Notes under the pieces: model-generated
Databases searched by the model: none
What the model was told of the DNA's origin: nothing
What the model saw: the letters and a program-made list of their open reading frames with translations, nothing else
Program-made: the position numbers and the translations under genes
In this document: one piece after another, positions 1 to 64,000 of the stretch
Layout of the letters: each line of letters starts with the position of its first letter
How positions within the stretch are numbered: the first letter of the stretch is position 1
Source: Cellulomonas sp. URHE0023
GTDB lineage: Bacteria > Actinomycetota > Actinomycetes > Actinomycetales > Cellulomonadaceae
Assembly (NCBI RefSeq): GCF_000688475.1
Contig: NZ_JIAN01000005.1
Coordinates: 992,001-1,056,000, forward strand
DNA: 64,000 nt
Direction of reading: 5' to 3'

Positions 1-336
1 CGGCGGCACGCGCTGGCTGACCGGCTGCGCGAGGACCTGTCGGAGACCGCCCCGGCCGAACGCACCGAGCCCACCGACGTCGAGATCGCGCTCGGGAAGC
101 TGGGCGACGACGACCGCGAGCTGCTGCGCCTCGTGGCGTGGGAGGACCTGGCTCGCGACGAGATCGCGATCGTCCTCGGCATCTCGCGCGCGACCGTCCG
201 CCTCCGGCTGCACCGTGCCCGGCAGCGGCTGCTGCAGCAGATGTCGGCGGCCGAGGACACGAAACGCATCCCGGCAACCGGACACGTGGTGAGCGGATGG
301 GCAACGGCCCGTCCCGATGTGGAGGAGGCCCGATGA
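1..336 (+). CDS. RNA polymerase sigma-70 factor, C-terminal part (5' truncated by window)
   Basis: The frame is open from base 1, so the gene begins before the window; 111 residues remain. The segment ISRATVRLRLHRARQRL near residues 61-77 is a sigma-70 region 4 helix-turn-helix that would contact the -35 element, preceded by an acidic helix (GDDDRELLRLV) usual in ECF/SigE-type factors. The stop overlaps the start of the next gene (ATGA at 333-336), which encodes a single-pass membrane protein, so this looks like a translationally coupled sigma/anti-sigma pair. Regions 1-2 cannot be seen, so the subgroup is not certain. Confidence 0.85.
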   Translation, partial: RRHALADRLREDLSETAPAERTEPTDVEIALGKLGDDDRELLRLVAWEDLARDEIAIVLGISRATVRLRLHRARQRLLQQMSAAEDTKRIPATGHVVSGWATARPDVEEAR

Positions 337-1295
337 GGGACGCCGACCTGACCGCTCGGCTCCGCGCGACCGACCCGGTCGGGCGGACCGACCTCTCCCG
401 CATCGATCCGAGCGCCCTGAGCGCGTTGCGAGAGGGGATCACCATGAGCATGCCCGAGGCCACAGGCACTCGCCGTCGAACGCGTCGGCTCGGCAGGCGC
501 GGCCTGTTCGCGGCCGGGATCAGCGTGGTGCTGGTGGGCGGCGGCGCCGCGTACGCCGGCCACCTAGAGTTCGCCGGCGGCGCCGGCGACGGGGTCAACT
601 GCCAGCACGTGTGGAACGAGACCGCGATGGGGGTCCCCGCCGTCATGGGTCCGAACCTGACCGGCGACCCGGTCACGGACTGCGCGGGCTACGTCTCCGC
701 CGCGGGCCTGTCGCCGATCCTTGACCCCGTGGCCTTCGCCTACGACGGCATGGTCTTCGTGACGCCGTCCGACCAGGTGCCACCCGATGCGGTCCTGCTG
801 GCACCGTCACCCGACGGCGCCGCCTCGCGCGAGCTCGAGGCCAGCCTGCGCGACTGGGTGGACGGCGGGGCGGCGCACTGCCCGGACGTCCCGACCGCGA
901 CGGCGTTCGCGCAGTCCGAGCTCGACCGGCTCGGGCTCGACGGCTGGACGGTCACGTACGACGGGGCCGCCAGGTCGTGGAGCTGCGCCGATAGCTGGGT
1001 CGACATCCCGAAGAAGAGCATCAGGATCCTGGCGAACGGCGCGGAGGACCTCGAGGTCGCCGCCGGGCCCCAGACGTCTGGCGTCCGGGACGCGCTGCGC
1101 GCCGGGATCACCGACACCTGCGTCAGCGCCGGCGACGCTCGTGCGGTCGCCGACGTCGCGCTGGCGGTGCTCGACTTCGATCCCTGGCCGACGACGACCG
1201 TTCTCGACGAGTCCGCACCTTGCGCCCGCGTCGACATGGAGGTCGGCGGCAGCATCCAGGTCACCGTCTACGGCCCGACGGCCGCACACCCCTGA
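333..1295 (+). CDS. Anti-sigma-like single-pass membrane protein
   Basis: 320 residues from the ATG that overlaps the sigma factor stop. A basic cytoplasmic N-terminus of about 55 residues (ending RRRTRRLGRR) is followed by one hydrophobic segment (about 57-76) and a large exported domain with six cysteines, suggesting disulphides. Position and topology match transmembrane partners of sigma factors, which hold the factor at the membrane until a signal is sensed outside. No zinc-binding anti-sigma motif (HxxxCxxC) is present, so the role rests on context. I do not recognise the extracytoplasmic domain. Confidence 0.7.
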   Translation: MRDADLTARLRATDPVGRTDLSRIDPSALSALREGITMSMPEATGTRRRTRRLGRRGLFAAGISVVLVGGGAAYAGHLEFAGGAGDGVNCQHVWNETAMGVPAVMGPNLTGDPVTDCAGYVSAAGLSPILDPVAFAYDGMVFVTPSDQVPPDAVLLAPSPDGAASRELEASLRDWVDGGAAHCPDVPTATAFAQSELDRLGLDGWTVTYDGAARSWSCADSWVDIPKKSIRILANGAEDLEVAAGPQTSGVRDALRAGITDTCVSAGDARAVADVALAVLDFDPWPTTTVLDESAPCARVDMEVGGSIQVTVYGPTAAHP

Positions 1296-1474
1296 CCGGC
1301 GCTGGGCGCGTGCGCGCAGGGGGCGCACCCGCCGCGCTGCGCTCGTCGGAACCGAGCCCCGAGGACCGCGCCGACCGCTGCGTCAGAGGCGGGTGCGCGA
1401 GCGGATTTTCGCGGCACCCGATCGGTCCGGGTATGCTGTCCGGGCTGACGAGGGGACGTCCCCAGAACGGCAAC

Positions 1475-1545
1475 GCGGGTGTAGTTCAGTGGCAGAACTT
1501 CAGCTTCCCAAGCTGATAGCGCGAGTTCGATTCTCGTCACCCGCT
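1475..1545 (+). tRNA. tRNA-Gly (anticodon CCC)
   Basis: A complete cloverleaf can be folded: acceptor stem GCGGGTG (1475-1481) with CACCCGC (1538-1544), D arm GTTC/GAAC (1484-1498), anticodon stem TCAGC/GCTGA with loop TTCCCAA and anticodon CCC at 1507-1509, variable loop TAGC, and T arm GCGAG/CTCGT around TTCGATT (1521-1537). The discriminator base is T at 1545; the 3' CCA is not encoded. The anticodon reads GGG glycine codons. Confidence 0.95.
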
Positions 1546-1591
1546 CCCACTTTCCAGAACGGCTAGCGGCCTCCCTCGGCCCGGCGCCCCG

Positions 1592-2272
1592 TCAGCCGGC
1601 CTTCGCGTCGGCGAGCTCCCGTCCGGCCGGCACCGCGGCGTCGTCGCGGCGCGGCAGCAGGGCACGGCAGGTGCTCACCGCATCGACGAGCATCGCGACC
1701 AGGTCCGCGTCGGGCCGTCGCCCGACGGCCACCGCCGCCAACGACACGTCGACGACACCCCGCGGCAGCCCACGAATCCGGCGAGGCGTGCCCATCTTGG
1801 CGGTGAACCGCTCGGCCCACGCAGCCTCCTCCGGCACGGCCGCCAGCGCGTCGACGGTCGTGCGACGACGCATCTCGGACGGACGCCCGTCGAACGGCTC
1901 GAGAAGCCGGTCCACGGTGATCAGCGCGACGGCCAGGACCCGGACGTCGTCCGCGCGCGCCACGCGCAACGCGTGACGGGCGGCGACGTCGGCGATCTCC
2001 AGCGCCCACGCCGGGTCGTCGCTCGTCGTGCCGACGAGGTCCGGGACCAACCGCGTCAGGCCGGCGCGGCCGCCGTCGTCGACGAGGTCGTTCACCACGC
2101 GGGCGAGGTGGGACAGGAGTGGGTGGGTGCACGTGGGGTGGTCGCTCCAGCGCTCGCCCGCGAGCACGCTCGTCCACTCCATGAGGCAGCCGCCCTGCTC
2201 GGGGCGGCGATGTCTGCCGGGCCGCAGCTCGGGCAGGACGTCGGGAATGCTGGGTGCGGGGCGGGTGCGCAT
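1592..2272 (-). CDS. Conserved hypothetical protein (226 aa)
   Basis: Soluble, alpha-helical, rich in Ala/Arg/Asp, with no signal peptide or membrane segment. The start is fixed by a strong ribosome binding site (GGAGGTCACC before ATG). A short inverted repeat, GACCGG-TGGT-CCGGTC (2283-2298), lies just upstream of the start and could bind a regulator. I do not recognise the family. The high-GC third positions and good translation signal make it a real gene rather than a shadow frame. It converges on tRNA-Gly. Confidence 0.65.
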   Translation of the reverse strand: MRTRPAPSIPDVLPELRPGRHRRPEQGGCLMEWTSVLAGERWSDHPTCTHPLLSHLARVVNDLVDDGGRAGLTRLVPDLVGTTSDDPAWALEIADVAARHALRVARADDVRVLAVALITVDRLLEPFDGRPSEMRRRTTVDALAAVPEEAAWAERFTAKMGTPRRIRGLPRGVVDVSLAAVAVGRRPDADLVAMLVDAVSTCRALLPRRDDAAVPAGRELADAKAG

Positions 2273-2375
2273 GGTGACCTCCGACCGGTGGTCCGGTCAG
2301 TGTCCGTCCGTCGGGCCCAGAGGGCAACGGGTGGGCGTGACCGACGTTCCGACGACGGGCACTTGATGAGCGCGT

Positions 2376-2409
2376 AGGGCCGCGCTCCGCCCTCCAGGAG
2401 CACGGCCCT
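2376..2409 (-). terminator. Hairpin, candidate terminator after the GNAT gene
   Basis: AGGGCCG (2376-2382) pairs with CGGCCCT (2403-2409); after one mismatch the stem continues GCTCC/GGAGC, closing an eight-base loop. There is no long T tract. It lies between the end of the GNAT gene (2504) and the start of the next minus-strand gene (2272), as expected for a terminator. The 231-base gap contains no other feature I can support. Confidence 0.45.
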
Positions 2410-2503
2410 ACGACGTCGGGAACAGGATGCACCCGGGTCGGGCTCGGAGTCAATTCCGTCATGACACGTGTCATCAACGGCTCTTGGTGCCTGCGGTCAG
2501 GCG

Positions 2504-3109
2504 CTACAGCAGATCGAGCGTCAGCATCCGGGCACCCCCGTCAGGCCCGGCGTCCGCGAAGCCGATGCGCTCGTAGAACGCTCTCCCGCCGACGTTCCGG
2601 GCATCGACGCCCAGGTGCAGCCCGGGGACGCCCCGGTCACGCAAGGCGTCGGCCAGGGTCTCGATCAGCCGGCGCCCGAGCCCGCGGCGTTGGGCGCGCG
2701 GAAGCAGGTCGATGTGCAGGTGCGCCGGGTGCTTCCGGTAGAGAGGCTCGTCGACCGGCTTCGCGTCGTGGATCGTGCGGATGAGCCGGTGGTCCAGCGT
2801 GCCGTCCTGGGGATCCTGCCCGAGCGGGTGCTCGGCGCGCAGCACCGGGAACCACGACGACTCCAGCCAGCGCTGGAACGGGTAGGTGTCGGCCGTCGCG
2901 ACGACGTAGCCCGCGACCCCCAGGTCGTCGACCACGACGAACGTCAGGCCGGGGTCCGCGACAGGGTACGGACCGGCGTAGAGGTGTCCGAGCAGGTCGG
3001 GGTCGCGGTACAAGCCGGTCGCGTCGACACCCGCGTCACCGGTGAGCAGGCAGATGCGGTAGAGCGCCGGCAGGTCAGACGTGTGGAAGGGCCGGATCGT
3101 TTCGGGCAT
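2504..3109 (-). CDS. GNAT family N-acetyltransferase
   Basis: 201 residues. The acetyl-CoA pyrophosphate-binding motif is at about residues 140-147 (QRRGLGRR, matching Q/RxxGxG/A), followed by the expected alpha-helix and a C-terminal strand-helix unit containing the typical FYERIGF segment. GNAT enzymes transfer an acetyl group from acetyl-CoA to an amine. Its substrate cannot be deduced. It is transcribed divergently from the GH15 gene, with 56 bases between the two starts. Confidence 0.85.
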   Translation of the reverse strand: MPETIRPFHTSDLPALYRICLLTGDAGVDATGLYRDPDLLGHLYAGPYPVADPGLTFVVVDDLGVAGYVVATADTYPFQRWLESSWFPVLRAEHPLGQDPQDGTLDHRLIRTIHDAKPVDEPLYRKHPAHLHIDLLPRAQRRGLGRRLIETLADALRDRGVPGLHLGVDARNVGGRAFYERIGFADAGPDGGARMLTLDLL

Positions 3110-3165
3110 GTGACGACTTTGCCATCCCTGCTGACAACGGCGCTCGGCAGGACGACGCTGAGGTC

Positions 3166-5079
3166 ATGCCCACGGTCACGGACCATCCCGAGACGCATCG
3201 CTCCGCCTTTCCGCCCATCGCGAGCTATGCGTTCCTGTCCGACTGCGAGTCCAACTGCCTGATCTCGCCCGCGGGCGCGGTCGAGTGGATGTGCGTCCCG
3301 CGGCCGGACTCACCGAGCGTCTTCGCGTCGATCCTCGACCGGGGCGCTGGCTCGTTCCGCGTCGGCCCGCACGGGACGCGGGTCCCGTCGGCGCGCCGCT
3401 ACCTGCCCGGAACGCTCGTGCTGGAGACAACATGGCAGACCCCGACGGGCTGGCTCATCGTCCGTGACGCGATGGTCATGGGCCCGTGGCACAACCAGGA
3501 CGAGCGCTCGGTCACGCACCGCCGCACGCCCACCGACAACGACGCCGAGCACATCCTGCTGCGGACCGTCACGTGCGTCAGCGGCACCGTCGACCTGGAG
3601 GTCGAGTGCGGTCCGGCGCACGACTACGGCCGGGACGGGACCCGCTGGGCGTACGAAGGGACCGGCTACAACTCCGTCTACGCCGAGTCCGAGGCCGGCC
3701 CGACCCTGCGCCTGACCAGCAGCCTGCGTCTCGGCATCGACGGCCGGACCGCGTCGGCCCGCACCCGCATGTCCAACGGCGACAAGGCGTTCATCGCACT
3801 GTCCTGGTCGCCGCTGCCCGCGCCGACAACCTGGGAGGCCGCCGCCGACCAGCTGTGGCGGACGCAGGAGTTCTGGCGCGAGTGGATCACGCAGGGAGTC
3901 TTCCCCGACCACCCGTGGCGCACCTACCTGCAACGCAGCGCGCTCACGCTCAAGGGTCTGACGTACGCCCCGACGGGTGCGCTCCTCGCGGCCGCCACCA
4001 CGTCACTGCCCGAGACCCCTGGCGGCGAGCGCAACTGGGACTACCGCTACGCCTGGATCCGCGACTCGACGTTCGCGCTGTGGGGCCTCTACACGCTGGG
4101 CCTCGATCGAGAGGCCAACGACTTCTTCGCGTTCATCCACGACGTCTGCCGGGACAACAAGGACCTGCAGATCATGTACGGGGTCGGCGGGGAGGAGAAG
4201 CTCGAGGAGTTCGAGCTGGGTCACCTGTCCGGCTACGAGGGTGCGCAGCCGGTGCGCATCGGCAACGCCGCCTACGACCAGGAGCAGCACGACGTCTGGG
4301 GCGCCGTGCTCGACTCCGTCTACCTGCACACGCGGTCTCGCGAGCAGCTGCCCGAGGCGCTGTGGCCCGTGCTCAAACGGCAGGTCGAGGCGGCGATCAA
4401 GCACTGGCACGAGCCCGACCGCGGCATCTGGGAGGTCCGCGGCGAGCCGCAGCACTTCACGTCGAGCAAGCTCATGTGCTGGGTGGCCCTGGACCGCGGC
4501 GCCAGGCTGGCGCGCATGCACGACGAGCACGACTTCGCCGAGCAGTGGAGCAAGCTCGCCGACGAGATCCACGCGGACATCTGCACCAACGGCGTCGACC
4601 AGCGCGGCGTGTTCGTGCAGCGGTACGGCTCCGACGCACTCGACGCCTCGCTCCTGCTGATCCCGCTCCTGCGGTTCCTGCCGGCCGACGACCCGCGCGT
4701 CCGCGCGACGGTGCTCGCCGTCGCCGACGAGCTCACCGCCGACGGCCTCGTGCTGCGCTACCGCGTCGAGGAGACCGACGACGGCCTGTCCGGCGAGGAG
4801 GGTGCGTTCACGATCTGCTCGTTCTGGCTGGTGTCCGCACTCGTCGAGATCGGCGAGCTGGAACGCGGCAGGGCCCTGTGCGAGCGGCTGCTCTCGTTCG
4901 CCAGCACGCTCAACCTGTACGCGGAGGAGATCGACCCACGCACCGGCCGGCACCTGGGCAACTTCCCGCAGGCGTTCACGCACCTGGCGCTCATCAACGC
5001 GGTGGTCCACGTGATCCGCGCCGAGGAGACCGCGGGCCACGACGGCGTCCACTTCGAGCCGCCCAACCGCGGCGGCTGA
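3166..5079 (+). CDS. Glycoside hydrolase family 15 protein (glucoamylase/trehalase type)
   Basis: 637 residues, the usual length for actinobacterial GH15 proteins with a trehalase-like N-terminal beta domain (about 15-230) and an (alpha/alpha)6 barrel. Family signatures are visible: RNWDYRYAWIRD at about 289-300, GGEEKLEEF near 342 with acidic residues in the region of the catalytic acid, and GEEGAFTICSFW at about 543-554 with the second catalytic glutamate. There is no signal peptide, so it probably acts in the cytoplasm on trehalose or malto-oligosaccharides, perhaps in storage-sugar turnover. Trehalase and glucoamylase specificities cannot be separated by eye. Confidence 0.92.
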   Translation: MPTVTDHPETHRSAFPPIASYAFLSDCESNCLISPAGAVEWMCVPRPDSPSVFASILDRGAGSFRVGPHGTRVPSARRYLPGTLVLETTWQTPTGWLIVRDAMVMGPWHNQDERSVTHRRTPTDNDAEHILLRTVTCVSGTVDLEVECGPAHDYGRDGTRWAYEGTGYNSVYAESEAGPTLRLTSSLRLGIDGRTASARTRMSNGDKAFIALSWSPLPAPTTWEAAADQLWRTQEFWREWITQGVFPDHPWRTYLQRSALTLKGLTYAPTGALLAAATTSLPETPGGERNWDYRYAWIRDSTFALWGLYTLGLDREANDFFAFIHDVCRDNKDLQIMYGVGGEEKLEEFELGHLSGYEGAQPVRIGNAAYDQEQHDVWGAVLDSVYLHTRSREQLPEALWPVLKRQVEAAIKHWHEPDRGIWEVRGEPQHFTSSKLMCWVALDRGARLARMHDEHDFAEQWSKLADEIHADICTNGVDQRGVFVQRYGSDALDASLLLIPLLRFLPADDPRVRATVLAVADELTADGLVLRYRVEETDDGLSGEEGAFTICSFWLVSALVEIGELERGRALCERLLSFASTLNLYAEEIDPRTGRHLGNFPQAFTHLALINAVVHVIRAEETAGHDGVHFEPPNRGG

Positions 5080-5141
5080 GCCCCACGAGGAACAGCACCC
5101 GTGCCCGACTGACCGGAAGCGCTCACCCTAGGGTTGCCTGC

Positions 5142-5810
5142 ATGGACGCAACGCCGGGTGACGAGCCCGACACGCTTCGGCTCGGCCCGGAACATCTCGA
5201 CCTTGCGCGTCGACTGGTCGAGTCGTTCCTCGAGGGGATGATCGCCGCAGGGCTGATCGATCCCACGGGGATGTCCGAGGCTGAGATCAACGCGCAGGTG
5301 CTCCAGCGCCTGGACTCCGACCCGAGCTTGATCGCGCAGTCGGTGATCTCGATCAGTCACGAGGACCAGCTGCTCGCGGCGGCGCGGGAGTTCGGGCCGG
5401 CGAAGCTCGAGCTCGCCGTGATGATGTACGCGACGTGGATCGAGCACAAGCTCAACTACCTGCTGCTCTGGGGCCTGGGCAAGAAGGGCTTCGACCCCAG
5501 AGAGGCGTCGGAGATCATCAAGACCGCCAGCCTCCACCAGAAGACGGGATCGACGTTCCGCCTCGTTTTCGACGAGGCGTTCGACCCCGACGCGGCCAGG
5601 GGAATCCGGACCGTCGCCGAGTCACGCAACAGGTTCGTGCACTACAAGTGGACCTCCACACCGATCGACGACCCGTTTCCCGACGATGACAGGGACGACC
5701 TCATCGACCTGGCAGAGCGGATGGTCGAGGTCCTCGACACCGTGCACGAGCAACGGGTGCTTCGCGGCTACCGCGTGAGGCGTGGCGGCGCGCCAGAGGC
5801 GGCCACCTGA
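5142..5810 (+). CDS. Hypothetical protein with HEPN-like RX4H motif
   Basis: 222 residues, soluble and largely helical, starting 62 bases after the GH15 stop. The segment SRNRFVHYKW contains R162-N-R-F-V-H167, which fits the HEPN ribonuclease motif RX4-6H with a polar residue (here Asn) after the Arg, and it lies at the start of a C-terminal helix as in HEPN domains. The middle (AVMMYATWIEHKLNYLLLWG) is an amphipathic helix. No MNT nucleotidyltransferase partner lies nearby. The HEPN assignment is inference from one motif. Confidence 0.6.
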   Translation: MDATPGDEPDTLRLGPEHLDLARRLVESFLEGMIAAGLIDPTGMSEAEINAQVLQRLDSDPSLIAQSVISISHEDQLLAAAREFGPAKLELAVMMYATWIEHKLNYLLLWGLGKKGFDPREASEIIKTASLHQKTGSTFRLVFDEAFDPDAARGIRTVAESRNRFVHYKWTSTPIDDPFPDDDRDDLIDLAERMVEVLDTVHEQRVLRGYRVRRGGAPEAAT

Positions 5811-5841
5811 CCTTTCCCCGGCGATGGGATCCGGTCGGCGA

Positions 5842-6219
5842 TCACCCGTCGGAGGAGGCGGTGTACGGCTTGCCGGGCCAGTACGCCCACTCCTCGAAGT
5901 GCTCCGCGCGTCCGTCGGGCGCGAACCTGAGCACCCACAGGTCCCGGTACTCCTGCGCCTCGTCGTCCGTGTACTGCACCAGCACGCGCACCACCGCGTT
6001 CGGCCCGTCAGCGGCGATCACGGTCGCGGTCATCTCGAACGGGGTCGGGTCTAGCCAGAAGCCTCGGATGGCGTCGAGACCCTCCAGCGGCTCCGCGTCG
6101 TACGGCGAGCGCAGGTACCGCGCGTCCTGCGTGAACAGGCGGTCGAGCACGTCGACGTCCTGCGATCGCCACGCCTGCTCGTACCGCTCGATCCACCCCG
6201 CGACCGCATCCCTGCCCAT
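5842..6219 (-). CDS. SnoaL-like / NTF2-fold protein
   Basis: 125 residues with the cone-shaped NTF2 pattern: an N-terminal helix WIERYEQAWRSQDVDVLDRLF, then DARYLRSPYDAEPLEGLDAIRGFW and alternating strands ending EEWAYWPGKPY. The AWxxxDxxxLxxLFxxDAxY start is typical of SnoaL-like ketosteroid isomerase-fold proteins, which may be small enzymes or ligand-binding proteins. Substrate unknown. It converges on the upstream HEPN-like gene and precedes the Gls24 cluster, to which it is probably unrelated. Confidence 0.75.
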   Translation of the reverse strand: MGRDAVAGWIERYEQAWRSQDVDVLDRLFTQDARYLRSPYDAEPLEGLDAIRGFWLDPTPFEMTATVIAADGPNAVVRVLVQYTDDEAQEYRDLWVLRFAPDGRAEHFEEWAYWPGKPYTASSDG

Positions 6220-6265
6220 GTCCGTGCCCCTCCCGGTCCGTTGTCCGCTCAGCCCGTGCTGCGCC

Positions 6266-6844
6266 TCACTGCACCCGCGCTCGTTCGGAAGCCTCCCGAC
6301 GCACCGACAGCTCGAGGCGCGACCTGAGCTGGTCGTCCGGGAGCACGACCGCGAGGTCGGCGAGCACCCTGTCGCACGAGGCGATCACCGATGCGAGGTC
6401 GGCATCCGGGTAGACCGCCACCCGGAGCCGCACCACGCGCTGCTTCCGGTCCGTCAGCACGGCACCGCGGGCCGAGAGGACGCCCGGCTCGTCGGCCAGC
6501 ACGTCGGCGGCCGTCGCGACCGCCGGCGCGGGCAGGACCGTCAGGACCCCGGGCACGTCGCCCGGCGGCAGACGCAGAGGCCCCACCCCCCGACGGGGAA
6601 TGTGCGCAGCGAGCCACCACCCGCCCAGACCGACGAGAACCGCCCCCGCGGCGACCGCGAGGACCACGAAGCTGCCCGTGCCGGTCACCTCGCTCGAGTC
6701 CACCTGCACGGACGGCGGCACCGACGGCCAGACGTCCTCCAGGAACCCCGCCTGCCAGCCGACCACGGCCACGCCCAGCGCGATCAGCACCAGCCCGAGC
6801 AGCAGGACGACCACCCTGTCGACCGCCAGCGCACCGCGCCTCAT
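6266..6844 (-). CDS. AmaP-like membrane anchor protein of the Gls24 cluster
   Basis: 192 residues with two transmembrane helices (about 9-30 and 58-80) and a C-terminal soluble domain of alternating strands and helices resembling Asp23-like folds. This is the arrangement of alkaline-shock membrane anchors (AmaP), which tether Gls24/Asp23 proteins to the membrane. The start codon overlaps the stop of the preceding gene (ATGA at 6841-6844). It is the last gene of the six-gene operon. Confidence 0.65.
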   Translation of the reverse strand: MRRGALAVDRVVVLLLGLVLIALGVAVVGWQAGFLEDVWPSVPPSVQVDSSEVTGTGSFVVLAVAAGAVLVGLGGWWLAAHIPRRGVGPLRLPPGDVPGVLTVLPAPAVATAADVLADEPGVLSARGAVLTDRKQRVVRLRVAVYPDADLASVIASCDRVLADLAVVLPDDQLRSRLELSVRREASERARVQ

Positions 6845-7374
6845 CTCACGCCTGCCACGTGTCGCGTCGAGACGTGGACCGTGACCGGCTTGGCGAGCGG
6901 TGCAAGCCGCTGCTGGACGGCCGCCAGCACATCAGCGTCGACATCGTCGCCCTCCAGCGCAGTGACCTTCACGGACACCGACGACCGGCGCGCCGACGAC
7001 TGCGCGGACAGCACGTACGGGACGTCGGACGCGGCGCTGCTTGCCAGGCGGGCGACGTCGGCGACACCGATCGTCGTACCCGGGACATCGAGCGGCACCC
7101 GTGTGCGCACGCGGCGCCCCAGGGCCACGAGCACCAGCCACAGACCGAGAAGCGCGACGACGACACCGCCCGCGGTCGTCGCCGCCGAGGGCTCGATGCC
7201 GTCGGCGCCGTCGATGACCGGCACGAGCCACGTCTCCCCGTCGACGTACCCACCGACGACCAGCGCGTCACGGATCACCACCACGCCCAGGGCGATCACC
7301 AGGATCGACAGCACGACACCGACCCAGCCGACCCGGCCGGCGCGCGTGGCCTCTGGGGCGGGCGCGAAGTTCAT
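6841..7374 (-). CDS. DUF6286-like membrane protein of the Gls24 cluster
   Basis: 177 residues. Two hydrophobic helices (about 16-38 and 66-86) separated by a short exported loop are followed by a cytoplasmic beta-alpha domain (VPGTTIGVADVARLASSAASDVPYVLS...). This organisation is typical of DUF6286 proteins that accompany Asp23/Gls24 proteins in actinobacteria. It overlaps both neighbours by four bases, indicating translational coupling. The role is probably structural, at the inner face of the membrane. Confidence 0.7.
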   Translation of the reverse strand: MNFAPAPEATRAGRVGWVGVVLSILVIALGVVVIRDALVVGGYVDGETWLVPVIDGADGIEPSAATTAGGVVVALLGLWLVLVALGRRVRTRVPLDVPGTTIGVADVARLASSAASDVPYVLSAQSSARRSSVSVKVTALEGDDVDADVLAAVQQRLAPLAKPVTVHVSTRHVAGVR

Positions 7375-7760
7375 CGGACTCTCGGTGCTGCGGCGGCCCG
7401 CGCGGGCCGGACGACGTCGCGGACGGTGACCGTGACCGCGTCGAGGTCCTGCGCGGCCTGGCGCACGAGCTCACGACCGACGGACGTCTGCACCTCGCGA
7501 GCGACGTCGGCGGCCGACGACGGCCAGACGAGCGCGATCTCCAACGACACCCGCGCCCGGTGGCCAAGACGCTGCCACTCGACCTTCGGCGTGCTCGGCG
7601 CGACGCCTGGGACGCCGCGCGCCACCTGCCCCGCGATCCGCTCGAGCGCGTGGTCGGTGATGGTCAGGGTGCCGCGAGGCGTCGGGGCGATCGCCCGCTC
7701 GCCGAGCGGCTCGATGACCTGCGTGTCCACCTGGTCCTCGGGTGGGGCGGTCTCAGCCAC
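7371..7760 (-). CDS. Asp23/Gls24 family envelope stress protein
   Basis: 129 residues. The core TLTITDHALERIAGQVARGVPGV followed by strand-rich RARVSLEIALVW and the amphipathic helix DVAREVQTSVGRELVRQAAQ is the Asp23/Gls24 fold (IADxVxxxIAxxAAxxVxGV in the family). Such proteins form membrane-associated meshes and respond to envelope or alkaline stress. It overlaps the small membrane protein upstream by eight bases and the next gene by four, so the cluster is tightly coupled. Confidence 0.85.
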   Translation of the reverse strand: MAETAPPEDQVDTQVIEPLGERAIAPTPRGTLTITDHALERIAGQVARGVPGVAPSTPKVEWQRLGHRARVSLEIALVWPSSAADVAREVQTSVGRELVRQAAQDLDAVTVTVRDVVRPARAAAAPRVR

Positions 7761-7932
7761 GGCGCCGCCCGACGACGACCCCGCTCAGGTCCAGGCGCCC
7801 GTCGAGCACCAGCGCGACGACGACGCCGATCCCCCCGAGGACGACGGCGAGCAGGAACATGGACAGGCCGCCGATGGCGGCGACGAGCGCGAGCAGGATG
7901 CCCGCGAACAGCCCGGTGGCAACAGACGACAT
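7753..7932 (-). CDS. DUF2273-like small membrane protein (59 aa)
   Basis: A 59-residue protein starting MSSVATGLFAGILLALVAAI and ending VVVGRRRG. It has two hydrophobic stretches (about 5-25 and 27-44) and a basic tail. Small two-helix proteins of this size (DUF2273) regularly occur inside Gls24 clusters. The start sits 17 bases after the upstream stop and is preceded by AAGAGGAGCTGACCC, giving a good ribosome binding site; its end overlaps the next gene. High-GC third positions agree with neighbours. Confidence 0.8.
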   Translation of the reverse strand: MSSVATGLFAGILLALVAAIGGLSMFLLAVVLGGIGVVVALVLDGRLDLSGVVVGRRRG

Positions 7933-7949
7933 GGGTCAGCTCCTCTTCA

Positions 7950-8285
7950 TCAGACGACGTCGATGTCCTCGACGTGCACGTGCACCGGCATGGGGGCGAT
8001 GGCAGAGACCGCGCGCTGCACGCGGCCCGCGGTCGTCCGGACCGGTTCGGACCCGTCGACGACGACGTGCACCTCGGTTCCGCCGTCGTCGAAACGGACG
8101 CCCGTGACGCGCCGGCCGGGCAGGTAGGTGCCGAGGCCGCCGAACCGGCCGCCGTCGAGGCGGACCACACCGGGCAGCGCCAGGACGACCGCCTCGACCT
8201 CCTCGGCCAGGTTCGCCGGTTCGACCCCGACCACGACCACCTCGTGTGCCGGGTCGGTCCTCGGCCGCGTCGCCGGATCCGTCAC
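7950..8285 (-). CDS. Gls24-cluster accessory protein (111 aa)
   Basis: A soluble protein of alternating strands and helices: VEAVVLALPGVVRLDGGRFG then THE-like strands RVTGVRFDDGGTEVHVVVDG and a final VHVHVEDIDVV. The pattern alternates hydrophobic strands like Asp23-family proteins but lacks their best-conserved N-terminal motif. The start overlaps the stop of the first cluster gene (8282-8285). I infer a Gls24-related structural partner; the precise family is not recognised. Confidence 0.65.
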   Translation of the reverse strand: MTDPATRPRTDPAHEVVVVGVEPANLAEEVEAVVLALPGVVRLDGGRFGGLGTYLPGRRVTGVRFDDGGTEVHVVVDGSEPVRTTAGRVQRAVSAIAPMPVHVHVEDIDVV

Positions 8286-8728
8286 TGGACCCGGGCCTCG
8301 ACCACCACGGGTTCGACGTCCTCCTCGGGCAGGTGCACGTCGTTGACCACCACGTTGACCTCGACCACCGTCAGGCCGGTCATGCGCTCCACAGCGCTGA
8401 TGACGTTGCGACGGATGCCGGTCGCGAGGTCGGCGATCGACACCCCGTACTCCGCGACCAGGTCGAGATCGACTGCTGCCTCCGTCTCACCGACCTCGAC
8501 CGACACGCCCTGCGCGTGGTTGGTCCGTGCGCCCGGGATCCGCTCGCGGATCGCGCCGAGGGCGCGTCCCCCGCCGCCGCCGAGCGCGTAGACGCCGGTG
8601 ACCTCCTTGGCGGCGATGCCGGCGATCTTGCTCACCACCGTGTCGGCGATCGTGGTGGTGCCCTCCGCGCTCACCAGGGCGCTGGGACGGCGTGGGTTGG
8701 CGGCCTTGCCGGGGGGTGTCTCGCTCAT
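8282..8728 (-). CDS. Asp23/Gls24 family envelope stress response protein
   Basis: 148 residues. TTTIADTVVSKIAGIAAKEVTGVYAL is a textbook Asp23/Gls24 motif, followed by strands GVSVEVGETEAAVDLDLVAEYG and the helix DLATGIRRNVISAVERMTGL. It is the first gene of the cluster and the best family match. An 11-bp inverted repeat (8753-8779) lies 25 bases upstream of its start, in the probable leader. Known homologues are abundant membrane-associated proteins of stressed Gram-positive cells. Confidence 0.9.
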   Translation of the reverse strand: MSETPPGKAANPRRPSALVSAEGTTTIADTVVSKIAGIAAKEVTGVYALGGGGGRALGAIRERIPGARTNHAQGVSVEVGETEAAVDLDLVAEYGVSIADLATGIRRNVISAVERMTGLTVVEVNVVVNDVHLPEEDVEPVVVEARVQ

Positions 8729-8752
8729 CGTGGCCTCGCTCGACTGGGATGG

Positions 8753-8779
8753 GAACGGCGAGGTGGTTCCTCGCCGTTC
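8753..8779. promoter_or_regulatory. Perfect 11-bp inverted repeat in divergent intergenic region
   Basis: GAACGGCGAGG (8753-8763) and CCTCGCCGTTC (8769-8779) form a perfect hairpin with loop TGGTT. It lies between the divergently transcribed Gls24 cluster and the ATP-grasp gene. It could be an operator for a stress regulator or a leader hairpin of the Gls24 transcript. Confidence 0.5.
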
Positions 8780-8881
8780 TCACAGTGCGCCCGCGAACGC
8801 GCGAGCGCGAGCGGTGAGCGTGCGCCAACTCACCGCAGCCTGAGTCGTACCGACCGCGGCTCGGTAGGGAAGACTCTGCCT

Positions 8882-11455
8882 GTGACCGACCTGCTCTCCT
8901 CGCCGCGTCCCTCGGGCGGCGTCCAGGAGCACGCGGCCGACTGGTCCTGGCTGCCGGACCCCGCTGACGTGCCCACCGCCCCGGCCCTGGCGCACGCACG
9001 CGACGAGGCCGAGCGGCTCCTTGCGGACCACGGCGTCACCTACGGCGCGGACCGCTCCGACGGCGACCACCACCCGTGGCGCCTGGACCCGCTGCCCGTC
9101 ACGATCGACGAACCCGAGTGGGCCCGGCTCGACACCGCCCTGGTGCAGCGCGCCGAGCTGCTCGACGCGATCCTGCAGGACGCCTACGGTCCGCGCCGGC
9201 TCCTCACCGACCGGATGCTTCCGCCGACGGTGGTGCTCGGGCACCCGGGCTTCGCCCGGGCGGTCGACGGGCTGCGGCTGCCGGGCGGACGCGAGCTCGT
9301 GCTCACGGCGACCGACGTCGTGCGAGACGGCGAGGGCGCCTGGTGCGCCGTCGCCGACCGGACGCAGGCACCCAGCGGCGTCGGGTACGCGATGGAGGAC
9401 CGGCGCGTCGTCGCGCAGGTCCTGTCCGGGGTGTACCGGCAGGCGTCGATCCAGCGGCTCGGCCCGTTCTTCCGGTCCCTGCGCCTTGCGTTGCGATCCG
9501 TGGCCCCTGGCCAGGCCGAGCACCCGCGCATCGTGCTCCTGACCTCGGGCGCGAGCAGCGAGACCGCGTTCGACCAGGCGTACCTCGCCAGCATGCTCGG
9601 GCTGCCGCTCGTCGAAGGGCCCGACCTGCTGGTGCGCGAGGGCCGCGTGTGGATGCGCGGCATCGAGGGTCTCGAGCCGGTCGACGTCATCCTGCGCCGC
9701 GTCGATGCCGAGTGGTGCGACCCGCTCGACCTGCGGCAGGGCTCGCGGATCGGAGTCCCGGGCCTGGTGCGCGCGGTGCGTGCGGGCGCCGTCAGCGTGG
9801 TCAACCCGCTCGGCAGCTCGGTGCTGGAGAACCCGGCGCTGCTCACCTACCTGCCCCGGCTGGCCCGGGTCGTGCTCGACCAGGACCTCCTGCTCGCGTC
9901 GGCGCCCACCTGGTGGTGCGGTGAGGAGCGCTCGCTCAAGCACGTGGTCTCCCGCCTCGACGAGCTCGTGATCCTGCCGACCGTGCGCGGCACCGACGTC
10001 GGGACGATCCTCGGCTGGACGCTGAGCCACCGGGAGCGAGAGCAGCTCGCGGCCCGCATCGCCGCCGAGCCGTGGCTCTGGGTGGGACAGGAGCCCGTCG
10101 GCCCGGCAGGTCCGATCGTCAACGGCACACCCGTCGGCGTCGGCAGCGACCTGCCCGCCTCCGACGGGGTCGGTCCGCCCGACCTCGGCCCTCGGGCGGC
10201 CGTGCTGCGGACGTACGCGGTCGCGCACGACGGCTCCTACACCGTCATGGCCGGCGGTCTCGCCAGGGTCGCCGAGGGGCACGTCGTGTCGTCGGCGCTC
10301 GGCGCGGCCGCCAAGGACGTGTGGGTCCTGTCGTCGCAGTCCGAGGCCCAGCTCGAGCCATGGGCACCGTCCGACGAGTCCTCCGCAGGCGAGGCGGCCC
10401 AGACCCGGCGACCCGCGACGGGCATCTCGCCGCGCACCGCCGAGAACCTGTACTGGATGGGCCGGTACGCAGAGCGCGCCGAGGACACGTCCCGTGCGCT
10501 GCGCGTGGTCATCGACCGCTGGGACGACTTCCACCGCCTGCCGGCATCGGCCGGCGGCCGGGCCCTGCACGTGCTGCTAGAGCCCTTCGGCGAGGCGCCG
10601 TCGCTGCGCGACCTGGTCCTGGACCGGCAGGCGGTCGGCACGGTCGCACGGTCGATCCGGATGCTCGGCGCCTCTGCCGCCGCGGTCCGCGACCAGCTCT
10701 CCACGGACACCTTCGGGCCGTTGGGGCGGATCGACCGCGCACTTCGCGACGAACGCAGCAGGTCACGCGGCCGCACCCAGAACGACCTCCTGGACCTGGG
10801 CGCGCTGCGTGCGGACACCGCGGACACAGCCACCGCCGGTCTGCGGACGGTGCTCGACAGGGTGCTCGAGGGTCTCCTGGCCGTCGCCGGGATCGCAGCC
10901 GAAGGGCTCGTGCGGGACGTCGGCTGGGACTTCCTCGAAGCGGGGCGACGCATCGAGCGCGCTCAGAACCTGATCGAGAGCCTGCTCGCCTCGGTGGTCC
11001 AGCGTCGGGCCTCGGACGTCGACGGTCTCGTGCTGGAGTCCCTGCTCCTGGCTCACGAGTCCGCGATCACCTACCGTCGCCGCCACCAGGCCGTGCCGAC
11101 CGCCGCCGACGTGCTCGAGCTGCTGCTGCACGACCGCACCAACCCGCGGTCCCTCGCCTTCCAGCTGGACCGCCTGCGCGAGGCGCTCGCCCTGATCCCC
11201 CTGGCCGGCCGCTCCCCCGACCAGCGCGACCACCTCCTGTCCGACGTCGTCGACCTGCTCGACGAGCTCGACACGGTCACGTTCGTGGCTGCGACCTCCG
11301 ACGAGGGCCGACGGCAGCGGCTCGCGGAGGCCCTGGAGTCGATGCTGTGGCGCCTGCAGTCGACCGCCGACGAGATCGAGCGGGTGCACTTCGCCAAGGT
11401 TGCGCCGAGCCAGTCGCTCGAGGACCCCTGGGACGCCCGGACCGGTGCCGCATGA
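8882..11455 (+). CDS. Circularly permuted ATP-grasp / alpha-E domain fusion protein
   Basis: 857 residues from a GTG start. Residues about 40-470 match the circularly permuted ATP-grasp type 2 family: YGPRRLLTDRMLPPTVVLGHPGF, ATDVVRDGEGAWCAVADRTQAPSGVGYA, SSETAFDQAYLASMLGLPLVEGPDL and ILRRVDAEWCDPLDL. From about 514 begins an alpha-E (DUF403) helical domain, ISPRTAENLYWMGRYAERAED. The two domains are often separate genes; here they are fused. Such proteins are predicted amide ligases that work with the transglutaminase-like protease encoded next, with which the gene overlaps (ATGA). The peptide product is unknown. Confidence 0.9.
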   Translation: MTDLLSSPRPSGGVQEHAADWSWLPDPADVPTAPALAHARDEAERLLADHGVTYGADRSDGDHHPWRLDPLPVTIDEPEWARLDTALVQRAELLDAILQDAYGPRRLLTDRMLPPTVVLGHPGFARAVDGLRLPGGRELVLTATDVVRDGEGAWCAVADRTQAPSGVGYAMEDRRVVAQVLSGVYRQASIQRLGPFFRSLRLALRSVAPGQAEHPRIVLLTSGASSETAFDQAYLASMLGLPLVEGPDLLVREGRVWMRGIEGLEPVDVILRRVDAEWCDPLDLRQGSRIGVPGLVRAVRAGAVSVVNPLGSSVLENPALLTYLPRLARVVLDQDLLLASAPTWWCGEERSLKHVVSRLDELVILPTVRGTDVGTILGWTLSHREREQLAARIAAEPWLWVGQEPVGPAGPIVNGTPVGVGSDLPASDGVGPPDLGPRAAVLRTYAVAHDGSYTVMAGGLARVAEGHVVSSALGAAAKDVWVLSSQSEAQLEPWAPSDESSAGEAAQTRRPATGISPRTAENLYWMGRYAERAEDTSRALRVVIDRWDDFHRLPASAGGRALHVLLEPFGEAPSLRDLVLDRQAVGTVARSIRMLGASAAAVRDQLSTDTFGPLGRIDRALRDERSRSRGRTQNDLLDLGALRADTADTATAGLRTVLDRVLEGLLAVAGIAAEGLVRDVGWDFLEAGRRIERAQNLIESLLASVVQRRASDVDGLVLESLLLAHESAITYRRRHQAVPTAADVLELLLHDRTNPRSLAFQLDRLREALALIPLAGRSPDQRDHLLSDVVDLLDELDTVTFVAATSDEGRRQRLAEALESMLWRLQSTADEIERVHFAKVAPSQSLEDPWDARTGAA

Positions 11456-12369
11456 CCACCCGCCGGTACGACCTGGTGCACCGCACCACCTACGTCTACG
11501 CGAACGTCGTCACCGACTCGTACGGCCGCACCACCATGACGCCCCGCGACGTTCCCGGTCAGGTGTGCGTCGACACGGTCGTCGAGATCTCGCCGGAACC
11601 GTCGGACACCGCCGCGCACGTCGACTACTACGGCAACCGGACGACGTACTTCGGGGTCACCACACCCCACACCACGCTCGTCGTGACCGCCCGGTCCACC
11701 ATCGAGGTCACACGCCCTACGCCGTCGGCGGAGTCCCTGCCACGCATCGGGTGGCAGGAGGTCGCCCGGCGGGTGGCCGCGGGCGACGTAGACCGGCTGG
11801 ACCCCGAGCTCGCCGACCTGCGTGAGGCAGTGCTGCCGTCGGCGCACGTCTCGTTCGCCGACGAGGTCCGCGAGTGGGCGGCACCGACCTTCGCGGAGGA
11901 CAAGCCGCTCGCCGACGTGCTGGTCGAGCTGGCCCACCGGATCCGCACGGAGCTGGCGTACCGCTCGGGGAGCACCACCGTCCACACCACGCAGGCGCAG
12001 CTCCTCGCGCAGATGGCCGGCGTCTGCCAGGACTTCGCGCACCTCATGATCGCGGCCCTGCGGCTCCACGGGCTGCCCGCCCGGTACTCGAGCGGCTACA
12101 TCGAGACGCGCCCCGCACCCGGACGGCAGAAGCTGCGCGGCGCCGACGCGTCGCACGCCTGGGTGTCCGCATGGGTCCCGGGTGCAGGGTGGGTCGAGGT
12201 CGACCCCACCAACGACCAGCTGGTCAACGACCAGTACGTCCTGCTCGGCTGGGGTCGCGACTACGACGACGTGCCGCCCCTGCGCGGTGTCGTCTTCACG
12301 GAGGGCTCCGGCTCGCACCTCAAGGTCGCCGTCGACCTCGCTCCCGCCGGCAGCCCGCGCTTCGACTAG
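11452..12369 (+). CDS. Transglutaminase-like cysteine protease family protein
   Basis: 305 residues. An N-terminal beta domain (YDLVHRTTYVYANVVTDSYG...) precedes a transglutaminase core with the catalytic triad C192 (AGVCQDFAHLM), H235 (ASHAWVSAWV) and D251 (EVDPTND). No signal peptide. It is coupled to the ATP-grasp/alpha-E gene, a conserved pairing across bacteria thought to make and cleave peptide or isopeptide bonds. Its stop shares the four bases CTAG with the stop of the convergent gene. Confidence 0.92.
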   Translation: MTTRRYDLVHRTTYVYANVVTDSYGRTTMTPRDVPGQVCVDTVVEISPEPSDTAAHVDYYGNRTTYFGVTTPHTTLVVTARSTIEVTRPTPSAESLPRIGWQEVARRVAAGDVDRLDPELADLREAVLPSAHVSFADEVREWAAPTFAEDKPLADVLVELAHRIRTELAYRSGSTTVHTTQAQLLAQMAGVCQDFAHLMIAALRLHGLPARYSSGYIETRPAPGRQKLRGADASHAWVSAWVPGAGWVEVDPTNDQLVNDQYVLLGWGRDYDDVPPLRGVVFTEGSGSHLKVAVDLAPAGSPRFD

Positions 12370-13244
12370 CGGGCGGCGGTCGCCAGGTCCAGCAGCTCAC
12401 CCGGCGGCACGACGAAACCGCCGCTATCCACCACCGTGCCCCCCGCGCCCCTCCACAGCGCCGCCGCGATCCGGGCGACCGACTGCTGGACGCGGGAGCG
12501 CGCGATGACGTGCAGCGGTGAGGGCGACTCGGTGAGCAGCTCGTCGGGTTCGAGCGGTTCCCAGGTGACCTGGTAGGCCCAGGGGCCGTACTCGCCGACG
12601 TCGAGCGCAGAGAGGGCGACCGGTATCTCCCGGGACCGGGCCAGTCGCACGGTGACCGCTCCGTCGTACTCGAACGTCGCGGTGACGGACATGGCACCGG
12701 CGCCGGGCTCGACGGGCGGGCCCACGCGGGCGCCGCTCATCGCCGGTCGGACCAGGAGTCGGGCGTCCCGTCCGGTGAGTGCGAGCGGTGACCAGAGCGT
12801 GAGGTCGACCGCCGCACCGGGGTCCGGGCTGACGAGGCGCGAACGGTCGGCCGGGACGATCGCTCCACCGACCCGCCGCGCCGCCGCGGACATCCAGCCG
12901 TAGACGAGGGTGACGTCGACGCCCTCGGCCACGTCCAGCGCGTACAGGTCGACGTCCCGGGCGCCCAGACCGGCCTCGCGAGCGTGGTCGCTGTCGATCT
13001 CCGTCGGCCCCTCCAGGGCCAGGCCCGGCGCTAGCGCGATCAGCCCGGGAACCGTCGGCGCCTCGGCGACCATGCCGCGGAACCGCGCGCCGGTCTGGCG
13101 CCGGGTCCGGGCCACGGGGGTCCGCGCCCACGACGCCTCCTGGAACCAGGCCGTCGCGAGGGCGATCGGGTCGGCACCTCGGGGGAGGACGAGGACGTTC
13201 CTGCCGTCGACCTGCTCGGGGAGTCTCACCGGCACCTGCTCCAT
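12366..13244 (-). CDS. Conserved hypothetical protein (292 aa)
   Basis: Soluble protein without signal peptide or membrane helices, rich in Ala, Val and Arg. The region VLPRGADPIALATAWFQEASWARTPVARTRRQTGARF and the mostly strand-forming middle give no recognised family. Upstream lie a 12-bp perfect palindrome (13261-13272) and the DnaA-box-like cluster, so expression could be tied to either. The convergent transglutaminase gene shares the CTAG at 12366-12369 as stop. Confidence 0.65.
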   Translation of the reverse strand: MEQVPVRLPEQVDGRNVLVLPRGADPIALATAWFQEASWARTPVARTRRQTGARFRGMVAEAPTVPGLIALAPGLALEGPTEIDSDHAREAGLGARDVDLYALDVAEGVDVTLVYGWMSAAARRVGGAIVPADRSRLVSPDPGAAVDLTLWSPLALTGRDARLLVRPAMSGARVGPPVEPGAGAMSVTATFEYDGAVTVRLARSREIPVALSALDVGEYGPWAYQVTWEPLEPDELLTESPSPLHVIARSRVQQSVARIAAALWRGAGGTVVDSGGFVVPPGELLDLATAAR

Positions 13245-13608
13245 GGCCGCGGACCGTACACATCAATTGATGCGGGCGTGTTTCCGCCCGGCGAGTCGCG
13301 CTGCGTGCCCACACCCTCGCGCCGCCGGGGTTGCAGGTCAGACCGGTTCCCGCGGCTCCGATCGAGCGCTCGTCCACCGATCCGGGCGCCTGTGCACAGG
13401 GCTGTGGACAGGGCCTGTGGACAAGAGCCGTCGTGTGTGGGTACTGGGGCCCAAGCGCGCCCGTCCTGCCGCGTCGGCGCCTGCTCCTTCGCCACACACG
13501 GTGTGGACAACTGCTGTGGATAACCAGCGCGACGCCCCGCGCTCAGCCCTCCACAGCCGCCCCAGGTCACCACCGCGGTGACACGCCGGACGACACGCCG
13601 ACGCGGGC
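13245..13608. other. 364-base intergenic region with palindrome and DnaA-box-like sites
   Basis: No coding frame with convincing start signals is present. The region holds the palindrome CATCAATTGATG (13261-13272) 17 bases before the start of the minus-strand gene, and, further upstream, a cluster of DnaA-box-like nonamers (13391-13523). A last half-site CTCCACAG follows near 13550. Neither dnaA nor dnaN is adjacent. Confidence 0.6.
13391..13523. promoter_or_regulatory. Cluster of five DnaA-box-like nonamers
   Basis: All in one orientation: TGTGCACAG (13391-13399), TGTGGACAG (13403-13411), TGTGGACAA (13416-13424), TGTGGACAA (13502-13510) and TGTGGATAA (13515-13523). The last is the exact complement of the classical box TTATCCACA; two are the complement of TTGTCCACA, the common actinobacterial form. 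Spacings of 12-13 bases between neighbours in each subgroup suggest cooperative binding. It may titrate or be controlled by DnaA; an origin role is not supported by the neighbours. Confidence 0.6.
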
Positions 13609-14139
13609 TCAGGCGCGGACGTCGTACGTGTGGTGGACGACGTCGTGCAGGAAGTACTGCCCGAGCGTCAGGACCGTGAACTGCGAACCGTTCGAACGCG
13701 TTCCCGCACGCTCCCACTGGTCGGGCGCGACGCTGTCGAACCGCGCCGCCAGCACGTCCGCCGCGGCCGTCAGCTCGGCTGAGACGACCGCCGGGTCCTG
13801 CAGGTCGTACCGGTCGGCGAGCGCCGTCGCGTCCTGGTCCCAGTTCTCGAACAGCGGGTCGTCCTCGGTGAGCAGCAGCTCGAGGCGCCCCCCGAAGATC
13901 CGCAGCACGTCGCGCACGTGCGCTCCGTACTCGAGGGTGGACCAGGTCGTGGGAGCCGGTCGTTCGCGGGCGTCGGGGCGGGCGAGCGCTGCAGCCCAGC
14001 GGGGCGCGAGCTCGCGGACCGTGCCACCGATGGCCGGTCCCTCGATCGCGGCGGCGGTGAATCCGCACTCCGGGCACTGCTGCGCGAGCACCCAGGTCCA
14101 GTCCTTGGTGTCGGGCTCAGGGATCGCGTTCGTCGTCAC
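13609..14139 (-). CDS. DinB/maleylpyruvate isomerase-fold protein
   Basis: 176 residues from a GTG start (VTTNAIPEPDTKDWTW). It has the four-helix DinB-like pattern: TTWSTLEYGAHVRDVLRIFGGRL around the first metal-ligand position (H in YGAHVRDV) and FTVLTLGQYFLHDVVHHTYDV with the closing HDxxHH ligands. These proteins are metal-binding and often thiol-dependent transferases. CPECGFT near the N-terminus may hold a second metal or be redox active. The 294-base stretch upstream to the GAF regulator gene shows no further gene. Confidence 0.8.
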   Translation of the reverse strand: MTTNAIPEPDTKDWTWVLAQQCPECGFTAAAIEGPAIGGTVRELAPRWAAALARPDARERPAPTTWSTLEYGAHVRDVLRIFGGRLELLLTEDDPLFENWDQDATALADRYDLQDPAVVSAELTAAADVLAARFDSVAPDQWERAGTRSNGSQFTVLTLGQYFLHDVVHHTYDVRA

Positions 14140-14433
14140 GCGGAGCAGGCTAGCTGCCGGTCGACCCACCGCCCAGCGACGAACCGCCGGTATTCGACCA
14201 GATCCGGCCACATGCCGTCCGCTCGGGCGACGAGTCCCCTCCACCCGTCGCCCGAGCGGCCCGGCGGGCGCCCGCCCCTCGCGAGCACACGCCGGCGGAG
14301 GCCACATCGTGCGGTCCGTCGCCTCGATCGCCCGTTCCGTCGGAGCTCAGCCCCCTGAGGGCTCCGCTGGTTCAGACGGTAGGCGTGGGGGGGTTGCAGG
14401 ACCGTTGCAACCGTTCGGGTCCGTAGCCCCGGG

Positions 14434-15717
14434 CTACCGGCCGCCCGGGCGGCGTGCGCCGAGCCGTCGCGCCAGCAGGTCGAGCCTGCCCAGCGCCTGG
14501 ACGTGGGCCGGCGTGCCGCGCGGCGCCAACCGCGCCAGTCGTTCCCAGGCCTGCCAGTCGTCGGAGCCCTCATCAGACGCGACCCATCGGCTCACAGGGC
14601 CAGGCTCTGGCGTCGCGAGGATGGCCGCGCGCACCTCGGTCGAGAGCTCCTCGCGCGCCCGCTCGACACCGGGTGCGACGGACCGTGCGAGCACACGATT
14701 GCGGTAGGTCGACAGCGCGGCGTTGACCTCGCCGCCCGCGAGCAGGTCGCGCACCAGGTCGATGTCCGTGCGCAGGCGAGCAGTCAGCCGGTAGGGGCGA
14801 GACTCGCTCAGCAACGGGCCGACGATGCGACGCAAGCGTGAGACCTCGGCCCGCACCGTGACGTCGGAGATCGTCTGCTCGCTGAGCAGGACGGCAAGCT
14901 CGTCGGCGCTCAAACCGTCCGGGTGGCGGGCGAGCAGCAGGAGGATCTCGGCGTGCCGCAGGCTGACCCTCACGTCGACGCTGCCGATGCGAACCGTCGG
15001 ACGGGCACAGAGCACCCTCAGCGCCGGCATCGCGTCGGCTGCACCCTCGGGCCGCACGACGAGCCGGCCGCCGCCCGCTGTGCGCTCCAGGGCGAGGCGG
15101 CCGAGCTCGGCCTCGACCGCCGCGACAGCTGCCCGGACCAGGGACATCACGACCGCGGACGCGACGATGGCACCGCCTGTCACGTCGACCACGCCGAGCA
15201 CCTGGCCGCTGGGCGCGTGCACCGGGACGGCCGCACAGCTGAACGGGTGGACCTTGCGCGCGAAGTGCTCGTAGCCGACCACCTGGACGGGTTGGCCGAT
15301 CTCGAGCGCCGTGCCCAGCGCGTTCGTGCCGGCGCAGTCCTCGCGCCAGACCGCTCCTTCGACGAACCCGACAGGTTCCATCTGGCGCCGCACGCCCTGA
15401 TCACCCTCGACCCACAGCAGGCGGCCCGCGTCGTCGCTCAGGGCGGTCACCCACCCGGCGTCGGATCCCGGGGCGACGAGGAGCTCACGGACGACCGGCA
15501 TGGCGTCGGCGACGGCGAGCGCGCCCCGGTAGGCCGTGAGCGAGCGACCCGCCAGCTCGACCGGCGCGTTCTGCACCTCGGGGTCGACGCCGCTGCGCAC
15601 GCTGCGCCGCCACGACTCCGCCACGACCCGCCGCACGTGCCGACCCGGCGACCGCCCGGTGGTGACGAAACGCTCGTGGGCGGCGCTGACGTGAGCGGAG
15701 TCCGCGAGCTCCGTCAT
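14434..15717 (-). CDS. GAF-domain transcriptional regulator with C-terminal HTH
   Basis: 427 residues. N-terminal segment FVTTGRSPGRHVRRVVAESWRRSVRSGVDP and GAF domain (about 70-200; REDCAGTNALGTALEIGQPV, FSCAAVPVHAPSGQVLGVVDVTGG) resemble the sensory half of AcoR-type activators, but there is no AAA+ domain. Instead residues about 240-320 form a winged-helix region (SADELAVLLSEQTISDVTVRAEVSRLRRIVG). Relatives in actinobacteria often control aldehyde dehydrogenase genes; none is adjacent here. It is transcribed divergently from the TetR gene. Confidence 0.8.
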   Translation of the reverse strand: MTELADSAHVSAAHERFVTTGRSPGRHVRRVVAESWRRSVRSGVDPEVQNAPVELAGRSLTAYRGALAVADAMPVVRELLVAPGSDAGWVTALSDDAGRLLWVEGDQGVRRQMEPVGFVEGAVWREDCAGTNALGTALEIGQPVQVVGYEHFARKVHPFSCAAVPVHAPSGQVLGVVDVTGGAIVASAVVMSLVRAAVAAVEAELGRLALERTAGGGRLVVRPEGAADAMPALRVLCARPTVRIGSVDVRVSLRHAEILLLLARHPDGLSADELAVLLSEQTISDVTVRAEVSRLRRIVGPLLSESRPYRLTARLRTDIDLVRDLLAGGEVNAALSTYRNRVLARSVAPGVERAREELSTEVRAAILATPEPGPVSRWVASDEGSDDWQAWERLARLAPRGTPAHVQALGRLDLLARRLGARRPGGR

Positions 15718-15809
15718 CAGACTCCTGTCGACCTCGTCGTCGCACTGACCTGCGCGTCTCTTCGGCGCCGTGAGTCCTCGCCGCGGGCGCGCACCGAAAG
15801 TCTACGAAG

Positions 15810-15822
15810 TGACACCGTGTCA
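15810..15822. promoter_or_regulatory. Inverted repeat TGACAC-C-GTGTCA
   Basis: A perfect 6-bp inverted repeat around a single central base, in the 223-base region between the divergent GAF regulator and TetR genes, about 93 bases before the GAF regulator start. Its symmetry fits a dimeric regulator; which protein binds cannot be told. Confidence 0.4.
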
Positions 15823-15900
15823 GCGCTTCACCCACTGACCCCCCAATCTCGCTTCACCCCCTGACCACCCACCTCGGGCTTCCGGGGAGATCCACCTCAC

Positions 15901-15924
15901 GAACCCCGGTGTTCATGACAGAAC
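15901..15924. promoter_or_regulatory. Three GAAC/GTTC half-sites at 10-base spacing before tetR
   Basis: GAAC (15901), GTTC (15911) and GAAC (15921) alternate in orientation exactly one helical turn apart, giving two overlapping inverted repeats 17-40 bases upstream of the TetR start. This is a likely autorepressor operator. Confidence 0.4.
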
Positions 15925-15940
15925 GTGCGAGGATGTCACC

Positions 15941-16546
15941 ATGCCCAAGATCATCGGCGGCTCCTTGCACGAGCACCGCGAGCAGACGCGCCAGAAGCTC
16001 TTCGCCGCGCTCTCCGCGCTGATGGCCGAGCAGGGGTTCGACGCCATCACGCTCGCCGAGATCGCCGCCGCGGCAGGAGTCGGGCGGACGGCCGTGTACA
16101 ACCACTTCCCTGACAAGGAGTCCCTCCTGCTGGGGTTCATCACACACGAGACCGAGCAGTACGCGGCGACCCTGCAGCGCTCGCTGGACGACATCGACGA
16201 CCCCACCGAGCAGCTCCAGATGTACGTGGTCCAGCAGGCCGCCCTGACCCGCGTCTACCACCTCGCCCCCGGGCCCGAGCTGCGGTCGGTGCTCTCGCGC
16301 GGCACCCAGCAACGGGTGCGTGAGCACGTCGTGGTGGTCGAGCAGATCCTGCGGCGGATCCTGGCCGCGGGCATCGAGTCCGGCGCGTTCCCGGAGCAGG
16401 ACCTCGACGTCACGGTTCCGCTGATCAACGCGTGCCTGTCCGGTCGCGGCCTGCCCGCCGAGGGACCGGAGCGAGACCGTGCGATCGAGCAGACGGAGCA
16501 GTTCGTGCTGCGCGCCGTCGGTGCCCTCGCACCCGTGCCGGCCTGA
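15941..16546 (+). CDS. TetR/AcrR family transcriptional regulator
   Basis: 201 residues. The N-terminal HTH is clear: REQTRQKLFAALSALMAEQGFDAITLAEIAAAAGVGRTAVYNHFPDKESLL, with the canonical xTxxxIAxxAGVxxxxxYxHFxxKExLL pattern at about 12-63. The C-terminal ligand domain is helical and unassigned. A ribosome binding site (GAGGA) precedes the ATG. The next gene begins one base after its stop, so the two are probably co-transcribed, although a link between a TetR repressor and an RNA methyltransferase is unusual. Confidence 0.93.
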   Translation: MPKIIGGSLHEHREQTRQKLFAALSALMAEQGFDAITLAEIAAAAGVGRTAVYNHFPDKESLLLGFITHETEQYAATLQRSLDDIDDPTEQLQMYVVQQAALTRVYHLAPGPELRSVLSRGTQQRVREHVVVVEQILRRILAAGIESGAFPEQDLDVTVPLINACLSGRGLPAEGPERDRAIEQTEQFVLRAVGALAPVPA

Positions 16547-16547
16547 C

Positions 16548-17675
16548 GTGCCCAGGAACCGCAAGAACCGCAGCGCAGCCCCGCCCGCCCACCACGGCAG
16601 CCACCCCACGTCCCGCAGGCCCGGCGTCCGGCCCACCGCCCGGCGGTCGGTGGCCGTCGAGCTGACCTTCCTGCCGGGCCTGGCTCAGATCGCGTCCGAC
16701 GAGGCATCGGGGCTCCTGACCAGCGGACCGCCCCGACCCGTGCCCGGCCGCGAGGACGCCCTCGAGATCTCGCTGCTCGGACCCCTGGCCGACGTCGCGG
16801 CTCTGCGGACCGCCGTCGCCGCGTTCGTCGTCCTGCGGTTCGACGTTCCGCGTCCCAAGTCGCTGACCAGCGGCGACCACCTGCAGCGCATCGTGGATGC
16901 CATGGGGTCGTCGCAGCGCGTCGGCCGTTCGGCCTCCTTCCGGTTCGAGGCCGCCGGGTCCGACTCCGCGGTCTTCGCGCGGCTCGCGTCCCTGCTGTCC
17001 GAGGCCACAGGGCTGCCCTACGACGAGAAGAACGGCGAGCTGGTCCTGCGGGTACGCCGCGGGGTCACAGCTGGCGCGTCCGGTGATCCCGGCTGGGACG
17101 TCCTGGTGCGGGTCGGTCCCCGCCCGCTCTCCGCGCGGCCCTGGCGGGTAGCGGACTACCCCGGCGCCGTGAACGCGACCATCGCCGCCGCCATGGTGCA
17201 GCTCGGCGGCGTCGACCCCGGCGACCGCGTGCTCAACCTGATGTGCGGGTCGGGCACGCTGCTCGTCGAACGGCTGCTCGCGGGTCCGTCCGCCGCGGCG
17301 GTCGGCGTGGACGTCGCCTCGGAGGCCGTCGCCGCGTCGTCGGCGAACCTCAGGGCGGCCGCCGTCACCGCGCAGGTGCTGCAGGGCGACGCGCTCGACC
17401 CCGTCCCCGGGTCGTTCGACCTGATCCTCGCCGACCCTCCCTGGGGCACCCTGCACGGGTCGCACGAGTCGAACGCCGCCCTGCACGCGGGCCTGCTGAC
17501 CGCCGCGTACGCGGCCGCAGCCCCGGGCGCCCGGTTGGTCGTGCTGACGCATGAGATCAAGATCATGGAGCGTGCCGTTCGCGACGCCGACGCCCTGTGG
17601 CACGTGCGCGAGCAGGTCCGCGTGTTCGCCAAGGGTCACCACCCGCGCATCTACGTGCTGGACCGCACGGACTAG
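16548..17675 (+). CDS. THUMP-domain class I methyltransferase (Trm11/RlmKL-like)
   Basis: 375 residues from a GTG one base after the tetR stop. After a basic N-terminus the THUMP-like region spans about 35-190; the methyltransferase domain follows with PGAVNATIAAAMVQLGGV, SAM motif I VLNLMCGSGTLLVERLL, acidic motif VGVDV and catalytic D296-P-P-W299 (LILADPPWG). The D/NPPW motif and THUMP combination point to N-methylation of guanine in tRNA or 23S rRNA. Its stop shares CTAG (17672-17675) with the convergent gene. Confidence 0.88.
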   Translation: MPRNRKNRSAAPPAHHGSHPTSRRPGVRPTARRSVAVELTFLPGLAQIASDEASGLLTSGPPRPVPGREDALEISLLGPLADVAALRTAVAAFVVLRFDVPRPKSLTSGDHLQRIVDAMGSSQRVGRSASFRFEAAGSDSAVFARLASLLSEATGLPYDEKNGELVLRVRRGVTAGASGDPGWDVLVRVGPRPLSARPWRVADYPGAVNATIAAAMVQLGGVDPGDRVLNLMCGSGTLLVERLLAGPSAAAVGVDVASEAVAASSANLRAAAVTAQVLQGDALDPVPGSFDLILADPPWGTLHGSHESNAALHAGLLTAAYAAAAPGARLVVLTHEIKIMERAVRDADALWHVREQVRVFAKGHHPRIYVLDRTD

Positions 17676-18592
17676 CAGGTCGCCCAGGCGACGCACCCGC
17701 TGCTCTCGAGCGTCGGCTCCAACGGCTCGGTGTCCGAGGGCCTGGACTCCAGGTAGGCGGTGTGACCGTCGGTTCCCGCCTCCTCCAGCGGCGCCAGAGT
17801 CGCCGTGTCGACCACCCACCGCCACCCGGCCAGCTCGCCCGCGGTGAACTCGATCGCCGTCCCTGCTCGCCCCGTCGAGTCCGTGCTCGCCGGGACGACC
17901 ACCGTGCCCGGCAGGCCCGCGGCGATCGACCACAGCGCGGCGCGCAGCGCCGGTGAGGCGGGGCTGCGGAACAGCATGGTGTGCACAGCGTCCAGCACCT
18001 TGTCGTCGTCGGTCCCCGAGCCGCGGTCCGGCTGCAGGCTGCCCCGGAGCAGCGCCTCCAGCTCTGTCGGGTCGGTCGGCAAGGTGTAGAGCACGTCCCA
18101 ACTGACCAGGACCTCGGCCCCATCGATGGTCACCGTTCCCCAGGCCGACGGCCCGATGCCCGAGTAGGTGTCCAGGTTGCCCTCGCTCACGAGCATCCCG
18201 GGGTCGGTGTGGCCCAACCAGCTCTCCTCGTGATGCACCTCGCCGCCCTGGACGATCTCGGTTGAGACATACCAGAACTTCGCGTCCGGCCAACCGTCGA
18301 CGACGACCGCGTCGCTCGGGCTCACCGTCGGGGTCGGCGTCGGTTCGTCCTGCGTGGCGACGACCCCGTGCGGGTCGGGCTGCGCTGGCGGTACGGCGAC
18401 CGTCCAGAGCCGGTCCATCGGAGCCCACGCTGCCCCGCCGACGGCGACGACCGCGAGGAGCACCACCCCCGACCGACGCGCGGTGCGCCGCCGGCGAGCA
18501 GCACGCACAACCCCCGTGGTGTCCACCGCGATCGTCGGAGCAATGACGTCGATACGGGCACGCAGGTCACGTGCGAAGTCCTCGCTCATCAC
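17672..18592 (-). CDS. CU044_5270-like anti-sigma-type membrane protein
   Basis: 306 residues. Cytoplasmic N-terminus (MMSEDFARDLRARIDVIAPT), one transmembrane helix (about 41-58), a threonine/proline linker, then an exported domain with the ALRAALWSIAAGLPGTVVV and GRAGTAIEFTAGELAGWRWVVD pattern of CU044_5270 proteins. The start overlaps the stop of the sigma factor gene (18589-18592), so it is very likely the membrane regulator of that factor. The C-terminus ends CVAWATC, two cysteines that may form a disulphide. Confidence 0.8.
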   Translation of the reverse strand: MMSEDFARDLRARIDVIAPTIAVDTTGVVRAARRRRTARRSGVVLLAVVAVGGAAWAPMDRLWTVAVPPAQPDPHGVVATQDEPTPTPTVSPSDAVVVDGWPDAKFWYVSTEIVQGGEVHHEESWLGHTDPGMLVSEGNLDTYSGIGPSAWGTVTIDGAEVLVSWDVLYTLPTDPTELEALLRGSLQPDRGSGTDDDKVLDAVHTMLFRSPASPALRAALWSIAAGLPGTVVVPASTDSTGRAGTAIEFTAGELAGWRWVVDTATLAPLEEAGTDGHTAYLESRPSDTEPLEPTLESSGCVAWATC

Positions 18593-19170
18593 TGCATCCC
18601 CTCGCTGGACAGTGCGGTGCGCAGCTGCCCGAGCCCGCGCGACGCCGTCGACTTCACCGTGCCCAGCGAGACGCCCAGGTCGGCGGCGACCTCGCGTTCG
18701 CTCATGCCTTCCAGGTGCCTCAGCACGACAATCCGTCGCTGCCGGGCGCTCAAGGTGGCGAGCGCCCGCACGAGCCGGTCGCGTTCCGCGTGGACCTCCG
18801 ACCCGGCGTCGACACGCCCGTCCGGAACCTCGTCGGGAGCCGTCAGGACCTCACGCCGGTGCTTGCGCCACGTGTCGATCCGCAGGTTCGCGAGAGTCTT
18901 GCGGGTGTATGCGAGCGGATCACGCTCACGGGCGGTCGACCACGACACGTACGTGCGCATGAGCGCCTGCTGGACCAGCTCCTCCGCGCGGTGCGTGTCG
19001 CCGCAGAGCAACCAGGCCGTGCGCGCGAGCTGGCCCGACGCCTCTGCCATGAACGCCGTGAACTCCGCGTCGCGTGAGCTCGACCGGGCCGGCAGGGAGA
19101 CGACGAGGACGTCGTCGGCCACGAGGTCGTCGCGAGGTGGCGGCTCCGCGTGCGGGGTACAGGTGCTCAC
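18589..19170 (-). CDS. SigE-family RNA polymerase sigma factor
   Basis: 193 residues from a GTG start. Region 2: RDAEFTAFMAEASGQLARTAWLLCGDTHRAEELVQQALMRTYVSW; region 4: ALATLSARQRRIVVLRHLEGMSEREVAADLGVSLGTVKSTASRGLGQLR. The LARTAWLLCGDxHxAEELVQxALxRTYVxW signature is that of actinobacterial SigE-family factors. It is coupled to the membrane protein downstream. The N-terminal 30 residues are longer than usual; a later start is possible. Confidence 0.92.
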   Translation of the reverse strand: MSTCTPHAEPPPRDDLVADDVLVVSLPARSSSRDAEFTAFMAEASGQLARTAWLLCGDTHRAEELVQQALMRTYVSWSTARERDPLAYTRKTLANLRIDTWRKHRREVLTAPDEVPDGRVDAGSEVHAERDRLVRALATLSARQRRIVVLRHLEGMSEREVAADLGVSLGTVKSTASRGLGQLRTALSSEGMQ

Positions 19171-19257
19171 AACAAGTACACGGTTGGGGATCGCCAGAGG
19201 TTGAGTCCCACGTCGGAGCAGGCACGGCGACCCACAGCGACGTTGGACAATGGGCGC

Positions 19258-21220
19258 GTGCGTGAGAGTCGGCTGCCCAAGGTTCGTGCGTCCGAGCTGG
19301 TCGGACGGGGGTGGCTGAACACAAGGGGGCAGGTCCCTGTCCCTGAGCGACCTGCGCGGCAAGATCGTGATCCTCGACTTCTGGACGTTCTGCTGCATCA
19401 ACTGCCTTCACGTCCTGGACGAGCTCCGTGAGCTCGAGGCACGGTACCGCGACGTGCTCGTCATCATCGGGGTGCACTCACCGAAGTTCGCGCACGAAGC
19501 CGACCCGGTCGCCCTCGCGGCCGCCGTCTCGCGCTACGAGGTGCACCACCCCGTGCTCGACGACCCGACCCTGATCACGTGGTCCGCCTACACCGCACGG
19601 GCGTGGCCCACCCTCGTCGTGATCGATCCCGAGGGCTACGTCGTTGCCCAGATGGCCGGCGAGGGGCACCGGCGCAACGTCGAGATCCTGGTCGAGGAGC
19701 TCGTCGCGCGGCACGAGTCGAACGGCAGCCTGCACCGCGGGGACGGTCCGTACGTCCCGCCGGCCCCGACCGAGGGGACGCTGCGGTTCCCCGCCAAGGT
19801 CATCGCCCTGCCGGACGGGCACCTGCTGGTCGCGGACGCAGGGCACCACAGCCTCGCCGAGCTCGACGGGGACACGCTGGTGCGGCGGATCGGGTCCGGC
19901 GAACGTGGTCTCGTGGACGGTCCTCCCGACGAGGCCCGGTTCAGCGAGCCGAACGGGCTCTGCCTGGTGCCCGAGGCGCTGCGGCCCCGGCTCGGCTACG
20001 ACGTGCTCGTCGCCGACACCGTCAACCACGCGCTGCGCGGGGTCCGGCTCGCGGACGGAGCCGTGACGACCGTGGCCGGGACCGGCGAGCAGTACATGGT
20101 CGGCGCTGTCGACAACTTCCTCCCGTTCGACGACGAGCTCGACGAGGAGCTCGCGTCGCTGGCGGTCATCGGCGAGCCAGGTGACGCGTCGGCGGCGCTC
20201 GCGTCCTCGTTGGCGCCGACCTCCGGGGACGCCACGCGGCCCGCCGTGCCGTTCGTGCCCGGTCCTCGCCGGCAGAAGCTGTCCTCACCGTGGGACGTGG
20301 CATGGTCGGGGGCGCTGGGCGGGTTCGTCGTGGCGATGGCCGGGAACCACACGTTGTGGCAGCTCGACGACAGGCAGGGCTCGATCAACGCGCTCGCGGG
20401 CACCATGAACGAGGGACTGCTGGACGGCCCGCTCGACGACGCCTGGTTCGCGCAGCCGTCCGGCCTCGCGGTGGGTGCCGACGACAGGATCTGGGTGGCC
20501 GACTCCGAGACCTCGGCACTGCGCTGGGTGGACCCGGTGGAGCGGACGGTGCACACGGCCGTCGGCGAAGGGCTGTTCGACTTCGGCCACCGCGACGGTC
20601 CCGCCGCGGAGGCCCGCCTGCAGCACCCGCTCGGTGTCGCGGTCCTGCCCGACGGTTCGGTCCTGGTCGCGGACACGTACAACGGCGCCGTGCGGCGGTA
20701 CCACTCCGGCGAGGTCACCACGCTCGCGACCGACCTTGCGGAGCCCAGCGGGCTCCTGGTCCTGGACGACTCCGTGGTCGTGGTCGAGTCCGCCGCGCAC
20801 CGGCTCACCCGGCTGCCGCTGCACGGTGTCGGCCGGCTCGAGGACCACGGCGCGCACCGCACGCAGCGTCCCGTCACCGAGCTCGCGCCCGGCGAGGTCC
20901 GGCTCGACGTCGTCTTCACGCCCGCGACCGGGCAGAAGTACGACGACCGCTACGGCCCCTCGACGCGTCTGCAGGTCTCCTCGACCCCGCCCGGGCTCCT
21001 GCTCGACGGTGCCGGTGACGACGTCCCGCTCGACCGCGTGCTGCGCCTCGACCCGTCCGTGCCCGAAGGCGTCCTGCACGTCACCGCGCACGCTGCGAGC
21101 TGCGACGCCGACCCGGCGATCGAGTACCCCGCCTGCCATCTGAACGCGCAGGACTGGGGCGTGCCGGTGCGCCTCGTCGAGGGTGGCGCGACGACGCTCA
21201 CCCTGCCGTTGCACGGGTAG
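19258..21220 (+). CDS. NHL-repeat thioredoxin-like protein with apparent frameshift near its start
   Basis: The long frame (open from 19319; first usable GTG 19367) begins inside a thioredoxin fold: LRGKIVILDFWTFCCINC with CxxC (CINC), then NHL beta-propeller repeats from about residue 130 (GTLRFPAKVIALPDGHLLVAD and similar). The expected N-terminus VRESRLPKVRASELVGRGWL lies in another frame from GTG 19258. Removing one base in the ACAAGGGGGC run (19319-19330) joins the frames as NTGGRSLSLSDLRGK, which is what the family has. So this is one gene interrupted by a +1 insertion, by a sequencing error, or read by frameshifting. Probable periplasmic-type redox protein, though no signal peptide is visible. 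Confidence 0.8.
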
Positions 21221-21227
21221 CGCTGGG

Positions 21228-22664
21228 CTACCGGGCGCCCCGCACGGCCACGCCCGCGAGAGCATCCAGCGACGTCAGCACGACGTCACCGGTCGCCGCC
21301 GTCGCCGACATCCCGATCTCGACGAGCCACGGCCCGTAGCCGACGACGACGGTCGCGAACTGCGCACCCACCTCGGCCGGGCTGCCGCCGCGGGCGACCG
21401 CCGAGGCGGGGTCCTCGGGCGACGCACCTTCACGCCGGGTCAGAACGGTCCAGGTCGATCCGCCGAGCGTCTCGGTCGCCGCAGCGGCGAACGCGCACAG
21501 CCGAGGCACGACGCCGGGCTGGGACGCCGCGACGGCGGCACAGCCCGCGACGAGCACGCGCTCGGCGGTGACGTTCGGGTCGGCCGTGGCCGGGACCGTC
21601 GCCCGCAGCGCACGCGCCCGCGCACGCTTGGCCTTGTACTGCGCGGCATCGGCTTGCCGGAACAGGTGACGCGCCGAGACCGATCCGGTGACCGCCGTCG
21701 AGGCGATGCCGTAGGAGATCGCCGCGCCGTGCGGCAGCGGGAAGGCGGCCACGGTCGACGCCATGGTCTCGGCGACCTCCGCCCGACGCCGTCCGACGGT
21801 CACCAGGCAGAACTCGTCTCCGCCGATGCGGGCGGCGGTCGAGCCCGGCAGTGCGTCGGCGGCACGGCTGAGCACGTCCGCCACGGACCGCAGCAGGTCG
21901 TCGCCGGCGTCGTGACCCAGGTCGTCGTTGACGCGCTTGAGCCCGTCGACGTCGCACATGACGATGCACGTCTCGTGACCGGACTCGAGCGCCGACTCGG
22001 CCTCGGAGTCGGCGACCCGGCGGTTGGCCAGTCCGGTCAGGGGGTCGTCGGCCACCAGGTGGCGGACCTGCGCCTCGAGGTCCACCCGCGCGACCGCCCC
22101 CGCGACGAGCGCTGCGAGCACCTCGGCGCGTGCGACATCGTCCACCCGGAACGGCGTGCCCGGTCGCGAGCGCGTCGCGCAGAGCTGCCCCCAGACCGTG
22201 CCGTTGACGATCAGCGGGGATCCGAGCCCGCTCGCGGCGTCGACCTCCCGCAGCAGGCCGACCTCGATCGGGTCGCCCGCGTCGGGGTCGTCGTCGGCCG
22301 TGGGCTCGTCGTGGACCGTGCGCGCGTGGGCGACCCAGCTGGCGCGGTCGCGGATCATGGCCCGGAGGGCGGGGCGGTCGTTGGCGCGGTAGGACGCCCG
22401 GGACAGCCACACGAGTCGCGGGTCGGTGGGGCGGGGCTCGACCGCGACGGTTCGGCAGGTGTCCTGGTCGATGCGGCAGAACGCGACGCTCTGGGCGTCG
22501 AGGACCTCGAGCGCCGTCGACGTGGCGACGTGGGCCACCTCATCGATCGACCGGCACCGGTCCAGGCGGTGCGCCGCGAGCGCGAGGGCGCGCACGCCGA
22601 CGGTGCTCGCCACGGACCTGCTGCCCGAGCGCGCACCTTCAGTCGACATGCCGCGACGCGTCAC
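21228..22664 (-). CDS. GAF-GGDEF protein, probable diguanylate cyclase
   Basis: 478 residues. An N-terminal GAF domain (about 25-190) precedes a GGDEF domain with DPLTGLANRR at its start and the intact active site IGGDEFCLV; CDVDGLKRVNDDLGHDAGDDLL supplies metal-binding Asp. A third domain (about 365-478) looks like another GAF-type sensor. It should make cyclic di-GMP; no EAL domain and no RxxD inhibitory site could be identified with confidence. No membrane helices, so it senses cytoplasmic signals. It ends seven bases from the convergent NHL gene stop. Confidence 0.9.
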   Translation of the reverse strand: MTRRGMSTEGARSGSRSVASTVGVRALALAAHRLDRCRSIDEVAHVATSTALEVLDAQSVAFCRIDQDTCRTVAVEPRPTDPRLVWLSRASYRANDRPALRAMIRDRASWVAHARTVHDEPTADDDPDAGDPIEVGLLREVDAASGLGSPLIVNGTVWGQLCATRSRPGTPFRVDDVARAEVLAALVAGAVARVDLEAQVRHLVADDPLTGLANRRVADSEAESALESGHETCIVMCDVDGLKRVNDDLGHDAGDDLLRSVADVLSRAADALPGSTAARIGGDEFCLVTVGRRRAEVAETMASTVAAFPLPHGAAISYGIASTAVTGSVSARHLFRQADAAQYKAKRARARALRATVPATADPNVTAERVLVAGCAAVAASQPGVVPRLCAFAAAATETLGGSTWTVLTRREGASPEDPASAVARGGSPAEVGAQFATVVVGYGPWLVEIGMSATAATGDVVLTSLDALAGVAVRGAR

Positions 22665-22735
22665 GGGGCAATCATCGACCCTCGCAACCGCTCACGGCGA
22701 TCGCCGAGCACCCGAGCTCGTCGAGATCACCCGTC

Positions 22736-22757
22736 ATCGCGCGACAATTCGCGCGAT
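22736..22757. promoter_or_regulatory. Perfect 9-bp inverted repeat upstream of the GGDEF gene
   Basis: ATCGCGCGA (22736-22744) and TCGCGCGAT (22749-22757) flank CAAT, 72 bases upstream of the GGDEF start and downstream of the small protease-partner gene. It could act as an operator or as a short terminator for the upstream operon; there is no T tract. Confidence 0.4.
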
Positions 22758-22859
22758 CTCGGCGCATCTCGGCGGGTGCACACGGGCCCCAGCCGCGGGC
22801 TGAACCCGAATGGCCCAACGTGACGCATCGACCGCGACGGTCTCGCACCTCAGGCCCGG

Positions 22860-23075
22860 TCAGGCGGACGCGCGGATCGCACCGACCACGCGGACGTGGA
22901 CGTCCACGCCGTCGACCATGCCGGGCAGATCGTGGCGGCCGTCCCGAGAGACGTTCACCCGGATCTCGTACCCGTTGCCGTTTCTCGCGATGCCGATACC
23001 GCGCACATCCGAGCGGCCCTGCAGGGTGGTGCGCAACCGCTCTTTCGCGGCCCGCGCCTGCTCGATGTCCGCCAC
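22860..23075 (-). CDS. Small protease-associated pro-domain-like protein (71 aa)
   Basis: 71 residues: an N-terminal helix (EQARAAKERLRTTLQ) then DVRGIGIARNGNGYEIRVNV and LPGMVDGVDVHVRVVGAIRASA. This matches the pattern vxGIGi...gxxIxVxV...lPxxvdGvxVxVxxxGxxxA seen in the N-terminal regions of many bacterial trypsin-like proteases. It starts 39 bases after the end of the protease gene and is very likely co-transcribed. A trans-acting regulator or chaperone for the protease is my inference. Confidence 0.75.
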   Translation of the reverse strand: MADIEQARAAKERLRTTLQGRSDVRGIGIARNGNGYEIRVNVSRDGRHDLPGMVDGVDVHVRVVGAIRASA

Positions 23076-23114
23076 TGTGCTCCGCCTTCCACGCCGTCGG
23101 CGCCGCGGCGGACC

Positions 23115-24116
23115 CTAGACCAGGGTTGCGCCCAGTGCGCCGAGCACGGCATCGATCGGGTTGACGTAGGTCAACCCTGAGCCATTCTGGCCCCCGGACT
23201 CCGAGCCTGCAAAGAGCAGCCCGAGTGCGACACCATCCTCACGGTAGACCAACGACCCGGAGTCACCCCCGCGCGAGAACGGTCCGGGGCCCGTGGACTC
23301 GACCTCGATCTGCCTGTCGAAGCTCAGCTCACCGAGCTCGTCGCCGTACCCGACCACCACGTCGTCGAGCTCGATCGCCGTCACCCTGCCGTACGTCACG
23401 GCCGTCGTCCGGCCGATCTTGGCGACGGACTCGCCACCCAGCACCCCCGCGGTCGTCGTGACCCTTCCGACCGGGTACTGCAGGTCCGGCTCGGTGAACT
23501 CGTCGTCCAGCCGCGCGACCGCGCAGTCCACGAGCGCTCGACCGTTCGGCTCGAGCTCCACGCGTGCAGCGAGGGTGCCGACGCGGTCCCGGGGGGCTCG
23601 TCCGCCGTCCGCCGGACCTGGCTGCACGACCACGTCGCCCACCGATGCCTGCGGGGTGCCCGACAGGACGTGGTAGTTGGACAGCACATGAACTGCACCG
23701 TCGACGTGCACGAAGGCCCCGAGCGTTCCGGCGCTGACGTCGACGTGTGCGATCGAGGCGCCGGGCCGCAGCGGCCGGACCCGACCGGTCTCCCCCAGCG
23801 ACCGCGCACGGATCACCGGTGGACGGGGGCGGACGTCGGTCTCGTCGCTCAGACCCCGTATGCGGCCCGTCCGGCGCACGTCGGTGTCCTCGGGTCCGAT
23901 CTTGTCGACGACCCTGCGTGCGACGCTGCGGACCGACGAGGTGCCCAACCGGTAGCGCACGGCGAGCTGGTAGGAACCGTCGGGCTGGCGTGCCAGACCC
24001 AGCGCGAGGGCCGGCGCGCCGTGGGCAACGTCTGACGGTCGCACGAGCCTCTCGGAGAGCTGCCGCGTGTAGTCGACCATCTGCGCCTTGACCTCGCGCG
24101 CTTCACGCTCGTCCAT
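23115..24116 (-). CDS. Trypsin-like serine protease without signal peptide
   Basis: 333 residues from ATG 24116 (MDEREAREVK), chosen because AGGGGGA lies just upstream; an in-frame ATG at 24182 would add 22 residues. The chymotrypsin-fold triad is visible: H149 (LSNYHVLSG), D197 (ALVDCAVARL) and S286 (SRGGDSGSLVYR). The N-terminal 60 residues (LALGLARQPDGSYQLAVRYRLG) resemble the separate 71-residue partner. No signal peptide or membrane anchor is seen, so it appears to be cytoplasmic, which is unusual for this fold. Confidence 0.85.
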   Translation of the reverse strand: MDEREAREVKAQMVDYTRQLSERLVRPSDVAHGAPALALGLARQPDGSYQLAVRYRLGTSSVRSVARRVVDKIGPEDTDVRRTGRIRGLSDETDVRPRPPVIRARSLGETGRVRPLRPGASIAHVDVSAGTLGAFVHVDGAVHVLSNYHVLSGTPQASVGDVVVQPGPADGGRAPRDRVGTLAARVELEPNGRALVDCAVARLDDEFTEPDLQYPVGRVTTTAGVLGGESVAKIGRTTAVTYGRVTAIELDDVVVGYGDELGELSFDRQIEVESTGPGPFSRGGDSGSLVYREDGVALGLLFAGSESGGQNGSGLTYVNPIDAVLGALGATLV

Positions 24117-24215
24117 CTGTCCCCCTGGTTCGTCGGCGATCACCGACATGCTCTCCGATGAATGCTCGGTCTGTCCGGGCATCCGCCAGTCTGCACGCCG
24201 GCACCCACACGCACG

Positions 24216-24941
24216 TCAGGGCCACGCGGCGGGGTCCGACGGGCGAGCGGAGACCGGTCGGGCGTCCGCAGGCGGTTCCCCGACCGATGCGACGGGCCGC
24301 GGCTCGTAGTGCTCGGGCGTCAGGTCGGCGCGCACGACCCGGTCGAGGCGGAACCAGCGGACGTCGGCGCGCAGGCGGCACCACGCGATCAGGTACCAGA
24401 GGCCTCCCGTGCGAGCGAGCACGATCGGCTCGATGCGCCGGCGGGTCACCCGAGCGTCCGAGGCCTCGTACTCGATCGCGAGGACCCAGGACCGGTCGAG
24501 CGACTCCTCGACGGCACGCAGGACCTCCGGGCCTGGACCCTGCGCGGGCACCGCCCGGGACCACACGCGGGCCGCGAGCGCATCCGCGCGGCGGCGGGCG
24601 TCGGGCGGGAGGGCGTCGAGCACCTTGGCGCGGGCGGCGTCGGCGTCCGTCCCGAACGGGCTTCCCGGCGGCAGCGCGCGGACCGCGAGCGCGAGGGCGA
24701 CGGCCTGCGCCGGCGTGAAGTTCACCGGCGGGAGACCCATCGACGCCTCCAGGACGTAGCCGCCGCCGAGCCCAGCCTGGGCCGTGACAGGGAGGCCGGC
24801 CTGCTGGAGCGCGGACACGTCGCGCTTGACCGTGCGGGCCGACACCTCGAACAGCCTCGCCAGGCGCGTGCTCGTGGTCCCGGCCGGTCCGGCGCGGCGG
24901 AGCTCCTCGGCGAGCGCGTAGAGGCGGTCGGTGCGGTTCAT
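24216..24941 (-). CDS. YafY-type HTH-WYL transcriptional regulator
   Basis: 241 residues from MNRTDRLYALAEELRRAG. The N-terminal HTH (TSTRLARLFEVSARTVKRDVSALQQAGLPV) and the WYL domain (RRRIEPIVLARTGGLWYLIAWCRLRADVRWFRLDRV) are both clear. WYL regulators sense small ligands or nucleic acids. It is divergent from an alpha/beta hydrolase gene, with 64 bases between starts holding GGTGACA repeats; this regulator/hydrolase pair is common in actinobacteria and is probably autoregulated through them. Confidence 0.93.
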   Translation of the reverse strand: MNRTDRLYALAEELRRAGPAGTTSTRLARLFEVSARTVKRDVSALQQAGLPVTAQAGLGGGYVLEASMGLPPVNFTPAQAVALALAVRALPPGSPFGTDADAARAKVLDALPPDARRRADALAARVWSRAVPAQGPGPEVLRAVEESLDRSWVLAIEYEASDARVTRRRIEPIVLARTGGLWYLIAWCRLRADVRWFRLDRVVRADLTPEHYEPRPVASVGEPPADARPVSARPSDPAAWP

Positions 24942-24952
24942 CGTCCCAGCAT

Positions 24953-24983
24953 GGTGACACAAAGGTGACAGGAGGGTGTCACC
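24953..24983. promoter_or_regulatory. GGTGACA operator repeats for the WYL regulator
   Basis: GGTGACA at 24953-24959 and 24964-24970 (11 bases apart) faces TGTCACC at 24977-24983. The second and third copies form an inverted repeat around GGAGGG. Three half-sites between two divergent starts make a likely shared operator. Confidence 0.55.
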
Positions 24984-25005
24984 ACGAGGCGTGGACGCTG
25001 GTCAT

Positions 25006-25725
25006 ATGACAACACCACGATCAACACCAACCTCAGTGATTCTCGTTCCCGGCGCATGGCTCGGGGCGTGGGCCTGGGACCGCGTCGTCGGGACGCTCCG
25101 CGACGAGGGACTCGACGCCTACCCCGTGACCCTTCCCGGACTTGAGCCGGACGCGGTCGACCGCGGTTCGATCACGCTGGACGACCATGTGCGGGCGGTT
25201 GTCGACCTCGTCGACGGTCTCGACGGCGACGTCGTGCTGGTCGGCCACAGCGCCGGGGGCACGGTGCTCAGCGGGGTCGTGGACCAGCGGCCCTCGAGGA
25301 TCCGGCGGGCGATCTACGTGGACAGCGGACCGCAGCAGGACGGGGCGGTGCCCAACCCGTTCCTCGGCACGGACCAGCCGGAGGAGCCGATGCCGTCCTG
25401 GGAGGTTCTCGGCGACCAGAGCCTGCAGGGGCTTTCCGACGACGACCTCGCCGAGTTCGCCCGGCGGGCTGTCCCCCACCCGGCAGGGGCACGCCGCGGC
25501 CCGGTGCGCGTCGGCGATCCCGAGCGCTTCTCGGTCCCTGTCACGGCGATCTGCACGAGCATGTCCTCCGAGCAGCTCAAGCCCATGGCGCACGGAGGAC
25601 CGCCGTTCTTCACCGAGCTGTCAGAGTTCGACGTGACCTACGTCGACCTGCCGACCGGCCACTGGCCCATGTGGTCGCGCCCGGACGACCTCGCGGACGC
25701 GATCGTGCAGGCGACCCGCGTCTGA
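25006..25725 (+). CDS. Alpha/beta hydrolase
   Basis: 239 residues from ATG 25006. It has the oxyanion/N-terminal pattern VILVPGAWLGAWAWDRVVGTL, the nucleophile elbow GHSAGG (VVLVGHSAGGTVLSGV) at about residue 80, and a C-terminal histidine in LPTGHWPMWSRP. This resembles esterase/salicylate-binding-type hydrolases usually found beside WYL or TetR regulators. Substrate unknown. Expression is probably controlled by the divergent WYL protein through the GGTGACA repeats. Confidence 0.9.
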   Translation: MTTPRSTPTSVILVPGAWLGAWAWDRVVGTLRDEGLDAYPVTLPGLEPDAVDRGSITLDDHVRAVVDLVDGLDGDVVLVGHSAGGTVLSGVVDQRPSRIRRAIYVDSGPQQDGAVPNPFLGTDQPEEPMPSWEVLGDQSLQGLSDDDLAEFARRAVPHPAGARRGPVRVGDPERFSVPVTAICTSMSSEQLKPMAHGGPPFFTELSEFDVTYVDLPTGHWPMWSRPDDLADAIVQATRV

Positions 25726-25788
25726 GGAGCCCAGCGCACCGCGCGTCGGCCCTGCGCCGCCGGATCCCTGGCGGACTCGGCCGACGAC

Positions 25789-25831
25789 GACGAACGCCAC
25801 CGACGTCGCACTCGCGTCGGTGGCGTTCGTC
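25789..25831. terminator. Strong bidirectional terminator hairpin
   Basis: GACGAACGCCACCGACG (25789-25805) pairs perfectly over 17 bp with 25815-25831 around a nine-base loop. It lies between two convergent genes, so it probably ends both transcripts. Only short pyrimidine runs follow. Confidence 0.75.
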
Positions 25832-25872
25832 CTTGCGGCCCGTCGTGCTGTGGGACCTGGCGTCCGTCCCGG

Positions 25873-26199
25873 TCAGACTGCCGGCGGAGCCGGGGGTGCC
25901 GCCTGGGCCGGGGGCGCCTGCGGAGCAGGGGCGGCCTGCGGGGCAACGGGCGCCTGCGCCACGGGGGCTGCCTGCGGGGCAGGGGCAGCCTGCGGCGTGG
26001 TCCGCTGCTCGATGACCTCACGGTGGCTCGTGTTGTTGCGCTGGGCGTTGAACGCGACCGCCAGGATCAGCGCGAGCACCCCAGCAGCCATGCAGATGTA
26101 GCCGATCACGGTCAGGTTCACACCGTCGATCCGGTCACTGACTCCGAACGACATGATCGCGCCGACCACAATCAGGCCGATTCCGCCTCCGATACCCAT
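25873..26199 (-). CDS. DUF6458-like small membrane protein with Ala/Pro/Gln tail
   Basis: 108 residues: MGIGGGIGLIVVGAIMSFGVSDRIDGVNLTVIGYICMAAGVLALIL has two transmembrane helices with a short FGV...DRIDGVN loop, the DUF6458 signature of actinobacteria. The last 40 residues are a low-complexity QAAPAPQAAP-type tail that is probably disordered and may reach through the wall or bind partners, depending on topology. Function unknown. Its stop is 42 bases from the terminator hairpin. Confidence 0.85.
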   Translation of the reverse strand: MGIGGGIGLIVVGAIMSFGVSDRIDGVNLTVIGYICMAAGVLALILAVAFNAQRNNTSHREVIEQRTTPQAAPAPQAAPVAQAPVAPQAAPAPQAPPAQAAPPAPPAV

Positions 26200-26294
26200 G
26201 TCGGTCCCTTCCGTTGCGGCGGGCTACTGGTCGCCCGTCCATGACGGGCGAGTCTGGTGCCGGACCACGGGCGCCGCATCTTGAGAACCGAATG

Positions 26295-28355
26295 TCACCC
26301 CAACGTGTCGGGGTAGAGGGCCTCCTCGCCCAGCACGTGCTGCGCCAGGAACGCCTCCACCACCTGGTACCAGACGATCGCGTGCTGCGGGCTGAGCACC
26401 CAGTGGTTCTCGTCGGGGAAGTAGAGGAAACGGTGCGGGCTCTTCCCGTCGCCGTCGGCCGGCAGACCGCTCTTGGACAGCAGCTCGTACCAGAGCCGCA
26501 GCCCCTCGCCGATCGGTACGCGGTAGTCCTTGTCGCCGTGCACCACGAGCATCGGCGTCACGATCTTCTCGACGTGCCGGTGCGGCGTGTTCTCGAGCGC
26601 CATCTGCTCGGTCATCTCGCGGCCCCAGTAGTACGCGACGTCCGTCGTCGGCCCGAACTGGTCGAGCGCCCACAGGCTCGCGTGCGTGACGATCGCGGAG
26701 AACCGGTCCGTGTGGCCGGCCACCCAGTTGGCCATGTAGCCGCCGAACGAGCCACCCATCGCGGCGGTGCGGGTCTCGTCGATGTCGTCGCGAAGCTCCA
26801 CGGCGTCCGTGATCGCCAGGAGGTCCGTGTACGGCGCCGCGCCCCACGCACCCCAACCGTCCTGGACGAACTGCTGCCCGTAGCCGGTCGACAGGGCAGG
26901 GTCGGGAAGGAGCACCGCGTACCCGCGTGCGACGAGGATCCACGGGTTCCACCGCCAGGACCAGGCGTTCCACGAGCTCAGCGGACCGCCGTGGATCCAC
27001 AGGACGAGCGGGGCCTTCTCGGTGCTGCTGCTCGACGTCGGCCTCGCCAGCCATCCGCGGACACGCCGACCCTCCGTCGTCGACTCGACCTCCTCCAGGA
27101 CGCCGGGCAGCTCGAGCGGACCCACCGGACCCGGCAGCGGCGTGCTGGCGACCGGGGCGTCCTGGGTCAGGTCGATCCGGACGGGGTGCGAGGGCGCCTC
27201 GTAGGACGTCTTGAGCGCGTAGGCGGTGCGACCGTCAGGACTGATGCTCACATCCGTGAAGACGGCGTCATCGCTGGTCACCTTCGTCACGGACCCCGCC
27301 TCGAGGTCGATGCGGAAGATCGGCCCCCGACCGTCGTCGTCGGCCGTCACCAGCACGCCGTCCGATCCCGGCAGCCACACCGGGTCGTGCGGCCAGCGGT
27401 CCCACCCGTCAGCCAGGATCCTGGGTTCACCCCCGTGCAGCGGTACCACCGCCAACCGCACCACGGGCGCGACGTACGGGGTCGAGTGCGCCTCACGGGT
27501 GTACGCGACCCACCGCCCGTCGGGCGACACCACCGGGTTCCAGAGGTCCGCCGCGGGATCGTCGACCAGCACCCGGCGCTCGCCCGTCGAGACGTCGATC
27601 GCGACCAGCTGGCTGCGGCTCTCGCCGGCGCGCCCCGGCTCCAGCCAGCCGCTGACCACCGTCGCGCCGTCCGGACTGATCGCCGACGTCTGGTCCATCA
27701 GGTGCTGACGCGCGTCCGGCGTCATGTCCTTCACGCTCAGCCGCGGGTCACGAGCACCTGCGAGCGGCTGCGTGACGTCGTCGCTCAGCGTCGCCGTGAA
27801 CAGGTGCGGGGCAGCAGGGCCGAGGTCGTGGTCCCAGTACCGCACAGGGAACCCGTCGTGCAGGATCGCCGAGACCAACTTGTCCTTGCGCACCTGCCGC
27901 AGCCTCGCGTCACCCTCGTCGTCGGCTGCGGACGGAAGCACCTCCGACCCGAGGAGCACGACCGGCGCATCACGGGCCACCCGGACGTCACCCAGACCCG
28001 CCGCCCGGTCCGCGACCACCCGAGCCTCGGCACCGTCCCGCGGGAGGAGCCACAGGGCGGGCACGGGGTCGTCGTCGTCGTCCTTGTCCGGGTCAGGTCG
28101 TGCGCTCGTGAACAGCAGGTCGCCGTCGTGGGTGAACGCGGCGCTCGCCTCACCCTTGGCGCTGCGGGTGAGCCGCCTGGGCGGGTTCTCACCGACCGGG
28201 TCCACCTCCCACAGCGCGGTGACGAACTTGGTGCTCTTGCCGTCCAGCGTCGCGACGCTCGTGACGAGCCTCGTCCCGTCCTTGCTGAGCACCAACCCGC
28301 TCAGGCGGGGGATCGCCACGTAGTCGTCGAGGTCATGGAACGAGGTCTCACCCAT
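26295..28355 (-). CDS. S9 family (prolyl oligopeptidase-type) serine peptidase
   Basis: 686 residues from MGETSFHDLDDYVAIPRLSG. Residues about 15-420 form a beta-propeller (repeats such as ISPDGATVVSGW, VSPDGRWVAYT, SPDGRTAYAL). The catalytic alpha/beta domain holds S536 (MGGSFGGYMANW), D610 (HGDKDYRVP) and H651 (DENHWVLSP). It is an acylaminoacyl-peptidase/dipeptidyl-peptidase-like enzyme of cytoplasmic type, as no signal peptide is seen. It would trim oligopeptides. An earlier in-frame ATG is ignored because the family begins at the chosen Met. Confidence 0.94.
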   Translation of the reverse strand: MGETSFHDLDDYVAIPRLSGLVLSKDGTRLVTSVATLDGKSTKFVTALWEVDPVGENPPRRLTRSAKGEASAAFTHDGDLLFTSARPDPDKDDDDDPVPALWLLPRDGAEARVVADRAAGLGDVRVARDAPVVLLGSEVLPSAADDEGDARLRQVRKDKLVSAILHDGFPVRYWDHDLGPAAPHLFTATLSDDVTQPLAGARDPRLSVKDMTPDARQHLMDQTSAISPDGATVVSGWLEPGRAGESRSQLVAIDVSTGERRVLVDDPAADLWNPVVSPDGRWVAYTREAHSTPYVAPVVRLAVVPLHGGEPRILADGWDRWPHDPVWLPGSDGVLVTADDDGRGPIFRIDLEAGSVTKVTSDDAVFTDVSISPDGRTAYALKTSYEAPSHPVRIDLTQDAPVASTPLPGPVGPLELPGVLEEVESTTEGRRVRGWLARPTSSSSTEKAPLVLWIHGGPLSSWNAWSWRWNPWILVARGYAVLLPDPALSTGYGQQFVQDGWGAWGAAPYTDLLAITDAVELRDDIDETRTAAMGGSFGGYMANWVAGHTDRFSAIVTHASLWALDQFGPTTDVAYYWGREMTEQMALENTPHRHVEKIVTPMLVVHGDKDYRVPIGEGLRLWYELLSKSGLPADGDGKSPHRFLYFPDENHWVLSPQHAIVWYQVVEAFLAQHVLGEEALYPDTLG

Positions 28356-28368
28356 GGCCTTTGTCCTA

Positions 28369-29529
28369 TCACGGTGGGTCGGCCGCCCGCCCGGAGACCG
28401 CGCCCTCAGTCTGGCCCCGCCGTGCAGACCCGCGCGGCGGCTCCGCGGACCCGACTCGTCGCCCGCGAACCAACTGGTCGACATGCACGGTCTTCGGCCG
28501 CTTGGCCCGCGCATCGACAGGTTCGGCGCCCGAGGGGGCTCGGATGAGCGCCGCGCGGACCAAGGCAGCCACGGTGCCTGGGCGGCCGATGTCGTGGGCA
28601 GTGACACGGATCAGGTCCACCTGGCCGGTCGCGAGCATCGCATTCTGTCGGCTGCGGTCACGCAGCAGTGCTGCCGGCGCCTCGTGGAACTCGTGCCCGT
28701 CGACCTCGACGATCAACCACCTGCCCGACGGCAGGCGCCAGCCCATGTCCCCACGGGCGACGAACACGCCCCGGGCATCCCGGATCTCCACCTGGAGCGC
28801 GTCCGGAGGGATTCCTGCGTCCACGCACTCCATGCGCGCGAAGGTCTCGAGCGGGGACTCGGCAAGCCGATCGGCCAGCCTGATCCAGCTCCGGACCCTG
28901 ACTGCTCCGCGACGCCCGACGAGGCGGGCCTCGATCCCGGCCAGCGCCTCGTCGGAGAGCAGCCTGCGGTGGAGCACGTCGTCGAGCACAGCGACGGCGT
29001 TTCTCCTGGGCATGTCGGGCAGCGCCTGCACGAGCGCCGGCACCAGCGCCGCGATGTTCCGGGGCCCGTACCGCAGCAGCTCAACCGGATCGGCGTACCG
29101 GACACGCATCCCGTCGCGGGCCCGGACCGAGCGCCCCCGGGGCAGCGCGATCTCCGGGGTGACCTGCATCGGCAGGCCAGCGACCCCATGGAGGACGAGC
29201 GCGCACTGGCCGACCGCGACCGCCTCCGGTCCGTAGGCAAGCAGACCGAGCCACGCGGCCCGGCGCCGGCGACGATCGATGCCGTTCGGCAGGTGCTGCA
29301 TCAGAGGGTCGACGTCCACGACGCCCTTCGTCGGGCGCTGCCAGACGCCGGACGCCACGAGGCGCGACCGCTGCCCGCGGGTCACCCCTGCCGCATCGCA
29401 CTGCGCGGACGACAGCAGTTCGCCCTGCATGTGCGCGAGCGCGAGCAGTGAGGAGGGAACGGCTCGCGGCAGGCGCACAGCAGGAGTCTGCCGACGCCCG
29501 CTGCGCTGCCGCGGCACGCGCCGTGCCAT
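28369..29529 (-). CDS. AbiEi-type N-terminal domain fused to DUF559-like endonuclease domain
   Basis: 386 residues. Residues about 25-75 (LLALAHMQGELLSSAQCDAAGVTRGQRSRLVASGVWQRP) match the winged-helix domain of AbiEi-type antitoxins. The C-terminal part has a Vsr/DUF559 nuclease pattern: SPLETFARMECVDAGI, ARGDMGW, IVEVDGHEFHE, RDRSRQNAMLATG; Asp, Glu and Asp form a plausible PD-(D/E)XK site. No AbiEii toxin gene lies beside it, as is usual for these orphan proteins in actinobacteria. Likely DNA-binding; biological role unknown. A basic tail of about 40 residues follows. Confidence 0.8.
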   Translation of the reverse strand: MARRVPRQRSGRRQTPAVRLPRAVPSSLLALAHMQGELLSSAQCDAAGVTRGQRSRLVASGVWQRPTKGVVDVDPLMQHLPNGIDRRRRRAAWLGLLAYGPEAVAVGQCALVLHGVAGLPMQVTPEIALPRGRSVRARDGMRVRYADPVELLRYGPRNIAALVPALVQALPDMPRRNAVAVLDDVLHRRLLSDEALAGIEARLVGRRGAVRVRSWIRLADRLAESPLETFARMECVDAGIPPDALQVEIRDARGVFVARGDMGWRLPSGRWLIVEVDGHEFHEAPAALLRDRSRQNAMLATGQVDLIRVTAHDIGRPGTVAALVRAALIRAPSGAEPVDARAKRPKTVHVDQLVRGRRVGSAEPPRGSARRGQTEGAVSGRAADPP

Positions 29530-29631
29530 CCCGACCCCGCGAGGGATGGGGTCACATCACGTGATCGGCGAACTCGTCCATATGCACGCGATGTGGCCGA
29601 GTCCGCTGCACAGAGGCAAGTTCGCGGCGCG

Positions 29632-31731
29632 TCAGGGAGAGGGAGGCTGGGCCGCGTCGCGGGCGGCCAGGTTCGCGAGCATCGCGTTGTACTCGTCCAT
29701 CTCCACGTCGCCGTCGCGGTCGACCCGGCGGTCGCGGCGGCGGGCGACGCGCTCGTCGTCGCGCGACCACTGGATGGCGACCACGATCGCGAGCACCAGG
29801 GTGGGCAGCTCACCGATGCCCCAGGCGAACGCCCCACCGGCCTGCTGGTCCGCGATCGCCGACGCACCCCACGGGCGCCCCATCAACCCGAACCAGTCGG
29901 CGACGAACAGCGCCTCGCCGGTCACCAACGTGACCCCGAAGAAGGCGTGGAACACCATCGTGCCGAACAGCAGGAGCAGCCGCTGCGGGTAGCCCCAGCG
30001 GCGTGGACCGGGGTCGACCCCGATGAGGCCGTTGACGAACAGGTACCCGGCGAGCGTGAAGTGCACGACCATCGCGAGGTGCCCCACGTCGCTGCGCAGC
30101 GACCACTCGAAGAGCCCCGAGTAGTAGAAGAGCACCATCGAGCCGATGAAGTTCACGGCCGCGACCAGGGGGTTCGCCAGGAACGTGCCGGCATGGCTGT
30201 GGACGAGGACGAGGATCCACTCACGGGGCCCACGGGAGTCGTCGGACCGCAGGAGCGACGAGCGGACGGGCAGTGCGCGCAGCGCGAGGGTGACGGGTGC
30301 GGACAGCACGATGAACACCGGCACGAGCATCGCCAGCGTCATGTGCTGGATCATGTGCCCGCTGAACAGCACGTGCCCGTACAGGTTCGGGGCACCGTTC
30401 GTCGCCCACGCGAACAGGAGGACGCCCGCCGTCCACGACGCGGCGCGGACCCATGACCACTGGTCTCCGCGTCGGCGCAGCCGCAGCACCCAGCGCCAGT
30501 AGACGACCAGGCCCGCGCCGGCCGCGAACGCGAGCACCAGGTCCCAGCGCCACTCGGTGATCCAGCGGATCGGTGTCGGCTCGGGCGGCAGCGGGTGCCC
30601 GGTGATCAGGTACGCGGGTGACGGGTCGACGGGCGCCTCCTCGGGCACGGGCGGTGCGGTGGCACCGAGCGCGACCGCGACGCCTGAGACGGCACCCATG
30701 ACGACGAGCTCGACCAGCACGAGACGCCAGAACAGCGCCCCTCCGAGCCGTCGCACCGACCCCGAGGCTCCACCGCCCAGACGCGGCAGGACGCGCCGGC
30801 GGTGCGCGAGACCGAGAAGCCCGAGCACCCCGAACAGCGCCGCCTTGGCGAGCAGCAGGACGCCGTAGGTCGTCGTCAGGTCCGACCACCCGCCGGTACG
30901 CAGGAGCCCGTTGACCAGGCCGGAGACACCGACGGCCACGAAGCACCAACCGGCGACGACCGAGTAGCGGGCGACCGCCGTCGACAGGTCGGTCCCGACG
31001 CGGGCGACCAGCAGGGCGAGCGCCGCGAGCGACCCGATCCACACGGCGGCGCCGACAAGGTGGACCACCATCGACGACGTGGCGATGCTGTGCCCGGACG
31101 CGCCCGCCGCGTGCCCGAGCTGTGCCTGCTGGTACAGCGCGACGAGGACGAGCGCCCCGGTCCAGGCGGCGCCGGTCGGCGTGGCGACGACGAGCGACAG
31201 GGCTGTGACGACGGCTGCGACGGTCGTGACCAGCAGGAGCGTGCGCCCGAGGTCGATCTCGGTCAGGAACACGCCGAGCTGCTGGCCGAAGTCGTCGGAC
31301 AAGATCGCCTGCCCGGCGACGTCCGCGTAGGTGAGGACCAGGTGCGCGATCGACAGCAGGGTCCAGACACCCGCGGCGATCCCGGCGACCACGAGGCTGC
31401 GCGGGTAGGCCGAACCGTCCGCCGTGCCGACGCCCGCACGGGCGGCGCGGGCCGGACGGTCGCTGGACGTGACCCGCGGCAGGATGCCGACAGCCAGGAA
31501 CAGCGCCCCGAGGGTCACCGACCCGGCGAGCTCCGAGAGGGTCGACGACGCCGGCAGCGCCCACCGGACGACCGGACCGGGGTCGCGCAGGACCGTCGCC
31601 AGGGCCGCGCCGGAGAACCAGATGCCGAGCAGCGCGAACGCCACGGCGGCGAGCGGGAGGACGACGACGCGCGACGGACCCAGGGATCTGGTGGCACCGG
31701 TTCCTCCGGCGCTCGTCGCCGGCGCGCTCAC
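29632..31731 (-). CDS. CopD/CtaG fusion: copper resistance and cytochrome oxidase assembly membrane protein
   Basis: 699 residues, polytopic. The N-terminal half contains the CopD region (HSIATSSMVVHLVGAAVWIGSLAALALLVARVG and following helices). From about residue 400 comes a caa3-type CtaG region: RGDQWSWVRAASWTAGVLLFAW, HVLFSGHMIQHMTLAMLVPVF and LGAP-type loops with several His that could bind copper. Such fusions are usual in actinobacteria and are thought to move copper across the membrane toward oxidase assembly. It starts 23 bases after copC ends, forming a copC-copD unit. Confidence 0.9.
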   Translation of the reverse strand: MSAPATSAGGTGATRSLGPSRVVVLPLAAVAFALLGIWFSGAALATVLRDPGPVVRWALPASSTLSELAGSVTLGALFLAVGILPRVTSSDRPARAARAGVGTADGSAYPRSLVVAGIAAGVWTLLSIAHLVLTYADVAGQAILSDDFGQQLGVFLTEIDLGRTLLLVTTVAAVVTALSLVVATPTGAAWTGALVLVALYQQAQLGHAAGASGHSIATSSMVVHLVGAAVWIGSLAALALLVARVGTDLSTAVARYSVVAGWCFVAVGVSGLVNGLLRTGGWSDLTTTYGVLLLAKAALFGVLGLLGLAHRRRVLPRLGGGASGSVRRLGGALFWRLVLVELVVMGAVSGVAVALGATAPPVPEEAPVDPSPAYLITGHPLPPEPTPIRWITEWRWDLVLAFAAGAGLVVYWRWVLRLRRRGDQWSWVRAASWTAGVLLFAWATNGAPNLYGHVLFSGHMIQHMTLAMLVPVFIVLSAPVTLALRALPVRSSLLRSDDSRGPREWILVLVHSHAGTFLANPLVAAVNFIGSMVLFYYSGLFEWSLRSDVGHLAMVVHFTLAGYLFVNGLIGVDPGPRRWGYPQRLLLLFGTMVFHAFFGVTLVTGEALFVADWFGLMGRPWGASAIADQQAGGAFAWGIGELPTLVLAIVVAIQWSRDDERVARRRDRRVDRDGDVEMDEYNAMLANLAARDAAQPPSP

Positions 31732-31754
31732 CTGCTCAGCCTAGGTTGCCGCGG

Positions 31755-32462
31755 TCAGTCGAGCGGACGGCGCCGCATCAGCAGCACGGCCGTCAGGCCA
31801 CCTGCGGCGACGAGCACCGCAGCGATGCCGAGGAGCACTCCCCCCCGCACCTTTCGCGCGTCGGGGAGAGCCGAGCTCGGCTCGGCGGTCGCCGATGGGT
31901 TCACGACGGTCGCGCCCGACGCGTGGCCGCTGGTGGAGGCCAGCTCGCTGGGCGGTTCGGCCGGCGGCGACGCGGGCACCATGGTGCCGTTGTCCATGAT
32001 CATCGGCTGCTCCGCCGCGGGGACACCGGCCACGTCGACCGGGGCGCCCTCACCGAGGATCGTCGTCGGACCCTGCGTGGTGAAGGTGTAAAGGCCGTCG
32101 ATCGCGTGCCCGTCGTCGGACGTGACCCGGTACATGACCGTGTAGAGCCCCGCCGGCAGGTCACCGGCGATGGCCTGCGTGACCACCGCACCGTCCGTCG
32201 TCGGCACCCCGATGTTGACGACGGCCTGGTCCGGCCGGTGCACCATGAGCGCGACACCCACGGGCGAGACGTCCTCGGCGAACGTCAGCGTCAGGTGGTC
32301 GGGCATGACCGGCAGCACCGCGTCGGCAGGCGGGTCGGTGCTGAGGAGCTGGTTGTGGGCCTGGGCCGCCGGGGCGCCCAGCGGGACAAGTGCGCAGAGT
32401 CCGACGACGACCGCGACCACGCGCCGGACGGCCCTGCGCAGGGCCGTCGTTGGCTCGGACAT
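31755..32462 (-). CDS. copC: CopC-type periplasmic copper-binding protein with C-terminal anchor
   Basis: 235 residues. Signal peptide RRAVRRVVAVVVGLCALVPLGAPAAQA is cleaved before HNQLLSTDPP, so the mature protein begins with His, the N-terminal copper ligand in CopC. The domain HLTLTFAEDVSPVGVALMV...GLYTVMYRVTSDDGHAIDGLYTFT matches CopC, with a second His in DDGHAIDG. A serine/proline linker and a C-terminal helix (VRGGVLLGIAAVLVAAGGLTAVLLMRRR) anchor it in the membrane. It should hand copper to the CopD-CtaG protein encoded downstream. Confidence 0.92.
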   Translation of the reverse strand: MSEPTTALRRAVRRVVAVVVGLCALVPLGAPAAQAHNQLLSTDPPADAVLPVMPDHLTLTFAEDVSPVGVALMVHRPDQAVVNIGVPTTDGAVVTQAIAGDLPAGLYTVMYRVTSDDGHAIDGLYTFTTQGPTTILGEGAPVDVAGVPAAEQPMIMDNGTMVPASPPAEPPSELASTSGHASGATVVNPSATAEPSSALPDARKVRGGVLLGIAAVLVAAGGLTAVLLMRRRPLD

Positions 32463-32640
32463 GCCGGACACCGTAGCCGGTCCACGCGCAGCCGATCTCA
32501 AGCGACCGGGAACACATGCGCATCAGCTCGTCGTTGACGCTTGAATGGTTGTCCGGCACAACCCGGCGTGTGTCGTACCGCTCCCGTAGCGTCGTGCCCC
32601 GGCGCCCCCGGCCCTCCTCGACCCGTGACAAGAAGGCCCG

Positions 32641-34488
32641 ATGTCCCAGCAGCGCAGCGACGCACCGCCCGCACCAGCCTCAGGTTTCCACGCACCGACG
32701 CACCGCGAGATCCTCACGATCCTCGGTGGGCTCATGCTCGGCATGTTCATGGCGGCCCTGGACCAGACGATCGTCGCGACGTCCATCAGGACGATCGGCG
32801 ACGACCTCAACGGGCTCTCGCTGCAGGCCTGGGTCACCACCGCGTACCTGCTGACCGCCACGATCTCGACGCCCCTGTACGGCAAGCTGTCGGACGTCTA
32901 CGGGCGCAAGCCGCTCTACATGATCGCGATCTCGCTGTTCGTGCTCGGCTCGCTGCTGTCCGGCACGGCCAACTCGATGTACGAGCTCGCGGGCTACCGC
33001 GCGCTGCAGGGCCTCGGCGCAGGCGGCCTCATGGCGTTGGCCATCACGATCCTGGGTGACCTGGTGGCCCCCCGCGAGCGTGCGCGGTACCAGGGGTACT
33101 TCCTCGCCGTCTTCGGCGTCTCGAGCGTGCTCGGCCCCGTGGTCGGCGGCTTCTTCGCCGGCACCGAGACCATCCTCGGCATCGCAGGCTGGCGCTGGGT
33201 GTTCCTGATCAACGTGCCGATCGGCATCATCGCCCTCATCGTGATCTCCCGGGTGCTGCACCTGCCACCGATGAAGAAGATCCAGCACCGCATCGACTGG
33301 CCGGGTGCGCTCCTGCTCATCGTCACGCTCGTGCCGCTGCTGCTCGTCGCCGAGCAGGGCCGCCAGTGGGGCTGGGACTCGCCCGACGCGATCGCCTGCT
33401 ACGCGATCGGTGTGCTGGGGCTCGTCGGGTTCGTCTTCGCGGAGCGGTTCGCCAAGGGAGACGCGATCCTGCCGCTCTACCTGTTCTCCAACCGCACCTT
33501 CTCGATCGGTGCGGGTGCCAACGTCGTCATCGGCCTGGGCATGTTCGGCGGTCTGGCCACGCTTCCGCTCTACCTGCAGATCGTGAAGGGCCAGACGCCC
33601 ACCTCGGCCGGCCTCACGCTCATCCCGTTCACGCTCGGGATCATGGCGGGCTCGATCATCGCCGGTCAGACGACCTCGCGCACCGGCCGCTACAAGGCGC
33701 TGCCCGTGTTCGGCACCATGCTGATGGCCGGCGGTTCGTTGATGTTCTCGCGGATCCAGACCGACACGTCGCTGAACTTCATCTTCGCCTCCTCGGTCGT
33801 CTTCGGGCTCGGGCTCGGCTTCACGATGCAGCCGCTCGTGCTCGCCGTGCAGAACGCGGTACCGGTGCGAGACATGGGCGTGGCGACGTCGTCGTCCCTG
33901 TTCTTCCGCCAGATGGGCGGCACGCTGGGGACGGCGGTCTTCCTGTCGATCCTGTTCTCGACGGTCGGCGACAACATCACGGCGGCGTTCCGTACGGCCG
34001 CCCAGACGCCGGCCTTCCGGGCCGCGGTCGCGGATCCCGCGGTCCAGGGCGACCCAGCCAACGCACCCGTGCTCGGACTGCTGCAGCCCGGTTCGTCGGC
34101 AACGCTTCCGTCACTGAACGACTCCTCGTTCATCAGCAACCTCGACCCCCGGCTGGCCAGGCCGTTCCTCGACGGCTTCTCGCAGTCGATCGACCTGGTC
34201 CTGCTCGTCGCCGCGTGCATCATCGCCGTCGGCATCGTCCTCACGGCGCTGCTCCCCGAGCTGCCGCTGCGCAACGTGTCCGGCATCCAGGGCCGCATGG
34301 ACGCCGACGCAGCCGATGCAGCTGCTGCCGATGCGCCCGGCACAGCAGCCGGTGCGGCGGCAACAGCCCAGGCGCCCGTGGCGGCGGCCGGTGCGACCGC
34401 GGTGGGCGGTGTGGCGGCAATCGTGGCCGACCAGGCCGCTGTCGAACGTGCCGACTCCGAGCCGGCACAGGACTCCGTCGGCAGCTGA
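32641..34488 (+). CDS. DHA2-family (14-helix) MFS drug exporter
   Basis: 615 residues, EmrB/QacA type. Helix 1 carries MFMAALDQTIVATSIRTIGDDL, the DHA2 motif LDxTIVNVALP-like; the GKLSDVYGRKPLYM loop is MFS motif A; motif C is in VFGVSSVLGPVVGGFF. Fourteen hydrophobic segments can be counted. The last 80 residues are an unusual Ala-rich, probably cytoplasmic tail (DADAADAAAADAPGTAAGAAAT). It should export organic compounds by proton antiport. A ribosome binding site, AAGAAGG, precedes the ATG. Confidence 0.92.
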   Translation: MSQQRSDAPPAPASGFHAPTHREILTILGGLMLGMFMAALDQTIVATSIRTIGDDLNGLSLQAWVTTAYLLTATISTPLYGKLSDVYGRKPLYMIAISLFVLGSLLSGTANSMYELAGYRALQGLGAGGLMALAITILGDLVAPRERARYQGYFLAVFGVSSVLGPVVGGFFAGTETILGIAGWRWVFLINVPIGIIALIVISRVLHLPPMKKIQHRIDWPGALLLIVTLVPLLLVAEQGRQWGWDSPDAIACYAIGVLGLVGFVFAERFAKGDAILPLYLFSNRTFSIGAGANVVIGLGMFGGLATLPLYLQIVKGQTPTSAGLTLIPFTLGIMAGSIIAGQTTSRTGRYKALPVFGTMLMAGGSLMFSRIQTDTSLNFIFASSVVFGLGLGFTMQPLVLAVQNAVPVRDMGVATSSSLFFRQMGGTLGTAVFLSILFSTVGDNITAAFRTAAQTPAFRAAVADPAVQGDPANAPVLGLLQPGSSATLPSLNDSSFISNLDPRLARPFLDGFSQSIDLVLLVAACIIAVGIVLTALLPELPLRNVSGIQGRMDADAADAAAADAPGTAAGAAATAQAPVAAAGATAVGGVAAIVADQAAVERADSEPAQDSVGS

Positions 34489-34635
34489 TCGCTGCTGCGT
34501 GCCGCGGGGCGCGCCGCCCGCCCGGTCGGTCGGCGCTAGCGTCGTAGGAACTGGTGCCTTTGGCGGTGAACTTCCCGGGCCTCCGCCTCGTGTCAACGGG
34601 TGACCGCTCGTCCCGGCTCACGCACGGAGGTGCAG

Positions 34636-35148
34636 ATGTCCTCGCTGCTGGATACCTCGAACACACTGGATCCGACGTCAGACCTGCACGCCGCGAGCTG
34701 CACCGGCTGTCTCGATCGCCGTCAGGTCCTGGCCCGCGCCGGGCTCGTCACCATGGGGGTCGCGGCGGCCGGCGTCCTCGCGGCGTGCGGCGGCGGTTCG
34801 TCAGGCGGCAGCGCGGACGGCGCAGGTGACGCAAGCAGCAGTGGGGCGTCGGGTGGTGCCCTGGCCAAGCTCTCGGACATCCCCGAGGGCGGCGCTCTGG
34901 CGGTCGAGGACGCCGACGGGAACCCGCTCATCCTGACCCAGCCGACCGCGGGGACGGTCGTCGCGCTGTCGGCGATCTGCACGCACCAGGGCTGCACGGT
35001 CGCCGCGGCCGGCGACCAGCTCGTCTGCCCGTGCCACGGATCGGTGTACGACATGTCAGGCGGCAACATCTCAGGGCCTGCCCCCGACCCGCTGCCCGAG
35101 GTCGACGTGCATGTCACCAACGGCGAAGTCCTCGCGGGGAAGGCCTGA
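34636..35148 (+). CDS. Rieske [2Fe-2S] Tat lipoprotein (copy 1)
   Basis: 170 residues from ATG 34636, preceded by CGGAGG. The N-terminus has a twin-arginine motif, DRRQVLARAGLVTMG, and a lipobox LAAC, so it is likely exported folded and lipid-anchored. After a Gly/Ser linker the Rieske domain carries C115-T-H117-Q-G-C120 and C131-P-C133-H134-G, i.e. two Cys and two His ligands plus the disulphide pair. A second copy lies at 40134. One-electron transfer outside the membrane is expected; the partner is not known. Confidence 0.93.
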   Translation: MSSLLDTSNTLDPTSDLHAASCTGCLDRRQVLARAGLVTMGVAAAGVLAACGGGSSGGSADGAGDASSSGASGGALAKLSDIPEGGALAVEDADGNPLILTQPTAGTVVALSAICTHQGCTVAAAGDQLVCPCHGSVYDMSGGNISGPAPDPLPEVDVHVTNGEVLAGKA

Positions 35149-35151
35149 ACC

Positions 35152-35595
35152 GTGGAATGGCATCGCGGGCGGCAGGCGACGTCGGACGTGCTGCGCGCGC
35201 TCCTCAGCGCGTGCTTGATGATGTCGGCGGTCGTGCACCTGTTCCTGTGGACGGACTGGGCCCAGTCGTTCGACGTGGTCGGTCCGGCGTTCCTGCTCAA
35301 CGGCTTCGGCGGGATCGTGCTCGGGGTCCTGGTCCTGGTGTGGCGCCACTGGCTGCCGCTGCTCGGGGCGATCGGGTTCGGCGTCGCGACGTTGACGGCC
35401 TTCATCATCTCGACGACGCCCGGCGGGTTCTTCCAGGTGCACGAGAAGTGGACGGGCTACCCGGTGTGGCTCGCCGCGATCTCCGAGATCGGCGCGATCG
35501 CCCTCGGAGTCGTCGCGATCGTCGTCGAACGGCAACCCGTGGCGGGTCTGCCCACGAGTGACACGACTGCCGAGCGGTCAGTCGTCGCTGAGTAG
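35152..35595 (+). CDS. Four-helix membrane protein paired with the Rieske lipoprotein
   Basis: 147 residues from a GTG three bases after the Rieske stop. Four hydrophobic helices (about 12-31, 42-60, 66-86 and 103-123) and loops EKWTGYPVW and HLFLWTDWAQSFDVVGPAFLLN. Conserved His in helix 1 (AVVHLFLW) might bind haem or metal. A damaged duplicate follows the second Rieske gene (40639-40852), so the two-gene unit was duplicated together. Function unknown; a membrane electron-transfer partner is an inference. It overlaps the convergent gene by 18 bases. Confidence 0.8.
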   Translation: MEWHRGRQATSDVLRALLSACLMMSAVVHLFLWTDWAQSFDVVGPAFLLNGFGGIVLGVLVLVWRHWLPLLGAIGFGVATLTAFIISTTPGGFFQVHEKWTGYPVWLAAISEIGAIALGVVAIVVERQPVAGLPTSDTTAERSVVAE

Positions 35596-36285
35596 CCGAC
35601 GCTCGTACGCCGCAACCACCTGCGCCGGCGTCCAGTCCTCGGTCCCGACCGCCTGTGACCGGCCGACGTACGCCCCGCGGCCACGCTCGGCGCCCAGCCA
35701 GCACGCCTCATCGAGGAACACGGCCCGGGCCTGCGCCATCGACCGGGACGCGAACAGCTCGGTTGCGACGCCAGCGTCTCGGTACGAGACGCGGAACCCT
35801 TCGCCGGCCGGCTCGAAGGCGATGCACTCGGCACCCACCGATCCGCTCACCCCGACCACTGCGAAGTCGACGCCGTCGAGCAGGTCGTTGTCCAAGGCGT
35901 CGTCCCGCAGGTCGCGGAGCTCCTGAGGCACTTTCGCCAGGTCAGGTCCCGACTCGCCGGTCGGCGGCTGGGGCGCTCGGGTCGTCGCCACCGGGGCTCC
36001 CGCACGGGCTGCCGCGGGACGGGCGTCGGCGACCTTGAGCAGGATGCGGAACCGACGCAGGTCGCGGACGGTCAACGCGAGCCCGTTGGTGTCGAGGAAG
36101 CGCAGACCGGCCTCGGTCGACTCAAGGAGGACGAGTCCGTCGACCACGAGGCTGCTGGACGTGTCGACCCGGTAGCGGTGCGCGAGCGGCCCGCCGTCGT
36201 CAGGCTGGAGCACCTCGCCGCGCTCGTACCCGATGCGGCTCAGCGTGAGGTCGTCGTCCACCGTCAGGGTGCGCACTGCGCTCAT
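35578..36285 (-). CDS. Conserved hypothetical protein (235 aa)
   Basis: Soluble, with no membrane helix. The first half is strand-rich (RTLTVDDDLTLSRIGYERGEVL, SSSLVVDGLVLLESTEAGLRFLD), then a Pro/Ala linker (residues about 88-112) and a second domain ending EDWTPAQVVAAYERRLLSDD. I do not recognise either domain. The 3' end overlaps the convergent membrane protein gene by 18 bases. It is divergent from the response regulator gene, 138 bases away. Confidence 0.65.
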   Translation of the reverse strand: MSAVRTLTVDDDLTLSRIGYERGEVLQPDDGGPLAHRYRVDTSSSLVVDGLVLLESTEAGLRFLDTNGLALTVRDLRRFRILLKVADARPAAARAGAPVATTRAPQPPTGESGPDLAKVPQELRDLRDDALDNDLLDGVDFAVVGVSGSVGAECIAFEPAGEGFRVSYRDAGVATELFASRSMAQARAVFLDEACWLGAERGRGAYVGRSQAVGTEDWTPAQVVAAYERRLLSDD

Positions 36286-36423
36286 GCTCGGAGCCTGTCA
36301 CACGCACACCACCGCAGGATCAGATGCTCCGGCCAGCAGTCCCCAGCGAACCCCTAATCCTGGCCTCAGGTTGACCGGGGACAATGGCGGCAGAAGCTTC
36401 GACCGGAAGGGGGGCGGGCCGGC

Positions 36424-37116
36424 GTGCGGATCATGATCGCGGATGACGACGCAGCCATCCGTGAGTCGCTCGAGCGGGTGCTCCAGGTCGAGGGCTACGA
36501 CACCAGCACCGTCGCCAACGGTCTCGCCGTGCTCGACGGCGTCGGTGGGGCCGGCAGCGACGCGCTGGACCTGCTGATCCTCGACGTGATGATGCCCCGC
36601 CTCGGCGGGATCGAGACCTGCCGGCGGTTGCGGGCCGCAGGTCAGGAGCTGCCGGTGCTGATGCTGACCGCGCGTGACCAGGTCTCCGACCGGGTCGCGG
36701 GCCTCGACGCGGGTGCCGACGACTACCTGCCCAAGCCGTTCGCCACCGAGGAGCTGCTGGCCCGGGTGCGGGCCCTGCTGCGCCGGCACATGCCGACCGA
36801 CGAGGAGTCGCAGATCCTGTCGTTCGCCGACGTCCGGGTGGATCCCGACCGGTTCGAGGCGTGGCGTGGCGAGCGGCCGCTGCACCTGACCCGGACCGAG
36901 TTCTCGCTCCTGCAGGTCCTCGTGGCCAACGCGACCCGGGTCCTGACCCGCGACATGCTGTTCGAGGCGATCTGGGGCTTCGACATGAGCGCCACCGCCA
37001 ACAACCTCCAGGTATACGTGAGCTACCTGCGCCGCAAGATGGAGGCCGAGGGTGAGCCGCGACTGATCTACACGCTGCGCGGCATGGGATACACGTTGCG
37101 CGAGACTCCTCCGTGA
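36424..37116 (+). CDS. OmpR/PhoB-family response regulator (MprA-like)
   Basis: 230 residues from GTG. Receiver domain with acidic pocket D7-D9, phosphoacceptor D54 (LLILDVMMP), T82 and K104 (LPKPF). The winged-helix output domain spans about 125-228 ([56 protein letters not shown]). Its stop overlaps the GTG of the histidine kinase gene. The copper monooxygenase gene follows the pair, suggesting but not proving that this system controls it. Envelope stress is the known theme for MprA relatives. Confidence 0.95.
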
Positions 37117-38564
37117 GCAAGCCCGCCAGCCGGGAACCGCACCGGCTGACCCGATGGTGGCGCCGGTGGTCCCTGCGGACCAGGCTCACCGTGGTCGCGG
37201 CGACGGCCATCGCGGTCAGCGTGTTCGTGGCATTCCTGGGGGGCGCCGCCCTGCTGTACTGGCAGCTGCAGGGGACCGCCGAGAACGAGCTGCGCGCCGA
37301 GTCCCGCGTCCTCGCGACGAACGCCGAGCGGGCCGGTCTGGCGCAGGTCCAGCTCGCGCCGTATCCCGGATCCGGTCGGCTGGTGCGCGTCATCCTGCCC
37401 GACGGCTCTACCCGGACGCCGGCCGGCCAACCTGCGCTGCCCCCGGTCAGTGAGGACGCCGGGCGCGTGGCGGGTGGCGCCTCGGGCGACCTGATGGAGG
37501 ACGACGACGGCGGCGGCGACGACTACTTCATCTACACGCTGCCGGTGGGCGACGGCGCGGTCCAGGTCGCCCGCGTCGCCGACCAGAGCCCGCTCACCCG
37601 GTTCGGGTTGGGCATGCTGCTGATCGGGCTGCTCTGCGTGGTCGGCGGCGCCCTGGCCGGGCGGACCGTGGCGCGGATCGGGCTGGCACCGATCGACCGG
37701 CTGACCGCCGCCGCCGTACGTGTCGCGCGCACCCGCGACCTCGCCGCCGACATCCCGGACGAGGGCGGAGGGGAGATCCGGCGGCTGATCCAGTCGATCA
37801 ACGACATGCTCGCCGCGCTCCGGGACTCCCGGCGGGCTCAGCGGCTGCTCGCCGAGGACGCCGCCCACGAGCTCAAGACCCCGCTCACCAGCCTGCGCCT
37901 CAACGTCGAGCTGCTGATCCGGCTCGATCGGCGCGGCACCCTGGACAGCGCACTGCCCGCGGAGAGCAGGACCCGGCTGCTCAACGACCTCGGCGCGCAG
38001 GTGGCCGAGCTGAGCACCCTTGCCGCCGAGCTGACCGACCTGGCGCGGGGCGACGTCAGCGACGAGAGCACCGAGCTGCTCGACCTCGCCGACGTGGTGG
38101 TGGCAGCCGCGACCCGGGCGCGTTCCCGCGGGCCCGACATCGAGGTCGAGCTCGACGTGACCTCCGTCTGGGTGAGCGGGCGTCCCGCTGCGCTCCAGCG
38201 GGCCGTGCTCAACCTCATCGACAACGCCGGAACGTGGTCCCCCGTGGACCACCCGGTCCAGGTCCGGCTCCGAGCCGAGGGCGCGTCCGCAGTGCTCGAG
38301 GTCGATGACGCCGGGCCGGGCATCGACGCCGCCGACGTACCGCGCGTGTTCGACCGCTTCTACCGCGCGGACAGCGCCCGCGCGCTACCGGGATCCGGAC
38401 TGGGGCTGTCGATCGTGCAGCGGGTCGTCGACGCCCACGACGGCCGGGTCACCGTCGCCCGCTCCGCACGCGGTGGCGCGCTGCTTCGGGTCGACCTTCC
38501 GGCCGCGGCCCCGCCCGCCCCGATCGCGCGGCTCACAGCCGGCGAGGACACCGCGGTCCGCTGA
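37113..38564 (+). CDS. Sensor histidine kinase (MprB-like)
   Basis: 483 residues. Two transmembrane helices (about 26-49 and 165-187) enclose an extracytoplasmic sensor of about 115 residues with an acidic stretch ([11 protein letters not shown]). HAMP domain follows, then the H-box [15 protein letters not shown] with H252, N-box [11 protein letters not shown]1 DDAGPGI, F-box FDRFYRAD and G2 GSGLGLSI. All catalytic elements are present. It should phosphorylate the response regulator encoded upstream. The acidic patch could sense metal ions, given the copper genes on both sides; this is inference. Confidence 0.95.
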
Positions 38565-38736
38565 CCCGCCCTGTCGGCGCCGTGCAGGACGAGCGAGACA
38601 GCCATCGAGCACGGCGCGCGGGCTGCGCACCTGATTCAGCCCACCGAGCTGAGCGGTGCTCTCACAGGTATCTAAGTTTCGCTCGTTAGGAAGGAGGCCT
38701 CAGACCAACGGTGCAACCCGCAGCAGGAGGCTAGTC

Positions 38737-39978
38737 ATGGCAGTCAACGCAGCGCCGTCCGGTTCACGGCGGACACTCTGGGCGGCCACCATGGCGCTGG
38801 CGACGGTGATCGCCGTCGCGGCCTGCAGTGCGAACGCGGACAGCCCTGCGGCGCCCGCCGCGACCGGCTCGCACGGCGCGCACGAGCACGCGGGCGGGTT
38901 GCCGGCTCCCCAGCAGCCGCTGCGCGCCGGCGAGCGGTTCCTGGACCTGGAGACGGCCGAGGCCTACACGCCGAAGCCGCCGGCGGGCGGCGGCACGGAC
39001 GAGTACCGGTGCCAGGTGATCGATCCGGGCCTGACCAAGACGGCGTTCCTGACCGGGACCCAGGTCATGCCGGAGAACGTCGCCATCGCGCACCACGGCA
39101 TCGTGTACGCGGTGCCTCCGGGTGCTGCGGACCTGGTGCGCGCGCAGGACGCGAAGGTTCCCGGACCCGGTTGGCAGTGTTTCGGGGGGACCGGCGTGGC
39201 TGGCGCCGACGTGGAGAGCGGCGAGGACGAGGACGCCGACCCCGGCGCGACGTGGGTGGACACCTGGGCGCCCGGCGCCACGGAGGCTCTGTTCACGCAG
39301 GACGTCGGCTTCAAGCTGGAGCCGGGCACCCTGCTCATCCTCCAGATGCACTACAACCTGCTCGCGACCGACGGCGAGCCGGCCGGGTCGGACCAGACGG
39401 CGGTGCGGCTGCGACTGACGGACGGCACGCCGCAGACCCGGGAGCTCATCACGGTCCCGTTCGACGCGCCGACCGAGCTGCCCTGCACCGCCGACGAGTC
39501 CGGTCCGCTCTGCGACCGCGCGGCCTCGATCGCGGACGTCACGAAGCGGTTCGGGGAGGATGTCGGCGGCATGGCGGACGAGCAGGTGGAGGAGTGCAGC
39601 CAGGGCACGCCGAAGCCCGGCGACACCCAGACCTGCGATCACGAGGTGCCGGTGCCGATGACGCTGTTCGGCGGTTTCGGCCACATGCACCTGCTCGGGC
39701 GGGCGATCAAGGTCGAGCTCAACCCGGGCACGCCGAACGCCCAGGTGGTGCTGGACGTGCCGCAGTTCGACTTCGACAACCAGCGGCTGGTGACGTTGCC
39801 GTCGCCGGTGGACGTCGGTCCGGGAGACACGTTGCGGGTGACGTGCACGCACGACGCAGGGCTCCGCAAGGAGCTGCCGGAGCTGAGCAAGCTGCCGCCG
39901 CGCTACGTGGTGTGGGGCGACGGCACCAGCGACGAGATGTGCGCGGGCATCATGACGGTCTCCCTCCGCGAGCCCTGA
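38737..39978 (+). CDS. Copper type II monooxygenase-like lipoprotein (PHM/DBH fold)
   Basis: 413 residues; AGGAGG ends seven bases before the ATG. Signal peptide with lipobox VAAC at about 28-31, so lipid-anchored outside. The copper ligands of peptidylglycine monooxygenase are all visible: CuH site H119-H120 (AIAHHGIVYA) and H205 (LQMHYNLL); CuM site H316, H318 (GHMHLLG) and M401 (SDEMCAGIM). Several Cys may form disulphides. The eukaryotic relatives hydroxylate peptides or dopamine with ascorbate; the bacterial substrate and reductant are unknown. Rieske lipoprotein genes lie on both sides. Confidence 0.88.
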   Translation: MAVNAAPSGSRRTLWAATMALATVIAVAACSANADSPAAPAATGSHGAHEHAGGLPAPQQPLRAGERFLDLETAEAYTPKPPAGGGTDEYRCQVIDPGLTKTAFLTGTQVMPENVAIAHHGIVYAVPPGAADLVRAQDAKVPGPGWQCFGGTGVAGADVESGEDEDADPGATWVDTWAPGATEALFTQDVGFKLEPGTLLILQMHYNLLATDGEPAGSDQTAVRLRLTDGTPQTRELITVPFDAPTELPCTADESGPLCDRAASIADVTKRFGEDVGGMADEQVEECSQGTPKPGDTQTCDHEVPVPMTLFGGFGHMHLLGRAIKVELNPGTPNAQVVLDVPQFDFDNQRLVTLPSPVDVGPGDTLRVTCTHDAGLRKELPELSKLPPRYVVWGDGTSDEMCAGIMTVSLREP

Positions 39979-40133
39979 CGACGCGTCGGGTGTGACCTCA
40001 CCAAGGTCAGCAGCCGAAGGCACCGCACGCACGACGCTCGCGTCTCGGCACACAGGTGGAGGTTGCGGTGAGCGTCCTCAACCTCCACCTCGTGACAACT
40101 GACAGCTCGTCCCGACGCGCCACGGAGGTGCCG

Positions 40134-40634
40134 ATGTCCTCGCTGCTGGATACCCCGAACACACCGAACCCGAACAACCATGAGCACGCGTCCGGCTGCC
40201 TCGGCTGTCTCGATCGCCGCCAGATGCTCAAGCAGGCGGGACTGGTCACCGCCGGCGTTGCCGCAGCCGGCGTGCTCACCGCATGCGGTGGTGGTGGTTC
40301 GACAGGCGCCGGAACCCGGAGCGAGACCCCCGGCGGCGGGTCGGGAGCGCTCGCCAAGGTCTCGGATGTCCCCGAGGGTGGCGCGCTCTCCGTCAGGGAC
40401 GCCGAGGGGAACGAGCTCCTCCTGACGCAGGCGTCGGGGACGATCGTCGCGCTCTCGGCGGTCTGCACGCACCAGGGCTGCACTGTCACGGGGGACGGCG
40501 GCGAGCTCGTCTGCCCGTGCCACGGCTCGGTGTTTGACCTGTCCGGCGCGAACGTCTCGGGTCCCGCATCGAAACCCCTGCCCAGGGTCGACGTGCACGT
40601 CGTCGATGGTGAAGTCCTCCCGGGCAAGGCCTGA
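40134..40634 (+). CDS. Rieske [2Fe-2S] Tat lipoprotein (copy 2)
   Basis: 166 residues from ATG 40134, preceded by CGGAGG. It starts MSSLLDTPNT like copy 1 (MSSLLDTSNT), has the twin-arginine segment DRRQMLKQAGLVTAG, a lipobox LTAC, and Rieske ligands C111-T-H113-Q-G-C116 and C127-P-C129-H130-G. Leader, signal and Rieske domain are closely similar to copy 1, while the linker differs. It follows the copper monooxygenase gene by 155 bases and is followed by a decayed copy of the membrane protein gene. Confidence 0.93.
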   Translation: MSSLLDTPNTPNPNNHEHASGCLGCLDRRQMLKQAGLVTAGVAAAGVLTACGGGGSTGAGTRSETPGGGSGALAKVSDVPEGGALSVRDAEGNELLLTQASGTIVALSAVCTHQGCTVTGDGGELVCPCHGSVFDLSGANVSGPASKPLPRVDVHVVDGEVLPGKA

Positions 40635-40638
40635 GCCC

Positions 40639-40852
40639 GTGGAGCGCCGAGGCGGGCGGCAGGTGACGTCGACGTGCTGCGCCCACTCGTGCGTGCCTGC
40701 CTCAGGCTGTCCGCGGTGGTGCACCTCGACCTGTGGGCGACCAGCATGAAGCCGGTCGACATCGTGGTCCGGCGTTCCTGCTCGACGGCGTCGCCGGGAT
40801 CGCGCTCGGCGCCGTCACGATCGTCATCGAACGCCGACCCACGACCCGCTAG
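40639..40852 (+). pseudogene. Decayed duplicate of the Rieske-linked membrane protein gene
   Basis: From GTG 40639 the DNA aligns with the gene at 35152: GGGCGGCAG, GACGTGCTGCGC, GTGGTGCACCT and CCGGCGTTCCTGCTC are shared in order. One base is missing after ACGTC and four around 40770 (both change frame), and a central part of roughly 180 bases is absent before the shared end GATCGTCATCGAACG. No frame encodes a full protein. It remains as evidence that the two-gene unit was duplicated and the second half lost. Confidence 0.8.
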
Positions 40853-40855
40853 CGC

Positions 40856-42379
40856 TCAGCCCCAGACGAGCCCTTGCGCGGGGTCGTGCAGGACGCGGGC
40901 GACGTCCGCGAGCACGCGCGACCCGAGCTCACCGTCGACGAGCCGGTGGTCGAAGCTGAGCGCGAGCTGCGTGACGTGGCGGATCTTGATCTTGCCCTTG
41001 TGCACCCACGGCTGCTCACGGATCGCCCCGAACGCGAGGATCGCGGCCTCGCCCGGGTTGAGGATCGGCGTACCGGTGTCGATGCCGAACACCCCGACGT
41101 TCGTGATCGTGATCGTCCCGTCGGACATGTCGGCGGGCGTCGTCCGGCCCGCACGCGCGGTGGAGGTCAGCTCCGACAGCGCGACCGCGAGCTCCTTGAG
41201 GCTCAGCCGGTGCGCGTCCTTCATGTTCGGCACGACGAGCCCGCGGGGCGTTGCGGCCGCGATCCCGAGGTTGATGTAGTGCTTGTAGACGATCTCCTGC
41301 GACTGCTCGTCCCAGGAGCCGTTGATCTCCGGGTGCCGCCGCACGGCGAGCATGAGCGCCTTCGCGGCGATGAGCAGCGGGGTCACCCGGACGTCCGCGA
41401 ACTCGCGGTCGTTGCGGAGGCGTTCGACCAGCTTCATCGTGGCGGTGACGTCGATGGTCTGGAAGACGGTGACGTGCGGTGCGGTGAACGCGCTGGTCAC
41501 CATGGCCTCGGCGGTCCGCTTGCGCACCGACTTCACCGGGACCCGGGTCTGCCTGCCGTCGGGCGAGACCGAGCCGCTGGCGAGCCAGGGCGCGTCGTCG
41601 CCGGGGTAGGTGGCCAGCGTCCGAGCCTCTGCCTGCGCCGCCCGCGCCAGCACGTCCTCGCGCGTGACGATGCCGCCGGGGCCGGTCGGCGAGATGGAGT
41701 CGAGGTCCACGCCCAGCTCACGGGCGAGCTTGCGGACCGGCGGCTTGGCCAGCGCGTGCGGTCGGTTGCCGTGCTCGGCACCGTTCGCTGCACGCTCGCG
41801 ACGTGCGGTTCCTGCCTCGGCGACGCCGTAGCCGACGAGGACGGCCTCCCGCGCGGCGGGCGCCTGGGCGGGGGTGGTGGTGTCCGGTGAGGCATCCTCG
41901 GCGGGTTCCGCTGTCGCGGACCCGCCGGCCGTGCGCGGGGCGCTGACGCCACTGTCCGGGCGTCCTGCTCGACCCGCACGTGCGGCCGCGATCTCGTCGG
42001 ACCCTCCGGGCTCGACTCCCTCGTGACGGTTGGGGCGTCCGCGGTGCCCGTGCTCGATCGCGCCGCCGCCCTCGTCGGAGATCCTGGCCTTCGACGCGGG
42101 GAACTCGGCGCCGTCGTCCGCCGGGGCGCCGGCAGGGTCGGTGTCGACCTCGATGATCGGGGTCCCGACGTCGACCGTCTGGCCGGGCTCGACGAGGATC
42201 CGCGTGACCACGCCGGACCACGGGCTCGGCAGGTCGACCAGCGACTTCGCAGTCTCGATCTCGACGATGGTCTGGTTGACCGTGACCTCGTCACCGACGG
42301 CCACGTGCCACGCGACGATCTCGGCCTCGGTCAGGCCCTCACCCGCGTCGGGGAGCGGGAACTGCTGGTACGTGGGCAC
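40856..42379 (-). CDS. 2-oxoacid dehydrogenase E2 component (lipoyl acyltransferase)
   Basis: 507 residues from GTG (VPTYQQFPLPDAGEGLTEAE). Lipoyl domain with lipoyl-lysine K45 (EIETAKSLVDLP); a long disordered linker rich in Ala/Gly/Pro; peripheral subunit-binding domain (VRKLARELGVDLDSISPTGPGG) near 210-240; and the acyltransferase core ending with the catalytic motif SFDHRLVDG. It forms the core of a pyruvate or branched-chain oxoacid dehydrogenase with E1 genes upstream. The E3 gene (dihydrolipoamide dehydrogenase) is not in the window. It lies 38 bases after E1-beta. Confidence 0.95.
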   Translation of the reverse strand: MPTYQQFPLPDAGEGLTEAEIVAWHVAVGDEVTVNQTIVEIETAKSLVDLPSPWSGVVTRILVEPGQTVDVGTPIIEVDTDPAGAPADDGAEFPASKARISDEGGGAIEHGHRGRPNRHEGVEPGGSDEIAAARAGRAGRPDSGVSAPRTAGGSATAEPAEDASPDTTTPAQAPAAREAVLVGYGVAEAGTARRERAANGAEHGNRPHALAKPPVRKLARELGVDLDSISPTGPGGIVTREDVLARAAQAEARTLATYPGDDAPWLASGSVSPDGRQTRVPVKSVRKRTAEAMVTSAFTAPHVTVFQTIDVTATMKLVERLRNDREFADVRVTPLLIAAKALMLAVRRHPEINGSWDEQSQEIVYKHYINLGIAAATPRGLVVPNMKDAHRLSLKELAVALSELTSTARAGRTTPADMSDGTITITNVGVFGIDTGTPILNPGEAAILAFGAIREQPWVHKGKIKIRHVTQLALSFDHRLVDGELGSRVLADVARVLHDPAQGLVWG

Positions 42380-42417
42380 GGCTAGGTCTCCTCGGCAGTT
42401 CGTCGAACAAGGCCAGA

Positions 42418-43443
42418 CTAGAAGGCGAGCGAACGGTCCACGGCGTCGAGGACTCGGTCCAGCCCGGGCAGGTAGTCGTGCTCGATCTTGGCCACCGGGT
42501 AGGGGGCGTGGAACCCGCCGACGCGGAGCACGGGGGCGTGCAGGTGGTAGAAGCAGTCCTCCGCGATGCGGGCGGCGACCTCGGCGCCGGTGCCGTAGAG
42601 CACGGGCGCCTCGTGGACGACGACGCAGCGGCCCGTCTTCTTCACCGACGCCGCGACGGTCGCGGTGTCGAGCGGCGAGAGGGCGCGCAGGTCGACGACC
42701 TCGATGGACGTGCCTTCGGCGCCCGCGACCTCGGCGGCCTTGAGCGCCGTCTGGACCGTCGGACCGTAGGCGACGAGCGTGACGTCGGTGCCGGGACGCA
42801 GGACCTTCGCGGTGTCCAGGCCGGGGTGCGGTGCGCCGAGCGGGGCGTCGAGATCGACCGGACCCTTCTCCCAGTACCGACCCTTGGGCTCGAAGAACAG
42901 CACCGGGTCCGGCGAGGCGATGGCCTGCTGGATCATCGTGAACGCCTCGGCCGGGCTCGACGGGCTGACCACCCGCAGGCCTGCGGTGTGCGCGAAGAGG
43001 GCCTCGGGCGACTCGCTGTGGTGCTCGACCGCGCCGATCCCGCCGCCGTAGGGCACGCGGATGACGACGGGGAGGTTCAGCCGCCCCTTGGAGCGGTAGT
43101 GCATCTTGGCCAGCTGCGTCGTGATCTGGTCGAACGCCGGGAAGATGAACCCGTCGAACTGGATCTCGCACACCGGGCGGTAGCCGCGCAGCGCCAGGCC
43201 GATCGCCGTGCCGACGATGCCCGACTCCGCGAGCGGGGTGTCGACGACCCGGTCGCCGCCGAAGTCCTTCTGCAGCCCGTCGGTCACCCGGAACACTCCG
43301 CCGAGCGCGCCGATGTCCTCCCCCATGAGCAGCACCTTGGGGCTGGACTCCAGCGACCGGCGCAGCCCGAGGTTGATCGCCTTCGCGATCGTGAGCGTCT
43401 GCACGCCGGTGGTGGAGCTCGTCGTCTGTACGGGCGCGTTCAT
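42418..43443 (-). CDS. 2-oxoacid dehydrogenase E1 component, beta subunit
   Basis: 341 residues. Transketolase-type pyrimidine domain with KVLLMGEDIGALGGVFRVTDGLQKDFG and DTPLAESGIVGTAIGLALRGYRPVCEIQF, followed by the C-terminal domain (VTLVAYGPTVQTALKAAE, VVDLRALSPLD, VVHEAP). The start overlaps the E1-alpha stop (ATGA at 43440-43443), so subunits are made in ratio. With E1-alpha it decarboxylates a 2-oxoacid on thiamine diphosphate. Confidence 0.96.
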   Translation of the reverse strand: MNAPVQTTSSTTGVQTLTIAKAINLGLRRSLESSPKVLLMGEDIGALGGVFRVTDGLQKDFGGDRVVDTPLAESGIVGTAIGLALRGYRPVCEIQFDGFIFPAFDQITTQLAKMHYRSKGRLNLPVVIRVPYGGGIGAVEHHSESPEALFAHTAGLRVVSPSSPAEAFTMIQQAIASPDPVLFFEPKGRYWEKGPVDLDAPLGAPHPGLDTAKVLRPGTDVTLVAYGPTVQTALKAAEVAGAEGTSIEVVDLRALSPLDTATVAASVKKTGRCVVVHEAPVLYGTGAEVAARIAEDCFYHLHAPVLRVGGFHAPYPVAKIEHDYLPGLDRVLDAVDRSLAF

Positions 43444-44585
43444 CGGTGGCTCCCCTCGCCGGACTGGCTGGCGTCCATGAACGACGCCTCGTACTGCTCG
43501 AACCAGGCGCGCTCGGACTCGACGACCGAGTGCGGTGCTGCGTACACGTGCTCGAACATCGATGCGGCCGACGGACGCCCCATGGCCTTGACCGTCGCGC
43601 GCAGGCGCTCGCCGAGCGCGTCGCCGTCGAACTCCAGCGTCGCGACGAAGTCTGCGGGAAGCTCCCCGCGCTCCTCGAGGTGTGTGCGGAGGCGGTCGAT
43701 CGGGTCGCGCTGACGCCAGTGGTCCTCCTCGGCGGCCGAGCGGTACCGGCTCGGGTCGTCGGAGGTGGTGTGTGCGCCCATCCGGTAGGTGAACGCCTCG
43801 ATGAACGTGGGTCCTCCGCCGTTGCGCGCCCGCTCGAGCGCCTCCGCCGTCACGGCGTAGGTGGCGAGGACGTCGTTGCCGTCGACGCGGACGCTCGGGA
43901 CGCCGAAGCCCCGCCCACGCTCCGACAGGGGCACCCGGGACTGGCGGGTGGTCGGCTCGGAGATGGCCCACTGGTTGTTCTGGCAGAAGAAGACGACCGG
44001 GGCGTTGTTCACGGCGGCGAAGACGAGCGCCTCGTTGACGTCGCCCTGCGAGGTCGACCCGTCGCCGAAGTACGCGATGACCGCCGAGTCGCGGTCGGGG
44101 TCCCCGGTGCCGACGGCGCCGTCGCGCTGCAGGCCCATGGCGTAGCCGGTCGCGTGCAGGGTGTGCGAGCCGATGACCAGCGTGTACAGGTGGAAGCCGT
44201 GCTCCTCGGAGTCCCAGCCGCCGTGGTCGATGCCACGGAACAGGCGAAGGACGTCGGCGAGGTCGACCCCGCGCGTGTAGGCGACGCCGTGCTCGCGGTA
44301 GCTCGGGAACACGTGGTCGTGCCTGGCGAGCGCCCGGCCCGAGCCGATCTGCGCTGCTTCCTGACCGAGCCCCTGCGCGAAGAGGGCGAGCTCGCCCTGG
44401 CGCTGCAACGAGGTCGCCTCGTTGTCGAACCGGCGGACGAGCACCATGTCGCGGTAGAGGCCACGCAGAGCTTCGGCATCGAGGTGCGCCACACGGGCGT
44501 CGTAGTCAGGATGGGCCGTGCGCTGACCTGCGGGGGTCAGCAGCTGGACGAGTCCCTCTTCGGTGACTGGGCCGTTCGAGGCCAC
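43440..44585 (-). CDS. pdhA: 2-oxoacid dehydrogenase E1 component, alpha subunit (pyruvate dehydrogenase type)
   Basis: 381 residues from GTG 44585, chosen because GAAGGAGAA lies just upstream. The thiamine diphosphate motif is GDGSTSQGDVNEALVFAAV...NN (GDG-x(22-28)-NN). RRFDNEATSLQRQGELALFAQGLGQEAAQIGSG and the phosphorylation-loop region TYRMGAHTTSDDPSRYR are conserved. Branched-chain rather than pyruvate specificity is possible. First gene of the alpha-beta-E2 operon; nested palindromes at 44653-44687 upstream suggest repressor control. Confidence 0.93.
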   Translation of the reverse strand: MASNGPVTEEGLVQLLTPAGQRTAHPDYDARVAHLDAEALRGLYRDMVLVRRFDNEATSLQRQGELALFAQGLGQEAAQIGSGRALARHDHVFPSYREHGVAYTRGVDLADVLRLFRGIDHGGWDSEEHGFHLYTLVIGSHTLHATGYAMGLQRDGAVGTGDPDRDSAVIAYFGDGSTSQGDVNEALVFAAVNNAPVVFFCQNNQWAISEPTTRQSRVPLSERGRGFGVPSVRVDGNDVLATYAVTAEALERARNGGGPTFIEAFTYRMGAHTTSDDPSRYRSAAEEDHWRQRDPIDRLRTHLEERGELPADFVATLEFDGDALGERLRATVKAMGRPSAASMFEHVYAAPHSVVESERAWFEQYEASFMDASQSGEGSHR

Positions 44586-44652
44586 GCGGTTCTCCTTCGC
44601 GTGCAGCGGTCGGGGGCCGCTCGGGCAGGTCCGTCGCGAGCCACCGGCTCGC

Positions 44653-44687
44653 AACCTACGACACCGTAGCCTACGGAACCGTAGGTT
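44653..44687. promoter_or_regulatory. Nested palindromic operator upstream of the 2-oxoacid dehydrogenase operon
   Basis: CCTACGGAACCGTAGG (44670-44685) is a perfect palindrome; next to it CTACG-ACAC-CGTAG (44656-44669) is another, and AACCTACG (44653) pairs with CGTAGGTT (44680-44687). Four CTACG/CGTAG half-sites lie in 35 bases, about 70 bases before the E1-alpha start. This resembles a double operator of a TetR- or GntR-type dimer. Confidence 0.65.
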
Positions 44688-44781
44688 GTGTCGACAGACT
44701 GTCACCAAGGCCCGCCGCGACGTTCCGCGACACGTTCAGGAGAACCGGTCGACCCACCGTCCAGGTGAGGTCCGGGACCGC

Positions 44782-45468
44782 TTACGGAGCGGGAGTGCTC
44801 GTGCCCGGCGCGACCGGGAGCTGCTCGCCATCGAGGATCATCTGGCCAGCACGCGCCTTCGTCTCGAACGGATCGATGCTCCACAGCTCGCTCAGCGCCC
44901 CGACGTCCTCGCTGGTGTAGCCGGCGTCCCAGAACGCGTCCCGCGCGTCCTGCTGGTCGTCCGACGGCGGCTCGGCAGGCGCCGACGGGGTCACCGGTGG
45001 GGTCTGCCCGTCGAGGATCATCTGCCCTGCGCGCGCCTTCGTCTCGGTGGCGCCGATGTTCCACAGCGCGGACAACGTCTCCATGTCGTCGACCGTGTAG
45101 GTGGCCCAGAAGGCCTCGTACTGCTCGCGCGTGTACCCGTCCGGCATCGCCGACCAGTCGATCCCGACGGCGTGCGCGACGTTCTCCACCGTCCGTGCGA
45201 CCGGTGAGTACGGGTTGGCCGCCGCCGCAGCACCCGCACCCGCGACGACCAGCACGGAGGTAACGACGCCCGCGGCGACGACCTTCGCGCTGCGGCGCAC
45301 CAGAAGGTTCACCGGTGCCTGCCCGAGCTGGGCGAGCTCCGCCTCGATGCGAGCCGTCACGACCGCCGGGTCGGGCTGCTCCGTAGCGCGCGAGCGCAGC
45401 GCTCGGTTGATCCGCTCGATGAGCTCGGCGTCGGCGGGGTCGTGCGCGTCGCGAGAGTGCTCGTTCAT
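44782..45468 (-). CDS. Anti-sigma-like membrane protein with two surface repeat modules
   Basis: 228 residues. A cytoplasmic N-terminus (about 1-60; ADAELIERINRALRSRA) and one membrane helix (about 65-87) are followed by an exported part with GIDWSAMPDGYTREQYEAFW and two repeats of the pattern YTxxDxxxLxxLWxxxxxETKARAGQMILDG. The start overlaps the stop of the sigma factor gene (45465-45468), the usual place for a membrane anti-sigma factor. The exported domain is paralogous to the secreted protein at 47194. I know no named family for it. Confidence 0.75.
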   Translation of the reverse strand: MNEHSRDAHDPADAELIERINRALRSRATEQPDPAVVTARIEAELAQLGQAPVNLLVRRSAKVVAAGVVTSVLVVAGAGAAAAANPYSPVARTVENVAHAVGIDWSAMPDGYTREQYEAFWATYTVDDMETLSALWNIGATETKARAGQMILDGQTPPVTPSAPAEPPSDDQQDARDAFWDAGYTSEDVGALSELWSIDPFETKARAGQMILDGEQLPVAPGTSTPAP

Positions 45469-46070
45469 GACGTCTCCGGAGGGGTCGTGAGGTCGATCTG
45501 TCGCAAGGTCGCCAGCGCGCGGCTGGCATGGGAACGGACGGTGGCGCTCGACGTGCCCAGCACGTCGCCGATCTCCGAGTCGTCGAGCCCCTCGTAGTAC
45601 CGCAGCACCAGGACGGCGCGCTGCCGCGGCGGCAGCTCGCTGAGGCGCTGCCACATCGCGTCGTCCTCGACCACGTGCTGGGCGTGGTCCGCCTGCGGGG
45701 CGATGCGGGCGTCGAGGACGTCGTCGGTCGTCGTGTGGATGGTGCGCACGTGCCACCGGCGACGCCACGACAGGTGCTCGTTGGTCACCATCCGCCGCAG
45801 GTACAGGTCGGGCCGCGCCATGAGCGAGATGCGCGTCCAGCGCACGTGCGCGCGCAGCAGAACCTCCTGGACGAGGTCTGCCGCGGTGTGCGGGTCGCCC
45901 GTGAGCACCGTCGCGTACCGCAGGAGCCCGGGAAGGTGGTCGCGGACCACGTCGTCGAGGTGTCGGGCGACGACCTCCGGCGCGGCGGCGACGTCGGGGT
46001 CGACAGGCGCCGGCCTGACCTGGGGGATCGCGGCACTGTTCGGCCCGCGCGCCGATGCCCACGTCGTCAT
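45465..46070 (-). CDS. SigE-family RNA polymerase sigma factor
   Basis: 201 residues. Region 2 DHLPGLLRYATVLTGDPHTAADLVQEVLLRAHVRW and region 4 LPPRQRAVLVLRYYEGLDDSEIGDVLGTSSATVRSHASRALATLR are clear. TVLTGDxHxAxDLVQExLLRAHxRW identifies the SigE-family of actinobacteria. The ATG overlaps the stop of the amidoligase gene and its own stop overlaps the repeat membrane protein, so the three are translationally coupled. Confidence 0.92.
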   Translation of the reverse strand: MTTWASARGPNSAAIPQVRPAPVDPDVAAAPEVVARHLDDVVRDHLPGLLRYATVLTGDPHTAADLVQEVLLRAHVRWTRISLMARPDLYLRRMVTNEHLSWRRRWHVRTIHTTTDDVLDARIAPQADHAQHVVEDDAMWQRLSELPPRQRAVLVLRYYEGLDDSEIGDVLGTSSATVRSHASRALATLRQIDLTTPPETS

Positions 46071-47122
46071 CGGCGCACCACCGCCAGCAGCTCGTCCAGC
46101 GCGGCGTGCGGATCGAGGTCCGCTCCGGCACCGGGCCGGGGCAGCGGGCCATGCTCGAGGCAGCGCCGGAGCACGGCCTCGACCACCGCGGCCGACCCCA
46201 CGATCGCATCGGTGTCGATCCCGCCGGGCAGGATCCGCACCTCCACCGTCTCCCGCAGGGGGCGCGCGCTGACGAGCTGCGTGAGGTTGACGTCGGCGTA
46301 CTTGGTCAGCCCTGTGGCCCGTGCCGCGTCCCGCAGCGGTACCCAGCCGCCGTCCTCCCAGGGTTCCTCGACGAGCTCGACGAGTGCCTGCGGCAGCGGG
46401 GCGAGCCGCACGCACTCAGGGTTGGTGCCCAGAACCGACCACAGCACCCCACGCCAGTGGCCGAAGAGCCGGACGAGGTTCGCGAAGGCCTGCGGCGCGC
46501 GGAACGGAGCTGCGTCCAGGTGCACGTGCACCGCAGCCTCCTTCGGAACCGTGAAGCCGAGGTCCCGGGCCGGCGCGAGGAGCTGCTCCAGGGCGTCCCG
46601 GTGCCCGGCGGCCAACGGCGGCGTGATGATCTCGCACGGACGTTCGCGCCCTGGCGGCAGCGGCAGCGCGACGGCGACGGTCGCGCCGGCCGTGTCGTCG
46701 ACGCGCGCCGCAGCGGGCAGCACGTCGACACCGACCCCGAACAGCTCGGCGACCGGTTCCAGCACGGTGCCCAGCGAGGCCTCCGGGTCCGCGTGCCGCT
46801 CGATCAGCCGCAGGAGCCGGGCGTCGTCGGACAGGACCCGGTACCAGCCGCGGTGCCCGGGACGTCCAGGCACCGCGGCGAGGTCGGCCGAGATCGTGAT
46901 GTCGTCCACCACCCTCGCCACCGGGCGCCCGTCCACGTCGACCACGTCGAACGCCGGGGACAGGTGGCGGAAGACGCCCACGCCCGGCACCGTCGACGGC
47001 TCGCTGTCCGCGTGGAACGACCGGCGGACATGTCCGTGCACGCGTGCCGCGATCTCGTCAGCAAGAACCTGCCGGTCGGAACCGGCAGGCGCCAGCAGCT
47101 CGACCTCGAAGCCGGTGCGCAT
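46067..47122 (-). CDS. Amidoligase family protein (glutamine synthetase-like COOH-NH2 ligase)
   Basis: 351 residues from MRTGFEVELLAP; GTG 47137 is an alternative start. The opening FEVELLAPAGSDRQVLADEIAARV, the central VHVHLD and the late VEVRILPGG are the acidic/His/Arg positions of the amidoligase_2 group, which has the glutamine synthetase/gamma-glutamylcysteine ligase fold and joins a carboxylate to an amine using ATP. No signal peptide. It sits between two paralogous repeat protein genes and overlaps the sigma factor gene, so its target may be a peptide or the repeat proteins themselves; this is inference. Confidence 0.8.
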   Translation of the reverse strand: MRTGFEVELLAPAGSDRQVLADEIAARVHGHVRRSFHADSEPSTVPGVGVFRHLSPAFDVVDVDGRPVARVVDDITISADLAAVPGRPGHRGWYRVLSDDARLLRLIERHADPEASLGTVLEPVAELFGVGVDVLPAAARVDDTAGATVAVALPLPPGRERPCEIITPPLAAGHRDALEQLLAPARDLGFTVPKEAAVHVHLDAAPFRAPQAFANLVRLFGHWRGVLWSVLGTNPECVRLAPLPQALVELVEEPWEDGGWVPLRDAARATGLTKYADVNLTQLVSARPLRETVEVRILPGGIDTDAIVGSAAVVEAVLRRCLEHGPLPRPGAGADLDPHAALDELLAVVRR

Positions 47123-47193
47123 GGTCAGGGTGTCCACGTGGGTGCTCGTCTCGTCGGAGGCGTCGTGCGTCGGGGTGCCGGGGCGGTCTCGGG

Positions 47194-47850
47194 TCAGGAC
47201 GAGGCGCTCGTGGGCGTGCTGCCCGGCGCCACCGGAGGAGTCTGCCCGTCCAGCAGCATCTGCCCGGCGCGCGCCTTGACCTCGGTGACGTCCGTGCTCC
47301 ACAGCGTGCCCAACGCCTCCGCGTCCTCGATGGTGTAGCCGGCAGCCCAGAACGCGTCGGCCTGCGCCGGGGTGTAGCTGCCGGACGTCGACGCCGACGA
47401 CTGCCCGTCGGCGGGTACGGCGCCCGGGTTCGCGGAGCCCGCGTCGGCGGCGCCCGGGTCGGACGGGGCCGACGCGGTGTCATCGACGTCCTGTGTGCCA
47501 CTCGGAGCGATCGGCAGCGCTTCCCCTTCGATGAGCATCTGGCCTGCCTTGGCCTTGGTGTCGGTGGTGTCGGTGCTCCACAGCGCGCCGAGCGCCTCGA
47601 CGTCCTCAGGGGTGTACCCGGCGCCCCAGAACGCCTCGTACTGGGCCTGCGTGTACCCCTCCGGCATCGACGACCAGTCGACGCCCGCGTCGTGGAGCGC
47701 GCCGGCGACCGCCTTCCCGACGGCGGAGGTCGGTGCGACGGCGAACGCAGCGCCCGAGCCGGCGACCGACAAGCCGGCGGCGAGCACGCCCACGGCGACC
47801 AGTCGTCGACGCGAGCGGCGGGCGGCGGGCGTGGTGGTGGTGGGGTTCAT
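47194..47850 (-). CDS. Secreted repeat protein, paralogue of the anti-sigma-like protein
   Basis: 218 residues. A signal peptide, RRSRRRLVAVGVLAAGLSVAGSGAAFA, is followed by GVDWSSMPEGYTQAQYEAFW and two repeats (about 75-108 and 172-207) of AGYTxEDxEALGxLWSTDxTxxKAxAGQM. A Ser/Asp/Gly-rich spacer joins the repeats. The domain matches the exported part of the protein at 44782 along its length. It starts the probable four-gene operon that includes the amidoligase and sigma factor. Function unknown. Confidence 0.8.
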   Translation of the reverse strand: MNPTTTTPAARRSRRRLVAVGVLAAGLSVAGSGAAFAVAPTSAVGKAVAGALHDAGVDWSSMPEGYTQAQYEAFWGAGYTPEDVEALGALWSTDTTDTKAKAGQMLIEGEALPIAPSGTQDVDDTASAPSDPGAADAGSANPGAVPADGQSSASTSGSYTPAQADAFWAAGYTIEDAEALGTLWSTDVTEVKARAGQMLLDGQTPPVAPGSTPTSASS

Positions 47851-47966
47851 CGGGTTCCTCCTGGAGCGTGGCGGTGGTGCCTTGCCCTCTTAGAACGCGG
47901 CTCGACGCCCAGGTGTGGAGTCACCTCGCCCTGAAGTTGTGCCCTGGACCTCACAGCCCGACAGCG

Positions 47967-49034
47967 TCAGCGGGCGAGCCAGTCCGCTGTGACCTCCAGG
48001 AGAAGGTCGGTGGCCTCAGGCTCCCCCACGCTGACGCGGACCCCGTCGCCCGCGAACGGCCGGACCAGGACGCCCGCACGACCCGCGCGCTCCGCGAACG
48101 ACGACGCCTGATCCCCCAGCGGGAGCCACACGAAGTTGGCCTCGCTGTCCGGGACCGACCAGCCCTGCTTGCGCAGGCCGGCGAGCATCCGGGTCCGGTC
48201 GACGACGATCTGGTCCACCCGGACCATCAGCTCGTTCGAGGCGCGCAGCGACGCGAGGGCGGCGAGCTGACCGATGTGCGACACCCCGAACGGCGTCGAC
48301 GCCACCCGGATCCCGGCCGCCAGGCGTGGTCTCGCGACCGCGTAGCCGACGCGCAGCCCCGCCAGGCCGTAGGCCTTGGAGAACGTGCGGAGCAGCACGA
48401 CGTTCGGGTGGTCCGCGAACACCGCGAGCCCGTCGGCGGCCTGCGCGTCACGGACGAACTCGACGTAGGCCTCGTCCAGCACGACGAGGACGTCGCTCGG
48501 CACGGCCGCCAGGAACGTGGCGAGCTCATCGGCGCGGACAGCAGGGCCGGTCGGGTTGTTCGGCGTGCACACGAGCACGGCCTTGGTCCGGCTGGTGACC
48601 GCGGCAGCCATCCCCTCCAGGTCGAGCCGCCCGTCCGAACCGACCGGCACGGGGACGCCGACACCCCCCGCGAGCGTGATCGCGATCGGATAGGCCTCGA
48701 ACGAGCGCCACGGCAGGACGACCTCGTCACCCGGTTCGCACACCGCCGTGAGCACGTGCCCGAGCACCGCGACCGACCCGCACCCCGTGACGACGCTCTC
48801 CGACGCGACGCCGAGCGACTCAGCGATCGCGCCCACGAGCTCGGTCGCGTACATGTCGGGATAGCGGTTCACGTCCGCCGCCGCGTCCGAGATCGCCACC
48901 AGCACGGACGGCAGCGGGGGGAACGGGTTCTCGTTAGACGAGATCTTGTAGGCCGCCGAACCGACCGGGACGCGAGCCCCCGGCACGTACGGCGGAACGT
49001 CGGCGAGGGCCTGGCGAAGCGGGACGCGGCTCAC
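47967..49034 (-). CDS. pat: Pat-type (aromatic) aminotransferase, HisC-like
   Basis: 355 residues from GTG 49034. Fold type I PLP enzyme: SSNENPFPPLPSV, NRYPDMYATELVGAIAESLGV, WRSFEAYPI, CTPNNPTGP, VVLDEAYVEF and the PLP lysine in LRTFSKAYGLAGLRVGY; C-terminal Arg in GDGVRVSVG. The WRSFEAYP and NPFPPLPSV features fit Pat-type phenylalanine/aromatic aminotransferases rather than the HisC of his operons, and no his genes are adjacent. It would make aromatic amino acids from their oxoacids; histidinol-phosphate activity cannot be excluded. Confidence 0.88.
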   Translation of the reverse strand: MSRVPLRQALADVPPYVPGARVPVGSAAYKISSNENPFPPLPSVLVAISDAAADVNRYPDMYATELVGAIAESLGVASESVVTGCGSVAVLGHVLTAVCEPGDEVVLPWRSFEAYPIAITLAGGVGVPVPVGSDGRLDLEGMAAAVTSRTKAVLVCTPNNPTGPAVRADELATFLAAVPSDVLVVLDEAYVEFVRDAQAADGLAVFADHPNVVLLRTFSKAYGLAGLRVGYAVARPRLAAGIRVASTPFGVSHIGQLAALASLRASNELMVRVDQIVVDRTRMLAGLRKQGWSVPDSEANFVWLPLGDQASSFAERAGRAGVLVRPFAGDGVRVSVGEPEATDLLLEVTADWLAR

Positions 49035-49167
49035 GCGGACAGCATGCCATTGCCCGCCGACGTCACCGCGCCGACGCGGACCACCCGATCCGGGCGAGTT
49101 CGCAGCACGGCTCACCACGTGGAGGAACACCGCGCGCAAGGACGGTCACGGATGGCAGGATCGGCAC

Positions 49168-49596
49168 ATGGCCTTCGTGCTCCGCGTGATCATCAACGGC
49201 ATCGCCATCTGGTTCGCGCAGCTGGTCCTGCCCGGCCTGTCGATCGACGGGGGCGACACCCCTCTCCAGCAGCTCCTGATCATCCTGGCGATCGCCCTGG
49301 TGTTCGGCATCGTCAACGCGTTCGTCAAGCCGATCGTCGCGTTCCTGTCGATCCCGCTGTACATCCTCACGCTGGGCCTGTTCCACATCATCGTGAACGC
49401 GCTCATGCTCATGCTCACCGCGTGGATCACGGAGGCGACCGGCTGGGGCCTGTCGATCGCGAACTTCGGCACGGCGTGCTGGGCCGCGATCATCGTCTCG
49501 ATCGTCAGCCTGGTGCTCTCGGTGCTCATCCCGGGATCGCGTCCCCAGAGCCAGCAGGTCCAGACCAGCACGTACTACTACCGGAGCGACAGCTAG
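49168..49596 (+). CDS. Phage-holin-family (YvlD-like) membrane protein
   Basis: 142 residues with four transmembrane helices: FVLRVIINGIAIWFAQLVLPGL, LLIILAIALVFGIVNAFVKPIVAFLSIPLYILTLGLF and HIIVNALMLMLTAWI, then AAIIVSIVSLVLSVLI. The NAFVKPIVxFLSIPLxILTLGLF segment is the signature of this family. Despite the name, no phage genes are nearby; it is a housekeeping membrane protein of unknown role. Its stop shares CTAG (49593-49596) with the convergent arr gene. Confidence 0.92.
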   Translation: MAFVLRVIINGIAIWFAQLVLPGLSIDGGDTPLQQLLIILAIALVFGIVNAFVKPIVAFLSIPLYILTLGLFHIIVNALMLMLTAWITEATGWGLSIANFGTACWAAIIVSIVSLVLSVLIPGSRPQSQQVQTSTYYYRSDS

Positions 49597-50054
49597 TCCT
49601 CGATGACGTCGAGGGCCTGCTCGCGCAGCTGCGCCAGGTTGTCCAGCATGCCCGCCAGCACCTCCGGGGCGTGGCCTTCCCACTCCTCGAGCTCGGCGAG
49701 CACGCGCAGCGGGTCGCGGGTCCGGTAGGACTGCGTGACGTTGCCGGGGAACCGCTTGTCGGTCACGTTCGGGTCGTCCTCGAACGGACCCAAGGGCTCC
49801 ACCACGTAGATGTGCCCCCGATCCGGGCTGCCAGCCAGCGCGCTCGCCAGCTCCGCTCCCCAGGCCGCGGTCTCCACGAGCGCCGTGAAGTAGATGTTGT
49901 TCATCACCCGACCCGACTGGAAGTTCGACCCGAACCCCGGGACGAGCTCGGTGCCGGCCTGGAGCACCGCTTTCGTGCCGTGGTAGAACGGCCCGTCGAT
50001 GTGGGCACAGTCGTCGAAGGTGACGCGTCGCCGGGTGCTGGCGTTCTCGTCCAT
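49593..50054 (-). CDS. arr: NAD(+)-rifampin ADP-ribosyltransferase (Arr)
   Basis: 153 residues. GPFYHGTKAVLQAGTELVPGFGSNFQSGR, NNIYFTALVETAAWGAELASAL, YVVEPLGPFEDDPNVTDKRFPGN and SYRTRDPLRV match Arr proteins from mycobacteria almost motif for motif, including the His (YHGTK), Tyr (IYFTA) and the acidic region FEDDPNVTDK. Arr transfers ADP-ribose from NAD+ to the 23-hydroxyl of rifamycins and inactivates them. The gene is isolated and has normal base composition, so it looks like an intrinsic rather than a recently acquired gene. Confidence 0.93.
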   Translation of the reverse strand: MDENASTRRRVTFDDCAHIDGPFYHGTKAVLQAGTELVPGFGSNFQSGRVMNNIYFTALVETAAWGAELASALAGSPDRGHIYVVEPLGPFEDDPNVTDKRFPGNVTQSYRTRDPLRVLAELEEWEGHAPEVLAGMLDNLAQLREQALDVIED

Positions 50055-50116
50055 CGTCGTGTCCTCCGGTTGGGCGTGGTCGCGCGCGCGGCGGTTCGCC
50101 GGGCGGACGGCTCGAC

Positions 50117-50734
50117 TCAGGCTTCGTCGATGGTCATGTCGCCCGTGCCGGGGTCGGCACCCGTCGGGGCGTACCGCAGCTGCACCGCCCCGGAGCTTCC
50201 TGACACGGGCGGTTCGAGCAGCCTGAGCCCGGACGCCCGGGCACCGTCCCGGAAGACCTTCTTCCCCTGGCCGAGGACGATCGGGTACACCCACAAGGTC
50301 AGCACGTCGAACAACCGCTCGGCGAGCAGCGTCTGGACCAGGTCGACGCTGCCGATCACGTGGGTCCGCTCGTGCCGCTCCCGCACCGCCTGAACCTCCG
50401 CGACGAGATCCGGACCGAGCTGAGTGCTTCCTGACCAGTTGAGCTCAGGCGTCCCGCGGCTTGCCACGTACTTCGGGACGGCGTTGAGCTGTCGCCCGAT
50501 GTCGTTCTCGTGCTGCGGCCAGTACGCGGCGAAGATGTCGTACGTCCGACGGCCGAGCAGCAGCGCATCCATCTCGGCGATGCCGGCACTGACCTCGCGA
50601 CCGACGACGTCGTCGATCAGCGGTGCCTGCCACCCGCCGAACGGGAAGGCACCCGACGGATCTTCCTCGGGACCGCCCGGCGCCTGCGCGACGCCGTCCA
50701 GCGTGACGAACAGATCGATGTGCAGGCGGCCCAT
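50117..50734 (-). CDS. Dihydrofolate reductase-family (RibD C-terminal-like) protein
   Basis: 205 residues: LFVTLDGVAQAPGGPEEDPSGAFPFGGW, ALLLGRRTYDIFAAYWP, NAVPKYVASR and DVLTLWVYPIVLGQGKKVFRDG are the signature stretches of the RibD_C/DHFR-like family in actinobacteria. It has the NADPH-binding reductase fold, but these stand-alone members have no established substrate. A 282-base stretch without a recognisable gene lies between its start and the next gene. Confidence 0.92.
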   Translation of the reverse strand: MGRLHIDLFVTLDGVAQAPGGPEEDPSGAFPFGGWQAPLIDDVVGREVSAGIAEMDALLLGRRTYDIFAAYWPQHENDIGRQLNAVPKYVASRGTPELNWSGSTQLGPDLVAEVQAVRERHERTHVIGSVDLVQTLLAERLFDVLTLWVYPIVLGQGKKVFRDGARASGLRLLEPPVSGSSGAVQLRYAPTGADPGTGDMTIDEA

Positions 50735-51016
50735 GGCTCCCCCTCGGACGGCCCTGGCGGCGGGCTACGACTCGAGCGTAGCCGCGTCGACCACGACACG
50801 GGTGTGCGTCCGCGAGCATCCGGTCTGGGACCGGCGAGGCAGCGGCGGGGATCGCGGCGACGCGGACGTCGGACGGGATGACGCCCGTACGACTCCTTGG
50901 GCGCCGATGTCATCCCCGCGGACCACACCGCCTGAGGCTCACGGATGACACGGGCTCGGATGACGGCCTCGACGGGTGGACGCGCAGGTCAGCGGTCTGC
51001 CGACAGGCTCGGATGC

Positions 51017-52045
51017 ATGAGCGAGAAGCAGAAGGACACTTCCCGGCGGAGCCCGGTTCGACGTCGGTTGCGGTGGGTGCTCGGCGGGCTGCTCGCGTTC
51101 GTCGTGGTCGTCGTCGTCGGTGTCAAGGCGACCGACACGGTGATGACGGCCCGAGAACGTGACGCGCACCGGGCACCCGGCGAGCTGGTCGAGGTGGACG
51201 GGCACAGGATGCACCTCCTCGTGTCCGGGTCAGGTGACACGACGGTGGTGCTGCTGCCGGGTCTCGGCACCGCCGCACCGGTGCTCGACTTCGAGCCGTT
51301 GACCCGCGAGCTGTCGACCTGGGCCACGGTCGTGGTCGTCGAGCCGTTCGGCTACGGCTGGAGCGATGCGACGGACGACCCGATGCTGCCGAGCGATGTC
51401 GCGGCTGACGTCCAGCAGGCGCTCGACGCCGCCGGTATCGACGGGCCTGTGGTCATAGCCGCTCACTCGATCGGCAGCCTGTCCGCGCAGGCGTTCGCCG
51501 ACGCGTACCCGGAGCGCACGGCGGCGGTGGTCGGCCTGGACCCGACGATGCCGCGCACCGACGACTTCCTGCCTGCCGCCGAGAAGGAGGAGGACCCGTT
51601 CGCCGACCCCGTCCCGGCGTCGTTCGAGGTGCTGGCCCGCGGCGGATGGGTCCGCGTGGTCCAGGCGATCGCGGGCGACGACCCACAGATGTTCAGCGGC
51701 GCGACGCGCGCCCAGGGGTACAGCGCGGAGAACCTCGCGCTGCAGTCGGCGATCGGGAACTGGACAGGGTTGAGCAGCAACGCGGTCTGGCAGGCCGCGC
51801 ACCTGGAGGACGAGGTGGAGGAGGTGCGCGACCTGAGGTTCTCGCCTGACGTCCCCGCGCTCGTCTTCACGGCGGATCCCGTGCACGAGCGCCCCACGTG
51901 GCGCGACGCGGCGTCCGCGGACTACCTGGCCGGTTCAGGCTGTGCGCGCGATGTTCCGCTGGTCGGCGAGCACTACGTGCACCACGAGCACGCCGCGGAG
52001 ATCTCCGCGCAGCTCGAGTCCTTCCTCGCCGAGTGCCTGCCGTGA
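51017..52045 (+). CDS. Membrane-anchored alpha/beta hydrolase
   Basis: 342 residues from ATG 51017. N-terminal anchor RRRLRWVLGGLLAFVVVVVVGVKA (about 15-38) places the catalytic domain outside. The hydrolase core shows LVSGSGDTTVVLLPGLGTAAPVLDFEPL, VVEPFGYGWSD, nucleophile elbow AHSIGS (about 151-156), GLDPTMP, and a C-terminal His in VGEHYVHHEH. The elbow has Ala in place of the first Gly of GxSxG. Similar to epoxide hydrolase/haloperoxidase-like hydrolases; substrate unknown. Confidence 0.88.
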   Translation: MSEKQKDTSRRSPVRRRLRWVLGGLLAFVVVVVVGVKATDTVMTARERDAHRAPGELVEVDGHRMHLLVSGSGDTTVVLLPGLGTAAPVLDFEPLTRELSTWATVVVVEPFGYGWSDATDDPMLPSDVAADVQQALDAAGIDGPVVIAAHSIGSLSAQAFADAYPERTAAVVGLDPTMPRTDDFLPAAEKEEDPFADPVPASFEVLARGGWVRVVQAIAGDDPQMFSGATRAQGYSAENLALQSAIGNWTGLSSNAVWQAAHLEDEVEEVRDLRFSPDVPALVFTADPVHERPTWRDAASADYLAGSGCARDVPLVGEHYVHHEHAAEISAQLESFLAECLP

Positions 52046-52108
52046 CACCGGCGCGAAGATCGCTGACGTGATGTCGGTCCCAGACGGTGCGCCAGGTCGA
52101 GGCCCTGC

Positions 52109-53521
52109 CTAGTGCTGTGGCCTGATCGTCGGGGGGATCGTGGCCACGATCGCCGGGTCCCGGGTCGCCTGGAACTGCAGCGTGACAGCGGTGGTGCCCG
52201 ACGGACCGAGCACGGACGAGACGGCCTGGCTGTACTCGTCGTCGGGCACGGGAAGGGCGGCGGTCGTGATGTAGCGCCTGATGTCGTGTGCCTGGATCGC
52301 GTCGGGTGACCCCGGCAGGTCGTGGCGCAGGACCGTCACGTCCGGGCTGGTGACGTCCGGCACGCCATCGGTCTGGGGCACCACGTCCTCGTCGTGGCGG
52401 TAGTTGCGGACCTCGACCCCTCGCGGAGGTCGGTTGGGGATGTCCGGGGACCCGGCGGTCGCGACGGCACGCACCGTGTACGCGGTGCCGACCGCAGCCG
52501 CGACCGACGTCGCGACCATCCCGCCCTGGCTGTGCCCGGCGAGCATGACGGGCTCGTCGGGACCTATCCCGGCGCGTTCCATGGCCTCGACGACCGAGTC
52601 CGTCATGTCGTCCGGAAGGCCGGCCATCAGCCGCAGGTTCGTGGTCGAGTCCATCGGGTTGCTCGAGTTCACGGTCCACACCTCGGTGCCGGGGATCTCG
52701 ACCACCCACGCGCGGGTGCCATCGGGATGGGTGAGCCGCTGGATCGACACGAGGCCGGGCGGAGTGCCGGGGCTCGCGGTGTCGTAGGACGCCGCGACAT
52801 TCGCGAGGACGTCCGACGTGTTCCGGGGCGCACGCAGCTGCGGCGGGTTGGTGCGGGGGATCACGACCGTGGGGGCGGCCGCCGCAAGGGCGTCGGCCGC
52901 CATCTCGGCTGTGTCGCGCACGGCGTCGAGGGTCGGTGCCTGGTGCCCGGACCGCAGCGCGCGCGCAAAGGACGCCGCACCCAGCAGAGCCAGCTCGGCG
53001 CGACCGTCGGCACCTGAGGCGGCGAGTGCTCCGATCGGACCCTGTCGGTGCAGCGCGCGGCTGAGCAGCTCGAACCCGACGAGGGTCGGGGCCAGAGCGG
53101 CGAGGGTGGACGCTGCGGCCGCGGAGCCGAGCCCGACCACGGCAGCACCCACGACGGGCCGCTCCCCCAGCTCGTTCCCGCCCGCGCTGACCGCTTGCCG
53201 CAGCACCTTGTGCGCGGTGGACTCGGCACCGTCGTAGAGCCTGACGACGGTCCGTAGCTTGCGCACGATCCCCCGGACATCGTCGGCGGCGTGGCCGTGC
53301 ATCGTGCGGGCCGCGATCAAGGCCCGTTGCGCCTTCACGGCCGCCGGGTCTCCCAGCGGCCGGACCGCACACGCGATCGACCCCCGGTCGAGTGCGGCTC
53401 CGGCAGCGTCGAGCCGGTCGGCCGCCCGTTCCAGCACCCGCTCGACGTGCGCGAGCTCCTCGAGGTCTGCCGACGTCGGACCCGTCCCGCCGACGAGCCG
53501 GTAGTCGTCGCCGGCGGTCAC
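52109..53521 (-). CDS. Alpha/beta-fold lipase-like protein with helical N-terminus
   Basis: 470 residues from a GTG overlapping the stop of the small upstream gene. Residues about 10-200 are helical and Ala-rich (ELAHVERVLERAADRLDAAGAALDRGS), like the N-terminal part of type VII secretion substrates. The second half is a lipase-type domain: RAWVVEIPGTEVW, the elbow AGHSQGGMVATSV, and a late H in IQAHDIRRYI. No classical signal peptide. With its partner it resembles an effector/chaperone pair, which is inference. Confidence 0.72.
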   Translation of the reverse strand: MTAGDDYRLVGGTGPTSADLEELAHVERVLERAADRLDAAGAALDRGSIACAVRPLGDPAAVKAQRALIAARTMHGHAADDVRGIVRKLRTVVRLYDGAESTAHKVLRQAVSAGGNELGERPVVGAAVVGLGSAAAASTLAALAPTLVGFELLSRALHRQGPIGALAASGADGRAELALLGAASFARALRSGHQAPTLDAVRDTAEMAADALAAAAPTVVIPRTNPPQLRAPRNTSDVLANVAASYDTASPGTPPGLVSIQRLTHPDGTRAWVVEIPGTEVWTVNSSNPMDSTTNLRLMAGLPDDMTDSVVEAMERAGIGPDEPVMLAGHSQGGMVATSVAAAVGTAYTVRAVATAGSPDIPNRPPRGVEVRNYRHDEDVVPQTDGVPDVTSPDVTVLRHDLPGSPDAIQAHDIRRYITTAALPVPDDEYSQAVSSVLGPSGTTAVTLQFQATRDPAIVATIPPTIRPQH

Positions 53522-53736
53522 AGGTGGTCCACCGTGGCGACCGGACCGAGGGCCGACTCCGATGCGGCACGCGCCTGGCGGACGAGCCGGGCGGCGTCCT
53601 CCAGGGCTGCTCGGTAGAGGTTCGCGGCGCCCGAGGACCACGACACGTGCTGCGCGGCGGTGAGCGCGACAAGCGCGTCGTCCGCGTCCCAGATCGCCGA
53701 CCGAACCGAAGGTCCTACCGCGTTGTCATCGAGCAT
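53518..53736 (-). CDS. Small WXG-like helical protein (72 aa)
   Basis: 72 residues, two predicted helices around the turn HVSWSSGAANLYRAALEDAARLV. The WSSG followed by AAxxYxxxL resembles the WxG turn of small helical type VII secretion partners. Its stop overlaps the start of the lipase-like gene (GTGA at 53518-53521), so the two proteins are made together. Divergence from known WXG100 proteins (about 100 aa) makes the assignment tentative. Confidence 0.65.
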   Translation of the reverse strand: MLDDNAVGPSVRSAIWDADDALVALTAAQHVSWSSGAANLYRAALEDAARLVRQARAASESALGPVATVDHL

Positions 53737-53835
53737 GGGTTCGACGCTAGGTGCGCCTGCGGGAGGGCGGTCGGGGACCGATCAGACCATCGGCGCCGTG
53801 GGGCTGGGGGCGGCTCGCCGGCCCCGGACCGAGAG

Positions 53836-54405
53836 CTAGGACTGCGTGGCTCGCCTCGGCAGCACCAGGACCGTCGCCGCCATCGCACTCACGGCCGCCA
53901 CCCCGCGCCAGAGGTCCGCCGTACCGAGCGGGCTGACCACCGCCACGGCGACGACCGCAAGTGCCAGCGCGAACACCTGGACGACGGCGACGTCGCGCAG
54001 CCCTCGCCCGATCACCGCCCACTCGATCGACGCGCGCCACGAGGTGCGGGCCGCGAGCGCGGCGGTCCACAGGGTCAGGTGGACGAGGACCACGAGCGCC
54101 ACTACCACCGCCAACGGGGGCGGGTCGAACACGAGCACCCGCACCCCCGCGATGGCGACGACGAGCCCGGCGAGCCCGACCTCGGGGCGGAGCACGACTG
54201 CGACGACGAGCGCGAACAGCGCGGCCGCGAACAGGCGGTGCGGGCCAGGCCCTGGTCCGGAGAACGCGACGACGAGGGTCGACAGGCCGAGGGCTCCCAG
54301 GGCGAGCCGCACGGCAGCCGCCGGGACGCTCGGTCCGACGGGCACGACGACCTCCCGGTCCGACCGCGGTCGCAGGAACGGGATCCTGCTGTCGAAGAGC
54401 CTCAT
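53836..54405 (-). CDS. Membrane protein, last gene of the MoxR/DUF58 operon
   Basis: 189 residues with five or six hydrophobic helices (VRLALGALGLSTLVVAFSG, LFAAALFALVVAVVL, VGLAGLVVAIAGVRVLVF, PLAVVVALVVLVHLTLWTAAL, DVAVVQVFALALAVVAVAVVSPL and a C-terminal helix). No recognised family. The ATG overlaps the DUF58 stop (54402-54405), which ties it to the operon. A scaffold for the MoxR-DUF58 complex is a guess from position. Confidence 0.75.
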   Translation of the reverse strand: MRLFDSRIPFLRPRSDREVVVPVGPSVPAAAVRLALGALGLSTLVVAFSGPGPGPHRLFAAALFALVVAVVLRPEVGLAGLVVAIAGVRVLVFDPPPLAVVVALVVLVHLTLWTAALAARTSWRASIEWAVIGRGLRDVAVVQVFALALAVVAVAVVSPLGTADLWRGVAAVSAMAATVLVLPRRATQS

Positions 54406-55676
54406 CGCGACGCCCCGGCGCGCCGCTGGACCCGCCGGGCGAGCCCAGCGAGGGCCACGGACGGCGCATCGCGCCACGCGACAAGCTCGACGTCCTGGTC
54501 CGTGAGACCCGCGAGGCGGTCCTCGCGCGCGATCCGGATGAGCCGCAGCGCGAGCCTCTCCCGATCCGCCAGGTGGGCCTCCCGGACGGTCGGCAGGACG
54601 TCGACCGCCACCACCCGGTGCCCGGCGCGGCGCCAGATCGCGGCCACCTGCGCGGCCTCGTCGTCGAGGAATGTCGAGAACACCAGGACGAGCGCGCCGG
54701 ACGGGATCTGCGGCGGGCGCAGCCTGCGCAGCGGCTCGCCCTCGGGGTGCGTGAGCGCGAGCGCGTGCCGGATCCGGGACAGCTGCCGGCGCCCACCCCC
54801 GGGCGGCAGAGGCCTGCGCACGATGCCGAGGTCGTCCAGACCCACCCGGTCCCCCGCCCCGAGGAACCCTTCCGCGACCGACGCGGCCGCGTGGCGGGCG
54901 AGGTCCAGCGAGGTCGGGTCCTGCGGTCGGGGCGGAACCGAGCCGCGCCACGTCATCGGGTCGGGGCCGACCTCGTCGCGCGAGTCCACCACGAGCATCA
55001 CGACGGCCTCCGCGAGCGCGTGCTCACGCCGGACGTACAGCTCGTGCAGGTCGGGGGCGCGGCGGGCGGTCACGCGCCAGTCGATCCGGCGCAGGCGGTC
55101 GCCCGGCGAGAAGGGGTGCACGTCGCGCAGACCGCCACCCTCGCCTGGTCGTCGGGACTCGTGCGCGCCGGTCAGCCCGCGCAGGCGCGGCGGCAGCGGC
55201 AGCTCACCGAGCGGGCGGGTCGAGGGCAGCACCAGCGCGGTCCGCGACGCGGGCGCCGACGCCTCCGACACGCTCGCCGCCCCCGGCCCGACGCCCTGGA
55301 GGTCGACGACTGCAACCTCCTGCGGGCCGGTGCGGACCGTGTGCACGGAGACCGTCAGGGCCCGGGAGCCGTCGACGGCCACGAGCACCTCGGCGAGGTC
55401 CCGGAGTCCTCGTCGGACCCCGACGAGCACGGCGCCGCTGGGCGAGGTGATCTGCGCCCGGACGGTGAGCGTGCCCGCGGCCGGTGGGTCCGGCGAGGCC
55501 TCGACGCGCACGCTCGGGCGGCGCGAGGGCCGTCGCTGCCAGTCCCAGAACCCCGCGACCACGGGAGCGGCGCCGAGCACCGCCACGTCCGGACGGCCGG
55601 CGAACCCGCCCACGACGACGAGCCCGAGGCCGACGACGACTCCCACGACCGCCGAGTTCGAGCGCTCCCAGGCCAC
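54402..55676 (-). CDS. DUF58 domain-containing protein
   Basis: 424 residues from GTG 55676, two bases after the moxR stop. Two membrane helices near the N-terminus (SNSAVVGVVVGLGLVVVGGFAG, VAVLGAAPVVAGFW), then a strand-rich region and the DUF58 signature GLRDVHPFSPGDRLRRIDWRVTARR (about 195-220), followed by a von Willebrand A-like part with VVMLVVDSRDEV. MoxR-DUF58 pairs are predicted metal- or cofactor-chaperone systems of the cell envelope. The start is uncertain by a few codons. Confidence 0.88.
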   Translation of the reverse strand: MAWERSNSAVVGVVVGLGLVVVGGFAGRPDVAVLGAAPVVAGFWDWQRRPSRRPSVRVEASPDPPAAGTLTVRAQITSPSGAVLVGVRRGLRDLAEVLVAVDGSRALTVSVHTVRTGPQEVAVVDLQGVGPGAASVSEASAPASRTALVLPSTRPLGELPLPPRLRGLTGAHESRRPGEGGGLRDVHPFSPGDRLRRIDWRVTARRAPDLHELYVRREHALAEAVVMLVVDSRDEVGPDPMTWRGSVPPRPQDPTSLDLARHAAASVAEGFLGAGDRVGLDDLGIVRRPLPPGGGRRQLSRIRHALALTHPEGEPLRRLRPPQIPSGALVLVFSTFLDDEAAQVAAIWRRAGHRVVAVDVLPTVREAHLADRERLALRLIRIAREDRLAGLTDQDVELVAWRDAPSVALAGLARRVQRRAGASR

Positions 55677-55678
55677 GG

Positions 55679-56653
55679 TCAGGCCGAGCGTCGCGTCGTC
55701 GTCGGACCGGCGACGTGCCTGAGCACGTCGGTGACGACGCCCTCGGGCGCCGCACCCGTCGCCCAGGCCTGTGGCGTCAGGGACAGCCGGTGCGCGAGGG
55801 CCGGCACGGCGACCGCCTTGACGTCCTCGGGCGTCACGAAGTCCCGCCCGTTGAGCACCGCGAGCGACCGGGCGACGAGCACGAGCGCCTGCGACCCGCG
55901 CGGCGACGCCCCGACCTCGACGGCGTCGTGCGCGCGCGTGGCCGCAGCGAGGTCGACGCAGTACCGCAGGATGTCGCCCTCGACGTTCACGGCCTCGACG
56001 CCCGCCTGCATCGCCAGCAACGTCGACGCGTCGACGATCGTGCGGACCGAGCCCACCTCCGTGCGGCGCGCGAGCCTGCGCGACAGCACGTCGACCTCGT
56101 CGTTGCGCCCCGGGTAACCGACCGCCAGCCGCACCATGAACCGGTCGAGCTGCGCCTCGGGCAGCGGGTAGGTGCCCTCGTACTCGACAGGGTTGGACGT
56201 CGCGACCACGTGGAACGGCTCGGGCAGCGGGTACGTCGTCCCGTCGACCGTGACCTGCCGCTCGGCCATCGCCTCCAGCAGCGCGGACTGCGTCTTGGGG
56301 GCGGTCCGGTTGATCTCGTCGGCAAGCAGGAGGCCGGCGAACACCGGCCCGGGCCGGAACGTGAAGCTCGCCGACGAGGGGTCGAACACGCTCGACCCCG
56401 TGATGTCGGACGGCAGCAGGTCGGGCGTGCACTGCACCCGCCGGAACGTCAGCCCGAGCGCGGTGGCCAGGCTGCGCGCCGCGAGCGTCTTGCCCAGCCC
56501 CGGCACGTCCTCGAACAGCACGTGCCCGCCGGCCAGCACGGCCGCCAGCGCGGCCTTGAGCGGGTCGCGCATGCCCACGACGAGGGTCGCGACCTCGTCG
56601 AGGATCGCGCCGCCCTTCTCGGCCACCTGCGCGACGGTCAGGGTCTCGGTCAT
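55679..56653 (-). CDS. MoxR-family AAA+ ATPase
   Basis: 324 residues. Walker A is in HVLFEDVPGLGKT (about 43-55), Walker B in GLLLADEINRTAPKTQSALLEAM, sensor 1 in FHVVATSNPVEYEGTYPLPEAQLDRF, and the arginine finger region follows. The C-terminal lid carries EVGASPRGSQALVLVARSLAV. MoxR ATPases remodel partner proteins; here the partner is the DUF58 protein encoded immediately after. It overlaps the preceding gene by four bases. Confidence 0.96.
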   Translation of the reverse strand: MTETLTVAQVAEKGGAILDEVATLVVGMRDPLKAALAAVLAGGHVLFEDVPGLGKTLAARSLATALGLTFRRVQCTPDLLPSDITGSSVFDPSSASFTFRPGPVFAGLLLADEINRTAPKTQSALLEAMAERQVTVDGTTYPLPEPFHVVATSNPVEYEGTYPLPEAQLDRFMVRLAVGYPGRNDEVDVLSRRLARRTEVGSVRTIVDASTLLAMQAGVEAVNVEGDILRYCVDLAAATRAHDAVEVGASPRGSQALVLVARSLAVLNGRDFVTPEDVKAVAVPALAHRLSLTPQAWATGAAPEGVVTDVLRHVAGPTTTRRSA

Positions 56654-57123
56654 GTGTCCCCGCTCTTCCTCGTGGTGCCGATCCGCTCGAGCGCGTCGAC
56701 CGCCTGTCTGACCTCGGACATCTTGGGGCGCGGCGACCTCGTGCGAGTGAGCGTACGGAACGCCTTGCTGCCGACGAGCTCCTGGATGGCGCTCTCGTCC
56801 GCGGGGTCCGCGAGGTCGAGCCCGTGGCGCGCCAGCCGGGCAGTCGCGACCTCGCGCACCCGCCGCAGCATCCGCTCGCTCACGCGTCCGTCACGCGCGA
56901 CCATCGCCCACGCGAGCTCCTGGACCTCGCCACGCGCACCGTGCCGTCGGTCGAACGTCGGCCGGTCGAACCCCGGGTCGGGCCGCGGGTCGAGCCGGGT
57001 CAGGACGAGCAGTCCCGCCACCGCCGCGCCCCCGACGAGCGCAACAGTCACGTACGCCAGCCCGGCCACCAGCGCGAAGCCGACGGCGGCGACGAACACG
57101 ACGTAGACGCGCCAGTCCCTCAC
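56650..57123 (-). CDS. Two-helix membrane protein of the MoxR operon
   Basis: 157 residues from GTG 57123 (VRDWRVYVVFVAAVGF). Two adjacent transmembrane helices (about 5-22 and 24-43) are followed by a cytoplasmic helical domain (FDRRHGARGEVQELAWAMVARDGRVSERMLRRVREVA). Both ends overlap neighbours (57120-57123 and 56650-56653), giving strict coupling. Family not recognised; frequently a gene of this shape separates DUF4129 and MoxR genes in actinobacteria. Confidence 0.8.
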   Translation of the reverse strand: MRDWRVYVVFVAAVGFALVAGLAYVTVALVGGAAVAGLLVLTRLDPRPDPGFDRPTFDRRHGARGEVQELAWAMVARDGRVSERMLRRVREVATARLARHGLDLADPADESAIQELVGSKAFRTLTRTRSPRPKMSEVRQAVDALERIGTTRKSGDT

Positions 57124-57818
57124 GGCCCCAGCCCTTCGGCGATCGTCGTCAGGCTCGACCGCGCCCGGTCGACGTCGTCCTGCGTGAGCCGGTGCTCGCT
57201 GTACCGGGCAGCGAGGTAGAGGTCGAGCAGCTCCTGGGCCGCGTGCGGGTCGGCGTGCGTGGTCCGCAGGACGTCCATCGTGAACTCGGTCGCGGTCTGC
57301 GCGCGGTCGCGGTGGACGCCGGTCTTCTCGGCCGACGACTCCAGCGCCACCCACGCCGCGATCACCGCGTCCCCGGGGGGCACCTCGTGCTCGAGCACCT
57401 GCGCGGCCTGCTTCGCCCCGTCACGCATAGCCGCCGTCGCGGCGTCCACGACGTCACCCTCGAGGCCGATGTCCGGGTCGGCCGCGTCGACGTCCAGCCC
57501 CACCCTGTGCTCGCGCAGCTTCTGCGCCAGCTTCCGGAACACGAACGCGAGGACGACGACCACCAGCAGCCCCAGGACCGTGAGGATCACCAGGAGGATC
57601 CAGCGCTCCTGCTCGATCGGCATCATCTCGGCGGGCGGTGCGGTGCTGCCCGGCTTGGCAGCCGACGTCTGCGTCGGCAGCTCGACGTCCGGCAGGTCGA
57701 CCGTCGGCACGAACCGCTGCCCGAACTCCCACGGTCCGGCCAGCGCGGCCATCAGCACCGCCACCGCCACGAGCCCACCGATCAGGAGCACGGGTCCGGG
57801 TCTGCGTGCGGACGTCAC
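57120..57818 (-). CDS. DUF4129-containing membrane protein
   Basis: 232 residues from GTG 57818, chosen for the GAGGAG upstream; GTG 57866 in frame would add 16 residues. Helix 1 (PVLLIGGLVAVAVLMAALAG), a Pro/Thr-rich exported loop, helix 2 (WILLVILTVLGLLVVVVLAFVF), then a C-terminal DUF4129 domain: AVIAAWVALESSAEKTGVHRDRAQTATEFT and LLDLYLAARYSEHRLTQDDVDRA. In related clusters this domain is fused to or accompanies a transglutaminase (TgpA); none is in this operon. Confidence 0.88.
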   Translation of the reverse strand: MTSARRPGPVLLIGGLVAVAVLMAALAGPWEFGQRFVPTVDLPDVELPTQTSAAKPGSTAPPAEMMPIEQERWILLVILTVLGLLVVVVLAFVFRKLAQKLREHRVGLDVDAADPDIGLEGDVVDAATAAMRDGAKQAAQVLEHEVPPGDAVIAAWVALESSAEKTGVHRDRAQTATEFTMDVLRTTHADPHAAQELLDLYLAARYSEHRLTQDDVDRARSSLTTIAEGLGP

Positions 57819-57965
57819 CTGGCTCCTCGCTGGATGCGGCCGGGTAGGGGGTGGAGCGGTGCCCACAGGCTACGACGACGACACTCCAGGCTGAACGGAC
57901 CCCAAGAGTCAAGCCGTCCGAGAGCGGTGTAGCGGTCGCGACGACCCGCGGAGGACGATGGCGAC

Positions 57966-58982
57966 ATGGGGGGAACGCCCGAGCGATCCGACACCGTCGG
58001 CTCGTGGCTGCGTCGACACTGGTTCGCGCTCGTCGCCTGGAGCGGCCTCGTCGTCGTCTTTGGGCTCGAGGTCGCCTACCGCGGTTGGGACGTCTCCGAG
58101 TGGGGCTGGTTCTGGCTGTCGGGCATCGTGGCTTTCCTGGTCGCGGCGCAGATCTCCCGGCACCAGGGGGAGCGCGTCGATCGCACCGTCCGCCGACTCG
58201 TGGCTCGCGGCGTCCTGACGGGTTCGGATGCCGACGACGCCGTGACCCTCGTGCGGGCCGCGCTGGCGGCACGGGCGCGCTGGGTCCTGCCACCGTTCGT
58301 CCTCGGGTTCGCGATGCTCATGCTCGTGTTCTGGGTCAACACCTACGGCGGCCCGTGGGTCCTGGAGACCCTCGGCGTGTGGATCGAGGTGGCCCTCGCT
58401 GGGGTCGCCGGCGGGGTCGTCGGCATGCTCGTCACCTACGGCATGCTCAGCTCGGTGATCGGGCAGGTCCAGCTGCGCCTGGAGCCGATCCCCGAGCACG
58501 TGGACGGGGCGTCCGGTCTCGCGCCCGTCGGGCAGCTGTTCGGGCGGCAGGCGGCGGTCGTCGGCGTGCTCGTCGTGTACTCGGTCGTCTGGTGGTTCCT
58601 GCTCCCGCAGTCCGACTACTCGAGCTGGGCGGTGGCGTACGCGTGGATCATCCTGATCGCCGTGGTGTGCGAGGTGGCGGCGTTCGTCGCGCCCCTGTGG
58701 GGCTTCCACCTGTCGATGACCGCCTATCGCGCGCACCTCCTGGACGAGGCCGACGCGCTCGGCACCCGCATAGCCAGGCTGCGTCAGACCCCGTCGGGCG
58801 ACGACGAGATCGACCGACTGGTGCAGCGGTGGACCGACATCGAGACCATGCCGACCTGGCCCGTGCCACCCAGCCTGCGCCGCCGGTTCACCTGGGTGAA
58901 CGGGCTCGCGCTCGTCCCGGTCGCGCTCGACGCTCTTGGCGTGCCCGACGCGTGGGGCAGCCTGTTCGCCGCCACGCACTGA
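57966..58982 (+). CDS. Polytopic membrane protein, unknown family
   Basis: 338 residues with about six transmembrane helices (HWFALVAWSGLVVVFGLEVAY, WFWLSGIVAFLVAAQI, WVLPPFVLGFAMLMLVFWVN, WIEVALAGVAGGVVGMLVTYGML, AAVVGVLVVYSVVWWFLL, WAVAYAWIILIAVVCEVAAFVAP) and a cytoplasmic helical end with DEADALGTRIARLRQTPSGDDEIDRLVQRWTDIETMPTWPV. I recognise no transporter signature. It precedes purB by 25 bases in the same direction and may be co-transcribed. Divergent from the DUF4129 operon. Confidence 0.8.
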   Translation: MGGTPERSDTVGSWLRRHWFALVAWSGLVVVFGLEVAYRGWDVSEWGWFWLSGIVAFLVAAQISRHQGERVDRTVRRLVARGVLTGSDADDAVTLVRAALAARARWVLPPFVLGFAMLMLVFWVNTYGGPWVLETLGVWIEVALAGVAGGVVGMLVTYGMLSSVIGQVQLRLEPIPEHVDGASGLAPVGQLFGRQAAVVGVLVVYSVVWWFLLPQSDYSSWAVAYAWIILIAVVCEVAAFVAPLWGFHLSMTAYRAHLLDEADALGTRIARLRQTPSGDDEIDRLVQRWTDIETMPTWPVPPSLRRRFTWVNGLALVPVALDALGVPDAWGSLFAATH

Positions 58983-59007
58983 GTGTCACCTCTGGGATGA
59001 TGACCCC

Positions 59008-60456
59008 ATGGCCACCACGAACGTTCCCGTCGTCCCTGCGCGCGTGCGGCTCGCTGACGTCACCCCTGCCATCGCGCTCGGTCCGCTGGACGGGCGCTAC
59101 CGCACGGCGGTCGCGCCACTGGTCGACCACCTGAGCGAGGCCGCACTCAACCGCGAGCGGGTGCACGTCGAGGTCGAGTGGCTGATCCACCTGGCGAGCC
59201 ACGGCGTCGTCCCGGGCGCACCGACGCTGACCGACGACGACAAGGCGTACCTGCGGAACGTCGTCGCAACCTTCGGGCCGGACGAGGTCGCCGAGCTGGC
59301 CGAGATCGAGCGGGTCACCGTGCACGACGTCAAGGCGGTCGAGTACTTCCTCAAGAAGCGGCTCGCGAACGCACCGGCCGACTCCGCGCTGCAGAGCGTC
59401 GGCGAGCTCGTCCACTTCGCCTGCACCAGCGAGGACATCAACAACCTGTCCTACGCGCTCATGGTCCGTGGCGCGGTGACCCAGACGTGGCTGCCCGCCG
59501 CCCAGGCGCTCACCGACCAGGTCGCCGCGCTCGCGCACGAGGAGAAGGACCAGGCGCTGCTCGCCCTCACGCACGGGCAGCCCGCCACACCGACGACTCT
59601 CGGCAAGGAGCTTGCGGTCCTCGCGCACCGGTTGCAGCGCCAGCTGACCCGCATCGGCAACGACGAGTACCTGGGCAAGCTCAACGGTGCGACAGGCACC
59701 TTCGGCGCACACGTCGTCGCGGTCCCGGGAGCCGACTGGGCCGCGGTCTCGAAGGACTTCGTCGAGCACCTCGGCCTGACGTGGAACCCGCTGACCACGC
59801 AGATCGAGTCGCACGACTGGCAGGCCGAGCTGTACGCGGACGTCGCGCGGTTCAACCGGGTGCTGCACAACCTGGCCACCGACGTGTGGACGTACATCTC
59901 GCGCGGCGTCTTCATCCAGATCCCGGTGGCCGGCGCGACCGGGTCCTCGACCATGCCGCACAAGGTCAACCCGATCCGGTTCGAGAACGCCGAGGCCAAC
60001 CTCGAGCTGTCGTCGGCCCTCCTGGACACCCTGGCCAGCACCCTGGTCACCAGCCGGCTCCAGCGCGACCTGACGGACTCCACGACGCAGCGCAACATCG
60101 GTCCCGCGTTCGGCCACTCGCTGCTCGCCATCGACAACGTCGCTCGGGGTCTGCGCGCGCTGTCCGTCGACCGCGACCTGCTGGCGCGGGAGCTCGATGA
60201 GAACTGGGAGGTGCTCGGCGAGCCCGTCCAGTCGGCGATGCGCGCGGCCTCCGTCGCGGGCGTCACCGGTATGGAGAACCCGTACGAGCGGCTCAAGGAG
60301 CTGACGCGCGGCCGTCGCCTCACGGCCGACGACATGCGCGAGTTCATCGGGGGCCTCGGGCTTCCCGACGATGTCGCCGCCCGGCTCGTCGAGCTCACGC
60401 CGGCGTCCTACACGGGCATCGCGGCGTCGCTCGTGGAGACCTACCTGAAGGCCTGA
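59008..60456 (+). CDS. purB: Adenylosuccinate lyase
   Basis: 482 residues from ATG 59008. Fumarase/aspartase superfamily: GPLDGRYRTAVAPLVDHLSEAALNRERVHVEVEWL, FACTSEDINNLSYALM, LTHGQPATPTTLGKE and the signature GSSTMPHKVNPIRFENAEANLE. It cleaves fumarate from SAICAR and adenylosuccinate in purine synthesis. Length fits the long PurB form (E. coli type). No other pur genes lie in the window. The stop is three bases from the convergent amphipathic protein gene. Confidence 0.97.
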   Translation: MATTNVPVVPARVRLADVTPAIALGPLDGRYRTAVAPLVDHLSEAALNRERVHVEVEWLIHLASHGVVPGAPTLTDDDKAYLRNVVATFGPDEVAELAEIERVTVHDVKAVEYFLKKRLANAPADSALQSVGELVHFACTSEDINNLSYALMVRGAVTQTWLPAAQALTDQVAALAHEEKDQALLALTHGQPATPTTLGKELAVLAHRLQRQLTRIGNDEYLGKLNGATGTFGAHVVAVPGADWAAVSKDFVEHLGLTWNPLTTQIESHDWQAELYADVARFNRVLHNLATDVWTYISRGVFIQIPVAGATGSSTMPHKVNPIRFENAEANLELSSALLDTLASTLVTSRLQRDLTDSTTQRNIGPAFGHSLLAIDNVARGLRALSVDRDLLARELDENWEVLGEPVQSAMRAASVAGVTGMENPYERLKELTRGRRLTADDMREFIGGLGLPDDVAARLVELTPASYTGIAASLVETYLKA

Positions 60457-60459
60457 CCG

Positions 60460-60900
60460 TCAGGGCGCGAGGTCGGCGATTCCCTCGACCACGTCGCCGA
60501 GGACCTCGACGCCTTTGCCGGCGACGTCGCCGAGCACGTCGACGCTCTTGCCTGCGACGTCGCCCATGACCCCGACCCCCTTGCCCGCGACCTGGACCAC
60601 CTGGCCGGCGGCCGACACGACGTCGACGAGGCTGACGACGTTGCTGGCGGCGTCGACGGCGCTCCGAGTCACGTCGGCGACCCCTCGGCCGACCTTGGCC
60701 GCGCCGCGACCGACGCTCGACGCCACGTCACCGACCGGACTCAGCGGGGATCGGCGGGTCGGTTCGTCCTGGATCGGCTGATCGTGCACGGCATCGTCCA
60801 TGGCGAGAACGGTACGGGTCGATGCGGCCGGGAGCTGCGCGATCGGCGGGAGGACCTGCATAGGCGGCGCCGGCCGGTTGTCGAGAGCCTCCCTGCGCAT
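60460..60900 (-). CDS. Protein with amphipathic 11-residue repeats
   Basis: 146 residues from ATG 60900 (AAAGG five bases before); GTG 60936 and ATG 60801 are alternatives. The C-terminal half carries three near-exact 11-residue repeats, VAGKGVGVMGD, VAGKSVDVLGD and VAGKGVEVLGD, preceded by weaker copies (VGRGVADVTRS). The hendecad Val/Ala/Gly-Lys pattern would form an amphipathic 11/3 helix as in LEA proteins and synuclein, likely lying on membranes or stabilising proteins. No known family. Short overlap-free gap to purB. Confidence 0.55.
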   Translation of the reverse strand: MRREALDNRPAPPMQVLPPIAQLPAASTRTVLAMDDAVHDQPIQDEPTRRSPLSPVGDVASSVGRGAAKVGRGVADVTRSAVDAASNVVSLVDVVSAAGQVVQVAGKGVGVMGDVAGKSVDVLGDVAGKGVEVLGDVVEGIADLAP

Positions 60901-61065
60901 CGCCGCCTTTGTCCGGGTTTGACGGCCACTCGTCACTCTTTAGAGCGTGCGTCGGTGAGATGCGACCGGCGCTGTGGCCTGGTATGTCACCCGGATGCGC
61001 AACGCAACCTGGACACGCGCCCTGTTAGGGCTGCACAATCGTGCACGAACCGTCCTAATCATCCG

Positions 61066-61098
61066 GTTCATCCCCTCTTTCATCCTGTTCATCCCCTC
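61066..61098 (+). repeat. Direct repeat GTTCATCCCCTC upstream of an unknown gene
   Basis: The 12 bases GTTCATCCCCTC occur at 61066-61077 and 61087-61098, 21 bases apart (two helical turns), the second ending right at the start codon of the next gene. Exact spacing suggests a protein-binding site or a leader element; no ribosome binding site is seen there, so translation may be leaderless. Confidence 0.45.
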
Positions 61099-61980
61099 AT
61101 GGCAAGGATGCCCATCGTGACGCTCATGCAGAAGGCGGTCACGCCAGCGCTGACCCGCGCGCACCTCACGGCGGGCCACGATCGCCTGGCGGGGTACGTC
61201 GTGCGCGCCGAGGACGTCGCCTTCGCGACGACGCCGGCACAGCTGTTCGAGGTCCACGGCCTCGGCTACGAAGGCTCGCCGTTCAGCCCGTACGACCGGT
61301 CCATCGACGTCCTGCGGTTCGAGAGCTCACCGCAGCTCCAGTACCGGGACGTCCCGGGCTACATCCTTCCGCTGTGGTGGCTCCGCCATTCCCGGATGCC
61401 CCCGGGCGCAGAGCTCGTCCGGATCTACGACAACGGCACGTCCACGCTCCTGGCCCGCTACGGCGACGTCGGCGCGGGCTGGACGGTGACGCAGCTGGGC
61501 GCTCCACGGCCGTCGCTGGCATCGCTCTCACGCTGCGTGGGCCCCGTGGCCAAGTGGCACGGCGCCTACCTCGAGGCCGACGTGGTCGACAACGGGCACA
61601 CCGTCGTCCTCGCGCTGGCGAACCCGCCACTCGCCGAGACGGGCTTCCACCAGTCGGCGTCGGGTCGCTGGTTCCGTCGCGTGGCTCGTGACGACGTCAG
61701 CGAGCTGTTCGAGCTGGACCTCACCGCCCGGTGGAACGGCCTGCACGTGCGCGTGGTCGACCAGTGGCAGGACGCGCAGCGTTACGTCGTCGCGCGGATC
61801 TCCCACCTGGGCGACGACATCGAGCGCGCCGAGCGCCTTCAGCTCAACCGGGTCGAGGCCGGCGTCTACGAGGGCATCGTCTACGCTGCCGAGCTGACCG
61901 ACATCCAGACCAACCAGGTGGTCCCGCACACCTGGGCTCCGGGGCCTGCAGCGCAGCAGCAGGTCGTGCGCAGCAGCTGA
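61099..61980 (+). CDS. Unknown conserved-type protein (293 aa)
   Basis: From ATG 61099 (MARMPIVTLMQ); ATG 61108 is possible. A compact, mixed alpha/beta protein without signal peptide: EDVAFATTPAQLFEVHGLGYEGSPFSPYDRSIDVLRF, YILPLWWLRHSRMPPGAELVRIYDNGTSTLLARYGD, and FELDLTARWNGLHVRVVDQWQDAQRYVVARISHL. I do not recognise the family. Aromatic-rich strands could bind sugars or lipids. Upstream is the direct repeat that may regulate it. Confidence 0.7.
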   Translation: MARMPIVTLMQKAVTPALTRAHLTAGHDRLAGYVVRAEDVAFATTPAQLFEVHGLGYEGSPFSPYDRSIDVLRFESSPQLQYRDVPGYILPLWWLRHSRMPPGAELVRIYDNGTSTLLARYGDVGAGWTVTQLGAPRPSLASLSRCVGPVAKWHGAYLEADVVDNGHTVVLALANPPLAETGFHQSASGRWFRRVARDDVSELFELDLTARWNGLHVRVVDQWQDAQRYVVARISHLGDDIERAERLQLNRVEAGVYEGIVYAAELTDIQTNQVVPHTWAPGPAAQQQVVRSS

Positions 61981-62031
61981 CGTATCCCCCTGATCCGGGG
62001 TCCCGACGACGACGTCGTGGCTCTGACAGGC

Positions 62032-62074
62032 GCGTGCCAGGCCAGACCCTCCCCCCCGTTCTGGCCTGGCACGC
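62032..62074. terminator. 15-bp perfect hairpin terminator
   Basis: GCGTGCCAGGCCAGA (62032-62046) pairs with TCTGGCCTGGCACGC (62060-62074) around a 13-base C-rich loop, 51 bases after the stop of the unknown gene. Pairing is perfect. Confidence 0.75.
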
Positions 62075-62114
62075 TCCATCTTCACCGCTCGTACGGGCGG
62101 ACCTCACAGGGCAT

Positions 62115-62144
62115 CGCGGGTCGGGAGCAGACTCCCGACCCGCG
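62115..62144. terminator. 13-bp perfect hairpin terminator
   Basis: CGCGGGTCGGGAG (62115-62127) pairs perfectly with CTCCCGACCCGCG (62132-62144) around CAGA. It lies 11 bases beyond the stop of the minus-strand surface protein gene and probably ends that transcript. Confidence 0.7.
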
Positions 62145-62155
62145 CCCGTGCTGCG

Positions 62156-63328
62156 TCAGTCCGCGCTCTGCTCGCGGCGGCGCAGCCACGCTCCGCCTGC
62201 GGCCATGGCGAACCCGACGGCTGCCAGTGCCGTCGAGACTGCGAGCAACGGCCTCGGGTCGTTCCCCGTCGCCGACAGCTGCCCGTCAGCAGCGAGCACC
62301 GCGTTGACCGGCGAGGTCAGGCAGGACGGGCTGGACGGCGGGTAGGCCACCGTGACCGTGGCCTCCGGGTTCACCTGGAACAGCACGTTCACGCTCGGGC
62401 GCACCCAGTCGAACTCATCTCCCTGGACCCAGGTCCCGTTCGACAGCTGCCGCCAGCCGGGCCAGTCCACGCCACGTCCGTTGACCGAGACGGCGCCCGG
62501 CCAGTTGACCGTGCCGGACAGCGGCTGGTTGGTGAGCACCACGTCCGCACCGCCCGGGTTGATCCACGTGATCGTCACCGTCGTGTTCGTCGTACCGGTC
62601 GCCGTGATCTCGTACCGCAGCTTCGGCACGTCGTTGTCGCAGATCGGCGCCAGCACTCCCACGTTCAGCACGGTCGGGGTGGGCGTCGGCGTGGGCGTGG
62701 GCGCCGGGGTGAACTGGGTCGGCGTCGGGGTAGGAGTCGACCCCGTGAAGCACGGGGCGGCCGGGTCGGTGGACTGGAAGCCCAACGCACCCTCGACCGT
62801 GATGATGCGCGTCTTCGTGGTGGTGCCGTCCGAGAACGTCGCACCGTTCTCCGCCGTGATGGTCAGCTGGTAGACACCTGGGCCGTCATACGCCGGGCTC
62901 ACGGTCACGGAGACGTTCGGGAAGGTGTCCTCGAAGTCGAACGATCCTGCCGTCTCGCACGTCGGGGGCGTCGGCTCAGCGGCGAACAGCGCCGGGATCG
63001 GAATGACAGGCACGGTGGGTGTGGGGGTGGGCGTTGGTGTGGGTGTCGGCGTTGGTGTCGGAGTCGGCGTCGGCGTTGGCGTCGGTGTCGGCGTCGGTGT
63101 CGGTGTGTACGTCGGCGTCGGTGTGTACGTCGGTGTCGGCGTGTACGTCGGGGTGAACTGCGTGGGCGTCGGGGTCGGGGTGAACTGCGTCGGCGTCGGT
63201 CCGGGGTCGGACGGCGACTCGGTGGGCGGCGGCGGGTCGTACTCACCGGCAGCAGCCCATGACGCTCCACCGAAACCGAGCACGACCGTCGCGCTCGCTG
63301 CGATGCAGACCTTGTAGATCGACCTCAT
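62156..63328 (-). CDS. Sortase-anchored surface protein with long Pro-Thr stalk
   Basis: 390 residues. Signal peptide (MRSIYKVCIAASATVVLGFGGASWA); a Pro/Thr stalk (about 35-106) of PTPT and PTYT units; a domain beginning PPTCETAGSFDFEDTFPNVSVTV; a second short PT stretch; a beta domain with TVTITWINPGGADVVLTNQ; and a wall-sorting signal LSATG (351-355), hydrophobic helix and RRREQSAD tail. LSATG fits class E LAxTG sortases of actinobacteria. A GlxR-type site lies upstream. Ligand unknown. Confidence 0.85.
   Translation of the reverse strand: MRSIYKVCIAASATVVLGFGGASWAAAGEYDPPPPTESPSDPGPTPTQFTPTPTPTQFTPTYTPTPTYTPTPTYTPTPTPTPTPTPTPTPTPTPTPTPTPTPTPTVPVIPIPALFAAEPTPPTCETAGSFDFEDTFPNVSVTVSPAYDGPGVYQLTITAENGATFSDGTTTKTRIITVEGALGFQSTDPAAPCFTGSTPTPTPTQFTPAPTPTPTPTPTVLNVGVLAPICDNDVPKLRYEITATGTTNTTVTITWINPGGADVVLTNQPLSGTVNWPGAVSVNGRGVDWPGWRQLSNGTWVQGDEFDWVRPSVNVLFQVNPEATVTVAYPPSSPSCLTSPVNAVLAADGQLSATGNDPRPLLAVSTALAAVGFAMAAGGAWLRRREQSAD
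63012..63202 (-). repeat. Short tandem repeat encoding the Pro-Thr stalk
   Basis: The plus strand here is a run of GTCGGC, GTTGGT, GTGGGT and GTGTAC units in steps of six bases, coding for Pro-Thr pairs (with PTYT variants) on the minus strand. Unit sequence varies at the third positions, but perfect local runs could slip in replication and change stalk length in steps of two residues. Confidence 0.75.
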
Positions 63329-63466
63329 GACGTCCCCCCAGCTCTCAAGCCGGCGGGCCTCGACCCGCCGTCGCCCCCCGGGCCGGGTCGGATGCTGGAA
63401 CTGAACGCACCGTCGACTCGACCGGCTGCGATCGTGTCGTACATGTCAGGGTCATTCACCCGAAAG

Positions 63467-63482
63467 TGTGACATAGGTCACA
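63467..63482. promoter_or_regulatory. GlxR/CRP-type operator upstream of the surface protein gene
   Basis: TGTGACATAGGTCACA matches TGTGANNTANNTCACA, the consensus for the actinobacterial cAMP receptor protein GlxR, at all ten outer positions and the central TA. It lies 139 bases before the start of the surface protein gene and 119 bases after the end of the response regulator gene. Confidence 0.75.
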
Positions 63483-63601
63483 GGATGGCGCACCTACGGA
63501 CATAACGGACGTCACGCGGGCGTCGGCCTGCTGGCGGCATGGGCCGTGAGTGAGGGTGCGACAGACGGGCCGGCGGAGCGTCTCAGCGCGCTCCGGCCGC
63601 G

Positions 63602-64000
63602 TCAGTCCTGTGCGTCGTGGACGTAGCGAGCCACCTGCACGCGGTTGGTGACGCGCAGCTTGGCGAACAGGCTGCCCACGTGGGTCTTGACCGTCGCGAC
63701 GCCCATGTACAGGTCCCGCGCGATCTCCGAGTTCGTCTTGCCCTCGCTCACCGCGACCGCCACCTCACGCTCGCGGTCCGTCAGCCGCGCCATGGCGGCA
63801 CGCGCGGTGCGCCGGCGATCGTCGTCCTGCGGCTTCGTCACGGCGGCGATGAGCTGCGTCGTGACGCTCGGCGAGAGGATCGGGTCACCGGCCGCGACGC
63901 GACGCACGGCGGCGATGAGCTCCACGGGCGGGGTGTCCTTGAGCAGGAACCCGGACGCTCCGTTCTGGAGCGCCGTGAGCACCATCTCGTCGGTGTCGAA
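63602..64000 (-). CDS. NarL/LuxR-family response regulator (5' truncated by window)
   Basis: The frame is open to the last base, giving the last 132 residues (opening FDTDEMVLTALQNGASGFLLKDTPP). That opening is the end of a receiver domain with the conserved Lys in LLKDT. The LuxR-type HTH follows: ARLTDREREVAVAVSEGKTNSEIARDLYMGVATVKTHVGSLFAKLRVTNRVQVARY. The phosphoacceptor Asp is outside the window. Likely paired with a kinase gene upstream, beyond the window. Confidence 0.95.
   Translation of the reverse strand, partial: FDTDEMVLTALQNGASGFLLKDTPPVELIAAVRRVAAGDPILSPSVTTQLIAAVTKPQDDDRRRTARAAMARLTDREREVAVAVSEGKTNSEIARDLYMGVATVKTHVGSLFAKLRVTNRVQVARYVHDAQD

Follow-up and report, generated by a model that had tools for sequence, protein, structure and literature searches.

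An amidoligase paired with an extracytoplasmic repeat protein in two bacterial phyla: a candidate protein-modification or signalling system

A four-gene locus in Cellulomonas

The window analysed here, a stretch of 64,000 nucleotides from Cellulomonas sp. URHE0023 (contig NZ_JIAN01000005.1, positions 992,001 to 1,056,000), carries four minus-strand genes, A to D, which lie just where an earlier note, made from the sequence alone, had placed them. Gene A (47194..47850) encodes a secreted repeat protein of 218 residues, with a signal peptide recognised by eye and two repeat units, the first at residues 74-114 (47509..47631) and the second at residues 167-207 (47230..47352), each of which contains a near-invariant lysine (Lys99, codon 47554-47556; Lys192, codon 47275-47277) and a tryptophan (Trp91; Trp184). 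It is followed by gene B (46067..47137), an amidoligase in which no signal peptide was seen and whose start is uncertain, GTG at 47137 or ATG at 47122 being the likeliest choices in an ORF that opens at 47302, by gene C (45465..46070), an extracytoplasmic function (ECF) sigma factor of the SigE family, and by gene D (44782..45468), an anti-sigma-like protein, which also has two repeat units, at residues 120-160 (44989..45111; Lys144, codon 45037-45039) and 179-219 (44812..44934; Lys204, codon 44857-44859). The four-base overlaps that the earlier note had read between B and C (46067-46070) and between C and D (45465-45468) are both present, and both are ATGA. Paralogy of the exported domains of A and D, another of its claims, is borne out by BLASTP (96 of 203 residues identical, E 9e-51), the alignment running from the signal peptide or transmembrane (TM) helix through to the C-terminus. 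According to profile searches, the genome has a single such amidoligase and, besides A and D, a third repeat gene on the same contig, some 130 kb away.

To our knowledge, amidoligases of the Amidoligase_2 family (PF12224) have a predicted chemistry and few known substrates. B belongs well within this family, which is the only Pfam family that it matches (57.8 bits, cut-off 22), as do amidoligases from other loci (85.3 bits for L095 and 40.2 bits for L161). Its predicted fold is that of a GS/GCS-type carboxylate-amine ligase, small-molecule ligases being tied for best structural match, and its closest named relative is in Cellulomonas chitinilytica (80%). B is predicted to be a cytosolic, ATP-dependent enzyme that forms amide bonds. 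Family members are known to be partnered by a glutamine-amidotransferase-like peptidase or an AIG2 cyclotransferase, neither of which is among the immediate neighbours of B in the window; these are A and C, then an aminotransferase and an E1 dehydrogenase (Pfam scan). The partner of B is instead an exported repeat protein to which no Pfam family could be assigned with significance.

An enzyme and its partner in two phyla

The co-occurrence search that the earlier note had proposed identifies the repeat protein as the conserved partner of the amidoligase in two phyla, the two being by no means mostly apart. Counted with repeat and amidoligase profiles built from many of the same loci, the amidoligase is found in 41 and the repeat in 45 of 200 genomes of the Cellulomonas-type family, the repeat being present in all 41; both occur in the same two genomes (G000 and G478) of a phylum set of 396, and in the same four of 105 genomes of an alphaproteobacterial family, three of which contributed rows to alignment A5. 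These counts exclude weak repeat matches in eight family genomes (E 1.7e-5 to 8.9e-4, mainly to the signal/TM part of the profile), a weak amidoligase match of 83 residues in G081 (E 6e-5) and three weak repeat matches in the phylum set (none of them reaching past position 75 of the 208-position profile), and they include as repeat-positive G099, where the ORF has 88 residues, one unit and no clear signal. Across 398 genomes of the order to which the alphaproteobacterial family belongs, in which the repeat alone was the query and repeat-less amidoligases would be missed, the repeat occurs in 14 and its neighbour is the amidoligase in 14 of 14. Four genomes of the Cellulomonas-type family have the repeat and no detected amidoligase: G189, which is complete, in one contig and encodes a single-unit repeat protein, G133, which is an 83% complete genome, G143, in which the repeat lies on a 3.1-kb contig, and G053, which has a degenerate repeat ORF of 76 residues. 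In our view, the linkage between enzyme and repeat is secure.

The two genes are neighbours at every Cellulomonas-type (42 of 42) and Actinoplanes-type (10 of 10) locus, at both other actinobacterial loci and at 18 of 19 proteobacterial ones, each locus being counted once (L185 is L100 again and L188 is L105 again) and L077-L082 and L087, most of which duplicate loci of the G-numbered genomes, staying outside the gene and unit counts; L077 has the same arrangement. The sole proteobacterial exception, L093, has its repeat gene on another contig of its genome, and at L104 the neighbour is a diverged secreted protein that the repeat profile matches weakly. Among the Cellulomonas-type loci (n = 42: L076 and, out of 43 matches in the family, 41, among them that of the window, with G130 and G195 outside), a same-strand repeat gene lies within 2.6 kb of the amidoligase in all 42 and directly upstream in 40, a sigma gene is found in 39 and a downstream repeat gene in 38; two of these loci (L042 and L067) reach contig ends. 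All ten Actinoplanes-type loci have the order sigma, anti-sigma-repeat, amidoligase. At L083 and L130, a four-unit repeat protein directly precedes the amidoligase, with no sigma match within 2.6 kb of the pair, and there is likewise no sigma match near the pair in the proteobacterial loci, where transcription is divergent in 11 of 18 and the repeat gene is downstream of the amidoligase at L161, L186 and L187. Four genes from the flanks of the window's locus recur in six of 52 loci (L087 is a second record of the locus of L037).

Since order and orientation vary by lineage and the tested flanks are mostly unshared, the pair has been held together through rearrangement. Mere hitch-hiking, in which nothing but descent from a single ancestral locus would keep the genes side by side, could account for the nearly constant order in the Cellulomonas-type set, in which many genomes are closely related. 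We consider it highly improbable, because the pair survives each of the changes of order just described, because the tested flanks are mostly unshared, and because the genome of L093 keeps both genes even on different contigs. On gene content and order, the conserved core is the amidoligase plus the repeat protein rather than four genes: the four-gene unit of the earlier note does recur in Cellulomonas-type loci, but it is merely one form of the locus. The sigma/anti-sigma genes look like an add-on, since no sigma match lies near the proteobacterial, L083 and L130 pairs.

A repeat domain predicted to lie outside the membrane

Neither A nor D has a significant family in Pfam, NCBIfam, PHROGs or PADLOC. 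One repeat protein, that of L095, is barely over the cut-off of LPD26 (PF18842; 28.6 bits, cut-off 27), a match found in none of the other repeat proteins scanned. An AlphaFold2 model of A folds each unit into three helices, where pLDDT is for the most part above 90, and has low values elsewhere (mean pLDDT 70.5 and pTM 0.39 overall), a picture drawn from this one actinobacterial protein, with no proteobacterial unit in it. Comparison with three-helix domains, including homeodomain and UBA, gave no convincing solved-structure match to the repeat fold.

Read by eye, nearly all forms place the repeat outside the membrane, either by a signal peptide (A and most Proteobacteria) or by a single TM segment (D and its relatives), one exception being an 88-residue repeat ORF without a clear signal at L056. 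Two alphaproteobacterial genomes (L161 and L186) have fusions of TIR, TM segment and repeat, with TIR_2 matches at E 1.1e-19 and 3.5e-20, respectively. Because the cytoplasmic part is swapped among forms (anti-sigma-like in actinobacteria, TIR in these two genomes, or none), the architecture suggests that the repeat is a new extracytoplasmic input domain.

Such a location would also be expected if the amidoligase modified a wall precursor or another envelope component and the repeats bound the modified wall, with the anti-sigma and TIR versions monitoring it, the more so as ECF sigma/anti-sigma pairs commonly answer envelope signals. This is unlikely, as the patchy spread of the pair (41/200, 2/396 and 4/105 genomes) would be odd for a general wall change, and in flanks that are annotated for a minority of loci we noticed no wall gene that recurs next to the pair. 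The same patchiness, together with the TIR fusions and the borderline LPD26 match, could instead point to a conflict system, in which the pair would sense phages or competitors at the envelope and a TIR or sigma output would trigger the response. That is more improbable still: the four proteins scanned with PADLOC gave no match, searches of plasmids, phages and viral contigs gave no relative of the amidoligase, nothing in the unsystematically read flanks was recognised as an effector gene, and the regulon is apparently confined to its own operon (see below).

A probable regulatory module in actinobacterial loci

C is just over the cut-off for the SigE family (TIGR02983; 142.5 bits, cut-off 141.55), and its Sigma70_r2 and r4_2 domains are above theirs. 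D has a cytosolic N-terminal segment, one TM helix at about residues 64-86 (by eye) and the two extracytoplasmic units, and it matches no Pfam family, anti-sigma domains included, at E up to 1, so that calling it anti-sigma rests on its position directly behind the sigma gene, its one TM helix and an N-terminal segment that it shares with others. Across 48 sigma-adjacent repeat proteins these segments resemble one another by eye, and the motif P[DEG]P[AG] occurs in 23 of them (vs one of 43 other repeat proteins). D is a candidate anti-sigma factor, and as such would bind and inhibit C.

A promoter-like element (CCACA...CGTTCTA) lies upstream of A on the minus strand (47891..47918, read from 47918 to 47891) and has no mismatch to the pattern from related loci, [CG]CACA-N15-18-[CG]CGT[CT]. 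The pattern occurs at this place in 33 of 38 loci (it is missing from L042, L050, L051, L052 and L056, while L040 and L064, which have no upstream repeat gene beside the amidoligase that was used, are outside the count) and in 3.3% of 4000 random 370-bp windows, the former figure not being independent since the pattern was derived from the loci in which it was counted. No second site was found in the genome at up to two mismatches; C therefore probably drives its own operon, which fits an autoregulated, closed module in which C would be the sigma factor that uses the 47891-47918 site. The element is also present at the repeat genes of G189 and G133, and a TGCACA...CGTCGA pair was seen by eye near the listed sigma ORF starts of four of ten Actinoplanes-type loci (L086, L090, L091 and L106).

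In all this, the locus resembles a classical ECF sigma/anti-sigma operon: the gene for a one-TM anti-sigma-like protein overlaps that of the sigma factor, and a conserved promoter-like element lies upstream. It departs from that model in that the outer part of the anti-sigma-like protein copies the operon's own secreted repeat and that an amidoligase lies inside the operon. The suggestion of the earlier note that one of the surface proteins might be a sensor is supported by the promoter-like element common to the loci and from the fusions of the repeat to anti-sigma-like and TIR modules.

One lysine per unit

Each repeat unit has a nearly invariant lysine, which occupies the aligned position in all 173 Cellulomonas-type, all 28 Actinoplanes-type and all eight other actinobacterial units (209 of 209, arginine never) and in 62 of 65 proteobacterial units (the rest being two arginines and one isoleucine), in profile-based alignments that favour lysine-keeping units, that pass over units in which the alignment covers fewer than 12 residues as far as this position, that leave out L101 and in which seven further units ended before the lysine. 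Tryptophan is equally constant in Actinobacteria (209/209 units). Elsewhere in the units of the Cellulomonas-type set arginine prevails over lysine (244 vs 56), and 55 of the 88 repeat proteins of this set lack any further lysine from the start of the first unit onwards. Several observations count against a tie between this lysine and the amidoligase: (i) in Inquilinus- and Roseomonas-type proteins the lysine is mostly gone although the amidoligase is kept, (ii) one unit at L149 has, by inspection, a methionine in its place and (iii) the genomes without a detected amidoligase retain the lysine in five of six units, the degenerate ORF of G053 having a threonine.

What the amidoligase may do

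The earlier note had supposed that the amidoligase might modify one of the surface proteins, and the near-invariant lysine lends this indirect support. In the reading that we favour, with a probability of roughly 0.36, the locus would be a module dedicated to one enzyme and its partner, and B would form an amide on this lysine in each unit of the repeat domain, both free (A) and as the outer part of D, before or during export. The acid could come from an amino acid, from another small molecule that is an acid, or from an Asp/Glu side chain close by. As D carries the same domain, the cell could then read the extent of modification, or what the domain meets outside, and sigma factor C, once released, would transcribe its own operon from the 47891-47918 element; TIR copies would likewise report the state of the domain. 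Generalised to a post-translational modification system in two phyla, in which an acid is conjugated to one lysine per unit and interchangeable outputs (anti-sigma in Actinobacteria, TIR in Alphaproteobacteria) read the state of the domain, the idea becomes somewhat less likely.

The main rival, which is nearly as likely as lysine modification although still only a possibility, is that the amidoligase makes a small exported amide (a metabolite or a peptide-like signal) and that the repeat serves outside the cytoplasm as the receptor of this product, the lysine and tryptophan lying in its binding site; the secreted form would act as a carrier or buffer, and forms with an anti-sigma or TIR part would report the ligand. 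This would cover sensor and carrier forms as well as the swapped cytoplasmic outputs, it would sit well with the small-molecule ligases among the best structural matches of B, and export is hinted at by L161, whose genes run with an HlyD-type adaptor (Pfam) and ORFs for an ABC ATPase and an FtsX-like permease (by eye). However, there is no exporter beside L186, the second TIR form, or L187, and none was noticed among the neighbourhoods listed (L097 and parts of L096 and L098 lie outside the listing), while in most proteobacterial loci the repeat protein is secreted and no receptor is linked to it. Moreover, the absence of any lysine-to-arginine change in 209 actinobacterial units is, in our judgement, stricter than is usual for an ion-pair contact.

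No published description of the amidoligase-repeat pairing was recognised in the open-licence literature searched, and the enzyme and its partner seem to form a signalling or protein-modification system not yet described. Its importance lies in the repeat, which accompanies the enzyme in two phyla through several changes of gene order and has a near-invariant lysine in each unit, and which thereby offers a concrete candidate for a substrate or a receptor. Each reading has a known counterpart, GS-fold enzymes that conjugate lysine in the one case and the synthesis of a signal together with its receptor in the other. The predicted fold of B is similar to that of PafA/Dop in pupylation, where the difference is that the partner of B is exported; neither PafA nor Dop was among PDB sequence matches (hmmsearch with alignment A4, E up to 10), a result compatible with distant kinship. 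Graspetides, which are RiPPs cross-linked by ATP-grasp ligases, differ both in their enzyme, B matching PF12224 alone, and in their short precursor, the partner here being an exported repeat protein or membrane sensor, yet they share with this locus a dedicated ligase whose gene lies next to that of a protein made of repeats, in which Lys and Asp are conserved.

Repeat genes outside the operon

Repeat genes of a third class lie apart from the operon (locus L055, 6995-7579, and loci L133-L137), and all six genomes that carry them also have an amidoligase gene. Inspected by eye, these genes lack the complete operon promoter element, [CG]CACA-N15-18-[CG]CGT[CT], and several of them have in common a GGTCTAGGGT-like stretch upstream. 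At another locus, L129, an ORF encodes a degenerate repeat in which the conserved lysine is replaced by threonine (2492-2722), and no amidoligase was detected in that genome (G053).

Two genomes have two amidoligase genes each. In G160 (locus L050) a repeat gene of the third class precedes the second amidoligase gene, and no sigma factor gene accompanies them. In G171 (locus L064) the operon is present as two tandem copies, one of which has no gene A directly upstream.

Alphaproteobacterial and Actinoplanes-type variants

The alphaproteobacterial locus L161 (1-6038; genome G828) contains a run of genes on a single strand, for an HlyD-type adaptor, an amidoligase, a TIR-TM-repeat fusion, an ABC ATPase and a pair of FtsX-like permeases. 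Of these assignments, those of the adaptor, the amidoligase and the TIR part alone have Pfam support. A second TIR-TM-repeat fusion adjoins an amidoligase gene at L186 (G938), where the exporter genes of L161 are absent.

In the Actinoplanes-type repeat proteins (counted in L084-L086, L088-L092, L103 and L106), lysine makes up an unusually high 9.7% of the residues other than the near-invariant lysine site, and among these residues it far outnumbers arginine.
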